NCBI GenBank assembly: GCA_004796375.1
Contig: QZLA01000361.1
Span: 1 to 64,000, forward strand
Reading direction: 5' to 3'
From: Desulfobacteraceae bacterium
GTDB taxonomy: Bacteria > Desulfobacterota > Desulfobacteria > Desulfobacterales > Desulfobacteraceae
Length of the DNA stretch: 64,000 nt
In this document: in pieces, positions 1 to 64,000 of the stretch
Position numbering within the stretch: the stretch's first letter is position 1
Layout of the letters: each line of letters begins with the position of its first letter
Made by a program: the position numbers and the translations under genes
Notes under the pieces: generated by a model
Told to the model about the DNA's origin: nothing
Database searches by the model: none
The model's input: only the letters and a program-made list of their open reading frames with translations

Positions 1-1091
1 GAGTTCTCAATGCCGATACCCTGCTGATTGAGCATGCCCAGTAATGTGGTCATGATCCAGTTGGCCGCCTGCTTTTTGTCGGACAGGGATGCAATGGTCT
101 GTTCATAGAAATCAGCGAGTTCAATGGAAGCGGTCAATACACCGGCATCGTATTCAGAAAGGGAATGATCCGTGATGAACCGGGCCTTTTTCTCGTCCGG
201 CAGTTCCGGCATCTCCTCCGACATCTTTTCGATCCAGCCGGTATCCACGATCAGGGGAACCAGGTCCGGGTCCGGAAAATAGCGGTAATCATGCGCCTCC
301 TCCTTGCCCCGCATGGAACTGGTTTTGTTCTTGGTAGGATCCCACAGGAGGGTTTCCTGGATTACCTCTTTGCCGTCTTCGAGAATATAGGTCTGCCGCT
401 GGATTTCGTACTCGATGGCCTTTTCAACGTTCTTGAATGAGTTGAGGTTTTTAAGCTCGGTCCGTGTACCAAACGCTTCCTGGCCCACGGGCCTGAGGCT
501 GATATTGGCATCGCACCGGAAGCTGCCCTGTTCCATGTTGCCGTCACAGACATCAATGTACTTAAGGATGGCATGGAGCTTTCTCAGGTAGGCACCGGCC
601 TGGGCTGCAGACCGGATATCAGGTTCAGATACGATTTCGACCAGGGGAACGCCGGCACGGTTCAGGTCCACCATGCTTTTGCCCCTGCCCGGATCGTGAA
701 TGAGTTTACCGGCATCCTCTTCCATGTGGATACGGGTGATCCCTACCCGGTGACCCCCTGCATCGGTTTCAATGTCAAGGTATCCGTGTTCGGCAATGGG
801 TTTGGCGTACTGGGAGATCTGGTAGCCCTTTGGCAGATCCGGATAAAAGTAATTTTTACGATCAAACCGGGATTCTTCGGCAATCCGGCAGTTGGTGGCA
901 AGGGCTGCTTTGATGGCAAAGGAGACGGCGGTTTTATTCAGGACCGGAAGAACACCGGGCATGCCGGTACATACCGGGCAGGTATTGGCATTGGGCGATT
1001 GGCCGAATTGCGTGGAACATGAGCAGAAGATTTTGGTCCGGGTTTTGAGCTGAGCGTGAACTTCGAGGCCGATCACAGGTTCAAAAGGCAT
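1..1091 (-). CDS. gatB: Aspartyl/glutamyl-tRNA amidotransferase subunit B (partial, C-terminus off window)
   Basis: GatB binds the misacylated Glu-tRNA(Gln) or Asp-tRNA(Asn) and, in the GatCAB complex, phosphorylates the ester-linked acid so that ammonia can convert it to the amide. The ATG is at 1091; the first residues read [20 protein letters not shown], the characteristic GatB N-terminus, followed by the zinc-site segment with Cys pairs (FCSCST and [10 protein letters not shown]). About 363 residues are visible and the reading frame runs off the left edge, so roughly the last quarter (tail domain) is missing. The other subunits are not in view. Its presence means that this organism makes Gln- and/or Asn-tRNA by the indirect route, consistent with the single non-specific-type GltX nearby. 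Confidence 0.95.
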
Positions 1092-1272
1092 AACAGTTAC
1101 TTGATTCCTTACACTAAATATCCATAATTTTAATAACGATTGTCTCTTATAACCTTGAATCTTTTATTTATCAATATAATTTTTAGTATTGCAATCAATG
1201 GGTTAAACATATAAAACAAGAGGCCTGTTGGCAAATATAACCGGTTCGAATAATAAGGGAAAGTAAAGGGTA

Positions 1273-1464
1273 ATGAAGTTTTTTTTCTGTGTCATGGGCA
1301 TGGTCATGATTGTTGAGGGTTTGCCGTATTTTGCATTTCCCCAGAAGATGAAAGAGATGATGACCATGATTTTAGGTTTTCCCGATTCGGCGCTAAGACG
1401 TTTTGGATTTATCCTCATGCTGGCCGGGCTCGGCATTGTTTATGTGACCATAGGCCGGACCTGA
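1273..1464 (+). CDS. DUF2065 small membrane protein
   Basis: This 63-residue protein has two hydrophobic segments (about residues 2-20 and 43-60) joined by a short charged loop with the MVIEGLPYFAFPQKMKE-like segment typical of the DUF2065 family. The function of the family is unknown; it is an inner-membrane protein often found beside housekeeping genes. The stop codon TGA overlaps the queA ATG by one base (TGATG), so it is probably translationally coupled to queA. The ATG at 1273 follows an AAGGG-type ribosome site. The 181-base gap upstream, shared with divergent gatB, is AT-rich and presumably holds the promoters for both directions. Confidence 0.8.
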   Translation: MKFFFCVMGMVMIVEGLPYFAFPQKMKEMMTMILGFPDSALRRFGFILMLAGLGIVYVTIGRT

Positions 1465-2552
1465 TGTACCAGCTCAAAGATTATGACTACCACCTGCCGG
1501 AAGACCGGATCGCCCAGCACCCCGCAGCACACCGCAGCCAGTCCAGGCTGCTTCACCTGAACCGCTGCACCCGGAATGTTTCACACGCGAAGTTCAAAGA
1601 TATTACCAACATCCTGTCGCCGGGCGACCTGCTGGTGGTCAACAATACCCGGGTGATCCCGGCCCGGCTCAACGGATTTAAAGAGAGCGGCGGAAAGGTA
1701 GAGGTGCTGATCATTGATTATGCATCTGGCATGGCCCACCTGAAAGAACAGGGTGTGTTCCGGTGCGACTGCCTGATCAAGGCGTCGAAACGGCCAAAGC
1801 CGGGTACCCGTATCGATCTCGGGGATGGACTTAACGCTGTGGTTGACGGTCATGACGGACCGGTGTCCAAGGTCCGGTTTGAAAGCCGCGGTGAATTCAT
1901 GGAGGTACTCGAACAACTGGGCAGCCTTCCGCTGCCTCCATATATCAGGCGCCCGCTAAAAGGTGACGATAGAAACCCTGACGCAGCGAAGGTCCGTGAC
2001 CAGGACCGTCTAAACTACCAGACCGTGTATGCCGAGCAGGACGGTGCCGTGGCTGCGCCGACCGCAGGTCTCCATTTTACGGATGACCTGATTTTGGAAT
2101 TGAAGCATCGGGGCATAGAGATGGCCGCGCTGACCCTGCATGTCGGATACGGTACGTTTGTGCCGGTCCGGGTGAATGATATCAGGGATCATGACATCCA
2201 CCACGAGTTTTTTTCCCTGCCCGAGGAACTTTCCCGGAAAATTAAACGGGTCAAAGCAAGGGGGGGGCGCGTGGTGGCTGTCGGGACGACGGTGGTCCGG
2301 ACATTGGAGTTTTGTACAGACGGAAAGGGCGGTGTTATTCCCCAGCAGGGAACATGTGATCTCTTTATCTACCCCGGGTTTGAATTCAAGGTGGTTGACG
2401 CCATGATCACCAACTTTCACCTGCCCGAATCCACCCTGCTCATGCTGGTGTCTGCTTTTCATGACCGGGAGCACATGCTGTCTGTTTACCAGGAGGCCGT
2501 GACGGAAAAATACCGGTTTTTCAGTTACGGTGATGCCATGCTGATCGAGTAA
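1464..2552 (+). CDS. queA: tRNA preQ1(34) S-adenosylmethionine ribosyltransferase-isomerase
   Basis: QueA transfers the ribosyl moiety of S-adenosylmethionine to preQ1 in tRNA to give epoxyqueuosine, the second-last step of queuosine synthesis. The 362-residue product has full family length and the expected motifs: YHLPEDRIAQHP at the N-terminus, VNNTRVIPAR (about residue 57), PTAGLHFT (about 200), VGTTVVRTLE (about 273) and TNFHLPESTLLMLVSAF (about 315). It lies directly upstream of tgt, which performs the preceding base-exchange step, so the two form a queuosine pair. Start at ATG 1464 overlaps the preceding stop codon. Confidence 0.97.
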   Translation: MYQLKDYDYHLPEDRIAQHPAAHRSQSRLLHLNRCTRNVSHAKFKDITNILSPGDLLVVNNTRVIPARLNGFKESGGKVEVLIIDYASGMAHLKEQGVFRCDCLIKASKRPKPGTRIDLGDGLNAVVDGHDGPVSKVRFESRGEFMEVLEQLGSLPLPPYIRRPLKGDDRNPDAAKVRDQDRLNYQTVYAEQDGAVAAPTAGLHFTDDLILELKHRGIEMAALTLHVGYGTFVPVRVNDIRDHDIHHEFFSLPEELSRKIKRVKARGGRVVAVGTTVVRTLEFCTDGKGGVIPQQGTCDLFIYPGFEFKVVDAMITNFHLPESTLLMLVSAFHDREHMLSVYQEAVTEKYRFFSYGDAMLIE

Positions 2553-2608
2553 CCCACACAAAACATCCAACCCGAAAAGGGGAGGGGTAGAAATATAATA
2601 AGGATATC

Positions 2609-3739
2609 ATGCTGACATTTGATTTATTAAAACAATCCCCGGAGTGCCGGGCACGCCTGGGCACCATTACCACGGATCATGGTCGGATCACCACACCCAT
2701 TTTCATGCCCGTGGGTACGGTGGGGTCGGTCAAGGCGCTGACCAGCCAGGACCTTGAGGCCTGCAAGGCCCAAATTATCCTGGGCAACACCTATCACCTG
2801 TATCTGCGGCCCGGCTGCGAGGTGATCTCCCATATGAAGGGGCTGCACCGGTTTATCGGCTGGGACAAACCCATGCTCACGGACAGCGGGGGCTTCCAGT
2901 TCTTTTCCCTGGCCAAACTGGCCAAGTTCAAGGATGAGGGGGTGGCATTCCAATCCCATATTGACGGATCCAGGCATTTTTTTTCGCCTGAGAAAGCTGT
3001 GGATATCCAGATGATACTGGGATCGGACATCATGATGTCGCTGGACTGGTGCATGGGGTATCCGGCCACCGAGAAACAGGCCATGGAGGCGTTGGAAAAG
3101 ACCACCGCCTGGGCAAACCGGGGGTATGACCACTGGCAGGCCCAGGGCGCGGTCAACAACCTGTTCGGCATTGTCCAGGGGGGGATGTTCAAACACCTTC
3201 GGACCCTGTCCGCCCAACAGCTTTTAGAGATTAATTTTCCCGGTTTTGCCATCGGCGGCCTCAGTGTTGGAGAGCCCAAGGATATCATGTATGAAATGGC
3301 TGACCATACCCTGCCGCTTCTTCCGGCGCACAAACCCAGGTACATTATGGGGGTGGGGACGCCTGAAGACCTGGTGGAACTGACCGGCATGGGATGTGAC
3401 ATGTTCGACTGCGTCATGCCCTCAAGGAATGCACGTAACGGGCAGCTGTTCACATCTTTCGGCAAGGTGAATATCGCCAATGAAAAATACCGGTTTGACG
3501 AGTCACCCATTGATGATACCTGCAGTTGCTTTACCTGTAAAAATTACAGCCGCAGCTACCTAAGGCACCTGCATAAAGCCCGTGAACTGCTTGCGTACCG
3601 GTTGCATACCATTCACAATATCCATTATTACCTTGATTTGATGGCCCAAATGAGGCATGCCATTGAAAAGGATGCGTTTTTAACATTCAAGAAAACGTTT
3701 TATGCCAAACGGGAACCTGCTGCGACAAAGGAAAACTGA
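2609..3739 (+). CDS. tgt: Queuine/preQ1 tRNA-guanine transglycosylase
   Basis: Bacterial Tgt swaps guanine 34 of GUN-anticodon tRNAs for preQ1. The 376-residue protein carries the active-site segment LTDSGGFQFFSL (about residues 90-101), the second catalytic region CVMPSRNARNGQLF (about 268-281) whose Asp lies just before it in MFDCVMP, and the C-terminal zinc ligands in CSCFTCKNYSRSYLRHL. The ATG at 2609 is preceded by AAGGA at a normal spacing. The 56-base gap after queA suggests the same transcript. The end lies three bases before hypA, so queuosine and hydrogenase maturation genes appear co-transcribed. Confidence 0.97.
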   Translation: MLTFDLLKQSPECRARLGTITTDHGRITTPIFMPVGTVGSVKALTSQDLEACKAQIILGNTYHLYLRPGCEVISHMKGLHRFIGWDKPMLTDSGGFQFFSLAKLAKFKDEGVAFQSHIDGSRHFFSPEKAVDIQMILGSDIMMSLDWCMGYPATEKQAMEALEKTTAWANRGYDHWQAQGAVNNLFGIVQGGMFKHLRTLSAQQLLEINFPGFAIGGLSVGEPKDIMYEMADHTLPLLPAHKPRYIMGVGTPEDLVELTGMGCDMFDCVMPSRNARNGQLFTSFGKVNIANEKYRFDESPIDDTCSCFTCKNYSRSYLRHLHKARELLAYRLHTIHNIHYYLDLMAQMRHAIEKDAFLTFKKTFYAKREPAATKEN

Positions 3740-3742
3740 TAT

Positions 3743-4090
3743 ATGCATGAGATGGGAATTGCCCAGGAACTGGTCAGGATTGCCCTTGAGTCTATTCCTG
3801 AAGATATCGACAACCCCAAAGTGGAAAAGCTGAACCTGAAAATCGGGAAACTCGCTGCAGTGGTTGAACACAGCCTGACATTCTGCTTTGAGATCATCAC
3901 CAAAGACACACCGCTTGAAGGCGCTGTCCTGGATATTACAGAGGTGCCGGTCGGGATACGGTGCAAAGGCTGCAACCGCCAATGGGAGGTGGATCAGCCC
4001 GCATTCCAATGCCCAAATTGCCAGGAAGCAGAAGTGGAGATGATTTCCGGCAGGGAGATTGAGATCATCTCTATCGAACTGGCAGAATAA
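3743..4090 (+). CDS. hypA: Hydrogenase maturation nickel metallochaperone HypA
   Basis: HypA delivers nickel, together with HypB, into the large subunit of [NiFe]-hydrogenases. The 115-residue protein begins MHEMG, giving the conserved His2 nickel ligand, and has the structural zinc site made of two CxxC pairs (CKGC and CPNC at about residues 73-93). Length is normal. It lies 52 bases upstream of hypB. The hydrogenase structural genes and hypCDEF are not in the window, so it shows only that a [NiFe]-hydrogenase is likely elsewhere. Confidence 0.95.
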   Translation: MHEMGIAQELVRIALESIPEDIDNPKVEKLNLKIGKLAAVVEHSLTFCFEIITKDTPLEGAVLDITEVPVGIRCKGCNRQWEVDQPAFQCPNCQEAEVEMISGREIEIISIELAE

Positions 4091-4142
4091 TTCAAATCAG
4101 GTTATAACACTAAAAGAAACAACGCCCCATAAGGAAGACACC

Positions 4143-4808
4143 ATGGAAATCAATATTCAAAAACGGGTACTGGAAGTCAACGAAACCCATGCGGAGAAAA
4201 ACCGAAGGTATTTTAAAGAGAACAATGTTTTCGTGCTGAACCTCATGAGTTCACCCGGCAGCGGTAAAACAGAAACGCTTTGTAAGACCCTGACCCGGCT
4301 GATGAAAAAAATAAAGGTCGGGGTGATTGTGGGTGATGTCTGCACCACCAATGATGCCGACCGCCTGGAGGTTACCGGCGCCAAGGTCACCCAGATCAAC
4401 ACCGATCAGTTTGGAGGAGACTGCCATCTGGCCGCCGGCATGATCGAAACCTCTGCCAAAGAGATGGGGATCGAAGATCTGGATCTTTTAATTGTTGAAA
4501 ATATCGGCAACCTGGTCTGTCCGGCAGAGTTCGATATTGGCGAGGACGCCCGTGCGGTCATGCTCAGTGTGACCGAGGGGGAGGACAAACCCTTGAAGTA
4601 TCCGTTGATGTTCCAGGTGGCAGATGCAGCCATCCTGAACAAGATCGATCTCTTGCCCTACCTGGATTTCGACGCCAGACTGGCCGTGGACAATATGCTC
4701 CGGGTCCATCCCAAAATGCCGGTGTTTGAACTGTCCGCCAAGACGGAAGAGGGGATTGAGCCCTGGGTGCAGTGGCTCGAGGATCAGGTGGCGGCCAAAA
4801 AAGCATAA
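4143..4808 (+). CDS. hypB: Hydrogenase maturation GTPase HypB
   Basis: HypB is a SIMIBI-class GTPase that drives nickel insertion into [NiFe]-hydrogenase with HypA. From ATG 4143 the product has 221 residues: MEINIQKRVLEVNE, P-loop SSPGSGKTE (about 36-44), GDVCTTNDADR, the nickel-site region QINTDQFGGDCHL with Cys and His, and guanine motif NKIDLLPY. An upstream in-frame extension to 4059 overlaps hypA and lacks homologous character, so I reject it; the family starts at the MEI/MKI position. It lacks the His-rich nickel-storage N-terminus found in some HypB proteins. Confidence 0.95.
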   Translation: MEINIQKRVLEVNETHAEKNRRYFKENNVFVLNLMSSPGSGKTETLCKTLTRLMKKIKVGVIVGDVCTTNDADRLEVTGAKVTQINTDQFGGDCHLAAGMIETSAKEMGIEDLDLLIVENIGNLVCPAEFDIGEDARAVMLSVTEGEDKPLKYPLMFQVADAAILNKIDLLPYLDFDARLAVDNMLRVHPKMPVFELSAKTEEGIEPWVQWLEDQVAAKKA

Positions 4809-4848
4809 CCCTTATTAAATCGTAAACATGTTTTAAGGGAGGTGGGTC

Positions 4849-5760
4849 ATGGAAATCAAACGGTCAGCATTCTCAGGGTCCTGGTATCCTTCAGGTGCGG
4901 CTGAGTGTGAACGCCAGATCCAGGGATTTCTGGGTGAAAACAACGGCCCTTTGACCGGCAGTTTTGCCGGCGGGATCGTTCCCCATGCCGGGTGGTACTA
5001 CTCGGGTTCAATTGCGTGCAATGTCATTGCATCCCTGTCCACTGAAGACCTGGACCCAAAGCATCAGGATCCGGCGCATCAGGATCCGGCGCATCAGGCG
5101 CCGGTGGACACCATTGTCCTGTTCGGGGCCCATATGCACAAGCAGTCCGAACCCTTTATCATGACCCATGGGGCGGTTGACACCCCTTTTGGTCCCATTG
5201 AAATTGATGAAGCCCTCACGTCGGCCATCCTGTCCGGCGTGAGTCTGAGACCCCGATCTCCGGACCGGTTTCCGGATGAAAATACCCTTGAACTTCAATA
5301 TCCTTTTATCAAATATTTTTTCCCCAAAGCACAACTGGTGACCTGCGGGGTGGCACCCTCCAGTTTTGCCCCGCTGATCGGCAGTATGGTGGTCATGGAA
5401 GCCCGCAAGCTGGGGAAGAAAATCAAGATCATCGGGTCCACCGACATGACCCATTATGGCCGGGATTTCGGTTTTACCCCGCAAGGGACAGGGAAGCATG
5501 CGGTGGACTGGGTGAAAACCGTGAATGACCGGAATGCCATGGATGCCATGATCCGGATGGATGATGCTTCACTGATCCGCCAGGGGTTGGATGAGAAGAA
5601 CATGTGCTGTGCCGGTGCAGTTGCTGCGACAGCATCGGCCTGCAAAACCCTGGGGGTTGAGACTGGTATTGAATATGCCTACAGCACCAGTTTTGACAAA
5701 TCCGGCGCTGCCGACAGCTTTGTGGGGTATGCCGGAATCCTGTATCCCCTCGCTAAATAG
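4849..5760 (+). CDS. MEMO family protein (AmmeMemoRadiSam system protein B)
   Basis: This 303-residue protein belongs to the MEMO1 family, related to extradiol-dioxygenase folds. The N-terminal RSAFSGSWYPSG, the metal-site-type segments VPHAGWYYSG (about 45-54) and FGAHMHKQ, STDMTHYG (about 203-210) and the late CCAGAVAATA block are all family-typical. In many bacteria and archaea it is found with an AMMECR1 protein and a radical SAM enzyme; neither is next to it here. It follows hypB by 40 bases with a strong GGGAGGT ribosome site. An insertion of about 13 residues rich in His, Asp, Pro and Gln (near residues 70-84) comes from a 15-base tandem repeat. The biochemical role of the family is not settled. 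Confidence 0.88.
   Translation: MEIKRSAFSGSWYPSGAAECERQIQGFLGENNGPLTGSFAGGIVPHAGWYYSGSIACNVIASLSTEDLDPKHQDPAHQDPAHQAPVDTIVLFGAHMHKQSEPFIMTHGAVDTPFGPIEIDEALTSAILSGVSLRPRSPDRFPDENTLELQYPFIKYFFPKAQLVTCGVAPSSFAPLIGSMVVMEARKLGKKIKIIGSTDMTHYGRDFGFTPQGTGKHAVDWVKTVNDRNAMDAMIRMDDASLIRQGLDEKNMCCAGAVAATASACKTLGVETGIEYAYSTSFDKSGAADSFVGYAGILYPLAK
5061..5105 (+). repeat. 15-base tandem repeat inside the MEMO gene
   Basis: Three consecutive 15-base units start at 5061, 5076 and 5091. The first two are identical (GCATCAGGATCCGGC) and the third diverges after GCATCAGG. In frame they encode repeats of HQDPA in a surface-loop position of the MEMO protein. The unit length is a multiple of three, so copy-number change would keep the frame. 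Confidence 0.9.
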
Positions 5761-5819
5761 GCGCCCTAGTAAATCTTAAACGCATGATGTACCTGCCCTC
5801 ATTCTGTTAAGGAGATGTA

Positions 5820-7310
5820 ATGGCGGATCTGAAACTGCATGGGGAGTCTCCCCCGTTTTATGTGATAGTGATCCTGATCGTTTTCAGTGTCTGCATCCAG
5901 TTGTTTTTATTTATACCCGGAACACAGGCCGACCTGTTTCACGCAGGTACACCGCAAGCGCTGGAACAGGCGCTTGAAGCCTCTTCAAATAACCAGGCCC
6001 ATGACACCGTCAAAGTGGCGCTTGGCATGGAACTGCCCGATACCTCCCCATACATCGAGACGGGTTACAGCCTGACAGTTGAGGCAGGGTACAATCCGGG
6101 ATTTACATCCCGGGTAGCTGCACCACGCCCATTTCAAGAGCCGGGTTTTCCAGCTAAAACAGATTCGGACATACCCCGTCAGAGTAACACCGGTCCTGTC
6201 CCGCCGGAAGGGATCGATGCAATGTTTCCAAAAGGGGAGGGCATGGGGCCGGCCCCGGGCGGCACAGAAAAGACCATTGGGGTGCCTGGATATCGCTGGC
6301 GGCACGGATGCGGACCCACTGCTGTGGGAATGGTGGTGGGATATTATGATGTCACGGGCTTTTCCGACCTGTTTGACGATGATGGCTCCACCCAGACGTC
6401 CGATGTAAATCAAGGCATTGCCTCCCAGAGATCCTCGGCTGATCCGGGCCATTACGAGGACTACAGCGAACCCATAGACACTGGACAGCCCAGCCCGATA
6501 CCCGACAAATCTGAAAATCCTGCAGGAGATGAGCACACCAGCGATTCCATTGCCGATTTCATGGAAACCTCGTTCTCCTCGCGCAATAATTATTACGGCT
6601 GGAGTTGGAGCAGTGACATCCAACCGTCTTTCACCAACTATGTGGTCCTGAAAAATCCGGTCTATGAGACAACAACGGGTTTTTACCATAAATCCAGCGG
6701 CAGTCTGTCCTGGGCGGTGCTGACCACAGAGATCGACAACAACCGGCCCATGGTATTCCTGGTGGACACCAACAGTGATGGGTCCACCGATCATTTTGTC
6801 ACGGTGGTCGGATACCGGGATGCACCGTCCCAACAGTATGGATGTCTGGATACCTGGTCGCCGGTATCCACGGTCAGGTGGTGCGATTTTGAAACCATCT
6901 CGGCAGGGCATCCCTGGGGAATCTGGGGCGGGTGGTCATTTGCCCTGTCATCCGGAAAACCCTCGGTCATTACCGGTTCAGCCTCGAGTGTCCTCACGGA
7001 TCAGGCCATCTTGAACGGAACGGTCAACCCCAACAGCAGTGAGACCACTTGCTGGTTTGAATATGGATTGAGCACGGCTTACGGTGATGCAACCACTCCG
7101 GTCAGTGCCGGAAACGGGTCATCCCCTGTGAGTGCCTCGCAGGTCATTACAGGGCTTTTGCCCGATACGACATACTATTTCAGGCTGGTGGGGAACAATT
7201 TAAAGGGGACCGCACCAGGGGCAGCGCAAACCTTTAAAACCCGCAGGATCGTTGTGCCTTCTGATGCCCAGCCGTGGATTCCCTCTTTGTTATTGGAGAA
7301 CACTGAATAA
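5820..7310 (+). CDS. Exported C39-type papain-fold protein with C-terminal fibronectin-like domain
   Basis: The 496-residue product has an N-terminal membrane/signal segment (about residues 12-33), a region of low conservation, and a papain-like domain of the C39/C39-like type. The putative catalytic Cys164 is in RHGCGPTAVGMVVGYYD, His325 in DHFVTVVGYRD and Asp344 in CLDTWS, the order and spacing expected of the family. Residues about 385-480 resemble a fibronectin-type beta-sandwich (GLLPDTTYYFRLVGNN motif). I infer an exported or surface cysteine peptidase-like protein; it could be a type II secretion substrate, as the operon lies nearby, but no direct evidence links them. It ends at a strong terminator. 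Confidence 0.72.
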   Translation: MADLKLHGESPPFYVIVILIVFSVCIQLFLFIPGTQADLFHAGTPQALEQALEASSNNQAHDTVKVALGMELPDTSPYIETGYSLTVEAGYNPGFTSRVAAPRPFQEPGFPAKTDSDIPRQSNTGPVPPEGIDAMFPKGEGMGPAPGGTEKTIGVPGYRWRHGCGPTAVGMVVGYYDVTGFSDLFDDDGSTQTSDVNQGIASQRSSADPGHYEDYSEPIDTGQPSPIPDKSENPAGDEHTSDSIADFMETSFSSRNNYYGWSWSSDIQPSFTNYVVLKNPVYETTTGFYHKSSGSLSWAVLTTEIDNNRPMVFLVDTNSDGSTDHFVTVVGYRDAPSQQYGCLDTWSPVSTVRWCDFETISAGHPWGIWGGWSFALSSGKPSVITGSASSVLTDQAILNGTVNPNSSETTCWFEYGLSTAYGDATTPVSAGNGSSPVSASQVITGLLPDTTYYFRLVGNNLKGTAPGAAQTFKTRRIVVPSDAQPWIPSLLLENTE

Positions 7311-7342
7311 TAGGGGTTGATCAATTGTTCAGTAAAAAATAA

Positions 7343-7384
7343 AAAGCCCGTTTTCTCCTGAATAGCCAGGAGAAAACGGGCTTT
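7343..7384. terminator. Bidirectional rho-independent terminator
   Basis: A perfect 18-base-pair stem (AAAGCCCGTTTTCTCCTG and its complement) encloses a six-base loop. It is followed by a T-rich run on the plus strand and, read the other way, by a T run complementary to the A run before the stem. It lies between convergent genes (C39-type protein and gltX) and should stop both. Confidence 0.93.
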
Positions 7385-7410
7385 CTTTTTAAATCAAGGA
7401 ACAAGCGGCA

Positions 7411-8808
7411 CTATGACCGGATAAATTCAATCGCCTTCCTGATCCGGCCTTCGGTTTTATCCCTGCCCAGGGCCAGGAGCATCTCAAACATGCCCGGGCT
7501 CACCGTGGTACCGGTGACCGCCACCCTCAGGGGCTGGGCAATTTTGCCAAACCCGAGGCCGGTCTTGTCCATAACGGTTTTAAATGCCGTTTCAAGCTGG
7601 TCGTGGCTGAACTCATCCAGGGCCTCGATCAGGTCCAGTGTCATCTCCAGCATGTCGGCAGCCTCCGGCTTCAGGAATTTCTTGGCCGCTTTTTCATCAT
7701 ATTCAATGGTGTCGGTAAAATAGAATTGTGCGCCTTCGGCCATCTCTTTGAGGGTTTTGCTCCGGGGCTGAAGCGTTGTGATCACCTCGGCAAGGTAGTC
7801 ATCATTCTCCGTGTCAACGCCGGTTTCCTTGAGGTGAAACAAAAGGTGCTCCCCGATCTCTTTGGGTGCTTTGGCCTGAATATGCTTGGCATTCAGTGCG
7901 GTAAGCTTGTCCATGTCAAACATGGAGGCAGACCGTCCCAGGTGCTCCAGGTCGAATTTTTCGATCAGCTCCTGCCGCTCAAAAAATTCCTGGTCCCCGT
8001 GGGACCAGCCCAGGCGCACCAGGTAATTGAGCATGGCATCGGGCAGGTAGCCCATGTGTTTATATTCACTCACGGACATGGCCCCGTGCCGCTTGCTCAG
8101 GCGGGATTTGTCCGATCCCAGGACCATGGGCACATGGGCAAAGGCCGGCATGTCGGCACCAAGGGCCTGGTAGATCATCATCTGCTTGGGCGTGTTGATC
8201 AGGTGGTCATCCCCACGGATAATAGTGTTGATGCCCATGGTCATATCATCGATCACCACGGCCAGGTTGTACATGGCCGACCCGTCGCTTCGCTGGATAA
8301 TGAAATCATCCACCTCGTTGTTCTGGAAGGCCGTGTCGCCCTTGACAATATCTTCGACCACGGTGACCCCGGTGTCAGGGGTTTTCAGCCGGACCACGGT
8401 GTTGTCTGCCTTGTTAAGTCCTAGCTCACGGCATTTGCCGTTATACATCGGTTTTTTCCCGGCAGCTTTGGCTGCTTCCCGCATCTCGTTGACCTCATCC
8501 GGGGTACAGGAGCAGTAGTAGGCATGGCCGGATTGGACCAGTTTTTCGATATACTCATTGTAGATATCATACCGCTGGGTCTGGAAATAGGGGCCGTCGT
8601 CAAAATCGATCCCCAGCCACACCAGAGATTCCAGGATGGCATCCACCGATTCTTTGGTGGAACGGGCTTCGTCCGTATCCTCGATCCTCAGGACGAATTT
8701 GCCATGTGTTTTCCGGGCATACAGCCAGTTGAACAGGGCGGTTCTTGCACCGCCAATATGTAAGAACCCAGTCGGGCTGGGCGGAAATCGTGTAACTATC
8801 GGTTCCAT
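7411..8808 (-). CDS. gltX: Glutamyl-tRNA synthetase
   Basis: This enzyme charges tRNA(Glu), and in organisms with GatCAB commonly also tRNA(Gln), with glutamate. The 465-residue product carries the class I signature PTGFLHIGGARTALFNWLY (HIGH variant, residues 11-29), zinc-type cysteines in YYCSCTPDEV and GKCRELG, and the KMSKS variant in DKSRLSKRHGA (about 234-244). Full length, ATG at 8808 preceded by a GGAG ribosome site. It stands alone on the minus strand and ends at the shared terminator. Confidence 0.97.
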   Translation of the reverse strand: MEPIVTRFPPSPTGFLHIGGARTALFNWLYARKTHGKFVLRIEDTDEARSTKESVDAILESLVWLGIDFDDGPYFQTQRYDIYNEYIEKLVQSGHAYYCSCTPDEVNEMREAAKAAGKKPMYNGKCRELGLNKADNTVVRLKTPDTGVTVVEDIVKGDTAFQNNEVDDFIIQRSDGSAMYNLAVVIDDMTMGINTIIRGDDHLINTPKQMMIYQALGADMPAFAHVPMVLGSDKSRLSKRHGAMSVSEYKHMGYLPDAMLNYLVRLGWSHGDQEFFERQELIEKFDLEHLGRSASMFDMDKLTALNAKHIQAKAPKEIGEHLLFHLKETGVDTENDDYLAEVITTLQPRSKTLKEMAEGAQFYFTDTIEYDEKAAKKFLKPEAADMLEMTLDLIEALDEFSHDQLETAFKTVMDKTGLGFGKIAQPLRVAVTGTTVSPGMFEMLLALGRDKTEGRIRKAIEFIRS

Positions 8809-8891
8809 AGGGTCTCCATTAAAATAGGTCGTAAAATCGAGCCCTTAAGTATCACAATTCCCGGAATAGGGCAACATGGCAGTGTTAAAAC

Positions 8892-9701
8892 TTATTCCCT
8901 TGCAAGATCCAGCAGCCTGAATATATAGAGCAGGCTGTCATCGATCCTGCCGGTTGCTTTGATCCCGTAATCCGTTTGAATCTGGCGGATGGCATTGGCG
9001 GTCTTTTTTCCCATCAACCCGTCAACGGGTCCTGGATCATATCCTTCAAACTCAAGACGCTCCTGGATCACACGGACCTGGTTTCGGGCAGAGACCCTTT
9101 GGGGGGGCGGCAGGAACTGGGCGTCATATTTTGCAAGCATGGCATCCAGGTCACTGAAAAGCAGCGGGTCGACCGGATATCCGTTGGCCTTGGCCAGCCT
9201 GAACCACCTTACCGATTCAGCCCGATTTTTTTCCACACCCATACCAAAGGCATAGAGCAGGCCTAACGAATACATGGCAGGGGCGTGTTCATTTTCGGCG
9301 GCTGCCTTTATGTGCCTGGCAGCACCGGACAGGTCGGGGGCAGTGCCTTCTCCGAGCATTTCAAGGATTCCGATACTGTATAGGGCCGGCACATATCCCT
9401 GTGCGGCAGACTGCCTGAACCAGTATACGGCCTCTGGATAGTTTTCTGCCGTCCCTTCGCCCTGGGCATACATGTTGGCTGCCATGAACTGGGAATAAGA
9501 ATCCCCATTTTTGGCGGACTTTAAGAATTCCCGGAAAGCAGTTTCAAAATCACCGGATTCGTAGGCTTTTTCTGCCGAGGACTGATCAAAACCGGCGGTC
9601 AGGTTTTCCAGAAAACTTTGCGCCGGGGCTGTCGCGGTCATCACAAGACAAATCACGAGTGCGGCAAGGCATGAAAATGAACATTTAGTGTAATTCTGCA
9701 T
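8892..9701 (-). CDS. Exported Sel1-repeat protein with C-terminal peptidoglycan-binding domain
   Basis: From ATG 9701, which has an AAGGAGA ribosome site, the product is 269 residues; a longer in-frame extension to 9899 overlaps the upstream gene and is rejected. It has a signal peptide ending near ATAPAQS, then at least three Sel1-like repeats (segments such as YSQFMAANMYAQGEGT, AVYWFRQSAAQGYVPAL, SVRWFRLAKANGYP) and a C-terminal PG_binding_1-type domain with RLEFEGYDPGPVDGLMGKKT. Such proteins are usually periplasmic adaptors near the cell wall. It follows the Hint lipoprotein gene by 43 bases in the same direction and may share its transcript. Confidence 0.82.
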   Translation of the reverse strand: MQNYTKCSFSCLAALVICLVMTATAPAQSFLENLTAGFDQSSAEKAYESGDFETAFREFLKSAKNGDSYSQFMAANMYAQGEGTAENYPEAVYWFRQSAAQGYVPALYSIGILEMLGEGTAPDLSGAARHIKAAAENEHAPAMYSLGLLYAFGMGVEKNRAESVRWFRLAKANGYPVDPLLFSDLDAMLAKYDAQFLPPPQRVSARNQVRVIQERLEFEGYDPGPVDGLMGKKTANAIRQIQTDYGIKATGRIDDSLLYIFRLLDLARE

Positions 9702-9744
9702 CAAGACTCTCCTTAACTCCTTTGAAAATTCAATCAGATCGAAA

Positions 9745-10722
9745 TTATTTCGCCCCCCCGCCACCGGAATTGTGAACCAGATAGATATCTCCGGATCGAG
9801 TTGAAATGTAAAAGTTGTGAGTATCTGCCACCTGGAGATTGTAGGTCTGGATATCCAGGCGGTCGTAAGAAAGGTTGGCCACAGGTGCCATCCCGCCATT
9901 AATATGGATCAGGTCGCCGGGGTTAATCTCGCTTAATACCGTCCAGCCCGACGGGGTCAATACCCGCTCGCCGCCCGTGGTTTTCAAATCCTGGTTAATG
10001 GCATACAGGTGATTGGACATGACCGAATACCGCTTGACCACCGGGCGGCCCACTGTTTTTTCATATCCGAGGTCATAGGTCAGGACCCGGTCGCCCGGCT
10101 TGATCCGTGCGATGGACCGGGTGGTACCGTCGGCAAGGATGACCTGCATCTCTTCGGGAAAACATCCGGATGATTCATCTTTGTCTTTGGCTGTTTTCTC
10201 GCGGGTTTTCTGTTTGTTCCGGTCATACTGAGCAAGTTTCTGGTTTGCTTTCAGCTCCCGTTTGGCCCGGTTGCGCCGTGCCCGTGCGCGCAGCCGGTCG
10301 GTGTTGGGCGTGTCAAAATCATAATCAATCCCCGATTTCTTGGTGGGCGGGGTGACCTCAGTGTAGGGGCCGTTCTTGGCCCACACGCCATTGATAACCA
10401 TTATAGTGCTGCCTCGGGTGTTCGACCGGTCGTAATCATAAAAATCATTTGCACCGAGCATGATATTTGCCTTTCGCGGCTGGTTCGGCTGAACAAACAT
10501 GGTGTGGTGCATGGTTTTCCAGAAGCCCCAGGGTTCGGGTTTCGGCGGGTTCAGCGCCTTGTACAGAGACGTCGGTTCTTCCGGTGCCGGGGCAGGTGCC
10601 TTGGTGGTCTGGGGTGACGGATTGTTGAGGCATCCCGCCAGAAAAAAGCAGAGCACAACAATTAAAACGCCAGGCAGCAGGGTGTTCGCGCATCTTGGGC
10701 GATACGTGGTCAGAGCAATCAT
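9745..10722 (-). CDS. Lipoprotein with C-terminal Hint (intein-like) domain
   Basis: From ATG 10722 (ribosome site GGAGG) the product is 325 residues. A lipobox FFLAGC puts the lipidated Cys at residue 31. A low-complexity Pro- and Arg/Lys-rich linker leads to a Hint fold from Cys187 (CFPEEMQVILADGTTRSI, then IKPGDRVLTYD) to VHN at 316-318, with only seven residues (SGGGGAK) after it. Hint domains cleave or splice the chain at the N-terminal Cys and the C-terminal HN. The usual block-B TxxH motif reads TGGERV, so its His seems replaced by Glu, which may weaken N-terminal cleavage. The function is unknown; it could be a self-processing surface protein. The neighbour downstream is an exported Sel1/PG-binding gene. 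Confidence 0.75.
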   Translation of the reverse strand: MIALTTYRPRCANTLLPGVLIVVLCFFLAGCLNNPSPQTTKAPAPAPEEPTSLYKALNPPKPEPWGFWKTMHHTMFVQPNQPRKANIMLGANDFYDYDRSNTRGSTIMVINGVWAKNGPYTEVTPPTKKSGIDYDFDTPNTDRLRARARRNRAKRELKANQKLAQYDRNKQKTREKTAKDKDESSGCFPEEMQVILADGTTRSIARIKPGDRVLTYDLGYEKTVGRPVVKRYSVMSNHLYAINQDLKTTGGERVLTPSGWTVLSEINPGDLIHINGGMAPVANLSYDRLDIQTYNLQVADTHNFYISTRSGDIYLVHNSGGGGAK

Positions 10723-10756
10723 TTCAACCTCCGGATTTTTGTATTTAACGATCAAA

Positions 10757-10783
10757 TTTATAGGTGAAGATTTTGAGTGTCAA
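10757..10783 (-). promoter_or_regulatory. Sigma-70-type promoter for the Hint lipoprotein
   Basis: On the minus strand a perfect TTGACA (10783-10778) is followed after 15 bases by TATAAA (10762-10757), 35 bases before the start codon at 10722. The spacer is short by two bases, so the exact minus-10 could be shifted. Confidence 0.5.
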
Positions 10784-10928
10784 GTAAAAATTATGTTTAT
10801 CCAGGCATACCTCCGGGTATTTTTGGGTTGTATCCTCTAAGTCTCCATTTCTTTACTTTGGATCGGTTTGATGATAGAGTTTAACCCATCAAAATAGCGG
10901 AAAACGACTTCAGATCAGGGTCTTGTAT

Positions 10929-11393
10929 ATGAAAACACGTGTTTGTCAGATAGAGAAAATAGGGATAGATGAAAAAGGGTTCTCATTCATTGAGATCATG
11001 GTGGTGGTGGTGATCCTGGGTATTCTGGCCGGGTTGATCGTGCCGCGATATATGGGAAAGACGGATGAGGCAAAGACGGTCAAGGCCCGTGTGGATGTGG
11101 TTGCCATTGAGACCGGGTTGAGATTGTACAAGCTGGATAACGGTATTTATCCCACCACGGAACAGGGGCTTTTGGCCCTGGTGCAAAAGCCGGACACCGA
11201 ACCCGTCCCCCAAAAGTACAGTGACAAGGGATATCTTGAAAAAAAAAAGATCCCCAAAGACCCATGGGGAAGAGAATACTTGTATCTGTCTCCCGGGGTT
11301 CATGATGACTATGATATTATTTCCTACGGGGCGGACGGCATCCCTGGCGGTGAGGGAAAAGACCGGGATATCAAAAGCTGGGAGCTTGAATAA
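10929..11393 (+). CDS. gspG: Type II secretion major pseudopilin GspG
   Basis: GspG forms the body of the periplasmic pseudopilus that pushes folded substrates through the secretin. The prepilin cleavage site is in [22 protein letters not shown] with Glu at +5; the C-terminal half has the family's [15 protein letters not shown] and [10 protein letters not shown] blocks and the calcium-loop type region [11 protein letters not shown] choose ATG 10929 over an upstream TTG (10923) because of spacing from AGGG. The leader is long (about 18 residues). First gene of the gsp operon; its stop overlaps the likely gspH start. Confidence 0.95.
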
Positions 11394-11889
11394 CCCCGCC
11401 GCCCGCGGCTACACCCTGGTGGAGGTTGTCGTGGTTATCGCCGTTATCAGCATACTTCTCTATGTCACCGTTCCCATGTTCAACCGCTTCTTGCCCGGTG
11501 ACCAGGGCGGCTCACGGATCAGCCGTCTGGTTGTATTGATCCAGTCGCTCAAGCAGAACGCCCGGTCTGAAAATCGTGATTATCTCCTCCATATGGACCC
11601 GGGAATGAGCCGGGTCTGGGTCACCCATGAACAGATGGATGACCAAGAGGCCGGTGAAGCCATGGTGACATCCACGTTTTCATTTTCAGGTCTGGTGTTC
11701 GAGGATCTTGAGTTTCCAGGGGACCGACAGGCGCAAGGTCAAACCATCCGGTTTTATAAAGGCGGATGGTCAGATATGGCCTTGATTCACCTGAGAGAAG
11801 GTGACCGGTTGTTGACGCTGAAACTCGAACCCTTTTTAATCGAGGTTGAGCAGGTTCAAGGGAGGGTTTCCTATCAGGATTGTATGTAG
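11386..11889 (+). CDS. gspH: Type II secretion minor pseudopilin GspH
   Basis: A prepilin-type protein with cleavage site [22 protein letters not shown] and Glu at +5. The start is uncertain: TTG at 11386 gives a short leader (NNPAARG) normal for GspH but a poorly spaced ribosome site; GTG at 11350 is the alternative. The reading frame extends farther upstream through gspG but has no homology there. The body (about 160 residues) has the beta-rich pattern of GspH, including [11 protein letters not shown]. Overlap with gspG suggests translational coupling. Minor pseudopilin role is inferred from order and size. Confidence 0.82.
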
Positions 11890-12268
11890 AAATAACGGAT
11901 TTACCCTCATGGAGATCATGGTCAGCCTCCTGATTCTGGCCGTGCTCATGGTATCGCTGTTCAGAATGCAGGCCTCATCCATTGAACTGGCACGCGTGTC
12001 TGGTTTTAAACAGGCTGCACCGCTGCTGGCCGCCCAGCAGATCAGCAGGCTGGAACTGGGCCCGGAGGAACCTGTGGAGAACTCCGGCCAATTTGAGGGG
12101 GTCTGGTCAGGATACCAGTGGCAGTGCCGGCTGTCTTCGGCAGATCCTGGGGAATCCGGGATACTTTCACAAGATGTCAGTCAAAAATTGATCCGCATTG
12201 ATCTTGAAATTATCGGACCGTCACATGCGGATCGGTTCAACCTGGTGACCTGGCGCTATGTGCCCTGA
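11846..12268 (+). CDS. gspI: Type II secretion minor pseudopilin GspI
   Basis: The prepilin motif [21 protein letters not shown] with Glu at +5 identifies a class of minor pseudopilins; the short C-terminal domain (AAQQISRLELGP and later WQCRL) and operon position fit GspI, which with GspJ and GspK forms the pseudopilus tip. No ATG precedes the motif; TTG 11846 gives a 17-residue leader but overlaps gspH by 44 bases, so an unusual start closer to 11875 is also possible. Confidence 0.83.
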   Translation: MSRFKGGFPIRIVCRNNGFTLMEIMVSLLILAVLMVSLFRMQASSIELARVSGFKQAAPLLAAQQISRLELGPEEPVENSGQFEGVWSGYQWQCRLSSADPGESGILSQDVSQKLIRIDLEIIGPSHADRFNLVTWRYVP

Positions 12269-12941
12269 TGTCATAATAAAGAAGAAGGGGTTCACACTGA
12301 TCGAGGTTCTGGTCGCCGTCATGGTCCTGTCCATCCTGATGCTGATGCTGTTTGCCTCATTTCAATCGTTCCTGGCATCCAGTGAAAGACTTGACGGTAA
12401 GGAGCGGGCGGACCGGGTCGCAACCCCTGCACTGGAGCAGCTGGAAAAAGACCTGGAAGCCCTGTTTGTTCTGCCTGAACCCCGATTCATGCCGGAAGGC
12501 CCGGATGATATGCCTGATCCGTCACGGCTGATCGGAAAAGAAACCACGGTCAACGGCCAGATGTTTTCCAGGCTGGGATTTGCCAGCCTGAACCATGTTT
12601 TTTTCGGGCCGGACAAGCGAAACGGTGTCGCCCGAATGGTATACTACATCAGAACGGATGAGGGGGGGCGGTTTTTATTATGCCGGTCAGACCGCCTGGG
12701 TGAAACCGGGGATGACACCCGTCCCTGCACTGACCCGGTGCTGATGACAAACGTGACCGTATTTGATTGCCGGTTTGTGGATGGTGAGGGCAATGAGCAC
12801 CAATATTGGGATTCCGGATCAGATGAGTTTGAATATGATCTGCCCCGGTATATCCGGGTCAGGATCGGGTTCCTTGAAGGCGAGGAAGAGCGGTTGGTTG
12901 AAACATCCGTGGCTGTTCCGGTAAGCCGGAGGCGTGTGTGA
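12258..12941 (+). CDS. gspJ: Type II secretion minor pseudopilin GspJ
   Basis: The 227-residue product starts with leader MCPDVIIKKKG and prepilin motif FTLIEVLVAVMVLSILML (Glu at +5). Length and the later conserved-type segments (SFLASSERLDGK, YDLPRYIRVRIGFLEGEEE) fit GspJ, the tip-complex partner of GspI and GspK. It overlaps gspI by 11 bases and meets gspK in a TGATG junction. Confidence 0.87.
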   Translation: MCPDVIIKKKGFTLIEVLVAVMVLSILMLMLFASFQSFLASSERLDGKERADRVATPALEQLEKDLEALFVLPEPRFMPEGPDDMPDPSRLIGKETTVNGQMFSRLGFASLNHVFFGPDKRNGVARMVYYIRTDEGGRFLLCRSDRLGETGDDTRPCTDPVLMTNVTVFDCRFVDGEGNEHQYWDSGSDEFEYDLPRYIRVRIGFLEGEEERLVETSVAVPVSRRRV

Positions 12942-14017
12942 TGCCGTGCAAATATAACAGCGGCATGGCTTTGGTGGTTACCCTGGCTGTGGTGGCTGTG
13001 GTCATCACCTGCGTCCTGGAGTTGAACCGCACCGTGACCCGTCAGGCCGTGGCCGCTCATCAGCAAAACGACCGGTTCCTGGCCCGGGAAAAGGCAATGG
13101 CAGGGATTCATTTCGGCATGGCTGTTCTGGTCCAGGATGCCATGGATACCCTGGAGGACTCGTTACAGGAGGATTGGGCCAATCCGGAAACATTGGGTCT
13201 GGCCGTTGAGCAGATGGGATTCAAGCCCGGCGACATCCGGCTCCGCATTGAAGACGAACTGGGAAAGATCCAGATGAACGCCCTGATCAAGGGATTTCCA
13301 GGGCATGAGGTGAACTGGGACCAGAAGATGATCTGGTCCAAGCTCCTGGAATTCAATCGAAACGAGAATCCAGGCGTGAACCTGCCGGATCCCTCCCAGG
13401 TGATCAATTGTGCGAAAGACTGGCTGGATTCCAATGATAACGAGGCCGTTACCGGGTTGTCCGGGGCGGAAACCGATGACTACCTGCGGCTGGAGACCCC
13501 CTATACCTGTACGAACGGCCCATTTGAGCATCCCGGGGAACTGTTCAACCTGATGGGGGTGACCGGGGAACTGTTTGAATTCGAATCGGAAACGGTCACC
13601 GGCATCGGTGATCTGTACACGGTATACGGGCTCAGTGAGAAGAAAAGCAGGGACGGCAAATACTATTATCCCGGCCGGATCAACATTAACACGGCCCGGA
13701 TTGAGGTCTTGGAAACACTGCTGCCGGAGGGCATGTCCTTAAGAGCAGAGGATCTTGCGGCATACAGGGATCAGCAGGACCGTCAGGGAGCAGGTTTTGT
13801 GAATCTGCTTGACAAAGGGTGGTATGAACGGGTTATAGAGTTCACGGAAAAAGAAAAGAGTGATTTTGACCGGGTGATCCGATATTCAAGCCATATTTTT
13901 TCTATTCGGGCCACGGGAAAAGAAAACCAGACCCGGGTCACCCTTCGGGCAGTGGTACAAAGGGAACAGGCAAACGGGTGGAGATGCCGCGTTCTCCAGA
14001 TGGTGAGGGAATTATAA
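12941..14017 (+). CDS. gspK: Type II secretion pseudopilin GspK
   Basis: GspK caps the pseudopilus tip. The hydrophobic N-terminus after Gly in YNSG/MALVVTLAVVAVV lacks Glu at +5, the known hallmark of GspK. The large body has helix-hairpin-helix-like INTARIEVLETLLPEG near residue 243, also typical. ATG 12941 with GGAGG eight bases upstream is preferred to GTG 12938; the ATG overlaps the gspJ stop. About 358 residues, normal length. Confidence 0.92.
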   Translation: MPCKYNSGMALVVTLAVVAVVITCVLELNRTVTRQAVAAHQQNDRFLAREKAMAGIHFGMAVLVQDAMDTLEDSLQEDWANPETLGLAVEQMGFKPGDIRLRIEDELGKIQMNALIKGFPGHEVNWDQKMIWSKLLEFNRNENPGVNLPDPSQVINCAKDWLDSNDNEAVTGLSGAETDDYLRLETPYTCTNGPFEHPGELFNLMGVTGELFEFESETVTGIGDLYTVYGLSEKKSRDGKYYYPGRININTARIEVLETLLPEGMSLRAEDLAAYRDQQDRQGAGFVNLLDKGWYERVIEFTEKEKSDFDRVIRYSSHIFSIRATGKENQTRVTLRAVVQREQANGWRCRVLQMVREL

Positions 14018-15517
14018 GTGGCTGGAACCTATTTACGTCTTGACATTGATGAATCAGGCGTCAACGCAGCAGTGGCCGAAGACACCTCGAACTGGCCGCT
14101 GTTTGGAAGCGGGCGGAAGAGCCGTATTCAAGACGGTGTCAATGTGCTGTACCGTGAATTGCCCCTGGATCCTTCTGAAGCGGGCAGTTTTGCAACACGG
14201 TTTGATTCAGCCCTGAAAATGATCGCTTCAAGAATCAGGGTGGACCAGTGTTCCAGTGCCGTGCTGCTCATCTCATCCCGTATCGTGAACTTCAGGATCA
14301 TCCAGGTCCCGTTTCGTTCTGAGAAAAAGATCCGGCAGATCCTTCCCATGGAGCTGTCACCCCATCTGCCCCTTGAGCAGGCGTCCTATATTACGGATGT
14401 GCTCCTGCCGGACCGGAAAGGCCGGGACAGCGGCTTTGATGTAATAACGGCGTCAGTGGTTCAAGCACGGATCGACCAGATGGTGTCAGGCCTTTCAGAT
14501 ATCGGTATCCGTCCCATGATCATCACCCCTAAAGGGTATGCATCAGCCGTCGGGTTTCTCCATCAGCACCCTGATGAACAGTCATTTGCATTTCTGCTGG
14601 CAGACCCTTGGGAGATCACGCTGACCCTGTTTGAAAACCGCAAACCGGTCATGATTCGCTCATTTCATCCGGGCAGTTCCCAGGGGCTTTTAGAAGCAGC
14701 CCATATCGCCCGGGAGGTGGAAAACACCATCAAGGGGTATCTGTTCAGGACCGGTACAGACAGCCGGTTCAGGTTGTTTATATACTCGTCGGATATAAAG
14801 CAGGACCTGGATGCCCTGGCTTTGGAAATCCGGCAACGTCAGATTAACGGGATCAATGAGGTGGCCTCACCAACCAAAGGTGCGGCACCCTTAACCGGGC
14901 TGTTGGGCGGTCTGGTGCCGGGACGGGAATTCAGGGACCAGCTGAATTTTTGCCAGGGGCCATACGGGAAAGAGCTGTTTTACAAAAAATATGCCCCGAA
15001 CCTGGCCATGACAGCGGTACTGGCTGTCGCTGTATTTGTCCTGCTGCTCGCCGGTGTTTACCAGGAGATCCGGTCACTTGAATCAGACCTGGCAGCATCG
15101 AAACAGGCCACGGTCAGCATGTTTCAGGAGACCTTTGGCGGTAAGACGCCTGTTGGAGAACCATTGTTGCACATGCAGTCCCTTGTAAAACAGGCGCAGC
15201 GCAAAACCCCGTCCTCAAAGGCCCGTCTGCAGGTAAACGGCGGCCACCCGTTTTCCGATTCCGCTCATTACCGGGCGCTTGAGATCATTCATGAGCTTTC
15301 CGTGATGATCCCCAAGGGTGCACGGGCGGATATCAACCGGCTGCTGTTGAATCGCGGCGGGTTGACCCTGTCCGGCACCACGGATAATTTCAATACCGTT
15401 GACCGGATTAAGACCGGACTTGAGTCATCCGGCCTGTTTAAAAAGGTGGATATCGGCAGTGCTGCGGCAAATAAGACCAAGGACGGCGTGGTGTTTAAAT
15501 TTATGATTGAGCTTTAG
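14018..15517 (+). CDS. gspL: Type II secretion inner-membrane platform protein GspL (PilM/PilN-like)
   Basis: GspL links the cytoplasmic ATPase GspE to the membrane platform. The 499-residue product has an actin-like N-terminal cytoplasmic domain (TYLRLDIDESGVNAAVAED; PFRSEKKIRQILPMELSPHLP, typical of the PilM/GspL fold), one membrane helix at about residues 330-350 (MTAVLAVAVFVLLLAGVY) and a periplasmic ferredoxin-like region. Start is GTG 14018 immediately after the gspK stop. Identification rests on fold motifs plus position between gspK and gspM. Confidence 0.87.
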   Translation: MAGTYLRLDIDESGVNAAVAEDTSNWPLFGSGRKSRIQDGVNVLYRELPLDPSEAGSFATRFDSALKMIASRIRVDQCSSAVLLISSRIVNFRIIQVPFRSEKKIRQILPMELSPHLPLEQASYITDVLLPDRKGRDSGFDVITASVVQARIDQMVSGLSDIGIRPMIITPKGYASAVGFLHQHPDEQSFAFLLADPWEITLTLFENRKPVMIRSFHPGSSQGLLEAAHIAREVENTIKGYLFRTGTDSRFRLFIYSSDIKQDLDALALEIRQRQINGINEVASPTKGAAPLTGLLGGLVPGREFRDQLNFCQGPYGKELFYKKYAPNLAMTAVLAVAVFVLLLAGVYQEIRSLESDLAASKQATVSMFQETFGGKTPVGEPLLHMQSLVKQAQRKTPSSKARLQVNGGHPFSDSAHYRALEIIHELSVMIPKGARADINRLLLNRGGLTLSGTTDNFNTVDRIKTGLESSGLFKKVDIGSAAANKTKDGVVFKFMIEL

Positions 15518-15531
15518 GCAGGCAGAAGAAT

Positions 15532-16080
15532 ATGTTGAATCTTTCCGTGCGTGAGAAAAATGCTCTGGTCCTTGCCGGAATTTTCATGGCGCTCTTTGTG
15601 GTGGTGCAGTTCATCTATTATCCTGCAATGGACAAACAGCAGCGCCTGAGAACCGCCCTGGAGTATCAGCAGCATTCCCTGGGGGAGATGATCCGGCTGC
15701 AGCAGCAGTACCAGGCCCTGAACCGGGGGGTGTTGGATCAAAAGCAGATGATCCAGGAGCGGCCGCCTGATTTCTCACTGTTTTCGTTTTTAGATGCCCA
15801 GGCCGAACAAAGCGGCGTGAAAAAAAGGGTGGATTACATGCAGCCTTTTGAGCAGGAAAGCCCCTATCCGGAATACGACCTTGAAAGGGTCAAGGTCAAA
15901 CTCAAGGCATTGGTTCTCAAAGAGTTGATGACGTTTCTGTTCAAGGTGGAGGAAGACAGCAGCGGTGTATTCATTACATCACTTTCCATCAGCCGTACCG
16001 GCAAACAGCAGGATGTTCTGGATGCCGTGGTAGAGGCCCAGACCCTGATACCCAGACAGATATCCCGAGGGTCCATGTAA
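15532..16080 (+). CDS. gspM: Type II secretion platform protein GspM
   Basis: A 182-residue bitopic protein: short cytoplasmic N-terminus (NLSVREKNALVLAG), one membrane helix (about 12-30), a coiled-coil-like stretch rich in Gln and Leu (about 40-70), and a ferredoxin-like periplasmic domain. This is the GspM/PilO-like layout; GspM pairs with GspL. The stop is directly followed by the gspN ATG. Confidence 0.83.
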   Translation: MLNLSVREKNALVLAGIFMALFVVVQFIYYPAMDKQQRLRTALEYQQHSLGEMIRLQQQYQALNRGVLDQKQMIQERPPDFSLFSFLDAQAEQSGVKKRVDYMQPFEQESPYPEYDLERVKVKLKALVLKELMTFLFKVEEDSSGVFITSLSISRTGKQQDVLDAVVEAQTLIPRQISRGSM

Positions 16081-16953
16081 ATGAGAGTCAGGACGTTTAT
16101 ACTCTATGGATTGTATTTTTTTACGGCCTGTCTGGCCTGTGCGGTAATCCTGTTTCCGGGTGAACAGGTGGCCCGGCGTCTGTCAACTGCCCTGAGCCTT
16201 CAACTTCCCTTGCAGAAAGTGGACATTGCCGATACCGCACTTTCTTTTCCCCCTGGGTTGGCCCTGAATGACATCCGGATCACCCTGGGAAACGGGAGGT
16301 CGATTGCGCAGGATCACCTGACACTGGTGCCGGTATACGGCAGCCTGCTCAAACCGGTCAAGCTGATCCGGTTCACCGCCAATATTCTGCAGGGCGAGGT
16401 TTCAGGCCGCCTGGCATATGATTCCGGGTCCGGAACCCTGCAGTTTGTTGAGTCCCTGGAATGGAGGGAGGTGCAGATCCGGAATCTGGCGTATACCAAC
16501 ACCCTGTCTGATCTGAAACTGTCATTTGATACCAGCGGCCGCTATGATCACCAGTCATCTGAAAATAAAGGGGCCGGTCAGATCGATTTTTCCGGGCTGA
16601 ACATCCAGTCCCGCCATGCCCTGTTTGAGGAACTTGATACACCGGTTCTGGCGTTTGCAATGGCACGGGTGGACTATACATGGAATCCGGGCACCCTGCT
16701 GATAGACAAACTGCTGGCAAAAGGGCCTGTGATGACTCTCAAGCTTGACGGAGATGTCAAACCGCGGGGCCGATTTGGCAGCAGTCCCTTGGACGACGCC
16801 GACATCCGCCTCAAGGGCATGGTGCAGCCGACACCGGCCTATGTGTCAAAGTTTGCAGCCATACCGGCCCTGGTCATGCGGTTCAAGGAGAACCGTTTAA
16901 ACGGCATTCCCATTGAAATTTACGGTACACTGGGACGCCCGGGAATCAAATGA
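16081..16953 (+). CDS. gspN: Type II secretion protein GspN
   Basis: GspN is an accessory component seen in some type II systems, including many deltaproteobacterial ones; its role is poorly defined. The 290-residue product has one N-terminal membrane segment (about 5-25) followed by a beta-rich periplasmic domain (LNDIRITLGNG, GEVSGRLAYDSGSGTL). The call depends mainly on operon position between gspM and gspC and on size. It overlaps gspC by four bases (ATGA). Confidence 0.72.
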   Translation: MRVRTFILYGLYFFTACLACAVILFPGEQVARRLSTALSLQLPLQKVDIADTALSFPPGLALNDIRITLGNGRSIAQDHLTLVPVYGSLLKPVKLIRFTANILQGEVSGRLAYDSGSGTLQFVESLEWREVQIRNLAYTNTLSDLKLSFDTSGRYDHQSSENKGAGQIDFSGLNIQSRHALFEELDTPVLAFAMARVDYTWNPGTLLIDKLLAKGPVMTLKLDGDVKPRGRFGSSPLDDADIRLKGMVQPTPAYVSKFAAIPALVMRFKENRLNGIPIEIYGTLGRPGIK

Positions 16954-17876
16954 TGAAGCAGGGATTTGTGATCATACATCTGGCACTGATTACAGCAGCA
17001 GCATACCTGTGCGTCAGCCTGCTCTATTCAAGCCTGATGGACCTCGAAAATACCGCAACAGTTCCATGGCAGAAGCAGGTTCAACTCGTTTCCGGGGCAA
17101 AGAAAGACGAAAACAGATCTGTTACTGATACCGGCTTTGATAGAAAATATCAGGCCATTGCATCCAGGAACCTGTTTAATATCAGGGAAAAGTCCTTGGC
17201 CCCGCCAGGGAAAAAGAAAACCCCACATGACAGCACCGCCAAGGAAAAAACAGACAAGGCGCAGGAGGAAACCCAACCCCTTGATTTGAAGCTGTGGGGC
17301 ACGGTGACCGGGGAAGATGGTCTGTATGCCGTGATTGAGGATACCCGGACAAAGGAGCAGGTCCTTTACCAAACCGATGATCTGATCCGGCAGGCACGGG
17401 TCACGGCCATCACCACACACCGTGTCGTCCTGGATATCGATGGCGGGACCCATGTCCTTGAAATGGAAACCTTACCGGCAGGGGAAAGAGAGGCGCACCA
17501 ACCGGTTGCGGCATCGGTGGGAACCGAGAATATCGAGATCAAGGAAGCCTTGCTGAACCGGGCACTCGAGGATCTGCCCAAGCAGATGCGGAAGGTCAGA
17601 ATCAAACCCCATATAACGGATGGTATGGCAGACGGTCTGTTGATCTACGGCATCCGGCCGGGCTCTGTGTTTAAAACCATGGGCTTTAAGAACGGGGATA
17701 TCATCCGGGAGATCAACGGCATGCCCGCAACTGTCGAGGAGGATGCCGCCAGGATTTATAAAGACCTTGAAGATGCCGAGACAACCACGGTGCTGATCTC
17801 CAGGAAAGGGGCTGATACGGAACTGATTTACCATGTCAGCCGTCCGTTGGACAACATGAATACCTATTCGGAATAA
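16950..17876 (+). CDS. gspC: Type II secretion inner-membrane/secretin coupling protein GspC
   Basis: GspC connects the inner-membrane platform with the secretin. The product (about 308 residues) has a short N-terminus and membrane helix (8-28), the homology region beginning AIASRNLFNI (about 70) with LKLWGTVTG and VLYQTDDLI, and a C-terminal PDZ-like domain with GLLIYGIRPGSVFKTMGFKN and GDIIREING. ATG at 16950 overlaps the gspN stop; a second ATG at 16953 is possible. Confidence 0.9.
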   Translation: MMKQGFVIIHLALITAAAYLCVSLLYSSLMDLENTATVPWQKQVQLVSGAKKDENRSVTDTGFDRKYQAIASRNLFNIREKSLAPPGKKKTPHDSTAKEKTDKAQEETQPLDLKLWGTVTGEDGLYAVIEDTRTKEQVLYQTDDLIRQARVTAITTHRVVLDIDGGTHVLEMETLPAGEREAHQPVAASVGTENIEIKEALLNRALEDLPKQMRKVRIKPHITDGMADGLLIYGIRPGSVFKTMGFKNGDIIREINGMPATVEEDAARIYKDLEDAETTTVLISRKGADTELIYHVSRPLDNMNTYSE

Positions 17877-17901
17877 GACCTGAATATCAAAGGAGACAGG
17901 A

Positions 17902-19857
17902 ATGGTCCATATCCATAGAGCAGTGAATACCGCCATCGCCGTCTGGCTGATCATGGGATCTGCCGTATTGACAGACATCCCGTGCAGCCGGGCAGAGGGC
18001 AGTCCACCTGAAAAGGTGGCCATCAATTTTGACAATGTGGATATTTCTGTATTTATCAAGTTTATCAGCCAGCTGACCGGCAAGAACTTTGTGGTGGACA
18101 ACCGCATCAAGGGAAAGGTGACGATCATCTCTCCGGGTAAGCTTACGGCAACGGAGGCATATAAGGTATTTGAATCAGTTCTGGATATTCACGGGTTTTC
18201 CACAGTGCCTTCGGGTCATGTCATTAAAATTGTTCCTGCAGCAAAAGCCAAGTCGGAATTTGTCGATACTGGCGTGGTGAAAGATCCTCAAGCCCTTGAA
18301 CCATCGGGCTCTGACAGGATGGCCACACGGATTGTACCCCTGGAATATGCACGGTCAGATGAACTGAAAACACTTCTTTCTCCCCTGGTTCCCAAAGGCA
18401 GTGTCCTGCTGTCATACCGGGATACCAACATGCTGGTTATTACGGCACCCTTGTCCAGTATTGAGCGCCTGGTCAGGATCATTGAAGTGATCGATATTAA
18501 AAACATCGGAAAGAAAATAACAGTGGTTCCGGTCAGACATGCAGATGCAGGCAAGCTTGCAAAGAACCTCACGTCTGTGTTTACCGCCCGGCTCAGGGAT
18601 AAAAAGGGCAGGGCCACTGCCAATATGATGGTGAACCTGGTTGCAGATGAAAGGACCAACACCATCATCCTTTTAGCCAGCAAACTGGAGACCGATCGTA
18701 TTGTCCGGCTGATTGACCTTCTGGATCAGGAAGTGCCCAAAGGGGAGGAGCGGATCCGGGTCTTTTATCTTGAGCATGCTGATGCAGAATCCCTGGTCAA
18801 GGTTCTCCAGGCCATTCCCGCCATGGACATCAAAAAGGAAACGGGCAAGGCCAAGGCACCGCTGTTGTCCCAAAAGGTCAAAGTGACTGCGGACAAATCC
18901 ACCAACAGCCTGATCATCATGGCAGACAAGGAGGATTACCCGGTTCTTGAAGAGGTGATCGGCAAACTGGATATCCCGAGAGCCATGGTATATATCGAGT
19001 GCCTGATCATGGAGGTGAATGCGGACCGGGGATTGAATATCGGTACGGAATGGAAAGTGGGTGAAGCCTTTGACAATGACAAGGGAGTCGGTTTTGCAGG
19101 GTTCGGCGGTACCGGTGATAGCGGTTATACCAACCTGGCCGGCGCAGGCGGCGGAAACTATCCCAAGGGGTTCTCCGTGGGGGTTCTCGGCCGGAATCTG
19201 ACCATCGGCGGTGTGACCTTCCCGTCACTCCAGGCCGTGGTTCAGGCCTATCAAAGCGACAAGGATGTGCATATCCTGTCTACACCGCAGATCCTGACCA
19301 CGGAAAATGAAGAGGCCAGCATCACCGTGGGTAAGAATGTCCCGTTTCAGACCCGTTCAGCCGCAGAATCCGGTACGGAGACCTATAATTCATTCGAATA
19401 TAAGGATGTGGGGATCAGCCTGAAGATTACCCCGCATATTTCCAAGGACCGGCTGGTGCGCCTGGATGTTCACCAGAAAGTCACCAAGCTGGATACGGTC
19501 AACCAGAACAACCCGGACCGGCCGACCACACTGAAGCGTGAAATTGAAACCACCATCATTGTGGAAGACGGCAGTTCAGTCGTCATCGGCGGGCTGATCG
19601 ATGAAAGTTTGACCCGTACGGTCAGCAAGGTACCCTGCCTGGGTGATGTGCCGTTGATGGGTTATGCCTTCAAAAACGAGTCCAAGGGCGGTGAGCGGAC
19701 CAACCTGTACGTGTTTCTAACCCCAAGGGTGCTGCAGACGCCAAAGGAGGCCGGCGCAATTTATAATGAAAAGCAAAAGGAGATCCATTCCATCAAAAAA
19801 GGGGCGATCCGACTGTATGAAGAGGACGGAGAACCTGCTGAAAACCCAGTGGAATAG
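17902..19857 (+). CDS. gspD: Type II secretion secretin GspD
   Basis: GspD forms the outer-membrane pore. The 651-residue product has a signal peptide (cleavage near SRAEG), an N0 domain (INFDNVDISVFIKFISQLTG), three N-domain repeats (LEYARSDELKTLLSPL, VVPVRHADAGKLAKNL, VFYLEHADAESLVKVL), and the secretin core from about residue 350 with VPFQTRSAAES, ISLKITPHIS, the VIGGLIDE motif and VPLMGYAFKNES at the gate end. A GGAGA site precedes the ATG. No pilotin gene is adjacent. Confidence 0.96.
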   Translation: MVHIHRAVNTAIAVWLIMGSAVLTDIPCSRAEGSPPEKVAINFDNVDISVFIKFISQLTGKNFVVDNRIKGKVTIISPGKLTATEAYKVFESVLDIHGFSTVPSGHVIKIVPAAKAKSEFVDTGVVKDPQALEPSGSDRMATRIVPLEYARSDELKTLLSPLVPKGSVLLSYRDTNMLVITAPLSSIERLVRIIEVIDIKNIGKKITVVPVRHADAGKLAKNLTSVFTARLRDKKGRATANMMVNLVADERTNTIILLASKLETDRIVRLIDLLDQEVPKGEERIRVFYLEHADAESLVKVLQAIPAMDIKKETGKAKAPLLSQKVKVTADKSTNSLIIMADKEDYPVLEEVIGKLDIPRAMVYIECLIMEVNADRGLNIGTEWKVGEAFDNDKGVGFAGFGGTGDSGYTNLAGAGGGNYPKGFSVGVLGRNLTIGGVTFPSLQAVVQAYQSDKDVHILSTPQILTTENEEASITVGKNVPFQTRSAAESGTETYNSFEYKDVGISLKITPHISKDRLVRLDVHQKVTKLDTVNQNNPDRPTTLKREIETTIIVEDGSSVVIGGLIDESLTRTVSKVPCLGDVPLMGYAFKNESKGGERTNLYVFLTPRVLQTPKEAGAIYNEKQKEIHSIKKGAIRLYEEDGEPAENPVE

Positions 19858-19874
19858 ATAGGTAAATCGATATC

Positions 19875-21578
19875 ATGAGGGATCAGTTCATACAGAGCCT
19901 GGCGCGGCAGACAGCACTATCCCCCGAGGATACCGCTAAACTTCAACGGGCTGTTCAAGCCGGTCCGGAGCGGTTAGAATTCAATGTCGTGGACCGTGCA
20001 TGTGATACCCGGCTGGTGTCTGAAATCCAGGTGTTGACGGTCTTGGGTCAACTCTATGGGCTGGATCCGCTCAAGGAGCCGGTTTTGGGCTCATTCCGGG
20101 ATGACTGGACACCTCAGATTTCCCGCAATTTTCTCAAAACATACCGTATTGCACCATTGCTCAGGCAAGATGCCCCCCCGGTCATTGCCGTTCACGATCC
20201 AAGCCGCCTGAACGGGGTGGATGATGTGGCAACGATCCTGGGCCTGGACGCATATACCCTGGTCCTGGCACGGAAAAATCTGATCCTTTCCCTGATCAAC
20301 ACCTTGTACGACAACCAGGGTGAAAGTGCCCAGAAACTGGTCGAAGACATGGAAGATAACGGGGCACTGGTGATCGAGGACATCGAACATACGGCCGATC
20401 TTCTGGATGATACAGCCGATGCTCCGGTGATCCGGCTCGTGAACCACATGATCTCACAGGCGGTCAAAGCCGGTGCCAGCGATATCCATATCGAGCCGTT
20501 CCAGGATGAAATCAAGGTGCGTTACCGCATCGACGGGATCCTCTACGAAATGCTCAATCCGCCCAAATCGGTTCAAGCCTCCCTGATTTCAAGGGTCAAA
20601 GTGATGTCCAGGATGAATATTGCAGAAAAACGAGTTCCCCAGGACGGCCGGGCCCAGGTCCGCATCGGTGATCATGAGGTGGATATACGGGTATCCACCG
20701 TGCCGACCACCCATGGTGAGCGGCTGGTCATGCGGCTGCTGAACAAGTCCGGTTACTTTCTGGCACTGGATGAACTCGGGCTGTCACATGAGATCTATTC
20801 CAAAATCGACGGGATCATCCGGCAGAACAGCGGCATCGTCCTGGTGACCGGCCCGACCGGCAGCGGAAAGACCACCACCCTGTACGCGGCACTATCACGT
20901 ATCAATGATCCGGACAAGAATATCATCACGATAGAGGATCCCGTGGAATACCACCTCAAAGGCATTGGCCAGATCCAGGTCAATGCCCGGAAGGGCGTGA
21001 CCTTTGCAAAGGGGTTGCGGTCTATCGTCCGCCAGGATCCGGATGTGGTGCTGGTGGGAGAGATACGGGATGTGGAAACCGCAGAAATCGCCATCCAGTC
21101 GGCATTGACCGGGCACCTGGTGTTTTCCACCCTGCATACCAATGACTCCGCCGGAGCCGTTACAAGACTGGCAGACCTGGGTGTTGAGCCCTATTTGATC
21201 TCGTCATCGGTCAACACGGTCATTGCCCAGCGGCTGGTGAGGGTCCTGTGTGAGAACTGCAAGCAGGAAACCACAATTAAATCGTCTGATCTCAAGATGT
21301 TTAACGGTGACACCGACCGGTTGGAAGACCAGATCATATTTGCGCCTAAAGGATGTGAACACTGTTTCCACACCGGGTATACCGGGCGCCAGGCGATATT
21401 TGAAATTATGACCATGGATGATGAACTCAGATCACTGGTGCTGGAAACCTCAGATGCCAACCAGATCAAAGAGCGGGCAACGGCCAAGGGCATGATCACA
21501 TTAAGGCAGGATGGGCTGGAAAAGGTGCTTGGTCATCATACATCCATTGATGAGGTGCTGCGTGTTACCCGGGAGTAA
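19875..21578 (+). CDS. gspE: Type II secretion ATPase GspE
   Basis: GspE is the cytoplasmic hexameric ATPase that powers pseudopilus assembly. The 567-residue product has the N1/N2 region, the PilB/GspE-type SDIHIEPFQDEIKVRYRIDG segment (about 198-217), Walker A GPTGSGKTTT (about 326), Walker B-type LVGEIRDVETAEIA, and the zinc tetracysteine CENCKQ...CEHCFHTGYTGR typical of GspE and PilB. Family length is normal to slightly long. Located 17 bases after gspD. Confidence 0.96.
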   Translation: MRDQFIQSLARQTALSPEDTAKLQRAVQAGPERLEFNVVDRACDTRLVSEIQVLTVLGQLYGLDPLKEPVLGSFRDDWTPQISRNFLKTYRIAPLLRQDAPPVIAVHDPSRLNGVDDVATILGLDAYTLVLARKNLILSLINTLYDNQGESAQKLVEDMEDNGALVIEDIEHTADLLDDTADAPVIRLVNHMISQAVKAGASDIHIEPFQDEIKVRYRIDGILYEMLNPPKSVQASLISRVKVMSRMNIAEKRVPQDGRAQVRIGDHEVDIRVSTVPTTHGERLVMRLLNKSGYFLALDELGLSHEIYSKIDGIIRQNSGIVLVTGPTGSGKTTTLYAALSRINDPDKNIITIEDPVEYHLKGIGQIQVNARKGVTFAKGLRSIVRQDPDVVLVGEIRDVETAEIAIQSALTGHLVFSTLHTNDSAGAVTRLADLGVEPYLISSSVNTVIAQRLVRVLCENCKQETTIKSSDLKMFNGDTDRLEDQIIFAPKGCEHCFHTGYTGRQAIFEIMTMDDELRSLVLETSDANQIKERATAKGMITLRQDGLEKVLGHHTSIDEVLRVTRE

Positions 21579-21585
21579 GTTGCGA

Positions 21586-21975
21586 ATGATCTCTATCCCG
21601 TGGCTGGTGGCGATTGCCCTGTTGCTGGCGGTTTGTCCGCCGCCATTAACGGCCGGCGGGGCGGATGGAGAAACAGTGTCATCAGGAACTTCTTTGCTGT
21701 TTCGGTTATACCGGGATCACATCTCGGTCACCGATGGGCATCGCTGCGTCATGTCCCCGTCCTGTTCCGAGTACGCCCGTAAGGCCTTTCAGAAACACGG
21801 TCCTGTGATAGGATGGGTCATGACCTGTGACCGCCTGGTCCGGTGCGGACGGGACGAAGTGAATCGGTCTCCCCATGTGCTAACAGGTGATCGGGTTTTG
21901 GTTTATGATCCGGTGGAGGCCAATGATTTTTGGTGGTTCACGCCAGGGGAGCCAGGGGATGACATACAGAATTAA
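21586..21975 (+). CDS. YidD-domain protein with N-terminal signal-like segment
   Basis: From ATG 21586 (GGGAG ten bases upstream) this 129-residue protein starts with a hydrophobic segment ISIPWLVAIALLLAVCP, then a clear YidD/DUF37 core: CVMSPSCSEYARKAFQKHG, then GWVMTCDRLVRCGRDE, with the conserved cysteines and RL.RC pattern. Canonical YidD is an 80-100 residue membrane-associated factor near yidC that aids membrane-protein insertion; here it carries a signal-like N-terminus and sits at the end of a type II secretion operon. It overlaps the next TPR gene by 17 bases, so the two are likely coupled. Function here unknown. Confidence 0.82.
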   Translation: MISIPWLVAIALLLAVCPPPLTAGGADGETVSSGTSLLFRLYRDHISVTDGHRCVMSPSCSEYARKAFQKHGPVIGWVMTCDRLVRCGRDEVNRSPHVLTGDRVLVYDPVEANDFWWFTPGEPGDDIQN

Positions 21976-22939
21976 CCTTTTTCAAATCCATTTTTGCCGG
22001 TTCTCTTTGTTCCCTTTGTTCAGCCTGTTTTGTCTGATCTGGGGAACAGTGTTCTGTTCTCCTGCTGCGGGTGATGGGTCATCACTGGTCATCACTGCAG
22101 ATATGCAGCATGAATATGCCGAGTCATGTTATGAAAATAAAGATTATGAAACGGCTGTTGTGGAGTTCAAGCGGTTTATCCACTTTTTTCCCAGCCATTC
22201 CAAAGAAAATGAGGTCCGGTTTAAAATCGCCATGGCCCTGTATCACCTGGGGAAGTATCATGAAGCAGCCCGTGGTTTCAACGACATGATCCTGGCTCAC
22301 CAGGATGAGCAATTGACCCGTGAAGCCTGTTTTATGCAGGCCGAGTGTTTTATTCGTCTGAACAAATCAGATTATGCCGGGATCGTTTATCAAAATACCA
22401 AAACCCTGTTTCCGGACAGGGATACCCTGGACCGGGTCCATGCCGGGCTGGCACGACTGTCCTTGATACAGGCCCGGAACATGGTTCCCGGCGCACTTGA
22501 TCAGGCCGGTCATTACCTGGAACAGATATCCGAGGCGAATCCTCAGGTTTATGAGAAAGACAGGCTGCTGGCTGTGATCCGCGAGGCGGAACAGGCAAGT
22601 GAAAAAGACCCGCGCCTGTCCGGCGTGCTTTCCGTGATACCTGGCCTGGGATACCTGTATTGCGAACGGTACCATGATGCCTTTATGACATTCTGTCTCA
22701 ATGCGGGCCTCATCCTTGCGGCCGTTAAGGCCCATGAAGATTCAAATGACCCTCTGGCAGGTGTTCTGGCCATCGTTGAAACCGGGTTTTACGCCGGCAA
22801 TATTTACGGTGCGGTGTCGGCGGCCCACAAGCACAACCGGGAGGTCCGGGTGAGAATATTCGATCGGTATATTGATCTGACACCTGCTGTGGATATGAGT
22901 GAAAAAGGGGTTGGGGTGTCTTTTTCTCTGAACTTCTGA
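21959..22939 (+). CDS. Exported TPR protein with C-terminal hydrophobic region
   Basis: From ATG 21959 (AGGGG just upstream) the product is 326 residues. It has a signal peptide or membrane anchor (about 10-35), TPR-like repeats (YAESCYENKDYETAVVEFKR, FKIAMALYHLGKYHEAARGF, ACFMQAECFIRLNKSDYA) and a C-terminal region with two hydrophobic helices beginning VLSVIPGLGYLYCERYHDAF. An upstream extension overlaps the YidD gene and is rejected. I infer an envelope scaffold protein working with the YidD-like partner, as they overlap and follow gspE. The convergent gspF ends only 14 bases away. Confidence 0.75.
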   Translation: MTYRINLFQIHFCRFSLFPLFSLFCLIWGTVFCSPAAGDGSSLVITADMQHEYAESCYENKDYETAVVEFKRFIHFFPSHSKENEVRFKIAMALYHLGKYHEAARGFNDMILAHQDEQLTREACFMQAECFIRLNKSDYAGIVYQNTKTLFPDRDTLDRVHAGLARLSLIQARNMVPGALDQAGHYLEQISEANPQVYEKDRLLAVIREAEQASEKDPRLSGVLSVIPGLGYLYCERYHDAFMTFCLNAGLILAAVKAHEDSNDPLAGVLAIVETGFYAGNIYGAVSAAHKHNREVRVRIFDRYIDLTPAVDMSEKGVGVSFSLNF

Positions 22940-22953
22940 CTGTTGGTTTCAAA

Positions 22954-24189
22954 TTAGCGGATCAGCTGGTTGATTTCCAGAATCGGCAGAAAGATGGACA
23001 GGACGATAAACAGCACGACGGCGCCCATGATGAGGATGATCACCGGTTCCACCAGGGACATGGCCGTGGATATGGTGGTTTCAATGTCCCGTTCAAACAG
23101 TTCGGCTGATTTTTCCAGCATGTTTTCAAGCTCTCCACTGGTTTCACCAACGGTGATCATCTGACCGGCAAGCTGCGGGAATGCCCGGCTTTGGGACAGG
23201 GTTTTTCCCAGCTCCCCGCCCTGTTCGACATGCAGGGCTGCTGACGCCAGAAGATCGGAGATGACGCGGTTCCCTGAGATTGTCCGGGTGATCTGAAGGG
23301 CGGTTAACATGGGGACACCGTTTTCCAGCAAAGACCCCAGGGTTCTGGAAATTCTTGCGGCAATGATTTTTCGCAGCAGCGGCCCGAATATGGGCAGGAA
23401 AAGGATGAACCGGTCAATCAGTCGCCCGCCCTGGTCGGTTTTCCGGATGAGGGTTACCAGGGCCATGATCAGAAAGGGGGCCGGAAGAACCCCCCACCAG
23501 TATGATTGGGCAAAGCTGCTGACATTGACCAGTATCTGGGTCGGCAAGGGGAGATCCTGGTTCATTCCGGTAAAAATCTCGATGATTTTTGGAACGATAT
23601 AGACCAGGAGGATCAGGAGTACCGCAAAACCGATAATAGCCATGATAAAGGGATAGGCCAGCGCGGCCTGGATCTTTTTTTTGTTGCTCTCTCTTTTTTC
23701 GGCAAAATCAGCCAGCCGTTCCAGGACCACCTCAAGGGTCCCGGATGACTCACCCGCCCGGACCATATTGATATAGACAGGAGAAAACACGTGGGGAAAC
23801 AGCGCCAGGGCTTCGGCAAAACTGTTTCCCTCTTCAATGGCGTCCTTTAGCTGGGACAAGATCCGTTTTAGTGCATTGCGCCGGGTCTGGGACGCCAGGG
23901 TTGATACGGCACCGGCCAAGGGGAACCCGGCCGCCAGCAGGGTGGACAACTGACGGGTGAACATGGCCGTTTCCGCGGGTTTGATGGAGGAAAACAGGAG
24001 GATTCTATTGAATAGAGCTCCAAAACCGTTTGCACCTGTGCTTTTTTCCGGCGCCACACGGGTCAGTGAGATGGGGAAGATCTCCTGTTGGCGAAGCTTA
24101 TTCTGTGCTGCATTCAGGGTCTCGGCATCGATCATGCCGCTGATCTTCCTGGCCCGTTTATCAAAGGCCCTGTATTCGAAAACCGCCAT
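22954..24189 (-). CDS. gspF: Type II secretion inner-membrane platform protein GspF
   Basis: GspF is the polytopic core of the inner-membrane platform. The 411-residue product begins AVFEYRAFDKRARKISGMID, with two repeated T2SSF domains (first with FTRQLSTLLAAGFPLAGAVSTL and GNSFAEALALFPHVF; second with ISRTLGSLLENGVPMLTAL and MITVGETSGELENML) and three membrane helices. Unusually, it is not in the forward operon but on the opposite strand, tail to tail with it. It follows the DUF4412 gene by eight bases, so the two form a separate minus-strand transcript. Confidence 0.95.
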   Translation of the reverse strand: MAVFEYRAFDKRARKISGMIDAETLNAAQNKLRQQEIFPISLTRVAPEKSTGANGFGALFNRILLFSSIKPAETAMFTRQLSTLLAAGFPLAGAVSTLASQTRRNALKRILSQLKDAIEEGNSFAEALALFPHVFSPVYINMVRAGESSGTLEVVLERLADFAEKRESNKKKIQAALAYPFIMAIIGFAVLLILLVYIVPKIIEIFTGMNQDLPLPTQILVNVSSFAQSYWWGVLPAPFLIMALVTLIRKTDQGGRLIDRFILFLPIFGPLLRKIIAARISRTLGSLLENGVPMLTALQITRTISGNRVISDLLASAALHVEQGGELGKTLSQSRAFPQLAGQMITVGETSGELENMLEKSAELFERDIETTISTAMSLVEPVIILIMGAVVLFIVLSIFLPILEINQLIR

Positions 24190-24197
24190 GGGGTTGA

Positions 24198-25406
24198 TCA
24201 GATATCGGGACCGGTCATCTGGATATTGTAGAACAATTTATACCCGCCGCCTGTGCCCGGGTCCCCGGTCGAAGAGATCATCACCTGCCGGGTGGTCCGG
24301 GTCAGCATGAAATGCCCTGACCCGCCCTGGGTAAACCGACCGCCATCCTGCCACCCTTTGGGAATCAATTTTTTTTCATAAAATGAAAATACCTGGTCCA
24401 GGCTGGATTGGGTACCCATGGTCACATGATAGGTGTTGGGGGTGTAGGTTTCTGAGACGATTTTATCCTTGGGCCGTTTGGGAATCAATTGCCACAAGCC
24501 GTCAGCCGCACCCGGACCCTCTTTGATCTGCCCGGCCATATTCATGGCCTGTTGCATGGCCTGCTGCATTTGGGCCGCCTGCTCGGGGTCCATATCGCCC
24601 ATGGCCTGCTGTACGGCTTCCATCATCTGGTTCAGGTCCATATTCTGGGCACTGTCCTGCTGTCCGAAATTGCCCGGCGGCTGAATTCCGGCCGCGGCAT
24701 CAGAATCAATACCCTGAGTATCATGGCCTTGGGAACTGCCGGGCTGGAAACTGCCAAAGTCCATCCCCATGACCTGCATCATGCCGACTTCTTGATACCC
24801 TTTGGGCAGTTTAAACACCTTCTTTTTGGGAGCCCCTTTTTTAATATTGCGAATTTCGGTAATGCTCCCGTTTTCCATTCGGGTTCGAAGCGGCATCTCA
24901 AACTGGTCACTCTGCCACACGGTCATGGTGGTCGTCGTGGTCATCCCCATCATGGTAAATGCAGTGGTGACCCGTTTGACCGTGCACTTATAACCCGAGA
25001 CCTTCTCCTTGCCGATCACCTCCTGGGTCTCGGCGTCCTGAAAATTCTTCAACTGCTGGTTCATCTGTTCCTCATCCAGGACAGACTGGTGGAACAGTTT
25101 TTTAGTATGATTATAGATATAGTATTGGTTTTTCTTTTTGAACATGAACATGGATATGTCCTGCTCGGGGATACCCTCTTGTGCACCGCCGGGCATGCCG
25201 TCGATCCGGAGTTTGTCCGGGGTGATATACAGCGTCGATGTGCTGATCACCTTGCCCGAGGGATTGATGTCCACCTGATCGGCGGTAAAACTGTCGATCT
25301 TCTTGCCGAACAGGGCCAGGGCGTTTGAGGGAAGGGCGGCATACATGATCATACCGCATACAAATAACAGCCAAACAACCTTGATGATTTGTCGTAACGT
25401 GCACAT
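24198..25406 (-). CDS. Exported DUF4412-like protein with Met/Gln-rich linker
   Basis: ATG 25406 has a strong AGGAGG site; a longer frame to 25454 is not needed. The 402-residue product has a signal peptide (cleavage near NALA), an N-terminal beta-rich domain resembling DUF4412 (YITPDKLRIDG, MFMFKKKNQYYIYNH, VIGKEKVSGYKC, FEMPLRTRMENGS, VFKLPKGYQEV), a low-complexity Met/Gln-rich stretch (about 265-300) and a conserved-looking C-terminal domain (VTMGTQSSLDQVFSFYEKKL). DUF4412 proteins are periplasmic and of unknown role, distantly like lipoprotein carrier folds. It is cotranscribed with gspF, suggesting a link with secretion. Confidence 0.68.
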   Translation of the reverse strand: MCTLRQIIKVVWLLFVCGMIMYAALPSNALALFGKKIDSFTADQVDINPSGKVISTSTLYITPDKLRIDGMPGGAQEGIPEQDISMFMFKKKNQYYIYNHTKKLFHQSVLDEEQMNQQLKNFQDAETQEVIGKEKVSGYKCTVKRVTTAFTMMGMTTTTTMTVWQSDQFEMPLRTRMENGSITEIRNIKKGAPKKKVFKLPKGYQEVGMMQVMGMDFGSFQPGSSQGHDTQGIDSDAAAGIQPPGNFGQQDSAQNMDLNQMMEAVQQAMGDMDPEQAAQMQQAMQQAMNMAGQIKEGPGAADGLWQLIPKRPKDKIVSETYTPNTYHVTMGTQSSLDQVFSFYEKKLIPKGWQDGGRFTQGGSGHFMLTRTTRQVMISSTGDPGTGGGYKLFYNIQMTGPDI

Positions 25407-25512
25407 CGTATTTCCTCCTGTAAAGTTCAGCGATTGCTGAAGGATATTGATCAAGGAAAAAAAAGGATCTTTTCATGGTGATTACCAGAATAGTGAAAGG
25501 ATGTAAACACCT

Positions 25513-25578
25513 ATTGATCCGGCGATGGTATCCCCTGCTGCCCGGGAGTTTCAACCGGTAAGCCTACTGCCGGAGTGC
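25513..25578. other. GC-rich, structured-looking block in an AT-rich intergenic region
   Basis: Within the 289-base gap between the DUF4412 gene and rpmF, the stretch 25513-25578 is clearly richer in G and C than its flanks and contains several short complementary GC blocks (CCGG occurs three times, and CCCGGG once). On the minus strand it lies about 110-170 bases before the DUF4412 start codon, a distance suited to a leader RNA. I cannot assign it to a known riboswitch class. The rest of the gap holds the rpmF promoter. Confidence 0.3.
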
Positions 25579-25598
25579 AAGATAAAACACCAATTTCC

Positions 25599-25627
25599 TT
25601 GACACTTTATCAAATTTAGGGTAAATA
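25599..25627 (+). promoter_or_regulatory. Probable sigma-70 promoter for rpmF and the downstream block
   Basis: A perfect TTGACA (25599-25604) is followed after 17 bases by TAAATA (25622-25627), about 68 bases before the rpmF start, in a strongly AT-rich leader. The minus-10 match is imperfect. Confidence 0.5.
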
Positions 25628-25695
25628 GGTTTGTTTTTAATTCTATGTAAATGCTTAAAGGATTTGAAATAAAATATAATAGTTAGGAGAAAAAC

Positions 25696-25884
25696 ATGGC
25701 AGTACCCAAGCAGAAAAGTTCAAAAACCCGCGGAAGAAAAAGACGCACCCACCAGTCTGTTGCTGTTCCCACCATTACCACATGTCCGGAATGCCAGGAA
25801 GCCAAACTGGCCCATACAGCATGCCCTGAATGTGGTGTATACAACGGAAGACAGGTTATAGGGAAAGAGGACGAGGACGAGTAG
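25696..25884 (+). CDS. rpmF: 50S ribosomal protein L32
   Basis: The 62-residue product MAVPKQKSSKTRGRKRRTHQ is a standard L32 start, followed by the zinc-type cysteines CPEC and CPECG. It is the zinc-binding form of L32. First gene of a long forward block; usually DUF177 precedes it and plsX follows it in related genomes, but neither is here. The strong ribosome site TTAGGAG is eight bases upstream. Confidence 0.97.
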   Translation: MAVPKQKSSKTRGRKRRTHQSVAVPTITTCPECQEAKLAHTACPECGVYNGRQVIGKEDEDE

Positions 25885-25914
25885 AATCCAGGTTCAAGGG
25901 AGATTGACTAAATC

Positions 25915-26148
25915 ATGACTGTTGAAGCTAAAGTCAGAAAAGTGATCGCTGAAAAGATCGATGATATCGATATTGAAGATGTGGTACCACAAGCGTCGTT
26001 AATTGAAGATCTCGGTGCGGATTCCCTGAAGATCGTTGAGCTGATCATGACCATGGAAGAGGTCTTTGAAATCGAAATCGATGAAGATGATGCCGAGCAA
26101 CTGGTAACTGTTCAGGATGCCATCGATTACATCAAGGGTAAATCTTAA
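25915..26148 (+). CDS. acpP: Acyl carrier protein
   Basis: The 77-residue acidic protein carries the phosphopantetheine attachment Ser in DLGADSLKIVELIM (Ser about residue 37). It has normal ACP length and charge. It lies 30 bases after rpmF and 32 bases before rpiB; the plsX, fabH, fabG and fabF genes that normally flank acpP in related genomes are missing from this locus, although ACP is kept. Confidence 0.96.
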   Translation: MTVEAKVRKVIAEKIDDIDIEDVVPQASLIEDLGADSLKIVELIMTMEEVFEIEIDEDDAEQLVTVQDAIDYIKGKS

Positions 26149-26180
26149 CCATAGACAACCATCTTTAAAAAGGGTTTGGA

Positions 26181-26615
26181 ATGGGTCAATCCATCATCAT
26201 CGGCAGTGACCATGCCGCCTATGAACTCAAGGAAAAGATAAAGTCCCACCTTTCAGAAAAAGGATATGCCGTTGAAGATGCCGGAACATTCGGTATCGAA
26301 TCGGTGAATTATGCCGATTACGGTAAAAAGGTGGCCAATGCCGTATCCAAGGGCGAGTTCCCAAAAGGAATACTGCTTTGCGGTTCCGGTCTGGGGATGT
26401 CCATGGCAGCCAACCGGTTCAAAGGTGTCAGGGCCGCATTATGTTCAGATCTTTTTTCAGCCAAGATGAGCCGTCTGCACAATGATTCAAATATTCTGGT
26501 TCTGGGCGGCAGGATTATCGGTGACATTCTGGCCTATGAGCTGGTGGATACCTGGCTGGCCACACCGTTTGAAGGTGGAAGGCACCAGGACCGCATCGCG
26601 TCCCTGGACGAATAA
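26181..26615 (+). CDS. rpiB: Ribose-5-phosphate isomerase B
   Basis: RpiB interconverts ribose-5-phosphate and ribulose-5-phosphate, the latter also a riboflavin precursor used by RibBA downstream. The 144-residue product has SDHAAYELKEKI at the N-terminus, the active-site CGSGLGMSMAANR (Cys about residue 67) and HNDSNILVLGGRIIG. Full length. In the same block as glyA and the rib genes. Confidence 0.95.
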   Translation: MGQSIIIGSDHAAYELKEKIKSHLSEKGYAVEDAGTFGIESVNYADYGKKVANAVSKGEFPKGILLCGSGLGMSMAANRFKGVRAALCSDLFSAKMSRLHNDSNILVLGGRIIGDILAYELVDTWLATPFEGGRHQDRIASLDE

Positions 26616-26721
26616 CATTCCCGCGGATCGGTGACGTTTGTGTGGGCGAAGCATGTCTTGAGCCCTGAAACTGAGAGCCGAATCAAAACCGTTTGGCGTA
26701 TTACTCAAAAGGATCATAAAT

Positions 26722-27957
26722 ATGGCGTATATTGACAAAACAGATGCTGAGATTGCCTCGATTATTGAGCGTGAATCTGAACGACAGGAATACGAACTGA
26801 ATCTGATCGCTTCGGAGAATGTCGTGAGTCCTGCTGTGATGGAGATTCAAGGTTCCATTCTGACCAATAAATATGCAGAAGGATATCCTGCAAAACGCTA
26901 CTACGGCGGGTGCCAGTTTGTGGATCAGGCGGAGAATCTGGCGGTTGAGCGGGCACAGAAGCTGTTTAATGCGGAGTATGTCAATGTACAACCCCATTCC
27001 GGTTCCCAGGCCAATATGGGGGTTTATTTTGCGCTGCTGAATCCCGGAGACACGGTGCTGGGCATGGACCTGTCCCATGGCGGACACCTGACCCACGGCA
27101 GCCCGGTGAGTTTTTCCGGTAAACTTTATGATTTTATCCATTATGGATTATCCGAAGATACCCAGACCATTGATCTGAACCAGGTAGAGGATCTGGCCAA
27201 AACACATCAGCCCAAACTGATTGTCGCAGGGGCCAGTGCCTATCCCCGGATAATTGATTTCAAGGGGTTTTCCGACATTGCCAAATCCGTTGGCGCCCTG
27301 CTTATGGTCGATATGGCCCATATTGCAGGCCTTGTTGCAGCGGGCGTTCATCCCTCTCCTATTCCCCATGCCGATGTCGTGACCTCCACCACCCATAAAA
27401 CCCTTCGCGGGCCAAGGGGCGGGCTGATCCTCTCCACAGCGGAATTTTCCAAAAAAATCGGGTCCCAGATCTTCCCGGGCATCCAGGGCGGGCCCCTGAT
27501 GCATGTGATTGCAGCCAAGGCCGTTGCCTTTAAAGAAGCGGCTTCTGCAGACTTTACAGAATACCAGAAACAGGTGGTGAAAAATGCAGCCGTTCTGGCC
27601 GAGACCATGATGGGGAGAGGGTATAAGCTGATTTCAGATGGCACGGACAACCACCTGGTCCTGGTAGATTTTACCCAGAGTGAACTCTCGGGAAAAGATG
27701 CGGAAGAGAGACTTGGGCAAGCCGGCATCACTGTGAATAAAAATACCGTACCCAATGAGAAACGCGGACCTTTCATCACCAGCGGGATCCGGATCGGGCT
27801 GCCCCTGGTGACATCAAGAGGCATGGATGAATCAGCCAGCAAGGCCATGGCCGGTCTGATCTGCGACGTTCTCGACGATGAGGCCAATATCGATGCCGCG
27901 GCAAGCAGTGTCAAAGACCTGTGCACACAGTTTCCCCTTTATAAGGGGATCCTTTGA
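26722..27957 (+). CDS. glyA: Serine hydroxymethyltransferase
   Basis: This PLP enzyme converts serine and tetrahydrofolate to glycine and methylene-tetrahydrofolate. The 411-residue product has [13 protein letters not shown], the tetrahydrofolate/dimer region [15 protein letters not shown], and the PLP lysine in [14 protein letters not shown] (about residue 229). Normal length. A 106-base leader precedes it with a GGGC/GCCC hairpin at 26644-26665. The stop overlaps the start of the deaminase gene (TGATG). Confidence 0.97.
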
Positions 27958-28421
27958 TGAGTGGCGACCAGGTGACAGACAGGCCTTCCTGGCACGAATA
28001 CTTTATGGGAATTACCAACCTTGTCGCCCAGCGGGCCACCTGTACCCGCAGAAAGGTCGGCGCGGTACTGGTTAAAGACAAACGGATCCTGTGCTCCGGG
28101 TATAACGGTGCCCCTGCAGACATTACCCATTGCCGGATCACCGGGTGCCTGAGGGAACAGCTCAATGTCCCGTCAGGAGAAAAGCACGAACTGTGCCGGG
28201 GGGTCCATGCCGAGCAGAACGCCATTATCCAGGCCGCATACCACGGGATCCCGGTGGCCGGATCGGCCTTGTACTGTACCAATCAGCCCTGCTCCATCTG
28301 TGCGAAAATGATAATCAATGCCGGTATTACCACCGTATACTTTCAGGAAGGATATGACGATCTCATGACCGTCCAGATGTTTGGCGAATCAGGAGTTGAG
28401 CTTATAAAACTGGATTTTTAA
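27957..28421 (+). CDS. dCMP deaminase family protein (ComEB-type)
   Basis: The product (154 residues from ATG 27957, which overlaps the glyA stop) is a zinc-dependent nucleotide deaminase: [13 protein letters not shown] supplies the zinc His and the catalytic Glu, and PCSICAKM the two zinc cysteines. It also has the family's [10 protein letters not shown]-like segment and an insertion with further Cys/His ([10 protein letters not shown] and EKHELCRG) typical of dCMP deaminases. The likely reaction is dCMP to dUMP, supplying thymidylate synthesis; with glyA and nrdR it forms a one-carbon and deoxynucleotide group. Confidence 0.92.
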
Positions 28422-28435
28422 TCCAGGAGGCAGAT

Positions 28436-28930
28436 ATGAAATGCCCATATTGCGGTGTATTAAACACAAGGGTTGTTGATTCACGTCCGGGCAAAATCGA
28501 ACTGGAGGTTCGACGGCGCAGGGAATGCCAGTCCTGTGCAAAGCGATTCACCACCTATGAGCGGGTGGAGATGACCCCGGTGATGATTGTCAAAAAGGAT
28601 AACCGCAGGGAAGAGTTCAACCGTGAGAAAGTGCTCAGCGGTATAAAAAAGGCTTGTGAGAAGCGAGCGATCAGTATCCACCAGATTCTTGATATTGTGG
28701 ACGGTATCGAACGCGACCTTCGGGAGCAGACCGACAGTGAAATTCCCTCCAACGTGGTGGGCGAAAAAGTGATCGAAGCACTCAAGTCCATCGATGATGT
28801 GGCCTATGTCCGATTTGCATCCGTTTACAGGGAGTTCAAGGATGTAGATGATTTCATTCAGGAACTCAAACGCCTGATTCCCAAAGATTGTCCACCCTCC
28901 GATTCTGACCCCCAGACCGGACCTGTATAA
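28436..28930 (+). CDS. nrdR: Transcriptional repressor NrdR
   Basis: NrdR represses ribonucleotide reductase genes in response to bound nucleotides. The 164-residue product begins MKCPYCG, with a zinc ribbon completed by CQSCAKRFTTYE (Cys3, 6, 31 and 34), followed by an ATP-cone domain (VIVKKDNRREEFNREKV). It is slightly longer than usual because of a short Ser/Asp/Pro-rich tail. GGAGG site upstream. The stop overlaps the ribD ATG (TAATG). NrdR is commonly found with ribD in this block. Confidence 0.97.
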   Translation: MKCPYCGVLNTRVVDSRPGKIELEVRRRRECQSCAKRFTTYERVEMTPVMIVKKDNRREEFNREKVLSGIKKACEKRAISIHQILDIVDGIERDLREQTDSEIPSNVVGEKVIEALKSIDDVAYVRFASVYREFKDVDDFIQELKRLIPKDCPPSDSDPQTGPV

Positions 28931-30030
28931 TGAATGACGAAAAATATATGCAGCAAGCCGTTTTGCTGGCGCAAAAAGGGGCGGGGTACACCTCTCCAAA
29001 CCCCTGCGTCGGCGCGGTCGTGGTAAAGGATGGTCAGGTCGTCGGAAAAGGCTGGCATAAAGGCCCCGGCCTTGCCCATGCCGAAGTCAACGCCATTGAT
29101 GATGCCAAAGAACACGCACGGGGGGCAACCATCTATGTCACACTTGAACCCTGCAATCATTTCGGGAAGACCCCGCCCTGTACCCATAAGATACGGGATG
29201 CCGGCATTGAAAAAGTGGTGGTCGGCTGTGAAGACCCCAATCCGTTTGTAGCCGGCGGCGGGATTGCTTTTTTGCGCAACAGGGGCATTGAGGTGGTATC
29301 AGGTGTTCTTGAGAAGGAATGCAGGACCTTGATCGAAGCGTTCATCTGGTATGTGAACCATGAACAAACGCCGTTTGTCATTTTAAAGTGCGCCGCGACG
29401 TTGGATGGCCGCATCGCAGCATCCACCGGGGATTCCCGCTGGGTGACCGGCAGTGCCGCTCGGCGCCATGTCCACCAGGTCCGGCATGAGGTGGATGGTA
29501 TCCTGATCGGATCCGGAACCCTTCATGCAGATGACCCCTCTTTGACCGCCAGAAGGGACGGAGAGACCAGCCGGGACCCGGCCCGGATTATTCTGGATAC
29601 CCATCTGAGTATTGATGAAGGGGCCAGGGTGCTCACACTTGAATCCCAATCTCCCACGATCCTGGTTGCAGGTCCTGATGCAGATCCCCAAAAACAAGAA
29701 CGGCTTACCAGAATGGGCGCTCGTGTGATTCACGCACCTTTAGCCGGGAGTGGCCTTGATTTAAACCAGGTGATGATTAAGTTAGGTGAGATTGGCATCC
29801 AAAGCCTGCTGATCGAGGGTGGGGGAGAGGTGATCTACTCTGTCCTTAAAGCGGGTATTGTCAACAAGGTCATGTTTTACACCGCCCCGAAGATTCTTGG
29901 GGGCGATGACGGTATTCCGGTGTGCAGGGGTAAGGGACCTGAGTTGATGAAGGATGCGTTTGAGCTTGATGATGTAGAGGTCAGGATGTTTGACCGGGAT
30001 ATTCTTATCCAGGGGTACATAAACCGCTGA
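28930..30030 (+). CDS. ribD: Bifunctional riboflavin deaminase/reductase RibD
   Basis: RibD deaminates the pyrimidine intermediate and reduces its ribosyl group in riboflavin synthesis. The N-terminal deaminase domain has AHAEVNAI and PCNHFGKTPPCTHKI zinc motifs (about residues 50-90); the C-terminal reductase has KCAATLDGRIAASTGDSRW (about 155-175) and the LLIEGGGEV nucleotide loop. 366 residues, full length. First of four consecutive riboflavin genes. Confidence 0.97.
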   Translation: MNDEKYMQQAVLLAQKGAGYTSPNPCVGAVVVKDGQVVGKGWHKGPGLAHAEVNAIDDAKEHARGATIYVTLEPCNHFGKTPPCTHKIRDAGIEKVVVGCEDPNPFVAGGGIAFLRNRGIEVVSGVLEKECRTLIEAFIWYVNHEQTPFVILKCAATLDGRIAASTGDSRWVTGSAARRHVHQVRHEVDGILIGSGTLHADDPSLTARRDGETSRDPARIILDTHLSIDEGARVLTLESQSPTILVAGPDADPQKQERLTRMGARVIHAPLAGSGLDLNQVMIKLGEIGIQSLLIEGGGEVIYSVLKAGIVNKVMFYTAPKILGGDDGIPVCRGKGPELMKDAFELDDVEVRMFDRDILIQGYINR

Positions 30031-30043
30031 TGGAGTGGAAAAG

Positions 30044-30709
30044 GTGTTTACAGGGATCATAGAGAGCTTCGGTACCATACGGCAGATTGAATCCAACCAG
30101 GAGGGCCGGGTGTTGACCATTGCCACGGATCTGGATCTGTCTGCAACACGGATCGGAGATTCCATTGCAGTGAACGGTGCCTGCCTGACTGCTGTGCGTC
30201 TGAGTAAACATGAATTCACAGTGGACATGGCACCGGAAACCGTTGACCGGACAACATTCAAGCAGGCCCGGGCCGGCAGCCGGGTAAATATTGAACGGGC
30301 ACTTCGCCTGTCGGACCGACTGGACGGACACCTGGTATCCGGCCACATTGATGGTACCGGCACCATCACCGCTATTCAGAAAAGAAGCAATGCAGTGATC
30401 ATATCGGTAGCAGTGGGTCATACCCTTGCCTCTGACATGATTGAAAAGGGATCGGTGGCCATTGACGGGATCAGCCTCACCATCAACCGGTGTTCCGACA
30501 ATGATTTTGAAGTCAGTATCATTCCCCATACCGCACAGATTACGACCATCGGACAGAAGTCTGTTGGTGATGAAGTAAATATCGAAACCGATATGATCGG
30601 AAAATATATAAAAAAGATGCTCGGTAAAAGCATGGGCATTGAACAGGACGCTCAACCCAGAAAATCAGATATCAGTCTGGATCTCTTAGCCAGAAATGGA
30701 TTTTTGTAA
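30044..30709 (+). CDS. ribE: Riboflavin synthase alpha chain
   Basis: Catalyses dismutation of two lumazines to riboflavin. I choose GTG 30044, giving the standard VFTGIIES N-terminus and placing GGAG eight bases upstream; GTG 30035 would add three residues. The 221-residue product shows two homologous lumazine-binding barrels (first with [12 protein letters not shown], second with [14 protein letters not shown]) and the [11 protein letters not shown] linker motif. Confidence 0.96.
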
Positions 30710-30726
30710 ACTTTAAGGAAGGACTC

Positions 30727-31938
30727 ATGCCGCACATAACCATCGAACAGGCAATTGAAGATATTAAAAACGGGAAAATGGTCATCCTGGTGGATGATGA
30801 AGACCGGGAGAATGAAGGGGATCTGACCATGGCTGCAGAACTGGTCACTCCGGAAGCCATCAACTTCATGGCCAAATATGGTCGGGGGCTGATCTGCCTC
30901 TCCCTGGATTCCGACATTGTGGACCGGCTGCAGCTGCCGCTGATGGTGGACAATAACACCTCCCAGTATGAAACCGGATTCACCGTATCTATTGAAGCCC
31001 GCTCCGGCGTGACCACGGGGATCTCCGCAGCAGACCGCGCGACCACCATCCTTACGGCAGTGGCAGAAAATGCCAAACCCCAGGACCTGGCCCGCCCCGG
31101 CCACATTTTTCCCTTGCGGGCACGAAAAGGCGGCGTCATGGTACGCATCGGCCAGACCGAAGGCTCGGTGGACCTGTCCAGGCTTGCCGGACTGAAACCG
31201 GCCGGTGTGATCTGTGAGATCATGGATGACGACGGCACCATGGCCAGGATGCCGTCCCTGCTGAAATTCAGTGAAGAACACGGTATTGGCGTCTGCACCA
31301 TTGCCGATCTGGTGGAATACCGGCTTAAGAAAGAATCCTTTGTCCGCCGTGCTGCCGAAACCATGATCCCGATTAGATCGGGAGGGGATTTCAAGATCAT
31401 TGCCTATGAAAATGACCTGGACAACCTGACCCACATCGCCATGGTTAAGGGTGAGATCGATCCTGAACAGGATGTCCTGGTCCGGGTACATTCCGAATGC
31501 ATGACCGGCGACATTTTCGGCTCCCAGCGCTGTGACTGCCAGGACCAGCTTCACAAGGCCCTGGAGATGATGGAAGAGCACGGCAACGGCGTGCTGCTCT
31601 ACCTGCGCCAGGAGGGCCGTGGGATCGGTCTGGTCAATAAGCTCAAAGCGTATGAACTGCAGCGCCAGGGATATGATACGGTCGAAGCCAATGAAAAGCT
31701 CGGGTTTGATGCCGACATGAGGGATTACGGGATCGGTGCCCAGATGCTTGTGGACCTTGGTGTACGGAAAATGCGGTTGATGACCAATAATCCAAAAAAG
31801 ATGGTCGGCCTTGAAGGGTATGGGCTGAGTATCACCGAACAGGTTCCCATTGAAGTGGAAGCCAATTGTCACAATGAATGCTACTTGAAATGCAAGCAGC
31901 TTAAAATGGGACATACCCTTAAACTGACTGAAGAATAA
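30727..31938 (+). CDS. ribBA: Bifunctional DHBP synthase / GTP cyclohydrolase II
   Basis: The N-terminal half makes 3,4-dihydroxy-2-butanone 4-phosphate from ribulose-5-phosphate ([28 protein letters not shown]); the C-terminal half is GTP cyclohydrolase II with zinc cysteines in [17 protein letters not shown] and [17 protein letters not shown]. Thus both entry reactions of riboflavin synthesis are encoded in one 403-residue protein. No FMN riboswitch is visible in the 17-base gap upstream. Confidence 0.97.
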
Positions 31939-31963
31939 AATACTAGATAAGGATCCACAAATT

Positions 31964-32428
31964 ATGCCGACTGTCATTGAAGCAAGCCTGCAGGCCCAGG
32001 GAAAAAAGTTTGGAATCATTGCCGGAAGATTTAATGATTTTATTACGGAAAAATTGGTGGGGGGTGCATTGGATGCACTGACCCGAAGCGGTGCGGATGA
32101 CAAAGATATCGCCATTGTAAAAGTGCCCGGTGCATTTGAAATCCCCCTGGCTGCCCAGAAAATGGCGGTGTCCAAAAAATATGATGCCGTTATCTGCCTG
32201 GGTGCTGTGATCCGGGGTGCCACAACACACTATGATTACGTGTGTGCAGAGGTGTCCAAGGGGATCGCCAGTGTCAGCTTGGAATCCGGCCTTCCGGTAA
32301 TCTTCGGAGTGTTGACCACCGATACCATTGAACAGGCCATTGAGCGGGCAGGAACAAAGGCGGGCAACAAAGGGTTTGATGCGGCCATGGCAGCCATTGA
32401 AATGGCGAATTTATCTGATCAGATATAA
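31964..32428 (+). CDS. ribH: 6,7-dimethyl-8-ribityllumazine synthase
   Basis: Condenses the RibBA and RibD products to lumazine, substrate of RibE. The 154-residue protein has [35 protein letters not shown] and [17 protein letters not shown] with the catalytic His. Normal length for an icosahedral-type subunit. 25 bases after ribBA, 62 before nusB. Confidence 0.97.
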
Positions 32429-32490
32429 CCGCCGGTCCAGTTAGAGCTGACTAATCGGTTAGAATGATCAAACGAAGGATTATGAATTAA

Positions 32491-32922
32491 ATGGGAATTC
32501 GCAGGCAAGCCAGGGAGCTGGCAATGCAGGCCCTGTTCTACTTTGACGCAGAGGAAAAGGATGTTCAGGAGATGCTGGAGCAGTTCTGTATCAACTTTGA
32601 TGAACAGCTGATTCCAGAGGTCAAACCCTTTTTCCTGGACCTGGTGAACGGGGTGATGACCCATCGGTCTAAAATTGACGCGCTGCTTGAAAAATACTCC
32701 AGAAACTGGAAAATATCCAGGATGCCCGCCGTGGATCGAAACATTATGCGGATTGCCACCCTGGAGTTTTTGGAGCATAAGGATATTCCGGCCAGCGTGT
32801 CGATCAACGAGGCGGTTGATATCGGTAAAAAGTTCGGGACAAGAGATTCCGGCAAATTTATCAATGGGGTGCTGGACCGGATTCACAACCTGGAAAACAT
32901 CGATTCTATTAAAAGTGCTTAA
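32491..32922 (+). CDS. nusB: Transcription antitermination factor NusB
   Basis: NusB with S10 (NusE) binds boxA of rRNA operons to support antitermination. The 143-residue product begins MGIRRQARELAMQALFYFD, and has MPAVDRNIMRIATLEFLEH and the C-terminal SVSINEAVDIGKKFGTRDSGKFINGVLD block. Its place after ribH is widely conserved in bacteria. Confidence 0.95.
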   Translation: MGIRRQARELAMQALFYFDAEEKDVQEMLEQFCINFDEQLIPEVKPFFLDLVNGVMTHRSKIDALLEKYSRNWKISRMPAVDRNIMRIATLEFLEHKDIPASVSINEAVDIGKKFGTRDSGKFINGVLDRIHNLENIDSIKSA

Positions 32923-32932
32923 GGAGGCGGAC

Positions 32933-33553
32933 TTGATTATAAAAAGACTTGAAGTCGGGCCCATCATGGCAAACTGCTACATACTCGGGTGCGAAGATAC
33001 TAAAGAAGCGGTGGTGATCGATCCGGGAGAAGATGCGGACCGAATACTGATGACCTTGGCCGAATCCAGTCTTAAGGTAAAATATATCATCAACACCCAT
33101 GGGCATTTTGATCATGTGGGTGCCAATAAGCGGATGAAGGATGCTACCGGTGCCGAACTGGCCATCCATCCGGACGACGCCCCCATGCTCAATGAACTGA
33201 GCCACTCGGCACGGATGTTCGGGCTGACGGCGGAGAATTCTCCGGAGGCGGATATCATGCTTTCGGACGGGCAGAAGCTGACCTTTGGCAACCACACACT
33301 GGAAGTGATTCATACACCGGGGCATTCCCTGGGTGGGATATGCCTGTATACGGATGGAATTCTCATCGTGGGGGATACCCTGTTTGCCGGATCCATCGGC
33401 AGGACCGACCTGCCGGGTGGCGATTATGACACCTTGATTTCGAGCATTAAAACCCGGTTGTTGAACCTTGACGATCAGACCGTTGTTTATCCAGGCCACG
33501 GGCCCCAGACAACCATTGGACGTGAAAAGTCAATGAACCCATTTTTGAGATGA
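32933..33553 (+). CDS. Metallo-beta-lactamase-fold hydrolase (glyoxalase II-like)
   Basis: TTG 32933 is the likely start: AAGGAGG lies five bases upstream and the family N-terminus (LIIKRLEVGPIMANCYIL) begins here; longer upstream frames overlap nusB. The 206-residue product has the HxHxDH metal motif in NTHGHFDHVGANK, later metal ligands in HTPGHSLGG, VGDTLFAGSIGRTD and YPGHGP. It is a short, YcbL-like member of the glyoxalase II superfamily; substrate cannot be told from sequence. The stop overlaps the pabBC start (ATGA). Confidence 0.88.
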   Translation: MIIKRLEVGPIMANCYILGCEDTKEAVVIDPGEDADRILMTLAESSLKVKYIINTHGHFDHVGANKRMKDATGAELAIHPDDAPMLNELSHSARMFGLTAENSPEADIMLSDGQKLTFGNHTLEVIHTPGHSLGGICLYTDGILIVGDTLFAGSIGRTDLPGGDYDTLISSIKTRLLNLDDQTVVYPGHGPQTTIGREKSMNPFLR

Positions 33554-35931
33554 ATGGATTTATAGACGGTTTACCCTGTTTAAATTTTATCCATAAAGAG
33601 GATCTGCCAAAAGGCAGATCCTTTGAAGAGATTGCCCGGCAATTTGCCGCAGATACCGGTACGGTCGTTTTAATGAGCGGCACGGATCTCGACTGTGCCC
33701 GGTACAATATCCTGGCCATTGATCCGTGGCTTGTTGTCCAGGGGCGGAATAACCGGTTTGAGGTCAGCTGTTTCGGTCACACCCATGAGTTCGATACCGA
33801 TCCATTCAGTCTGATTGACCGGATCATCTCCCGTTACGCGCTTGACGCAAAGGTCCAATTGAGCCAATGGGGACCCGTATGTGCCGGCCTGTTCGGTTAT
33901 TTCTCCTATGATCTCAAGGATGACATCGAAGTGCTTCCCCAGACCTGTATGGATTCCGGGTTGCCCGATATCTGCCTGTATGCGCCGTCCATGATCATCA
34001 TTCAGGACAGGCACAGGGATCATCACCCCCTTTCATTGTTCATACCCATTCTGGGCAGACCTGATGAACCCTCACAAGACCGCAACGCTTACATTGAATC
34101 AAAACTGGAATGGCTGAGGCAAAAGCTGTCCGAGCCGGTGCATGGGGATGATGGGATCAATGACCCCGGCACCTATGCCATTGACCGGGAAGGATTCTCG
34201 TCGAGTTTTACCAAACCGCAGTACCTTGAGGCGGTCCGGCGGATCATTGCCTATCTCAAGGCCGGAGATATCTATCAGGCCAACCTGTCCCAGCAGTTCA
34301 GGTCAGGGTTTAAAGGGGATCCGTTTACCTTGTTTGTTAATCTGTTCAAGCAGAATCCGGCCCCATTCTTCGCCTATGTTCATGCCGGCAGCCACACCAT
34401 TGTGTCTACATCCCCGGAAAGATTTATCAAACGGGAGGGGAACTATATCGAAACCCGCCCCATCAAAGGTACCCTGGCCAGGGGAAGGGATGCATCAGAG
34501 GACCAGGAACGGGCAAAGATATTGAGTGCAAGTGTCAAGGATGACGCCGAACTGACCATGATCGTGGACCTGATGCGCAATGACCTGTCCCGGGTGACCC
34601 GCCATGATTCTGTCATTGTCCGGGAGCACAAGCGTCTTGAACCCTACGACAATGTGTTCCACCTGGTGTCTGTGGTCGAGGGTGAACTGCGTTCCGGTAC
34701 CACCCCGATGGATATTATCAAAGCCACCTTTCCAGGGGGATCCATCACCGGCTGCCCCAAGATCAGGTCCATGGAGATCATTGACGAACTTGAACCGGTG
34801 AGGCGTCATGTATACACCGGTTCCATCGGTTATATCAGTTTTCACGATACCCTGGATCTGTCCATTGCCATCCGCACGGCCACGGTGTTTAACCAGAGCA
34901 TCTGTTTTTCCGTAGGCGGGGGCATTGTCTATGATTCCGACCCTGAAAAGGAATATCAGGAAACACTGGATAAGGGAAAAACCATAATGGACACCCTGAC
35001 AGGTGCCCATGAAGCAGTGCACCCCACACCCAGGTCCAAAGTATGGTTGAACGGGAAAATATGCCCGGACCATGACGCACTGATCCCGATAGGGAGCACC
35101 GGATTCCAATACGGGGCCGGGATCTTTGAAACCATTCGCGTGGAAAACGGCCGGCCGGTAAGGCTGGATCATCACATCACCCGGATGACCCGCTCCTGGG
35201 AGACGCTGTTTGACAATATCCTGCCAAAAATGTCCTGGGATACGATTATCGATCAGCTGCTCAGGGAGAATCACCTGGCCTCAAACAGTTGCATGGTCAA
35301 GCTCATGGTGTTTGAAGACAAAGCGCTGAACCCCAGCGGGATATCCATGGCCGCCATGACCCGGCCCTATGTTCACCGCCTCGAGATGCTTGAAAAAGAG
35401 GGGCTGGATCTGTGGTCTTGTCCCAGACAACGAATCTCACACCTGGCGGATCACAAATCTATGAACTATCTGTTCTATTATCTTGCAGGACAATCTGCCC
35501 GGGAAAACGGGCGGGATGAGGCCATTATTTTCAACCCCGACGGGAGTGTGTCTGAAACCAATACCTGTTCGGTGATGGTGGTGAGCGGCAAGCGTGTTCA
35601 GACTCCGGAATCGGAGCATGTGCTGCCCGGGGTGACCCAGTCCGAGACCCTGTCCATACTGGAAACCATGGGGTATGAAATTACCCGAAGCCGTTTGAGC
35701 CTGGAAGACCTGCTGGGTGCTTCCTGCGTGCTGCTCACCAATTCACTCATGGGCGCAGTGCCGGTCCTTTCCATAGATGATTTTGTCTATGGCAGTGATG
35801 CCCTTGATCTGGCAAAGAATATTTGCCATGACCTGAATCATGCATTATTTTCTGGGGATGAACATAACCAAAATATCATGGAGCAAAGCCTTGAATCCGA
35901 TTTTCAGGAGGTGTACAAAAGCGGTAGTTAA
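33550..35931 (+). CDS. pabB-pabC: Aminodeoxychorismate synthase component I fused to aminodeoxychorismate lyase
   Basis: The 793-residue protein joins two steps of p-aminobenzoate (folate) synthesis. The N-terminal PabB part (to about residue 480) has the chorismate-enzyme segments AGDIYQANLSQQF, STSPERFIKREG, ETRPIKGTLARG and FPGGSITGCPKIRSMEI. The C-terminal PLP fold-type IV lyase has GAGIFETIRVENGRPVRLD, the likely PLP Lys in DHKSMNYL and VSETNTCSVMVV. The glutamine amidotransferase PabA is not adjacent. Such fusions are known. Overlaps the hydrolase upstream by four bases. Confidence 0.93.
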   Translation: MNGFIDGLPCLNFIHKEDLPKGRSFEEIARQFAADTGTVVLMSGTDLDCARYNILAIDPWLVVQGRNNRFEVSCFGHTHEFDTDPFSLIDRIISRYALDAKVQLSQWGPVCAGLFGYFSYDLKDDIEVLPQTCMDSGLPDICLYAPSMIIIQDRHRDHHPLSLFIPILGRPDEPSQDRNAYIESKLEWLRQKLSEPVHGDDGINDPGTYAIDREGFSSSFTKPQYLEAVRRIIAYLKAGDIYQANLSQQFRSGFKGDPFTLFVNLFKQNPAPFFAYVHAGSHTIVSTSPERFIKREGNYIETRPIKGTLARGRDASEDQERAKILSASVKDDAELTMIVDLMRNDLSRVTRHDSVIVREHKRLEPYDNVFHLVSVVEGELRSGTTPMDIIKATFPGGSITGCPKIRSMEIIDELEPVRRHVYTGSIGYISFHDTLDLSIAIRTATVFNQSICFSVGGGIVYDSDPEKEYQETLDKGKTIMDTLTGAHEAVHPTPRSKVWLNGKICPDHDALIPIGSTGFQYGAGIFETIRVENGRPVRLDHHITRMTRSWETLFDNILPKMSWDTIIDQLLRENHLASNSCMVKLMVFEDKALNPSGISMAAMTRPYVHRLEMLEKEGLDLWSCPRQRISHLADHKSMNYLFYYLAGQSARENGRDEAIIFNPDGSVSETNTCSVMVVSGKRVQTPESEHVLPGVTQSETLSILETMGYEITRSRLSLEDLLGASCVLLTNSLMGAVPVLSIDDFVYGSDALDLAKNICHDLNHALFSGDEHNQNIMEQSLESDFQEVYKSGS

Positions 35932-35995
35932 TATGTCTTGGCGCCATCATGAACTGCAGGATTAAACGTATAACTTTAAAACAAAGTTGGTGAAT

Positions 35996-36706
35996 ATGAA
36001 AAAACTGATCGTCTCCCTGGCTCTATCAGCTGCCATGGTTCTATGGACAATACCGACCCTGGCAGCACCCGTGGCAGAGTTAAAGGACAAATCCTTTGAA
36101 TTTGAAACCGTCCGCGAGGGTGAGTATGTCCTCCATGAATTCCATATCAAAAATACGGGAGACACCGTATTGAATATCAAAAAAGTGGTTCCCGGCTGAG
36201 GCTGCACCGCTGTCGATTACGACAAAGTAATTGCCCCGGGCGGGCAAGGAAAGGTAAAGCTGAAACTGGACACCAACGGCAGGGGCGGCGGTATCCTTAA
36301 AAAACGAATCCAGATCGATACCGATGACCCGGTCAATTCCAAGATGTTTTTTGAAATCAGAGGAATGGTCGAGCAGGTGGCCAAGATCATGCCCAAGAGC
36401 ATCACCTTCAGGGGATCGGTCAAAGAAGAATTTTCACAGGTGGTGTCTATCACACCCTCTAAAAAATATCCTTTCGCCCTCAAAGAGATTTCCATGAACT
36501 CGGATCTGTATGTGGACGCCAAGCTTATTCCACCTGCCGATGGCGAAGATACCTGGAAGATCGAAGTGAAAAACAAGATGAAGGAAGCCGGCCGTTACTT
36601 TGAAATCATACGGGTCTCCACGGACAGCGAGTTTAAACCGGAGATCAAGATCCGGGTCTATGCCATGCTGATCGAGGAGGTTGTTCAGAGTACCACCGGA
36701 TCTTAA
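35996..36706 (+). CDS. DUF1573 exported protein, probable selenoprotein (in-frame TGA at 36197)
   Basis: Reading through a single TGA (36197-36199) gives one continuous frame of 237 codons. It begins with a signal peptide (MKKLIVSLALSAAMVLWTIP, cleavage near TLAA) and a full DUF1573 domain: FEFETVREGEYVLHEFHIKN, then KKVVPG-TGA-GCTAV, then APGGQGKVKLKLDTNGRGGG and IQIDTDDP. DUF1573 proteins normally have CGC at this place, so TGA falls exactly on the first conserved Cys; residue 68 would be selenocysteine. Conservation of frame and domain on both sides argues against decay. A short hairpin 32 bases downstream resembles a bacterial SECIS. DUF1573 function is unknown; the redox-type motif suggests periplasmic thiol/selenol chemistry. 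Alternative: a recent nonsense mutation or sequencing error. Confidence 0.82.
36231..36247 (+). promoter_or_regulatory. Candidate bacterial SECIS hairpin
   Basis: TTGCCC (36231-36236) pairs perfectly with GGGCAA (36242-36247) around the five-base loop CGGGC. The loop begins 38 bases after the TGA, at the upper edge of the distance usual for bacterial SECIS elements, and has G residues near its start as those elements do. It lies inside the coding sequence, as bacterial SECIS elements must. The stem is only six base pairs. Confidence 0.5.
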
Positions 36707-36731
36707 TTCTGAGACTTCATCAGGTATTGAC

Positions 36732-37364
36732 ATGATAAACAAACAAAAAATAAAAGCCGTCATCTTTGATTGTGACGGTGTCATGTTTGACACGGCCCAA
36801 GCCAACCGGTCGTATTATAATGAAGTGCTGACCCATTTCAACCAACCCGAGTTGACGGATGAACAGTTTGAAAAGGTACACAAGGCCACAGTCACGGAGG
36901 CCATTGATTACCTGCTTCCAGGGATTGAGGATAAGTCCGTGGTGTTTGACTATCTCAAACAGGCGGGATACCATCGGTTTGTTAAATACATGAAAATGGA
37001 AAGCGGCCTGATCGAGTTATTAATGGCATTGAATGCCCACGGCTATATCCGGGGGATCGGTACCAACCGCACCAATACCATGCCCAAGGTCCTCAAGGAT
37101 TTTGAACTCGAACCCTATTTTGAGATGGTGGTTACGGCAGCGGATGTCGAACACCCCAAACCTCATCCCGAGCAGCTCCATAAAATCATGGAACGGTTCG
37201 ATCTTGAACCGGACGAGGTGATGTTTGTCGGGGACTCGGATTATGATGAACAGGCTGCCAAGGGAGCGGGTACATGGTTTGTCGCCTTTAAAAGTCCGGC
37301 CCTGGATGCCCATCTCCATGTTCAATCCATGGATGAGATTGCACAATTTTTTGGTATAAAATGA
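36732..37364 (+). CDS. HAD-superfamily hydrolase (phosphoglycolate phosphatase-like)
   Basis: From ATG 36732 the 210-residue product shows all four HAD motifs: AVIFDCDGVMFDT (nucleophile Asp13 and Asp15), GTNRT, the Lys in HPKPHPEQL and the acidic VGDSDYDEQAA. The helical cap between motifs I and II puts it in the Gph/beta-phosphoglucomutase-like subgroup. The substrate is not evident. It lies 25 bases after the DUF1573 gene; the frame upstream of ATG overlaps that gene and is not homologous. Confidence 0.88.
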   Translation: MINKQKIKAVIFDCDGVMFDTAQANRSYYNEVLTHFNQPELTDEQFEKVHKATVTEAIDYLLPGIEDKSVVFDYLKQAGYHRFVKYMKMESGLIELLMALNAHGYIRGIGTNRTNTMPKVLKDFELEPYFEMVVTAADVEHPKPHPEQLHKIMERFDLEPDEVMFVGDSDYDEQAAKGAGTWFVAFKSPALDAHLHVQSMDEIAQFFGIK

Positions 37365-37372
37365 TAAAATTC

Positions 37373-37400
37373 TTGACAAATTCCTCAATCATCATTAAAT
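37373..37400 (+). promoter_or_regulatory. Promoter of sat
   Basis: A perfect TTGACA (37373-37378) is followed after 16 bases by TTAAAT (37395-37400) in an AT-rich gap, leaving a leader of about 85 bases before the sat ATG. A GGAG ribosome site lies nine bases before the ATG. Confidence 0.55.
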
Positions 37401-37493
37401 CTTACAAGATTTTTTTAATTTTGAAATTTGGATAAATGATTTGGAAAAACATTTATCAATTGTTGTTAATATTAACATAGGAGAACACGTTAT

Positions 37494-38771
37494 ATGTCTA
37501 AATTAGTAGCACCTCATGGTGGAAAAGGTCTCGTTTGTGCCAAACTCGACGGCGCAGAACTTGAAGCGGAACTGAAAAAAGCAGAAGGTCTCAAAAAAAT
37601 TGAGATCTCTTCCCAGGTTAAAGGTGACCTGATCATGCTGGGTATCGGTGGGTTCAGCCCGCTGGCCGGTTTCATGACCAAAGCTGACTGGAAAGGCGTT
37701 TGCGAAGACTTCCTGCTGGCAGATGGTACTTTCTGGCCCGTACCGGTAATGCTGGACTGTGCAGCAGCCGATGCCGCAGAGATCAACGTAGGTGATGAAA
37801 TCACCCTGGAAAGAAATGGTGAGATCTACGCCACCATGAAGATTGATGAAAAGTTTGAAATGACCGAAGACGAGAAAAAATGGGAATGTGAAAAAGTCTA
37901 CAAAGGTCATGGTGAAGAATCAGCTGATGACGTATTCTGGAAAGTTGCCATGGAAGATCATCCCGGCGTCCAGATGGTTATGGCCAGAAAAGAGTTCTGC
38001 CTGGCAGGTCCGGTAAAGGTTCTTTCCGAAGGCGAATTCCCCGAAAAATTCAAAGGCGTTTACTTAACTCCTGCAGAAACAAGAGCCATCATGGATGAAA
38101 AAGGCTGGAAAACAGTTGCTGCCATGCAGCTGAGAAACCCGATGCACAGATCCCATGAGCATCTTTGCAAAATTGCTCTGGACGTATGTGACGGCGTTGT
38201 GATTCACTCCCTGATCGGTAACCTCAAACCCGGTGACATCCCTGCAGACGTACGTATTGAATGCATCGAAACCCTGATTCAAGGCTACTTTGTACCCGAG
38301 CACGTTGTCAACGCCGGTTACCCGCTGGACATGAGATATGCCGGCCCGAGAGAAGCGCTTCTCCATGCCACTTTCCGTCAGAACTACGGTGTTAACAGAA
38401 TGATCATCGGTCGTGACCATGCGGGCGTTGGTGACTTCTACACCTTGTTTGAAGCTCAGGAAATTTTTGACCAAATCCCGACTCCGGCAGAAGAAGGTAA
38501 AGCACTGATCACCGAACCTCTGAAAATCGACTGGACTTTCTACTGCCACAAATGTGACGGCATGGCCTCCATGAGAACCTGCCCGCACGGCAAAGATGAC
38601 AGAGTCATCCTGTCCGGTACCAAACTGCGTCACGCCCTGTCCAACAACGAACCTGTTGTTGATCACTTCGGCCGTGAAGAAGTTCTGGTTATACTGAGAA
38701 AATACTATGCATCTCTGACTGAAAAAGTTGAAGTTAAACTCCAGAGCCATGCAGAAGGATCTAAAATGTAA
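37494..38771 (+). CDS. sat: Sulfate adenylyltransferase (ATP sulfurylase)
   Basis: Sat activates sulfate to APS with ATP, the first step of dissimilatory sulfate reduction in the cytoplasm. The 425-residue product is of the homo-oligomeric type: [35 protein letters not shown] (the phosphate-binding RNP/HxxH-type site), [14 protein letters not shown], and a Cys-bearing [18 protein letters not shown] segment near the C-terminus that may bind zinc. Codon use is noticeably more uniform (AAA, GAA, CTG, GGT) than its neighbours, as expected for a highly expressed gene. It stands alone between its own promoter and terminator; aprAB and qmoABC are not adjacent. Confidence 0.97.
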
Positions 38772-38811
38772 TTAGCCCCGGCTGACACATTAAGTCCTCA
38801 AGATAGTCTAT

Positions 38812-38851
38812 AAAACCCCCTGGATGGAATCGTTTCCGGCCAGGGGGTTTT
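38812..38851. terminator. Bidirectional terminator after sat
   Basis: AAAACCCCCTGG (38812-38823) pairs with CCAGGGGGTTTT (38840-38851), with an inner GGAA/TTCC stem and a TCGT loop. T tracts occur on both strands, fitting the convergent TPM-PDZ gene that ends at 38865. Confidence 0.9.
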
Positions 38852-38864
38852 TAGTTTAAATCCC

Positions 38865-40658
38865 TCAGATTCCCTCGCACCCGGGTTCGAATGAGCCCGC
38901 TGTCACACTGATTTTCAACCGCTGCGCCAGATTTCTGATCACCTCAAGCCTGACGCTGTGGCCGGGTTTTATGTTGCCCCCACGCGTTCTCACCGGGGCT
39001 ATCAAACGGTCCCAGCAGTCAAGGATCAGGTCTCCGGCTTGGATGCCGGCCTGGGCAGCAGGGCTTTGGGGAAGAACATCCACGACAAAGGAGATGTCAT
39101 GGGAACCGGCTGCCTTACGTTCATAGGGCATGGATCCCGCAAGATACAGACCGAACCACGGATCCTTCTCAGTCCGTGAGTAAAAAAAGGATTTGCCAAA
39201 AGGTATGGGCCTTTCAAGGACAGGTTTGAGCGTTTTTACCCTGTTATCCCGGAACACCCTGACCTTGACCCGGTCCCCTGGTTGATATCGGAACATCAGA
39301 TCATTCCAATCCTGGTAGGCTCGCGTGATGGGTATGCCGTCAATGCTTAAAAGGATGTCCTTTTTCATTTTGTCACCGCCCATGGGATAGGCACCTCCGG
39401 CTTTGTAGAGCGGTCCCTTGAATTCAGGGATGATCTCAAATCCCAGGTGATCAGCATTCCATTTTCCATAGTTGATCCCTAAGAATGCCGTCTGACCTGA
39501 ATAGGGATACATCCGGTTGGTTTTGATGACAAAATTCTGATACGCAAACATGTAGGGGTGGTGGGTACTCATGAAATGCCATCCGCCAGTGGCATTGAAC
39601 ATGATCATGGTGTGGGCCATGGTGCTGATATCGATCTGCCATCCTTTTTCTGCGCGGATGAAAAAATAGGGGTTCTTTTGGATGATTTTTTCCGCATCAT
39701 TGCCATGCCTGACCATGACCACGGCATATTGGCCGTTGATGCGTGAAATCACCGGCAGGCCATCAAAGGATTGGGCTTCCATCCGTTTTTGGGCACTGGT
39801 ACCCCGGTGCCAGTGATGGTAAAAGTCTTTTGTGCTATCGGAGAACAGATCAAACGAGCGATCCCTGATCTGCCGGGCACAATGCTCCATATACCGCTCA
39901 TAGGCCATAAGAGGCGAGGGCTGGGCCGAAAAATATTTTTTGAGGGCATGGCTGGATTCGGGAAGTGTTTTATCCAGGGCTGCAGCAAAGTCAAATGTCG
40001 CTGTTGCACCCCCGCCACCGGAGAAGTGAGGACCGCTTCCGGAAGAGGAAAGCCCGCTGATATCCTCACCCTTTTCGGACCGTGTTTCAACCCGATGGGA
40101 CAGGTTTTCAAGAAAGGAGAGAAACGCTTCGTCCCATACGCCCTGTTCAAAGAACTCCTTGAGCAGTTCTCTCTCTGCCCGGGCAACAAAAAGATCGGTA
40201 AAGATATGCTCCAGATCATATCCGGTTTCGATCCTCAGTGTTTGATCTTCCCGGGCCACCAGGAGCAGTAATCCCTTTTTGCCCCGGATGGATCTGCCGA
40301 TCTGCCAGTCCGAGAAAACTGCAGCAGCTTTTTCATTGATGTCATGATCTCCCAGTGAATGGACAATGATAATGACCGGGTCGATATCAAAATACTTTCT
40401 CAGCAGATGCGCGTAATGGTTGTTGATCCGGGTAATGGTTCCCGGTTCGAGGCTCTGTATGAAATCAAAACAGTAGCCATCCACAGCAGGACGCTGTGCC
40501 GGAATATCCAAAGGGATCTCCTGAAGCGGCCTGTCATTGGAGCAGGAGAGAGGAGTACACAGGAGGAGGGCCAAGATGAGTATCGCCGAGTAAAAACGAA
40601 AAAAACGCCATGGAAGAGGGGTAACGATGAAGGTGTTCAAGCTGTTGCTCCGTGTCAT
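38865..40658 (-). CDS. TPM-domain lipoprotein with two PDZ-like domains
   Basis: The 597-residue product begins with a hydrophobic segment and a lipobox-like LCTPLSC (Cys about residue 39). A TPM domain (TLP18.3/Psb32/MOLO-1 type) spans about 60-190 with DPVIIIVHSLGD, GRSIRGKKGLLLLVAREDQ and RIETGYDLEHIFTD; then a glycine-rich GGGGATATFDFA, a middle domain without clear match, and two PDZ-like regions (KKDILLSIDGIPITRAYQD near 410 and SPAAQAGIQAGDLILDCWD near 540). TPM domains bind or hydrolyse phosphate esters in some proteins and often accompany LemA. ATG 40658 overlaps the stop of the preceding gene. Confidence 0.78.
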   Translation of the reverse strand: MTRSNSLNTFIVTPLPWRFFRFYSAILILALLLCTPLSCSNDRPLQEIPLDIPAQRPAVDGYCFDFIQSLEPGTITRINNHYAHLLRKYFDIDPVIIIVHSLGDHDINEKAAAVFSDWQIGRSIRGKKGLLLLVAREDQTLRIETGYDLEHIFTDLFVARAERELLKEFFEQGVWDEAFLSFLENLSHRVETRSEKGEDISGLSSSGSGPHFSGGGGATATFDFAAALDKTLPESSHALKKYFSAQPSPLMAYERYMEHCARQIRDRSFDLFSDSTKDFYHHWHRGTSAQKRMEAQSFDGLPVISRINGQYAVVMVRHGNDAEKIIQKNPYFFIRAEKGWQIDISTMAHTMIMFNATGGWHFMSTHHPYMFAYQNFVIKTNRMYPYSGQTAFLGINYGKWNADHLGFEIIPEFKGPLYKAGGAYPMGGDKMKKDILLSIDGIPITRAYQDWNDLMFRYQPGDRVKVRVFRDNRVKTLKPVLERPIPFGKSFFYSRTEKDPWFGLYLAGSMPYERKAAGSHDISFVVDVLPQSPAAQAGIQAGDLILDCWDRLIAPVRTRGGNIKPGHSVRLEVIRNLAQRLKISVTAGSFEPGCEGI

Positions 40659-42304
40659 TTCATGTCAAGGGCAATTTTCTGCTTTTTCAGGAACCGGTGC
40701 AGTGCGCTGATACGATGGGGATGAGGGGCGTCACAGGTCTGTGCCAGCTGCACCATGCCCTTAAGTTTCTTCTTGGCGCTGATCCGCCTCGGATCGATAG
40801 GAAGAAATCGGGAATACTTTTGTGCATAGATCCTGGCGAGATAACAATAGGGATAGCTGCGGGAGGGATCCAGAAAGACGGCATGTTTGAGAAGTTTTTC
40901 AGCGGTGGACAGATCATTCAGGCGGTAATAGAGGTATCCCGCAAATGAGGCGCCAAAGGGATCGGTTGGAACCTGTTTTCGATAGTGGTTGATGTATTTG
41001 AGCGCACCTTTTTCCTCAAGGTGTCCGTCGAACAGCACAATGGACAGGTATTTATGGCTTTCCGCATCATTGGGGTTCAGGCGGATCGCGTTCTTCAGCG
41101 TTTTGACGGCTTTTCTGTGCGCGGTCAGCGCATACAGGCGCCCAAGGGTTTTCAACCCCTTTGGGTTTTCAGGTTCTTTTTCCAAAAGATACTGGTAATG
41201 CCGGATCTGCTGTGCAATAAACGGGTCTTTACCGATACGGTAAATATCCTTTTCAGCCAGGGGGATATCCCGGGTATGCTCACCAAATGTGGGGAACCGT
41301 TTCAAAAGGGTCGTATAGATATAGTTGCCGGCCTCAATACCCCATTTGGGGTTCCGGGACATGCGTACATGCTTGAGCTGGTTCACCATATCAAAGCGCC
41401 ATCCCTGGGATGTCCGGGCAAACAGAAACGGGGTATTGTCCCAACCCGTGTTCCGGTTAAAATGGATGACCGCATGGCTTTGATTCCGGATCACCAGGAA
41501 CGCTTTGTCAAAATGTTTTACATTTTCTTCATATGCAGAATCCGGCTGGTGGGTAAAGTTTTCAAACGTGATTTTGGCAACCTCTGTGTAAACACCCAGG
41601 TTCGGGTTTCTGACCTTGTGTTTCCAGGACCGTACCAGGGTGTCGAACGCTTCTTCCGGTGTACTTCCGGCAGGGTAGTCCCCGGCCTGATGTTTGAAAC
41701 TCTCCGTATCCAGTGCTGAAAGGTTTCGGCCGGCCCCGGCCCCGCCTGAGAGGTAGCTGCTGTCCATCTGTTCAATTACCTGGGGGGTATAGCGTCCCTT
41801 CATTTTTACCGCAGCCCGTTTTTCGATCTCCTCCATCACCGCGATGAGTCCGAATTCAATATCATCGGACAGAAAATAGTGACGCAGTTGCCGGTCCTGG
41901 GCATATCCACAGAAAAGATCCGTAAACACATCCTCCAGAGAATAGGAAACCTCGATGCGGGCCAGTTTTTCTTCTTTGGAAAACAAGAGCAGCAGGCCGT
42001 TGCCATTGAAGTCTTTTCCGATGTCATGCTCCAAAAAAAGGTTCAGGGCAGTTTCTTCAATACTCAGGGCCTTGGGAAGTTCGCCCAGAGATATGATGAC
42101 GGCATCAATGCCGTAATTTTCCCTTAAAACATCCAGGTATGTGCTGCATCCATCCTGGATATCGGTAAAGATCCCGGCCTGGTCCATGCAGCCCCTTAAA
42201 GGTCCAGGCGGCGCATTCGTGTAGCCCGAAGCAGCCCAGGAGAAAAGGAGGATTATAAAAATCAGCGTGATCTTCCCCGGTGAGCACCATCTTTTAAAGA
42301 TCAT
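40655..42304 (-). CDS. TPM-domain exported protein with C-terminal TPR repeats
   Basis: From ATG 42304, which overlaps the lemA stop (ATGA), the product is 549 residues. It has a signal peptide, a TPM domain (about 35-180) with DAVIISLGELP, GNGLLLLFSKEEKLARIEV and YSLEDVFTDLF, a middle domain paralogous in layout to that of the next gene (NTGWDNTPFLFARTSQGWRF resembles its KGWQ segment), and TPR repeats from about residue 370 (LKTLGRLYALTAHRKAVKTL, KNAIRLNPNDAESHKYLSI). The two TPM genes probably arose by duplication and then acquired different tails (TPR versus PDZ). Confidence 0.78.
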   Translation of the reverse strand: MIFKRWCSPGKITLIFIILLFSWAASGYTNAPPGPLRGCMDQAGIFTDIQDGCSTYLDVLRENYGIDAVIISLGELPKALSIEETALNLFLEHDIGKDFNGNGLLLLFSKEEKLARIEVSYSLEDVFTDLFCGYAQDRQLRHYFLSDDIEFGLIAVMEEIEKRAAVKMKGRYTPQVIEQMDSSYLSGGAGAGRNLSALDTESFKHQAGDYPAGSTPEEAFDTLVRSWKHKVRNPNLGVYTEVAKITFENFTHQPDSAYEENVKHFDKAFLVIRNQSHAVIHFNRNTGWDNTPFLFARTSQGWRFDMVNQLKHVRMSRNPKWGIEAGNYIYTTLLKRFPTFGEHTRDIPLAEKDIYRIGKDPFIAQQIRHYQYLLEKEPENPKGLKTLGRLYALTAHRKAVKTLKNAIRLNPNDAESHKYLSIVLFDGHLEEKGALKYINHYRKQVPTDPFGASFAGYLYYRLNDLSTAEKLLKHAVFLDPSRSYPYCYLARIYAQKYSRFLPIDPRRISAKKKLKGMVQLAQTCDAPHPHRISALHRFLKKQKIALDMK

Positions 42305-42924
42305 CACGACCCGAAATCCACTTTGGGGACAGTGAACGCATCATCCGAGGCCTTGAAGTAGGCATGCTCATTGAAACCAAACAGGCTTGAAATGACGTTT
42401 CCGGGAAAGGCCTGGATTTTGGCATTGTATATCCTGACCGATTCATTGTAGCGCCCCCTGGCCACAGTGATCCGGTTTTCTGTGCCTTCAAGCTGGTCCT
42501 GAAGCGCCAGGAAGTTGGTGCTGGCCTTTAGATCAGGGTAATTCTCCACAACGGCCAGCAGGCTTTTAAATGAGTTTCTCAGCAGTCCCTGGGCCATGGC
42601 AGCAGAGGTCATGGTCTCCGGATCAGGTCCGGTTTCCTTGATCTTGTCCAGCACGGACTGGGCCTGGGTCCTTGCTTGGGTTACGGCAATGAAAATGTCC
42701 TTTTCATGAGCAGCATATCCTTTGACCGTACTGACCAGGTTGGGGATGAGGTCGATACGTCGCTGAAGGGCGGTCTCGACCTGCGCCCAGGAGCCGTCAA
42801 CCCGGTTGTCCGACTTGACCACCGAATTGTAAGTCACAACGGCAAAAAGGCCTGTCAGTCCGAGGAAAAAGAGCATGACGGCAAACATGCCGGCCACAAT
42901 GATCATCATACTTTTACTGTTCAT
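42304..42924 (-). CDS. lemA: LemA family protein
   Basis: From ATG 42924 (GGAG seven bases upstream) the 206-residue product has one N-terminal membrane helix (about 8-28) and the LemA helical bundle: YNSVVKSDNRVDGSWAQVET, RRIDLIPNLVSTVKGYAAHE, ENYPDLKASTNFLALQDQLE, RYNESVRIYNAKIQAFPG. Function of the family is not settled; it is regularly found with TPM-domain proteins. It overlaps the upstream LemA-like gene by 11 bases and the TPM gene by a few, so the set is tightly coupled. Confidence 0.92.
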   Translation of the reverse strand: MNSKSMMIIVAGMFAVMLFFLGLTGLFAVVTYNSVVKSDNRVDGSWAQVETALQRRIDLIPNLVSTVKGYAAHEKDIFIAVTQARTQAQSVLDKIKETGPDPETMTSAAMAQGLLRNSFKSLLAVVENYPDLKASTNFLALQDQLEGTENRITVARGRYNESVRIYNAKIQAFPGNVISSLFGFNEHAYFKASDDAFTVPKVDFGS

Positions 42925-43864
42925 CGATTGTCTCCGTATCTGTAGTTGCGTGTAAAAGTTCAGAGCCATCTGCATATTCAAATTGACCGGGTTTTACGGC
43001 AAGGGTAATCAGGACCCCCGGGAAACGGGTTGTGATCTGATTAAATCGTTTGACTGCATGATTGTATCTTACCCACTGGCGGGCAATGGTTTGTTCGATA
43101 TCAAACAGGCTGTTGAGAAGAAACATCACGGCAGTGTTGGATTTCAACTCAGGATAATTTTCTGAGACGGCCAAGATACTGCGGTTCAGGCCTTCAGATT
43201 CCGTCACAATCTGTTGAATGTTCGCCACACCTGATTCATCCCTCCCCAACAGGCTGCCCAGGGTTCCTCTTGCATTTGATATGGCCTGGATAATCCGGTC
43301 TTCATGGGAGAGGGATTCTTTCAAGAGATCCTCCATTGCCGGTATGAGATGCAGTTTTTTCCTGATCTGTATCCTTACGCCGAACCACTGTGCCATGAGT
43401 TCCTCCCTGAGGCGGATAATCCGGTTGAAGGTCAATACTCCGGCCAGGCAGAGGATGGAAACCGCAATAATTGCCAAAACCCCGGAAAAGAGAACAGCAG
43501 TCACCCGTGTTCTTGTTTTCCGAAGGGCGGCCCGGGTTTCCGGGTTCTGCTGGGTGGCAGGCCTGCCAACTGCATCAGCAGTCAAAGCGGTCCTTGTCGA
43601 CAGGTTGATGTCAGTACCATCCTGGGCGCTGTTTCCATAGACCAGGATGAACAACAGGCCAAACCCTGTAAGCATGAGCAGGACCAGGCCGACACTAACG
43701 ATCATCAGGCCATTCGATTGGATCCGCTCCTTTGAGCCTTGTGTTTCATCTTTAGGTTCGACATCCTTGTGGCTGTTTTCAAGTGCATTTTTAAGCAGCC
43801 GGGCCTGATCCGGTGTAATTTTCCCTTTCTCAAGCATGGCGTTGATTCTATCGATCCGTTCCAT
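42914..43864 (-). CDS. Divergent LemA-domain protein with N-terminal membrane extension
   Basis: The 316-residue product starts with a short helix (DRINAMLEKGKITPDQARLLKNAL) that resembles the C-terminal motif of DUF2089/SHOCT-type proteins, then two membrane helices (about 52-75 and 122-148) and a LemA-like bundle (LREELMAQWFGVRIQIRKKL, ENYPELKSNTAVMFLLNSLF, VRYNHAVKRFNQITTRFPG). It is a distant paralog of the adjacent LemA. The short N-terminal helix (KGKITPDQA) recalls the KGELSPEAA end of the neighbouring DUF2089 regulator, suggesting a shared interaction module. Confidence 0.77.
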   Translation of the reverse strand: MERIDRINAMLEKGKITPDQARLLKNALENSHKDVEPKDETQGSKERIQSNGLMIVSVGLVLLMLTGFGLLFILVYGNSAQDGTDINLSTRTALTADAVGRPATQQNPETRAALRKTRTRVTAVLFSGVLAIIAVSILCLAGVLTFNRIIRLREELMAQWFGVRIQIRKKLHLIPAMEDLLKESLSHEDRIIQAISNARGTLGSLLGRDESGVANIQQIVTESEGLNRSILAVSENYPELKSNTAVMFLLNSLFDIEQTIARQWVRYNHAVKRFNQITTRFPGVLITLAVKPGQFEYADGSELLHATTDTETIDEQ

Positions 43865-43882
43865 GAATCCTCTTATCCGTCA

Positions 43883-44239
43883 TTATAGGTCCTTTAGTAT
43901 TTCAGCCGCGGCTTCAGGGGAAAGCTCTCCTTTTTCCACTTTCTCAAGGATTTCATCCTTGTTGTCCTCTGAAGCCTTCATCTGGGCTTTCAGCGATCCA
44001 ATAACCTCATCCAGCCTGTTCCTGACCGTGGGATAGGTAATTCCAAGATTCTGGGCCATCTGTTTTAAGCTGCCGCTGGACAATACAAACAGCTCGATGA
44101 ACTGCTGGTGAGTATCAGAGAGCCGGGAAAGCGCGGATGATGAAAAATGTCCCTCTATGCTGATCTCACATGAATCACACCGGTACCGGGTGATCCGCAT
44201 TTTATCGTGGCAATATGGACAATCAGAGGATTTTTTCAT
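43883..44239 (-). CDS. DUF2089 family protein (zinc-ribbon/HTH putative regulator)
   Basis: The 118-residue product has a zinc ribbon (CPYC and CDSC at about residues 7-28), then a helix-turn-helix-like region (GSLKQMAQNLGITYPTVRNRLDEVI) and an acidic tail ending KGELSPEAAAEILKDL. This matches DUF2089, thought to be transcription regulators. It is first in the minus-strand LemA/TPM operon, 18 bases before the LemA-like gene, so I infer it regulates that operon and possibly the divergent YbjQ-like gene. Confidence 0.85.
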   Translation of the reverse strand: MKKSSDCPYCHDKMRITRYRCDSCEISIEGHFSSSALSRLSDTHQQFIELFVLSSGSLKQMAQNLGITYPTVRNRLDEVIGSLKAQMKASEDNKDEILEKVEKGELSPEAAAEILKDL

Positions 44240-44501
44240 GATGCCATGGTAATATTTTATTTAAGATGTGTCAAATTATTTTTTAATTTTATTAAAGTTT
44301 TGTAATAAATTTTTTAATTTTATTTAATGGCGGTAAGGAAAAAAGGTTTTGGCACCGCTAAGGGGGAGAGATATTTTATTGAATAAAAGTCCTGTGGTTC
44401 GATCTAATTCGTATATAATAGGAGAAATCGTGATACAGGTTAAGGCAGTCATTGATCTTGACACGACATTTAAATCATCATTAAGTCGAAAAGGAGGCGC
44501 C

Positions 44502-45065
44502 ATGAAAACCTTTAGACATATAGGATCTTTGGCGTTCGTATTCGGACTTTTCACCAGTATATTTGCCGGAATACCCTGGTATGTATGGGTGGCTGATGAT
44601 CCAGCCGTGCCGTGGTGGCTCAGGATCGCGATTTTCTGCCTTTTGGGGGGGATTCTGGTGGTATTGGCAACGCTTGCACTTGAACAGACTCAAGACCAGT
44701 TGGTTGAAGACCGTCAGGAAACGGTATCTGATGGAACGATCCTGCTGTTGAATTCGGATATGCTGCCGGAACGTGACATCACCGAGGTCCTCGGTCTGGT
44801 TCAAGGGCACACGGTGTTTGCCGTTTGGCTGGGTAAAGACCTGTCAGCTATTGTGAGACTGCTTCTTGGGGGTGAATTGACCGAGTACACGGAGATGCTG
44901 GGCAGTGCACGGGCAACCGCTACCCAAAGGATGACCGCAAAGGCGTCCCAGATGGGCGCGGATGCGGTCATCAATGTCCGCTATATGACAACCAGCGTGG
45001 TGGGCACGGCTGCAGAATTGCTGGTTTATGGGACAGCCGTCAGACTTGGTCCTCCCAGGACCTGA
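44502..45065 (+). CDS. YbjQ/UPF0145-type domain with N-terminal membrane helices
   Basis: From ATG 44502 (AAGGAGG just upstream) the 187-residue product has two N-terminal hydrophobic segments (about 8-28 and 38-60), then a domain of the YbjQ (UPF0145, formerly called heavy-metal-binding) fold: VLGLVQGHTVFAVWLGKDL, LTEYTEMLGSARATATQRM, ASQMGADAVINVRYMTTSV. YbjQ proteins form oligomeric rings of unknown role. The 262-base AT-rich gap upstream, shared with DUF2089, includes TATAAT at 44414-44419 but no clear minus-35. Confidence 0.82.
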   Translation: MKTFRHIGSLAFVFGLFTSIFAGIPWYVWVADDPAVPWWLRIAIFCLLGGILVVLATLALEQTQDQLVEDRQETVSDGTILLLNSDMLPERDITEVLGLVQGHTVFAVWLGKDLSAIVRLLLGGELTEYTEMLGSARATATQRMTAKASQMGADAVINVRYMTTSVVGTAAELLVYGTAVRLGPPRT

Positions 45066-45102
45066 CGTTGATCGCTGCACGATATGCCAGAGGACTGCCT
45101 GA

Positions 45103-45293
45103 GCATGGAGTCAATGCGGATTCAGATCATTGAAATCTAATGCTTTGAACACGAATCCATATTTGAATTCATTGATGCGGCCCGCTTTCTAAAGGAGATT
45201 GGATATCCGGAATCGGCCAGAAAACAGGTAGGAAAACGAAATTCATTTATGTTAGAATACCGCAGGCAGCTGGCCCAGGAGATAAACATATAA
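45103..45293 (+). pseudogene. Broken short reading frame with in-frame TAA
   Basis: In one frame, ATG 45103 reads MESMRIQIIEI, meets TAA at 45138-45140, and continues as a well-formed 50-codon frame (FEFIDAARFLKEIGYPESAR, GKRNSFMLEYRRQLAQ) to TAA 45291. The second part has the composition of a real protein but no usable start codon after the TAA. I read it as the remnant of a small gene; the family is not recognised. Confidence 0.4.
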
Positions 45294-45308
45294 CAAAACG
45301 AGGTGGAT

Positions 45309-45500
45309 ATGCTGTTGACCGGGTATACCAAAGAGATATTCAAACCGGAATGCAATCCCCATTTTGAGTCTGTACACTGCTACACCACTCTGGTGAGCCA
45401 GGGGGTCAAAGGGGCGGATGATTGTCCGCCATTGGATGATCCTGACAAAGCGCGCCTGATCTCCTATTTAAAACCATTCAGGTTTATAGAGATGGAATAG
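45309..45500 (+). CDS. Small cysteine-containing protein, possible partial Fe-S-type motif
   Basis: ATG 45309 with GAGG five bases upstream gives 63 residues: MLLTGYTKEIFKPECNPH, then HCYTTLVSQGVKGADDCPPL and a tail ending FRFIEME. The spacing C-x14-CPPL resembles the second half of the four-cysteine Fe-S motif of PF04060-type domains, but the preceding pair is not well matched (one Cys eight residues earlier). The stop is directly followed by the DUF523 ATG, so it is likely translated with it. Function unknown. Confidence 0.5.
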   Translation: MLLTGYTKEIFKPECNPHFESVHCYTTLVSQGVKGADDCPPLDDPDKARLISYLKPFRFIEME

Positions 45501-46031
45501 ATGCAGAAACCAAAGACCAAAATCATGATCAGCGCCTGCCTGACCGGGCAAAAGGTCAGGTACAACGGTAGTGATCTCATGTTGAATGCACCGGCGTTCA
45601 CCCAGATCCTTGAACATTCAGAAGTGATTCCATACTGTCCTGAAGTGGCCGGGGGGCTGCCCACGCCGAGAATCCCGGCTGAGATTTTCCAAGGCAGGGG
45701 GGAAGATGTGCTTGCAGGCAGGGCAAGGGTTCTGGGGGCAGATGGCAGTGATGTGACCGAATATTTTATACGGGGTGCACAGCAGGCCCTCGCCATCTGT
45801 CTGGCCCGTGGAATCCGGGTGGCGCTTTTGACAGAATCAAGCCCCTCCTGCGGTTCCAGTAGGGTTTATAACGGCCGGTTTGAAGGGGTTAAGATTCCCG
45901 GCAGCGGGGTTACCGCATCCCTGCTCAGAAAGAACGGGGTGTACGTCTTCAGCCAGCACCAGCTTGAGGAGGTATTTCACGAGATCCGTGGCTACAACAC
46001 CAGTGATTCTAAAATGAAGCAGAACATATGA
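45501..46031 (+). CDS. DUF523 domain protein
   Basis: The 176-residue product is a typical DUF523 protein: ISACLTGQKVRYNGS at the N-terminus, PYCPEVAGGLPTPRIPAEI, LLTESSPSCGSSRVYNGRFEG (with conserved cysteines) and a final hydrophobic segment NGVYVFSQHQLEE. Family function is unknown; the conserved cysteines might bind a metal or act catalytically. It overlaps the next gene by four bases. Confidence 0.9.
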   Translation: MQKPKTKIMISACLTGQKVRYNGSDLMLNAPAFTQILEHSEVIPYCPEVAGGLPTPRIPAEIFQGRGEDVLAGRARVLGADGSDVTEYFIRGAQQALAICLARGIRVALLTESSPSCGSSRVYNGRFEGVKIPGSGVTASLLRKNGVYVFSQHQLEEVFHEIRGYNTSDSKMKQNI

Positions 46032-46711
46032 GCCGTCTCAACAACATATCAATCGCCTCCCGATCCAATCGTGTGTATGAGTGCACCCCGGAGCATACGG
46101 CGCTTGTGGTTATTGATCTGCAAAAAGAGTTCTTTGAGGCAGGAAGCGGTCAGTCCCTGGATGACATGCGGGCGATGGTCCCACGGGCACAAGCGTTGAT
46201 AGAACTCTCACGGCAGGCGGGATTCCGCATTATCCATACACGGGAATCCTATCAGCCGGATTTAAGTGATGTGAACGATTTCAGGCGGTCTCTGGGATAT
46301 GTCGGCAGAAAGGAGGCTTTAGGCCGATTCTGCATTCTTGGAGAACCGGGGCATGAGTTTATGGATGCGGTCAGACCCATGCCCGGGGAAACCATTATTG
46401 ACAAAGCAGGCTTTAGCGCATTTTATAATACAACTCTGGATCAGGGTCTTCGATCGGAAGGTATTGATCACCTCATCCTTTGCGGTGTGACCACCCAGTG
46501 CTGTGTGCATTCAACCCTGAGGGAAGCTGTTGACCGGGGGTACTGGTGTCTGACGGTGGCGGACTGCTGTGCCGCATGTGAACCCGGGCTGCATGATGCA
46601 GCCCTGTCACTCATTTCGGGTGAAGGACACCTGTTCGGATGGGTGGCTGACCTTAAAGGTGTTGAAGACGGGGTGTCGCAGTATCTCAAACTGAGGACGT
46701 TTCAGGGATAG
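46028..46711 (+). CDS. Isochorismatase-family cysteine hydrolase
   Basis: The 227-residue product has the family core: HTALVVIDLQKEFFE (catalytic Asp), a Lys in IIDKAGFSAFYNTTLD, and the nucleophile Cys in LCGVTTQCCVHSTLREA, followed by VADCCAA. These enzymes cleave amides or vinyl ethers; members include nicotinamidase and N-carbamoylsarcosine amidase, and the substrate cannot be assigned here. It overlaps DUF523 (ATGA), suggesting a shared transcript. Confidence 0.9.
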   Translation: MSRLNNISIASRSNRVYECTPEHTALVVIDLQKEFFEAGSGQSLDDMRAMVPRAQALIELSRQAGFRIIHTRESYQPDLSDVNDFRRSLGYVGRKEALGRFCILGEPGHEFMDAVRPMPGETIIDKAGFSAFYNTTLDQGLRSEGIDHLILCGVTTQCCVHSTLREAVDRGYWCLTVADCCAACEPGLHDAALSLISGEGHLFGWVADLKGVEDGVSQYLKLRTFQG

Positions 46712-46719
46712 GTCACGTG

Positions 46720-47055
46720 ATGACGCAAAATATCAGGGAGATGCACCTGGGTGATATTCACCGGATCATTGATTACTTTTTGAATGCAGACCCTGTCCTT
46801 CTGGGCCGGATGGGGGGGGATCCTGAAAAATTCCCCAAAAGGGAAAAATGGCGGCAGATACTGGCGCAGGACGTTGAGCGATCTGTTCCGGAAAAGAAGT
46901 TCTATTATGTGATCTGGGAGCTGGATGGCTGCCCGGTGGGCCATTCCAATATCAATAAGATTACTTTCGGTAAAGAGGCGTATATGCACCTTCACCTGTG
47001 GGACCCCATGGTGCGGAGCAACGGGTATGCCAGGGGGAATTCTTAAGGGGATCAC
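46720..47055 (+). pseudogene. GNAT acetyltransferase, frameshifted and truncated
   Basis: From ATG 46720 the frame encodes a GNAT-like N-terminal part (REMHLGDIHRIIDYFLNADP, FYYVIWELDGCPVGHSNINK, MHLHLWDPMVRSNGYARG), then ends early at 47046 after GNS. Shifting by one base in the run AGGGGGAATTC restores the expected continuation (ARG-ILKGIT) for a few codons before a TGA at 47056. The C-terminal acetyl-CoA fold (about 60 residues) is missing. I conclude it is a decaying gene. Confidence 0.7.
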
Positions 47056-47084
47056 TTGACACATATCGCTAATTATCGGATACA
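47056..47084 (+). promoter_or_regulatory. Possible promoter for the SPFH/zinc-ribbon pair
   Basis: TTGACA (47056-47061) is followed after 17 bases by GATACA (47079-47084), about 50 bases before the start of the SPFH gene. The minus-10 match is weak. It lies in the degraded end of the acetyltransferase gene. Confidence 0.33.
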
Positions 47085-47135
47085 TAAGAAGGTTCGCTTT
47101 TCAACAATACATAAATCATTCATGTCAGGAGAAAG

Positions 47136-48269
47136 ATGATGGGACAGGACAATCTGGTGTTTTTGGAGGTTCTGGAGTGGTTTGACAAAACCGGTCAGGA
47201 GATCGTGCAGAAGATACCGGAACACGGATCCGCCGAGATCAAGTTCGGTGCCCAGATGATCGTCAGGGAAAACCAGGCCGGGGTGTTCTTTTATAATGGA
47301 AAGGCCATCCATGTATTCGGGGCAGGGCGCCATACCCTGAAAACAGCCAATATTCCCATCCTCAATAAAATCCTGTCTATTCCATGGGGCATGACCAGTC
47401 CGTTACGGGCTGAAGCATATTTTATCAATATGAAGGTGTTTCCCGATCTGAAGTGGGGAACCCGAGACCCGGTGGCGTTCAAGGACAGTGAACTGGGATT
47501 GGTAAGGCTTCGGGCATTCGGCATGTTTAATATGCGGGTGGTTCAGCCCCTGTTGTTCATCAACTCCCTGATCGGCACCATGGGACATTTGTCCACGGCA
47601 GATATTGAGGAGTACCTGGGCCGGGTGATCGTATCCCGGTTGAATGATTATATGGGGGATCATCTGGATACCATATTGAACCTCCCGGGGAAATATGAGG
47701 CGTGGGCAGAGGGTCTTCAAAAGGACCTGGCCGATGAATTTGCAAGTTTCGGCCTGGCACTCACAGACCTGTTCATTAACTCCATCACGCCACCCCAGGA
47801 GGTGCAGAAAATGATGGATGACCGGTCTGCGCTCGGGTTGTTCGACGACATGAATAAGCTCATGCAGCTGAAAGCGGCGTCTGCCATGGAGAAAGCTGCG
47901 GAGAATCCCGGCAGTGCGGGGGATGCCACAGGACTGGGCGTGGGGTTTATGGTGCCTTCAATGATCGCACAGATGACCCAGAGCGCAGGTGTGGGGCAGC
48001 CCAAAAGTGAGGCACCGGACAAACAGCCCTGCCCGGACTGCCAACAGATGATTCCCCATGATTCGCGGTTCTGTCCCTTTTGCGGACATCAGGTGGTGGT
48101 GTTTGCACAATGTCATTCCTGCGGCAAGAACCTGTCCCCCAGTGCAAAATTCTGCCCCAAATGCGGGACCCGGGCCGAGGAGAAGAAAGCCGCCAAATTC
48201 TGTCAGAACTGCGGTACGGAAAACCTGACACAATCCAACTACTGCAATAATTGTGGTGAACGCCTATAA
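47136..48269 (+). CDS. SPFH-domain protein with C-terminal zinc ribbons (YdjI-like)
   Basis: The 377-residue product has an SPFH (band 7-like) domain of the bacterial YdjI / virion-core-protein-like type over residues 1-240: IKFGAQMIVRENQAGVFFYN, FGAGRHTLKTANIPI, LRAFGMFNMRVVQP, FGLALTDLFINSI. A Gly/Ala-rich linker leads to three zinc ribbons (CPDC...CPFCG, CHSCG...CPKCG, CQNCG...CNNCG). No membrane helix is evident. Such proteins are thought to coat or organise membranes; the ribbons may recruit partners. It starts at ATG 47136 or 47139 after AGGAG, and overlaps the next gene by 17 bases. Confidence 0.85.
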   Translation: MMGQDNLVFLEVLEWFDKTGQEIVQKIPEHGSAEIKFGAQMIVRENQAGVFFYNGKAIHVFGAGRHTLKTANIPILNKILSIPWGMTSPLRAEAYFINMKVFPDLKWGTRDPVAFKDSELGLVRLRAFGMFNMRVVQPLLFINSLIGTMGHLSTADIEEYLGRVIVSRLNDYMGDHLDTILNLPGKYEAWAEGLQKDLADEFASFGLALTDLFINSITPPQEVQKMMDDRSALGLFDDMNKLMQLKAASAMEKAAENPGSAGDATGLGVGFMVPSMIAQMTQSAGVGQPKSEAPDKQPCPDCQQMIPHDSRFCPFCGHQVVVFAQCHSCGKNLSPSAKFCPKCGTRAEEKKAAKFCQNCGTENLTQSNYCNNCGERL

Positions 48270-49464
48270 TTTCAAAATAGATCTGCAGTGCCCCCAGTGC
48301 GGGGCACCGGCTGAGCTGGATGAAACCGAGACCATCATCCAGTGCGGTTTCTGTCGCACCAGCAATATCATTCACACCCACCCGTTTCCCTGCTTTTTCA
48401 TTACACCGAAACAGGAGAAACTATCTCACCTGCCCGTGGTCTATATACCGTACTGGCGCTTCAAAGGATTGGAGTTCGCACTAGGACCCAAAAGACCCGC
48501 CTTCAGGGCCATCGACCAGTCCTACATCGCTGTGGACCGACCGGGACTGCCCCGGTCCCTGGGGTTCAGGTCCCAGACCCAGCGCCTCCAGTTTATACAG
48601 AAAGGGATCAAAGGAGGCTTTCTTCCGCCGTCCCTGTCCAGGCGGGATATCCTGAATCAGATTGCCGGTGGCAATAAAGGAAAGGTACATATCGGTGAGA
48701 TCCTGAGTTTGATTTTCATGCCGTTTCTTCATGATGACCACAGGGTCTATGACGGGCTCACCGGGAAGGCAACCGGTATGAATTCAGCGGACCTGGGCAT
48801 TGAGAAGAAAGCACCGTCTTACCGTTTGAGCTTTACTCCGAGTCAATGCCCTTCATGTGGATGGGATCTTGCAGGAGAAACCGACTCCCTGGTCCTGCAC
48901 TGTAAAAATTGCACGAGTTTCTGGCTGATCCATGAAAAGAAACTCAACCGGGTAAATACCGAATTTTTCGGATTGACACCCAAAACAGATATCTTCATGC
49001 CGTTCTGGCGGTTTGATTTGGAATTTGACCATCTGAACCTGTCAACCATGGCCGACCTGATACGGGTGGCCAATATTCCCCGGGTTGTTCAGGAAGAACA
49101 TCAGACCCGGAAGCTTTACTTTTACACCCCTGCATTCAAACTGAATCCAAAACTGTTTTTACGTATTGCCAAACAGATCACCGTGGCCCAGATCGACGCA
49201 AAGGAGGCACCCCGGCTAACGGATGCCCTGTTCCACCCCGCAGACCTGCCCATAGACGAAGGGTTTCAGGCGATGCTGCCGGTACTGATGGAAATATGCG
49301 CCAATAAAAAGGAGGCGTGGGACATGTTGAACCGGGAGAAGATCCGCATCCGTTCCTTTGGTCTGGTGTATCTTGGGTTTTATACTCAGGGCAGCGAATA
49401 TATCCAGGATGAACTGGGGTTCAGTGTGTTGGTGAATTCGCTCAAATTCGGACGGAAATTATAG
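48253..49464 (+). CDS. Zinc-ribbon protein, partner of the SPFH gene
   Basis: From GTG 48253 the 403-residue product begins with a zinc ribbon (CPQCGAPAEL...IQCGFC, residues about 12-34) and has a second near residue 197 (CPSCGWDLAGETDSLVLHCKNC). Between and after them are repeated segments of the type VVYIPYWRFKGLEFA and DIFMPFWRFDLEFD, suggesting an internally duplicated unit of ribbon plus beta-rich domain. No membrane segments. I do not recognise the family; overlap with the SPFH gene indicates joint function, perhaps as its adaptor. Confidence 0.65.
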   Translation: MVNAYNFKIDLQCPQCGAPAELDETETIIQCGFCRTSNIIHTHPFPCFFITPKQEKLSHLPVVYIPYWRFKGLEFALGPKRPAFRAIDQSYIAVDRPGLPRSLGFRSQTQRLQFIQKGIKGGFLPPSLSRRDILNQIAGGNKGKVHIGEILSLIFMPFLHDDHRVYDGLTGKATGMNSADLGIEKKAPSYRLSFTPSQCPSCGWDLAGETDSLVLHCKNCTSFWLIHEKKLNRVNTEFFGLTPKTDIFMPFWRFDLEFDHLNLSTMADLIRVANIPRVVQEEHQTRKLYFYTPAFKLNPKLFLRIAKQITVAQIDAKEAPRLTDALFHPADLPIDEGFQAMLPVLMEICANKKEAWDMLNREKIRIRSFGLVYLGFYTQGSEYIQDELGFSVLVNSLKFGRKL

Positions 49465-49468
49465 AAAG

Positions 49469-50323
49469 TCAGGACTGTATCTTCACGATCATGTCGTAGA
49501 TCTGTTTCTTTGAGATACCATAGGTATCGGAAAGACTGCGTGCCAGTTCAGAGGTCTTCCAGGGTTTTTCCTCCAGTTTTGAACGAATCAGCTGCGCCAT
49601 GTCCATATCCTCAATGGAGGGTTTAGATTCGTTGAAACCTGCCACAAAGAGGGCGCATTCCCCTTTGACAACGGGACGTTGTTCAAGGTTGGCCAGGATC
49701 TGGCTGACAGGTCCCCTGATATACTCTTCATGGCGCTTGGTGATCTCCCGGGCAAGACATGCCATGCGATCCCCCAGGGTCTCAATGATCTCTTCGCACA
49801 ACGAGACGATCCGTTTGGGGGACTCATACAGAATCAGGGTGGCCTGCTCCCGGCGGCGGTCTGTGAGGACCTCTTTTCGCCTGTTTTTCTTCTTGGGCAG
49901 GAAACCGAGGAATAAAAAGGCGTCGGTGGGCAGCCCGGACACGCTCAATCCGGCAATGGCCGCACTGCATCCGGGGATGGGGATCACGGAAAATCCCTTT
50001 TGTGAGACCTGTTTGACCAACTGGTAACCGGGATCTGAGATGCAGGGCGTACCGGCGTCTGATACCAGTGCCGCATCGAGTCCCTGTTCCAGGTGCTGGA
50101 TGATCCTCGGGATCTGCCTGAGTTCATTGTGCTCATGGCAGGAAATCAGCTGGGTTTTTATCTCATAGTGTGACAGCAGTTTGAGGGTATGGCGGGTATC
50201 TTCTGCAGCGATCAGGGGGACCTGCTTCAGGGTCTCAACCGCCCGGAAGGTGATATCTTTGAGGTTGCCCACAGGTGTTGCCACAATATAGAGCGTACCG
50301 GGAACTGTGGTCGGGGTTGTCAT
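49469..50323 (-). CDS. rsmI: 16S rRNA (cytidine1402-2'-O)-methyltransferase
   Basis: RsmI methylates the ribose of C1402 in 16S rRNA. The 284-residue product has the tetrapyrrole-methylase-like fold motifs: LYIVATPVGNLKDITFRA, AAEDTRHTLKLLSHY, ALVSDAGTPCISDPGYQLV and FYESPKR-type LILYESPKRIVS. C-terminal region normal. It ends four bases from the convergent zinc-ribbon gene and is the last gene of the ffh-to-rsmI operon. Confidence 0.96.
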   Translation of the reverse strand: MTTPTTVPGTLYIVATPVGNLKDITFRAVETLKQVPLIAAEDTRHTLKLLSHYEIKTQLISCHEHNELRQIPRIIQHLEQGLDAALVSDAGTPCISDPGYQLVKQVSQKGFSVIPIPGCSAAIAGLSVSGLPTDAFLFLGFLPKKKNRRKEVLTDRRREQATLILYESPKRIVSLCEEIIETLGDRMACLAREITKRHEEYIRGPVSQILANLEQRPVVKGECALFVAGFNESKPSIEDMDMAQLIRSKLEEKPWKTSELARSLSDTYGISKKQIYDMIVKIQS

Positions 50324-50324
50324 A

Positions 50325-50705
50325 TCAGGCGGCTCCGAATGCGTGTCTGATGTGATTGATCTGCAAAGCGGGTGCAGGCTTGCACTTACCGTCCATGATC
50401 ACTTCGATCACATCAAAGCGGGACCTGGTATTGAAAAGCCCTTTGTTTTTCAGATAAGCCTGGGCGCCTTTGGTAATTTTTAACTGCTTTGCCGGGTTAA
50501 CAGCGTTTCGCGGAAGGGCTTTTGACACATTGGTCCGGGTTTTAACCTCAATAAAACACAAGGTGTCCGCATCCTGTGCAATGATGTCGATTTCGGCAAA
50601 AGGGGTTCTAAAGTTACGTTCAATGATGCGGATGCCATGGTCCTCCAGAAAACGGCAGGCCAGGTCTTCTCCGATCCGCCCGGTGGACAGGTGGTCATGG
50701 TTCAT
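50325..50705 (-). CDS. YraN family (UPF0102) endonuclease-fold protein
   Basis: From ATG 50705 the product is 126 residues with the UPF0102 signature: GRIGEDLACRFLEDHG, ERNFRTPFAEIDIIAQD, CFIEVKTRTNVSKA. The E-x-D...E-x-K pattern is that of restriction-like nuclease folds; activity in the family is not proven. Longer frames upstream lie within rnhB and are rejected. YraN genes are commonly next to rnhB and rplS as here. Confidence 0.92.
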   Translation of the reverse strand: MNHDHLSTGRIGEDLACRFLEDHGIRIIERNFRTPFAEIDIIAQDADTLCFIEVKTRTNVSKALPRNAVNPAKQLKITKGAQAYLKNKGLFNTRSRFDVIEVIMDGKCKPAPALQINHIRHAFGAA

Positions 50706-50706
50706 T

Positions 50707-51303
50707 TCAGACCACCTCCTTAATGCCTTTGAATGTCTGCCTGTGGGCGGGACAGGGACCGAATTCCAGTATCGCGGCTTTGTGGGCCTTGGTGGGATAT
50801 CCCTTATGACCGATGAAGTTGTATTCCGGGTAGGTCTCATGGAGTTTTGCCATGATCCGGTCCCGGGTCACCTTGGCGACGATGGACGCCGCAGCAATGG
50901 AGATGCTTTTGGAATCCCCTTTGATAACGGCTTGTTGGTCGAGATCCGAATCGATGGTGAATTTGCCGTCGATCAAAAGGAAATCCGGGCATGGGGACAG
51001 GCGTTCAGCTGCCCGTTTCATGGAGAGCAGGGCCGCCTGGAGAATATTGTACCGGTCAATTTCTCTGGGGGAACAGATGCCGGTACCAACCGCCAGTGCG
51101 CTTTGGAGAACCACATCATACACCTGATCCCGTTTTTTGGGGGTCAGTTTCTTGCTGTCATTGATATCCGGGTGTGTAAACCGTTCCGGCAGGATAACGG
51201 CGGCAGACACAACCGGGCCGGCAAGGGGACCCCTGCCGGCCTCATCAACACCTGCAATATATTTAAATCCTTTCTGGTATGCCTCGGTTTCAAACTGATG
51301 CAT
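50707..51303 (-). CDS. rnhB: Ribonuclease HII
   Basis: RNase HII cleaves the RNA strand at ribonucleotide-DNA junctions. The 198-residue product has the catalytic AGVDEAGRGPLAGPVV (Asp and Glu), INDSKKLTPKKR, LIDGKFTIDSDLDQQ and SIAAASIVAKVTRD with the remaining acidic residues. ATG 51303. Fourteen bases after rplS in the same operon. Confidence 0.96.
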   Translation of the reverse strand: MHQFETEAYQKGFKYIAGVDEAGRGPLAGPVVSAAVILPERFTHPDINDSKKLTPKKRDQVYDVVLQSALAVGTGICSPREIDRYNILQAALLSMKRAAERLSPCPDFLLIDGKFTIDSDLDQQAVIKGDSKSISIAAASIVAKVTRDRIMAKLHETYPEYNFIGHKGYPTKAHKAAILEFGPCPAHRQTFKGIKEVV

Positions 51304-51317
51304 AAAGGATTAAAGGC

Positions 51318-51668
51318 TTAAACGAAACGTTTTTCCTTGATACGGGCAGCTTTACCGCGAAGATTTCTCAGATAGTAGAGTTTGGAGCGGCGTACACGGC
51401 CTCGGGTGACCACTTCGACTTTATCAATACTGGGTGAGAACAGCGGAAAAATTCTTTCCACGCCAATGCCGCCGGAAATTTTTCTGACGGTAAATCTGGC
51501 ACTGGCAAACCCCTTGGTTTTCTTGATCACGACACCCTGGAAAACCTGGATACGCTCTTTTTCACCTTCTCTGATTTTAACATGGACTTTGACGGTATCC
51601 CCTGAATTGAAGTCGGGAATATCCATGCGCATTTGCTCTCTTTCGATCTGTTGAATTAAACTTGCCAT
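51318..51668 (-). CDS. rplS: 50S ribosomal protein L19
   Basis: The 116-residue product has the L19 pattern [60 protein letters not shown] and [19 protein letters not shown]. Strong AGGAGG upstream of ATG 51668. It comes after trmD and the SPOUT-like gene, the usual bacterial arrangement (rpsP-rimM-trmD-rplS). Confidence 0.97.
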
Positions 51669-51721
51669 TTCATCCTCCTAAAATACATCCCTTTCTGGGT
51701 GGGATGCGTGTCAACGTACAG

Positions 51722-52282
51722 CTAACTGTTACACATTCGGTCTAAATATATTGATGCTGCAGAGCGAACTGAAAGATGATTGTAAGTCCTGGGTCCCTGT
51801 ATCGGCTCCAGAATGAAATCACACGCTTCAATAAAGTCATCTGCAAGCCCCCAAGCCGTGCCAAAGGCGATGACATGGGCGGCATCGTTTTTCATTTCAG
51901 TTTTCAACCGGTCGGTTGATATCGCCTTGCGGTGCATTTTTGCACTGGTGGCAATACTTTTTACGCCGGTGTTATGTTCCTTTTCAATACGTTCAAGCAC
52001 CTCATCAAAAGAGGCGGTGACGTCTATTTTCTCAAGTGCAGCCTTCCGGTATGGGTTAACCTGTCCGCCCACGCCGTCTGTCCAGTGCTCAATAATCTTT
52101 CGGGCCAGGGTCTGCTGGTCCTCATAAGGGGTGACCACATAAAATCCTGTGGCACCAAATGTCATGGCTGCCCGGGCAATGTCATGAAGATCAATGGTGG
52201 TCAGTGCCGATCCAATGGTTTCATTTTCCCGGTTGGTCACCGGGTAATGAATCAAAGCAAGATATACGTTATTGCTCAGCAA
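51722..52282 (-). CDS. SPOUT-type RNA methyltransferase (PF09936-like)
   Basis: The 186-residue product matches the small SPOUT family sometimes found between trmD and rplS: NVYLALIHYPVTNRENETIG, LTTIDLHDIARAAMTFGATG, HVIAFGTAWGLADDFIEACD and a C-terminal knot-like IQGPRTYNHLSVRSAASIYL. The knot region binds S-adenosylmethionine in SPOUT enzymes. The target RNA is not known. It overlaps trmD by 14 bases. Confidence 0.87.
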   Translation of the reverse strand: MLSNNVYLALIHYPVTNRENETIGSALTTIDLHDIARAAMTFGATGFYVVTPYEDQQTLARKIIEHWTDGVGGQVNPYRKAALEKIDVTASFDEVLERIEKEHNTGVKSIATSAKMHRKAISTDRLKTEMKNDAAHVIAFGTAWGLADDFIEACDFILEPIQGPRTYNHLSVRSAASIYLDRMCNS

Positions 52283-53021
52283 GTCTTGATAGCTCCGTGC
52301 ACCACTGCTTCAGCATCTGTTTTTCAACTGCGGTCGGTTTCATTTTTTCAAACAGGTCCGGCCGTTTGATAAATGTCCGCTTCAATGCTGAATCTTCCCG
52401 CCATTGACGGATTTTTTCATGATTCCCTGAAAGCAGTATCTCAGGGACATGCTGCCCTTTAAATGTTTCAGGCCTGGTATACTGTGCATGTTCCAGGCGC
52501 TCATCAATGAATGAATCAGCCTGTGCTGATTCCTCTTTTCCCAAAACTCCGGGGATCAGTCTTGCCACGGCATCGATGATCACCATGGCAGCCAGTTCTC
52601 CACCGGTCATCACATAGTCACCGATGGAGATCTCCTCATCCACCCAGAGGTTGTAGATCCGTTCATCTATGCCCTCATATCGGCCGCAGATAAAAACAAG
52701 TCCCTGCTCACGGGATGACAACTCGATGGCTTTTTGCTGATCAAAGGGCTGGCCCTGGGGGCTCATCAGGATGATCCGGGATTCGGGACACTGCTTTTTG
52801 GCTGCCTGCAGCGCCTCATCCAGGGGTTCGGGTTTCATCACCATGCCGCAGCCGCCGCCATAAGGCTTATCATCAACCGTGTGGTGGCGGTCATGGGTGA
52901 AGTCCCTGATATTGATGCCCGTACCCTGTATCAGTCCTTTATCCAAGGCCCGCTTGATCATACCGTGCGCAAAAAAGGTGTCGAACAGTTCCGGGAAGAG
53001 GGTCAGTACGCAAAAATTCAT
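52269..53021 (-). CDS. trmD: tRNA (guanine37-N1)-methyltransferase
   Basis: TrmD methylates G37 next to the anticodon, preventing frameshifting. The 250-residue product shows NFCVLTLFPELFDTF, DKPYGGGCGMVMKPEPL, VFICGRYEGIDERI, the knot segment SIGDYVMTGGELAAM and VPEILLSGNHEKIRQWR. It overlaps rimM by one base (start codon at 53021). Normal length. Confidence 0.97.
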   Translation of the reverse strand: MNFCVLTLFPELFDTFFAHGMIKRALDKGLIQGTGINIRDFTHDRHHTVDDKPYGGGCGMVMKPEPLDEALQAAKKQCPESRIILMSPQGQPFDQQKAIELSSREQGLVFICGRYEGIDERIYNLWVDEEISIGDYVMTGGELAAMVIIDAVARLIPGVLGKEESAQADSFIDERLEHAQYTRPETFKGQHVPEILLSGNHEKIRQWREDSALKRTFIKRPDLFEKMKPTAVEKQMLKQWCTELSRLAEQ

Positions 53022-53560
53022 CAGAGTCCCTCGGGCAGGTCGATTTCCATTTGATTATTGGGTATGTCCACGGAAAGGATAACGGCAGGGATCACAGGTA
53101 CCAGGGTCTCAACATCTCCCCTTTTGACGACAAGTACATCATTGGCACCTGTGGGGAAGATATGGTCAATGATACCAAGGGACCCCCTGGTTCTGTCGAT
53201 CACTTCAAGTCCCAGCAGGTCCTGCCAGTAGAACGTATCTTCCTCAAGTTCCGGCAGATCATCTTTTTTTATAAATATCTCTTTCTTGATCAGCGCTTCG
53301 GCTTTATTTCGGTTGTCAACTCCTTCCAGCACCAGCAAGATGCCTTTCTTATAGGGCGATGCTTTTTGTATGTGATACCACTGTTCAGACTCATCTGTAT
53401 TCCAGGTTTGATCCCTTTGTTCCGGAGGGGATTCCAGAGCAACCCGGCTCCCCTTCTGAAAGGGCTCAAGAGAATCTGAAAAGGAGATCACTTTGAGATT
53501 ACCGCCAAGCCCATGAACCCCGGTTACCTTACCAATGGCAATCAGAGAACTTTTTTCCAT
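53021..53560 (-). CDS. rimM: Ribosome maturation factor RimM
   Basis: RimM binds S19 and helps 30S assembly. The 179-residue product begins with IAIGKVTGVHGLGGNLKV, has LEGVDNRNKAEALIKKEIFI, the PRC-barrel FYWQDLLGLEVIDRTRGSLG and ends DIPNNQMEIDLPEGL. Only four bases separate it from the KH protein gene upstream. Confidence 0.95.
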   Translation of the reverse strand: MEKSSLIAIGKVTGVHGLGGNLKVISFSDSLEPFQKGSRVALESPPEQRDQTWNTDESEQWYHIQKASPYKKGILLVLEGVDNRNKAEALIKKEIFIKKDDLPELEEDTFYWQDLLGLEVIDRTRGSLGIIDHIFPTGANDVLVVKRGDVETLVPVIPAVILSVDIPNNQMEIDLPEGL

Positions 53561-53564
53561 GAAC

Positions 53565-53795
53565 CTATTCTATGATTTCAAGAACCGTCCGTTTTTTAAG
53601 CTTGGTGGATGCTGCGCTTAAAATGGTTCTCATGGCACGGGCTGACCGTCCCTGCTTTCCGATTACTTTCCCCAGATCCTCTTTAGCCACTTTCAGTTCC
53701 AGAACCGACGTCTGGTCCCCTTGAATTTCATTCACGGTTACTTGATCAGGATTGTCGACAAGTGCTTTGGCAATATACTCGATCAGCTCTTTCAT
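53565..53795 (-). CDS. khpA: KH-domain RNA-binding protein KhpA
   Basis: From ATG 53795 (GGAG upstream) the 76-residue protein is a single KH domain with [20 protein letters not shown], the GxxG loop being GKQG. KhpA forms RNA-binding complexes with KhpB in several bacteria. The longer frame upstream extends into rpsP and is rejected. Place between rpsP and rimM is standard. Confidence 0.94.
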
Positions 53796-53852
53796 AACTA
53801 CTCTCCTTAAATAATGTGGTATTGAGAATACTGGGCGACTGAGCACTCCTTG

Positions 53853-54107
53853 TTATGCAGGGCTGGGCTGGCTGCCCTGTTTTTTCAGGATGCTTTGGAC
53901 CGTTGTCGTGGGTTTAGCCCCCTGGCTTAACCAATAGTTTACTCTGTCTTCCTTAAGGGAAATAGCAGCCGGATCAACCATGGGATCATAGGTCCCGAGG
54001 TTTTCGAGAAAACGTCCGTCTCTGGGCGCTTCTGCATCAGCGGCTACTATTCGGTAAAAAGGCTTTTTCTTGGTGCCTTTTCGGGTTAACCTGATTTTTA
54101 CTGCCAT
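53853..54107 (-). CDS. rpsP: 30S ribosomal protein S16
   Basis: The 84-residue product begins [20 protein letters not shown] and contains [20 protein letters not shown], both typical of S16. GGAGA site just before ATG 54107. It is 13 bases after ffh. Confidence 0.97.
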
Positions 54108-54120
54108 ATTAATTGTCTCC

Positions 54121-55446
54121 TTAGAACGGCAACATGCCTTTTAGTGAGCGCATCCCGCCTTTGTTAAACTTTTTAACCATTTTCATTGTCTGGGCATAGC
54201 TTTTCAAAAGCTTGTTCACATCCTGGACTGTGGTCCCTGATCCATTTGCAATTCTTTTCTTCCGACTCCCCTTGATGATATTGTACTTCCGTCGCTCCTC
54301 AGGGGTCATGGAACTGATAATTGCCTCAATCCTGACAAACTCTTTATCGCTAATATTCAAACCCTTGAGCTGTTTCTTGTTGATGCCGGGCAGCATGCCC
54401 AACAGGTCGTTGATGGATCCCATTTTACGGACCGACTGCATCTGGTTGCGAAAATCTTCAAGGGTAAATTCATTTTTTCTCAGCTTCTTTTCAAGCGCCT
54501 GGGCCTCTTCCTGGTCAATGGCCTCCTGGGCTTTCTCAATAAAGGAGAGTGTGTCTCCCATCCCCAGAATCCGGGAAGCCATCCGGTCCGGGTGAAATGG
54601 CTCAAGGGCTGTGGATTTCTCACCCACGCCGATGAACTTGAGCGGTTTGCCGGTGACCGCCTTGATGGACAATGCCGCACCGCCCCGCGCATCGCCATCC
54701 ATTTTGGTTAATACTATTCCACTCAGGTCCAGCTGCTTGTCAAACGATCCGGCGATATTGACTGCATCCTGGCCTGTCATGGCATCGGCCACCAGAAGAA
54801 TCTCCGATGGGTTGATGCCGGTTTTAATTCCCTGAAGTTCTGCCATCAGGGCTTCATCAAGATGAAGCCGGCCGGCCGTATCCAGAATCAGGGTATCGTA
54901 ACCCTGTTCCCTGGCCTGACGCTGAGCGTCCTGGCAGATTTTCAAGGGCGCCATCTCGGTTGTGGAATCAAATACCGGCAAATCCAGCTGTTTGCCCACT
55001 TTTTTAAGCTGGTCAATGGCTGCCGGCCGGTAAACGTCTGCAGGAACCAGGAACGGTTTTTTACCTTCTTTTCTAAGAAAAAGGCCCAATTTTCCTGCAG
55101 TCGTGGTTTTACCGGAACCCTGCAATCCCACAAGCATGATAGATCCGGGGGATTTCCCTTCCAGATCCAGTCCCTGATGGGACGACCCCATCATCCGGGT
55201 AAATTCTTCGTTTACAATTTTAATGACCTGTTGGCCAGGCGTCAGGCTTTTCATGACTTCCTGGCCTATCGCTCTTTCCTTTATATCTGAAATAACATTT
55301 TTTGCAACCTTATAATTCACATCAGCTTCAAGCAGGGCCAATCGAACCTGCTTTAGGCCGTCTTCAATATTTTTCTCATTCAGGGTGCCGTGCCCCTTGA
55401 GCTTTTTGAAGACTGAATCCAGTCGGTCACTTAAACTATCAAACAT
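54121..55446 (-). CDS. ffh: Signal recognition particle GTPase Ffh
   Basis: Ffh binds signal sequences on ribosomes and delivers them to FtsY. The 441-residue product has the N domain ([17 protein letters not shown]), G1 [17 protein letters not shown], the G-domain motifs [13 protein letters not shown] and [13 protein letters not shown], and an M domain with [20 protein letters not shown] and ending RSLKGMLPF. First gene of the translation operon; the ffs RNA gene is not in the window. Confidence 0.97.
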
Positions 55447-55485
55447 AAAAAAAATACCCGATAACGGTTTAAAATCAAATCGTTG

Positions 55486-55514
55486 AAATTAATATATATT
55501 CCATGATATGTCAA
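55486..55514 (-). promoter_or_regulatory. Probable promoter of the ffh-rpsP-rimM operon
   Basis: On the minus strand, TTGACA (55514-55509) is followed after 15 bases by ATTAAT or after 17 by TAATTT (around 55493-55486), about 40 bases before the ffh ATG. The region is strongly AT-rich and shared with divergent rlmN. Confidence 0.45.
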
Positions 55515-55545
55515 GAAAATATTAATTTTTACCCGTGGAATTTGT

Positions 55546-56595
55546 ATGGAAAATCTATTGAATTTTACCCGGTTGGAGCTGGCCAACTGGTTGGAAAAAA
55601 AAGGAATACGGCCATTCCGGGCCGGTCAGGTGTTCAAGTGGGTGTACCTGAAGGATACCGACCAATTTGAGCAGATGACAGATGTCGGCAAAGAGATGCG
55701 GGCCATGCTTAACAGTGCCTTTGTTATCTCCCGGCTTGAGCTTGAATCATCTCAGAAATCAGCGGATACCACTGAAAAGTTCCTTTTCCGGCTTGAAGAC
55801 GGTCAGCATATCGAGTCTGTTTTGATTCCCGAACGGGATCACTATACCCTTTGTGTTTCCTCCCAGGTGGGGTGCGCACGGAATTGCCGGTTCTGCCTGA
55901 CTGCCAAAGGAAAACTTCGACGAAACCTTGAGGTGTCGGAAATCGTTTCCCAGGTCAGGGATATCAGGCATATCCTTGAATCCAGGAGCGAAGCTGAAGG
56001 CAAGCGGCTGTCCAATATCGTGTTTATGGGAATGGGAGAACCCCTGGACAACTATGGCAATCTGCTCAAGTCACTTGAGATCATACTGGATACCGATTTC
56101 GGCTTGAAGTTTTCCGCCAGGCGGGTCACGGTGTCCACCTGTGGTCTTATCCCCGAGATTACCCGCCTGGGAGAGGATACCGAAGTGAACCTGGCCATAT
56201 CATTGAATGCCACTGACAATGAAACCCGCTCGAGACTCATGCCGGTCAACAACCGGTATCCTCTGGAGGACCTGCTCGAAGCATGCCGGACATTCTCCAT
56301 GAAACCCAGGAACAAGATCACCTTTGAGTATATTTTAATCAAAGGGATCAATGACACGCCTGAGGATGCCCATCGGCTGGTCAAACTTCTCAGGCCCATC
56401 AAGGCAAAAGTAAACCTGATTCCCTTTAATGAACACCCTGAGAGTGAATTCAAACGCCCGGACAGCAATGTTATTCAACGGTTCTTACAGATTCTTCTGG
56501 ACAAGAAGATGACCGCCATCATCCGCAAAAGCAAGGGGGATGATATCCTGGCGGCCTGCGGCCAGCTTCGGGCGAAACTGATCAATACCAGTTGA
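55546..56595 (+). CDS. rlmN: Dual-specificity 23S/tRNA adenine C2 methyltransferase RlmN
   Basis: This radical SAM enzyme methylates A2503 of 23S rRNA and A37 of some tRNAs. The 349-residue product has the N-terminal FRAGQVFKWVYLKD, the cluster motif GCARNCRFC (CxxxCxxC), MGMGEPLDNYGN, VSTCGLIPEI, ISLNATDNETRSRLMPVN and the C-terminal catalytic Cys in LAACGQLRAKL. Divergent from ffh with 99 bases between them. Confidence 0.97.
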   Translation: MENLLNFTRLELANWLEKKGIRPFRAGQVFKWVYLKDTDQFEQMTDVGKEMRAMLNSAFVISRLELESSQKSADTTEKFLFRLEDGQHIESVLIPERDHYTLCVSSQVGCARNCRFCLTAKGKLRRNLEVSEIVSQVRDIRHILESRSEAEGKRLSNIVFMGMGEPLDNYGNLLKSLEIILDTDFGLKFSARRVTVSTCGLIPEITRLGEDTEVNLAISLNATDNETRSRLMPVNNRYPLEDLLEACRTFSMKPRNKITFEYILIKGINDTPEDAHRLVKLLRPIKAKVNLIPFNEHPESEFKRPDSNVIQRFLQILLDKKMTAIIRKSKGDDILAACGQLRAKLINTS

Positions 56596-56794
56596 TCCTG
56601 GGCACGGGGCAACAGTTGCTGTACGCATTCAAATATACCTGATCCCAATGCGGTATAATAGGCGAAAACCTTGACAATACCAGATCATTTCTTACATATA
56701 TGGGAAAGGCAGCCGATAAACTGCTTGTGTTTCAAACCCGGTTATGATCTATTGGATTGACTGAAGATTGCTGAATCAACTAATATCGGCAGGG

Positions 56795-56825
56795 CCCTGA
56801 TGAGTAAAGTCAATCATCATCAGGG
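56795..56825. promoter_or_regulatory. Perfect inverted repeat upstream of the response regulator
   Basis: CCCTGATGA (56795-56803) and TCATCAGGG (56817-56825) are exact inverted copies separated by 13 bases, 55 bases before the response-regulator ATG. No T-run follows, so a terminator is unlikely. It could be an operator or a leader hairpin. The rest of the 284-base gap holds TTGACA at 56671 without a good minus-10 and nothing else I can name. Confidence 0.5.
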
Positions 56826-56879
56826 ATGAAAAAAACGTAAATAAGATTGTTAAACATATAAATCGGATCGGAAGAAAAA

Positions 56880-57365
56880 ATGGCAAAACGTTCTCTTGAA
56901 AACAAGAAAATCCTGATTGTTGATGATGAGCCTGATGTACTCGATTCCCTTGAGGAGATTCTGGAAGGGTACACGCTTTCCCGTGCAGAAAGCTTTGAGG
57001 CGGCCAATGCGCTTCTTCAAAAGGAACAATTTGATATTGCAATTCTGGATATTATGGGGGTTGACGGATATCAGCTGCTGGAAACCGCTAATAAGAAAGG
57101 CGTTATCTGCGTCATGCTGACCGCCCACGCCTTGAGCCCGGATAATATTAAGAAGTCCTACACAGGTGGTGCATGCTCCTATATTCCCAAGGAGGAGATG
57201 ATCAATATCGAGTCCTTCCTTGAGGATGTGCTTGAAGCCAAAGAGGAGGGTAAGAACCCCTGGACCAGATGGTATTCCAGGCTTGCCGGATTCTGTCAGG
57301 AAAAATTTGGCCCGGATTGGGACAAGGATGAAAAAGAGTTCTGGGATAAGATGATTTATCACTAA
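56880..57365 (+). CDS. Single-domain response regulator with C-terminal extension
   Basis: The 161-residue product is a receiver: acidic pair Asp15-Asp16 in KILIVDDEPD, phospho-acceptor Asp57 in DIAILDIMGVDGYQL, Thr in VMLTAHALSPDN and Lys in SYIPKEEM. About 35 residues follow (WTRWYSRLAGFCQEKFGPDW), rich in aromatic residues, without a DNA-binding domain. It is preceded by its own leader with an inverted repeat and followed by a terminator, so it is monocistronic. The kinase is not nearby; output unknown. Confidence 0.88.
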   Translation: MAKRSLENKKILIVDDEPDVLDSLEEILEGYTLSRAESFEAANALLQKEQFDIAILDIMGVDGYQLLETANKKGVICVMLTAHALSPDNIKKSYTGGACSYIPKEEMINIESFLEDVLEAKEEGKNPWTRWYSRLAGFCQEKFGPDWDKDEKEFWDKMIYH

Positions 57366-57390
57366 CCCAATTTTTATAATTGAATATATC

Positions 57391-57423
57391 AAGCGCGGTC
57401 CTTTGCTTCAAGGGACCGCGCTT
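57391..57423. terminator. Rho-independent terminator
   Basis: AAGCGCGGTCC (57391-57401) pairs with GGACCGCGCTT (57413-57423), followed by TTTCTTTT. It ends the response-regulator transcript and lies before the end of the convergent PP-loop gene. Confidence 0.9.
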
Positions 57424-57452
57424 TTCTTTTATAAGCGTTCATCAACAATCGA

Positions 57453-58469
57453 TCAGACCATAAAGGGGCTGAATTGATCAGTTTCCACCCGCTGTACATC
57501 GAGAACAGATTCCCCTTCCGGGTGCCGGATTCTTACTCTGGAGCGGTCCGGGGTGTCAGATTTTGAGTAGGCGGCACAGATCATGGCTGCGGTCTCAATG
57601 CGCTCTTCCGGTGCCTGCTGCATAAAACCGGGTCCGATAATCAGCATGTCCGGTCCCGGAAGAGCGGCATGTTTGATCAGGACGTCACGTTGCGGGTCAT
57701 AGTGGGACATGATCTGTTTATTGTCGGCCTGTGATCTGCCCACGATGGCTTTAAACCGGCGATCCAGTCGAAAGTGGCGGCCCATTTTCAAGAGATACAG
57801 TTCTTTTTTCTGGTAGCTTTCCTGGCTATCCAGAAGGTCTTTGAGCCGCCTGGAGAAGACCGCATCGGTCAACAGGCAGCCACCGGCAGGGGAGGGGTAG
57901 TGGGTGACGCCAAACTCATCAGCCAGCCGGATCTGTTCTTTACGGGAGCGTCCGGATATATCGTGTAATCGCTCCCGGTCAACCAGACCCTCTTTCTCCA
58001 TGACCGTCTCTTCGAGGAGTTTGGCGCTCAATGGTCGTAGAATCCGGTCCCTGAATCCTGAATTTTTCTGGACATACCTCAATGCGTTTTTGGTCTGGGA
58101 CTTGGGGCGCTGCCCCATCACTTCACCACTGAACAGGAAATCAAATCCCATGTCTTTCATCATGTCGCCGGCTTTGGCAAACATGAGGGCATGACAGTCC
58201 ATGCACGGGTTCATGTTCTTGCCGAAGCCCGCTTTCGGCGCTTTGAGCATCTCCATGTAATCGTCGGTAATATCCTTGACGATCAACGGGATATTGTTTT
58301 GCTTGGCAGCGTTCCTGGCTTCTTTGGCAGAGAAAAAGGGCGTCTCAAAGGCAACCCATGTGACATCTATTCCCTGCCGCACCAGGACCAGGGCAGACAG
58401 GATGCTGTCAAGCCCTCCGGAGCAAAGTCCCAGCGCTTTTGCCGGGGTTGCCCGATCCGAATGATTCAT
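57453..58469 (-). CDS. PP-loop ATPase, putative tRNA sulfurtransferase-like protein
   Basis: I choose ATG 58469, with GGAGA seven bases upstream; ATG 58484 would add five residues. The 338-residue product has the ATP pyrophosphatase P-loop LCSGGLDSILSALVL near the N-terminus, a CxxC pair in NPCMDCHALMFAKA (about residue 90) and a third Cys in PAGGCLLTD. It resembles the MnmA/ThiI group of tRNA-thiolating enzymes, but the second half (LLKMGRHFRLDRRFKAIVGR) recalls an NFACT-R-type RNA-binding segment rather than the MnmA C-terminus. The likely role is tRNA sulfur modification; the exact base is not known. Confidence 0.75.
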   Translation of the reverse strand: MNHSDRATPAKALGLCSGGLDSILSALVLVRQGIDVTWVAFETPFFSAKEARNAAKQNNIPLIVKDITDDYMEMLKAPKAGFGKNMNPCMDCHALMFAKAGDMMKDMGFDFLFSGEVMGQRPKSQTKNALRYVQKNSGFRDRILRPLSAKLLEETVMEKEGLVDRERLHDISGRSRKEQIRLADEFGVTHYPSPAGGCLLTDAVFSRRLKDLLDSQESYQKKELYLLKMGRHFRLDRRFKAIVGRSQADNKQIMSHYDPQRDVLIKHAALPGPDMLIIGPGFMQQAPEERIETAAMICAAYSKSDTPDRSRVRIRHPEGESVLDVQRVETDQFSPFMV

Positions 58470-58482
58470 ATATAGTGTCTCC

Positions 58483-59121
58483 ATGGTTAAATTATCAGAG
58501 AAAATTCCAAAAATCCTTGACACTCTAAGTTCAAGGTATCCGGTTGTCAAGACTCAGCTGAACCATACATCCGCGTTTCAACTGCTGATCGCCACCATTC
58601 TATCGGCCCAGTGTACGGACGCTCAGGTAAACCGGGTGACAGCGGTGCTGTTTGACCGCTTTCCCACGGCACCTGACCTTGCCGGTGCATCACTTAAAGA
58701 TATCAAATCCATCATCTTTTCTACAGGATTTTACAACAATAAAGCCAAGAATATACAAGCCTGCGCCCAGGCACTGCTCGACCAGTACCAGGGAGAGGTG
58801 CCACAGGATATCGACAAACTGGTGCGTCTGCCCGGTGTGGGCAGAAAGACCGCCAATGTTGTACTCACCTCCATATTTGATGCGCAGGCGATCGTGGTGG
58901 ATACCCATGTGCAGCGCATTTCCCAAAGACTGGGGCTGACCCGGAAAAAAGATCCGGTGGGTATCGAATTTGACCTGATGAAAAAGCTTCCCGAACACAC
59001 ATGGAGCGATTTTTCACTGTGGTTGATCTATTTTGGCAGGGAGATCTGTGATGCCCGTAAACCCCTGTGTGCCGAGTGCCCTTTGAACCAGGTCTGTACC
59101 TACTTTATACGATCAGGTTAG
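58483..59121 (+). CDS. nth: Endonuclease III
   Basis: Nth removes oxidised pyrimidines from DNA and nicks the abasic site. The 212-residue product has LLIATILSAQCTDAQVNRV, the helix-hairpin-helix with catalytic Lys in LPGVGRKTANVVL, the Asp in VVDTHVQRISQRLG and the [4Fe-4S] cysteines in CDARKPLCAECPLNQVC. Its ATG lies in CCATGG, which also reads as an ATG on the other strand for the divergent gene. Its 3' end overlaps the convergent Hpt gene by nine bases. Confidence 0.97.
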   Translation: MVKLSEKIPKILDTLSSRYPVVKTQLNHTSAFQLLIATILSAQCTDAQVNRVTAVLFDRFPTAPDLAGASLKDIKSIIFSTGFYNNKAKNIQACAQALLDQYQGEVPQDIDKLVRLPGVGRKTANVVLTSIFDAQAIVVDTHVQRISQRLGLTRKKDPVGIEFDLMKKLPEHTWSDFSLWLIYFGREICDARKPLCAECPLNQVCTYFIRSG

Positions 59122-59496
59122 GGACTGTCTGTCGGGCGGCAGGTTGCCGAAGTCTCGAATAAACGCTTCAAGCTCCCCGCAGCGGGTCAAAAGTGCATCA
59201 AGTTTAGGTTGATACTCGGATTCAAGCCCTTTCTTGGCCAGCTCTTCAAGTTCCCGGGCCTGCCCGGCAGCCGCGTGGGCTGCCAGGTATTGTAGTGAGC
59301 CCTTCATTTTATGGGCCAGACGCTCAACGGAAGCATCATCCTTTTCCTCGACCGCCCGGTACAAGGCTTGGGTCAGTCCGGGCAGTTCACGCAGAAAATC
59401 GGAAAAACACTCCTGGATCAGCGCCACGTTATCATCCATGATCTCGCGGAGTTCCTCAAGATTGACAGCCGGTTGTAATGAACGATGATGCATCAT
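59113..59496 (-). CDS. Stand-alone histidine phosphotransfer (Hpt) protein
   Basis: The 127-residue product is an Hpt domain: EELREIMDDNVALIQECFSD, then the phospho-accepting His62 in RLAHKMKGSLQYLAA, and a four-helix pattern through LEELAKKGL. There is no kinase or receiver domain attached. It is the last of a row of minus-strand genes beginning with the ABC transporter, 49 bases after the acidic protein gene. Together with the receiver-binding-protein fusion two genes upstream it could form a phosphorelay. Confidence 0.9.
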   Translation of the reverse strand: MMHHRSLQPAVNLEELREIMDDNVALIQECFSDFLRELPGLTQALYRAVEEKDDASVERLAHKMKGSLQYLAAHAAAGQARELEELAKKGLESEYQPKLDALLTRCGELEAFIRDFGNLPPDRQSLT

Positions 59497-59545
59497 AGTC
59501 CCGGGCCAAAAGGCGTGGTCCGTGAATCAGTTTCAGACACCAGGG

Positions 59546-59950
59546 CTATTCTTGAGCCGCTGGCGCCTCGTTCTGGTTCCAGAAATCCCGGCTCTCCTGA
59601 AGGATACCGTCAATATCCTCTTCTGACAATTCAGTGTCAGGTTCCGGGGCATCCTGTACGCCGTCTTCCTGCAGGTCTTCAAGTGCGGCGTTTTTCAAGT
59701 CCTCATCTTCGGGAAGGTAGTTTCCCTCACGATCAAACATGAGACTGCCCGAGAGTTTGAGTTCAAAGTTGATCTTAAACGCCACCTGATTGTCGTGAAC
59801 AATGATCTGACCATCCTTGGATTCGAGAACCGCCTGGGATATTTTGTCCTTGAGTATATCCTTCAGGGCATCCCAGTCCAGGTCATCTTTCACCGCATCG
59901 ATCAGGTCTTTTTCACCGGTCTTTATTATTTCGGGATCTGTAATTTTCAT
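59546..59950 (-). CDS. Acidic conserved-looking protein of unknown function
   Basis: The 134-residue product is soluble, strongly acidic and without Cys. It starts KITDPEIIKTGEKDLIDAVK, has a central beta-like part (GQIIVHDNQVAFKINFELKL, SGSLMFDREGNYLPED) and an acidic, probably disordered C-terminus (DAPEPDTELSEEDIDGILQE). I do not recognise it. Its ribosome site (GGAG) and the 18-base gap after the receiver-SBP gene place it firmly in that operon. Confidence 0.7.
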   Translation of the reverse strand: MKITDPEIIKTGEKDLIDAVKDDLDWDALKDILKDKISQAVLESKDGQIIVHDNQVAFKINFELKLSGSLMFDREGNYLPEDEDLKNAALEDLQEDGVQDAPEPDTELSEEDIDGILQESRDFWNQNEAPAAQE

Positions 59951-59968
59951 GGGTTACTCCCTGAATAC

Positions 59969-61342
59969 CTATTTAAAGGCTTCATCGGCAAAACTGGATT
60001 CAACAAATTTGTCCAGATCGATCAGCCGGCCGATTTCCATGACATCGTGCATATACTTCTGGATTTTATCCAGGGATTCCCTGTCCGGGTATAGACCATC
60101 CCATCGGATCGATTTGGGCTGGGAAAAAACATTTTTCAGTACTTCAGGATTCAATCCCAGTTTTCCGTCAGGGTCCAGAAAGTTCACGGCGATCCTGGCC
60201 GCCCTGATCTTGTCATTTTCAATATACTCACCGGTTTCAATCAGGAGGTTGACAAACTCCTGGGCGGCTTCCGGGTAGGACTGGATGAAGTCCTGCTGCA
60301 TGGCGACTATGCAGCAAGGATGGTCATCCCAGCGGTTGGCCGAGAAGAATTCCAGATTGCCGATGTCATTAACAATGGCCTTGGTCGCGATGGGCTCGGC
60401 CACCATAAATCCGGCCACATCCTCATTTTCTTTCATGATGCCGGGCATCTTGATTGGCGGAACCACTTCGAACCTGACATTGATCGCCTTTTTTCCCGGG
60501 ACGCCGGGTTTGAGTCCCAGTTCTTTGAGAAACTGGTGGGCCAGCATATGGTGAACGGACATTTTATGGGGAATATCAACAACTTTATATTTATAGAAAC
60601 TTTGCAGGGAATCAAACCGGTGGTCATAATGACGGCTCCTGACAAATGTAGATCCGTTTTTGTGGGCGCAAAGAACCATTTTGATGGGTGAATCATACGC
60701 AAACAGGTCCATGGCAATGGGTGCCAGGACGAATGCGCAGTCAATCTCGCCGCTTTCAAGTCCCTCCTGGATCGGATTCCATCCGCCTTTGAGGTTGGTG
60801 GTCAGGTCAAAGTGCTGGGGCTCCACATCCCCCTGCTCAATCCGGTGCTTGAGCGCACCTAAGGCGAGGTGGTCGGTGATCTGTATGTGGGCCACATTAA
60901 GTTCGACCTTGCCACCGATAACATGCCGCTGCTTGGGGGTGTGCTTTACCTGGGCAGTGTCCCCGGACATCGCTTTCTCAATGGCCTGTTTGATCTGGGC
61001 TTCGTCAAAGGGTTTGGGGACATGGCCGTTGCCGCCGGCCTCCATTATGGCAATCTGCTGCCCCTTGTCCGCCTGGGCAGTCGCCATGATAAACGGGAGG
61101 GTTTTAAATTCTTCCATCTTTCTGAGTTCGGTGAGAAATTCCATTCCGTCCAACTGCGGCATGTTCCAGTCGCTGACTACCAGGTCCGGTTTTTCAGCTT
61201 TGACCTTTTCAATGCCGTCCTGCCCGTTGACTGCCATGACCAGGTTCTCAAATCCGGCTTTGTTCAGAATCTGCTTGAACATGATGCGCATGGTCCCGGA
61301 GTCATCTGCAACCACAATTTTAATGTTGGGATCTACCGCCAT
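59969..61342 (-). CDS. CheY-like receiver fused to a NrtA/SsuA-type substrate-binding domain (cytoplasmic)
   Basis: The 457-residue protein has no signal peptide. Residues 1-125 form a CheY-like receiver: Asp13-Asp14 in VVADDSGTMR, phospho-acceptor Asp58 in VVSDWNMPQLDGMEF, Thr88 in MATAQADKG and Lys110 in HVPKPFDEAQ. Residues about 145-450 form a NMT1/SsuA/NrtA-type periplasmic-binding-protein fold: VELNVAHIQITDHLALGAL, GEIDCAFVLAPIAMDLFAY, GFMVAEPIATKAIVNDIGNL, WDDHPCCIVAMQQDFIQSYP. The last motif has a close match (KNHPCCVIVSHQQFI) in the exported binding protein of the adjacent ABC transporter, so the domain is likely a paralog. I infer a cytoplasmic solute sensor whose state is read or set by phosphorylation. 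Known relatives in logic are NasS and the C-terminal domain of NrtC/CmpC. Confidence 0.88.
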   Translation of the reverse strand: MAVDPNIKIVVADDSGTMRIMFKQILNKAGFENLVMAVNGQDGIEKVKAEKPDLVVSDWNMPQLDGMEFLTELRKMEEFKTLPFIMATAQADKGQQIAIMEAGGNGHVPKPFDEAQIKQAIEKAMSGDTAQVKHTPKQRHVIGGKVELNVAHIQITDHLALGALKHRIEQGDVEPQHFDLTTNLKGGWNPIQEGLESGEIDCAFVLAPIAMDLFAYDSPIKMVLCAHKNGSTFVRSRHYDHRFDSLQSFYKYKVVDIPHKMSVHHMLAHQFLKELGLKPGVPGKKAINVRFEVVPPIKMPGIMKENEDVAGFMVAEPIATKAIVNDIGNLEFFSANRWDDHPCCIVAMQQDFIQSYPEAAQEFVNLLIETGEYIENDKIRAARIAVNFLDPDGKLGLNPEVLKNVFSQPKSIRWDGLYPDRESLDKIQKYMHDVMEIGRLIDLDKFVESSFADEAFK

Positions 61343-61387
61343 AATTTCGCTCCTTCAATGTTTATATATAGGCTGTAATTTATAATA

Positions 61388-62215
61388 TTATTCGTTCCAT
61401 GTCCAACTCAATGTGCTCTGGAGTTTCTGGATAATCCTGTCCAGCAGGAATCCCAGGATACCAATAGCAATGATGATGGCCATGAGCTTATCGTATTCCA
61501 TGGTGTCCCTGGCATCGTTAATGAGGTATCCCAGTCCGGAAGATACACCTAAAAATTCAGCCGGAACCAAAACGATCCATGCCACACCCAGGGCCAGGCG
61601 CAGACTGGTGAGTACATATGGTAATGAAGAGGGGACAATGATTGTCCGGATCAGCTGAAAGTTATTGGCCCCCTGATTCATCGCCATTTTGAGCCACTGC
61701 GGGTTGGTGTTCAGAACCCCGATGGCCGTGTTCAGGATAATGGGGCATACCGTAGCCATGACAATCAGGAAATATACCGCAGTCTCAAAACGGCTGAACA
61801 GTAGAAGGGCTATGGGCATCCAGGCCAGGGGACTAATCATGCGGATAAACTGGATCGGCGAGTAGGAAAAATGCCTGAGTTTGGGATAAAAGCCGATCAA
61901 TATACCGATGGGAATGCCGATCAACGATGCGATGGCAATGCCGATGAGGATTCGCCGCAGGCTGACCACCACAGAGATCCAGAAACGACTCTCTGAGGTA
62001 TATCCGAATAGGGCGTTTAAGGTCGGTCCGGGTAAAAACCCTTGGAACTGGCTGAACTGCGGTCGGGTAAAAATGATAAATGAGACCAGGCACCAGAGAA
62101 TGGCGAAGCAGATCAGGCCGATCAGTTCATACTTCCACCCGAACTCTTTGCCAAAGACCGCGTTCAGCCCGACCTCCTTGGCATCCTGGTATATAAACCG
62201 GTTAATTGATTTCAA
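61388..62215 (-). CDS. ABC transporter permease, SsuC/NrtB type
   Basis: The 275-residue product has about six membrane helices and the BPD_transp_1 core: VVSLRRILIGIAIASLIGIP, RMISPLAWMPIALLLFSRFE, the EAA-type loop AMNQGANNFQLIRTIIVPSS, and GVAWIVLVPAEFLGVSSGLG. The start is TTG 62215 after AAGGAAAGAG, overlapping the binding-protein gene by 14 bases. Substrate class (nitrate, bicarbonate, sulfonate, cyanate or vitamin precursors) cannot be settled. Confidence 0.9.
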   Translation of the reverse strand: MKSINRFIYQDAKEVGLNAVFGKEFGWKYELIGLICFAILWCLVSFIIFTRPQFSQFQGFLPGPTLNALFGYTSESRFWISVVVSLRRILIGIAIASLIGIPIGILIGFYPKLRHFSYSPIQFIRMISPLAWMPIALLLFSRFETAVYFLIVMATVCPIILNTAIGVLNTNPQWLKMAMNQGANNFQLIRTIIVPSSLPYVLTSLRLALGVAWIVLVPAEFLGVSSGLGYLINDARDTMEYDKLMAIIIAIGILGFLLDRIIQKLQSTLSWTWNE

Positions 62216-63377
62216 CGATCTCTTTCCTTGTAAACGACGGATCGGTGGTGTGGGTAATAAATACGTTCAAGCCGCCCACACGGTCAATCGCTATTTTGAC
62301 AAACCGGTCATCGATGAGGTCTTTTGCCGCATTTGCCGTATCCAGTTCTTTTAGGAATTGTGTGTCCCCCTCCATCATGGTCTTACCCATCTGGTCAATG
62401 ATAAACCGGGTGGCCGATTCAAAGGGATAGGGCTGGAATCCGATTCGTTTGACATTCCAGTCCGGATGTCTCAGTGACGAAGGCTTTGGCACTGTAAATA
62501 CCTTTTTCACAACCTCATAAGGTACGGGAAGATACCCTTCTCCATCCCTACTGAGCAGGTGTGCGGCTTCATGGGGGTTATTATTACACCATAGCTGCGC
62601 CTTTACGACCGCATTTATCGCTCTTTGAATCATATCTGCATTGGCATTGATGAATTGTTGGTGGCTCACTATAACACAGCAGGGGTGGTTTTTCCATATG
62701 TCGCCGGTAAATCTCAGTACTCTGGCCCGGAACTTGATCTGCGACAGGGCATTAAACGGATCGGCAACGATAAATCCATCCACTTTTTTCCCCAGGAGTG
62801 CTGCCGGCATATCCGGCGGGGGAAGGATAAACAGGTTGACCTCATCCTCTGCCAACCTGGCAGACTGCGACTTGATTACCGGTTTGAGGCCTGCAGCGGT
62901 CAATCCCATCTGGAGGAGCAGGTTGTGCATGGAGTTCCATGAAGGTACGGCAATCTGCTTACCGGCAAGGTCGCTGAACCTGTGGATGTCCGAATCACCG
63001 CGTACCGTTATGGCACTGCCGTTGATATGATTCCAGGCCAATACTTTGACCGGAATGTTCTGGTTGAATCTCATCCATACCGGAATGGGGAACAGCATAT
63101 GGGTCATATTGAATTTGCCGGCCAGGAATGATTCGGTCAAAATGCTCCATGACCTGACCATGATCGGTTTTTCAACGGTCAGTCCCTCCTGGGAAAAGTA
63201 GCCCAGGCTGTGGGCCACCAGCAGCGGGGTGGCGTCCGTAATGGGCAGATAACCGATTTTCAGTGTGGATTTTGAAGTGCGCGCCTTGAGTGGACCGGGG
63301 ATCAACAGGCTTGAGCCTGCAGCAGCAGCAGTTTTTAAAAACGTTCTCCGGCCGGGATTGATCGAATCTTTGGGCAT
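62202..63377 (-). CDS. ABC transporter substrate-binding protein, Tat-exported, NrtA/SsuA type
   Basis: The 391-residue product has a twin-arginine signal (GRRTFLKTAAAAGSSLLIPG). The mature part starts LKIGYLPITDATPLLVAHSL, and has WNHINGSAITVRGDSD, KKVDGFIVADPFNALSQI and NHPCCVIVSHQQFI, all of the NMT1/NrtA/CmpA class. Tat export implies folding before export. It shares clear segments with the downstream receiver-fused domain. It begins at ATG 63377, whose A overlaps the final base of the ATPase stop. Confidence 0.9.
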   Translation of the reverse strand: MPKDSINPGRRTFLKTAAAAGSSLLIPGPLKARTSKSTLKIGYLPITDATPLLVAHSLGYFSQEGLTVEKPIMVRSWSILTESFLAGKFNMTHMLFPIPVWMRFNQNIPVKVLAWNHINGSAITVRGDSDIHRFSDLAGKQIAVPSWNSMHNLLLQMGLTAAGLKPVIKSQSARLAEDEVNLFILPPPDMPAALLGKKVDGFIVADPFNALSQIKFRARVLRFTGDIWKNHPCCVIVSHQQFINANADMIQRAINAVVKAQLWCNNNPHEAAHLLSRDGEGYLPVPYEVVKKVFTVPKPSSLRHPDWNVKRIGFQPYPFESATRFIIDQMGKTMMEGDTQFLKELDTANAAKDLIDDRFVKIAIDRVGGLNVFITHTTDPSFTRKEIVEIN

Positions 63378-64000
63378 TATAATAATGTCCTTTTTGCCTG
63401 GTATGCGGTCTTGAACCGCTCAAGGATTCTGGTCCTGATCTGTTTGAATTCCGGTGTGTTCCTGTCCCTGGGATAGGGGGCTGAGATTTCAAAGATCTCT
63501 GCGATGTTTGCCGGACTTCCGGCAAGGAGCACGACCTTGTTGCCCAGCCGTATCGCCTCGTCAATATCATGGGTGACAAAAATGGCCGTAAACTGTTCGG
63601 ACAGCCACAGGTTCACCAGTTCCTCCTGGATATGGGCCTGGGTAAAGGTGTCCAGGGAGGCAAAGGGTTCATCCATGAGCAGGGTGTCGGGGTGTCCCAC
63701 CAGGGCCCTTGCCAGGCAAGCCCGCTGGGCCATGCCCAGAGACAACTGGTCCGGTTTGACATCGGCAAAACCGGATAGCCCCATGATTTCTAGGAACTGA
63801 AGCACACGGTAATCCAGGTTGTCAATATCTCCCCTGATGCGGCATCCGTAAGCCACATTGTCCTTGACCGTGAGCCAGGGGATCAGGGCCGGCTGCTGAA
63901 ACAGCATGGACCGGGACGGGTGAATCCCTTTGATTTCCTGGCCGTTGAAAAGAATCTTTCCCGATGAAGGCATTTCAAATCCGGCCAGCAGGTTCAGCAG
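63377..64000 (-). CDS. ABC transporter ATPase, SsuB/NrtD type (partial, N-terminus off window)
   Basis: About 208 C-terminal residues are visible: LLNLLAGFEMPSSGKILFNG just after the missing Walker A, the Q-loop in MLFQQPALIPWLTVKDNVAY, a signature segment LSLGMAQRACLARALV (LSxGxxQ, with M in place of the usual variable residue), Walker B LLMDEPFASLDTFT and the H-loop FVTHDIDEAI. It is the first visible gene of the transporter and sensor operon; upstream content lies outside the window. Confidence 0.92.
   Translation of the reverse strand: MLNLLAGFEMPSSGKILFNGQEIKGIHPSRSMLFQQPALIPWLTVKDNVAYGCRIRGDIDNLDYRVLQFLEIMGLSGFADVKPDQLSLGMAQRACLARALVGHPDTLLMDEPFASLDTFTQAHIQEELVNLWLSEQFTAIFVTHDIDEAIRLGNKVVLLAGSPANIAEIFEISAPYPRDRNTPEFKQIRTRILERFKTAYQAKRTLL

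Follow-up and report, generated by a model that had tools for sequence, protein, structure and literature searches.

A gene very likely to encode a selenoprotein of the known OS_HP2/DUF1573 family in a Desulfobacteraceae bacterium

The 64,000-nucleotide stretch of Desulfobacteraceae DNA analyzed here (the window) carries on its forward strand, at 35996–36706, a gene assigned by Pfam DUF1573 and NCBIfam NF041425 to the DUF1573/OS_HP2 (seleno)protein family. Its reading frame (35996–36703, with a TAA stop at 36704–36706) encodes 236 residues when the sole in-frame TGA, at 36197–36199, is read as selenocysteine (Sec68), and the remainder of the frame is open. Translation confirmed the preliminary description of this DNA, in which the frame ran unbroken from a signal peptide to the C-terminus except for this one codon. 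The probable signal peptide (MKKLIVSLALSAAMVLWTIPTLAA, 35996–36067) was recognized by eye from the sequence, and residues 2–16 form a helix in the structural model described below. Cys70, the last residue of the U-G-C motif that begins with Sec68, is encoded at 36203–36205. Three further single-TGA read-through frames occur within the window, and the surroundings of their TGA codons lack a Cys-like context.

The flanking genes on the same strand are a PabB/PabC-type fusion upstream (33550–35931) and, downstream, a HAD-IA family hydrolase (36732–37364; Pfam HAD_2, E = 2.5e-36) followed by sat, encoding sulfate adenylyltransferase (37494–38771; NF003166, 462 bits). The hydrolase is phosphoglycolate phosphatase-like and scores under all equivalog cut-offs. 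Two adjoining minus-strand genes, whose products are probably exported, occupy 38865–42307, and the first of them has a C-terminal PDZ-like region with weak matches to Do/DegQ.

The OS_HP2/DUF1573 selenoprotein is reportedly a discovery of Zhang and Gladyshev in 2007. The read-through protein of the window scored 127.1 bits against NF041425, "OS_HP2 family (seleno)protein" (curated cut-off 100), and 111 bits in the whole-genome search, again above the cut-off. The match to Pfam DUF1573 (PF07610) reached 69.7 bits, compared to a gathering threshold of 26.1, and extends over residues 28–125 (E = 2e-19), so the match spans the TGA and the domain is preserved on both sides of it, as had been described. 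Membership in NF041425 calls for a [UC]GC motif with Sec or Cys in its first position, which is what the window protein has. Two reviews list a DUF1573 domain-containing protein with a UGC motif among the selenoproteins, and credit it to a 2007 study of the deltaproteobacterial symbiont of Olavius algarvensis (PMC9312934, PMC13188914); OS_HP2 also appears, as pfam07610 with a UxC motif, in the 2008 Global Ocean Sampling list (PMC2398784). The window protein shares with OS_HP2 the domain, the U-G-C motif with Sec first and, to the extent that the reviews specify one, the bacterial group, and we find no difference of substance between them. The gene is thus a well-supported yet unremarkable representative of a selenoprotein family catalogued since 2007–2008, and neither the family nor the exact position of Sec is new.

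Homologs are widespread. Of 86 genomes from the window's taxonomic family, 75 encode the protein, nearly always with a single in-frame TGA, and the family model matches 168 of 394 sampled genomes of the phylum, where most of the strongest matches also have one in-frame TGA. Identity between the window protein and its best-matching members within the taxonomic family is about 35–43%. A scan of genome contigs returned no relatives. To the window protein we aligned 59 loci, chosen as the top-scoring hits from both searches (genomes of the taxonomic family and the phylum sample). The preliminary description had placed the TGA at the first Cys of a CGC motif and proposed an alignment of this column; nothing but Sec or Cys codons was found there, with TGA at 54 loci, TGT at three and TGC at two, although the true share of Sec in the family as a whole will be lower since only best matches were aligned. 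The second Cys of the motif is invariant, and the tree requires at least three changes between Sec and Cys. Cys-form DUF1573 proteins (e.g., L050, L059, L062, and L063) have the same domain and a CGC motif but differ from the window protein in that TGT or TGC replaces TGA, and a SECIS element is not expected in their genes. Tandem DUF1573 genes occur at two loci, L108 and L111 (G431:C20 and G118:C37); in the G118 pair, a TGA is present in one copy while the second is free of in-frame stops, and that genome may thus have Sec and non-Sec copies next to each other.

A TGA is in principle only one base change away from TGT or TGC, and the codon could therefore reflect a nonsense mutation or a sequencing error, the DUF1573 gene being in decay. 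The alignment argues strongly against this: TGA recurs at this codon across many of the phylum's families, and the loci without it have Cys codons. In addition, the gene has no second lesion and its synteny is retained. Relative to the window protein, the homologs differ by 0.52, 0.41, and 0.67 at the first, second, and third codon positions before the TGA and by 0.50, 0.39, and 0.68 after it; as the pattern is alike on both sides, the part beyond the TGA evolves as coding sequence. The composition of the TGA/Cys column, together with this persisting constraint, means that decay or base error cannot explain the TGA, and we regard such an origin as extremely improbable.

The genome to which the window belongs (5.6 Mb in 410 contigs, 93.5% complete) contains the selenocysteine machinery for which the preliminary description suggested a search, with selA, selB, selC, and selD all present. 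The tRNA-Sec scored 76.5 bits and has the anticodon TCA, while SelA (613 bits, cut-off 268), SelB (369 bits, cut-off 242), and SelD (374 bits, cut-off 125) all scored well above their cut-offs; one in-frame TGA occurs within the SelD match as well. The tRNA-Sec and sel genes are located on contigs other than that of the window because the assembly is fragmented. An altered genetic code, in which the organism reads every TGA as an amino acid, has the in-frame TGA of the DUF1573 gene in its favor and nothing further. TGA serves as the ordinary stop of 13 of the 37 long genes within the window, which excludes such a code, and the presence of both tRNA-Sec and SelB also speaks against it; of all the explanations considered here, we give this one the least credence. 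Taken together, the Sec machinery, the TGA column, and the coding constraint past the TGA strongly support the proposed Cys/Sec exchange at the CGC motif's first residue, and the gene very probably encodes a selenoprotein of the OS_HP2/DUF1573 family, as judged by comparative evidence.

Bacterial SECIS hairpins sit directly after the UGA, and their loops carry a G close to the 5' end. The preliminary description named a six-pair hairpin, and such a hairpin does exist at 36231–36247, but it makes a poor SECIS candidate: it begins 32 bases past the TGA, its apical loop lies at +38 to +42, its z-score is −0.94, and 41 of 200 shuffled sequences fold as well. The same bases code for a conserved I-(A/P)-P-G-G stretch, and this hairpin is probably incidental to that coding role rather than a SECIS element. 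The search for a SECIS element downstream of the TGA, also proposed there, yielded a better fit at 36214–36233 (+15 to +34 after the TGA), where a candidate hairpin of seven pairs (CGAUUAC-GACAAA-GUAAUUG) has a loop, GACAAA, that begins with G. We compared the best hairpin in the post-TGA zone of each gene to those of protein-preserving synonymous-codon shuffles, and the result for the window gene was borderline (p = 0.06). Across the 54 TGA loci, the mean hairpin energy was −4.3 kcal/mol, compared to −0.9 kcal/mol in the shuffles, and p fell below 0.05 at 24 of these loci, where about three would be expected by chance if one sets aside that related loci are not independent. The corresponding count was none of five for the Cys loci, a set too small to serve as a strong control. 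About eight TGA loci have no hairpin under the rule used, and hairpin registers vary between clades. An Rfam scan of the whole window returned no family at threshold, which is uninformative for or against a SECIS element. Thus, a structure downstream of the TGA is supported for the family taken as a whole, but only suggested for the window gene itself.

To describe the protein's architecture, we used an AlphaFold2 model built with 52 aligned members (mean pLDDT of 94.3), which consists of a signal helix followed by two Ig-like domains. The first is the DUF1573 domain (36077–36370), for which Pfam, the model, and fold comparison indicate an Ig fold of the HYDIN/ASH type; the second (36380–36673) is formed by strands within residues 129–226, modeled with pLDDT above 90. 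The U-G-C pair is located in the first domain, at the start of a strand. This domain superimposes on 2e6j with a Z-score of 10.7 and an rmsd of 2.0 over 99 residues, and it also resembles PapD-like domains and the P. gingivalis protein 2qsv. It shares the fold of HYDIN/ASH (PapD-like) Ig domains such as PDB entries 2e6j, 6fvi, and 2qsv, although the likeness to these three is one of fold only, at 10–17% identity. Matches over both domains give a large rmsd because only single domains superpose. A phmmer search against solved structures produced no match, and a profile search of solved structures produced weak matches only, 2qsv among them. The Ig fold by itself does not reveal function.

The neighborhood of the gene was compared across loci. 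Within the window's family, the conserved order is ribH, nusB, a gene with a metallo-beta-lactamase fold, the pabB/pabC-type fusion, the DUF1573 gene, the HAD-IA gene, and sat; the conserved position of sat may reflect no more than the ordering of housekeeping genes. By ORF clustering, a HAD gene adjoins or lies near the DUF1573 gene at 21 of 60 loci, and eight of these belong to taxonomic families other than that of the window. Genes for a rhodanese and a MauE/DoxX-like membrane protein lie beside the DUF1573 gene at four loci, which represent three families; their identities were checked by Pfam at L092 (8342–9300) and assigned by similarity clustering at L102, L114, and L127. No report of DoxX, rhodanese, and MauE together was found in the literature searched. 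At seven further loci of another lineage (L094, L115, L118, L119, L120, L125, and L130), the DUF1573 gene follows a gene that groups by clustering with a divergent polysaccharide deacetylase, and one more conserved gene; the deacetylase assignment was checked by Pfam at L094 and made by clustering at the others.

Based on these observations, we propose the following model. SelB and the Sec-tRNA(UCA) would decode the UGA at 36197–36199 as Sec68, aided by a hairpin directly downstream of the UGA, most likely that at 36214–36233. The signal peptide would take the protein across the inner membrane, and the protein is predicted to fold as two Ig-like (HYDIN/ASH-type) domains, the first of which would carry Sec68-Gly-Cys70 where a strand begins. 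Sec68 and Cys70 may then alternate between the reduced selenol/thiol and the selenenylsulfide. A periplasmic role in thiol or sulfur redox chemistry appears somewhat probable: it is favored by a Sec column that tolerates only Sec or Cys and by the MauE/DoxX-like and rhodanese neighbors found in a few lineages, and disfavored by the common Ig-type fold, for which binding is the more frequent role.

Metal binding is the main rival to a redox pair. The protein could be a selenoprotein as proposed, with the U-G-C pair on its Ig scaffold serving as a ligand site for a metal or metalloid (e.g., Cu or Hg) instead of as the equivalent of a redox dithiol. CXC-type spacing in an exported Ig domain would suit such a site, and several of the other selenoproteins that a review lists from the same 2007 study have links to mercury or metals. 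However, the alignment consensus has no conserved His or Met beside the motif, and no metal transport genes are among the neighbors that were identified, a minority of all neighbors, the rest having been grouped by clustering only. We consider a metal site unlikely.

The redox role that we favor can be extended to its neighbors, in that the Sec DUF1573 protein would be a periplasmic partner of MauE/DoxX-like proteins and rhodaneses in redox chemistry or persulfide handling, coupled functionally to the HAD hydrolase; this more specific proposal is speculative and, in our estimation, quite doubtful. The gene is a clean case of a known selenoprotein in a large conserved family, to which the present analysis adds a high-confidence model of two Ig domains, a SECIS candidate that fits better, and conserved neighbors that hint at tests. 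Should the partnership prove true, it would be the first role for this Ig-fold selenoprotein family.
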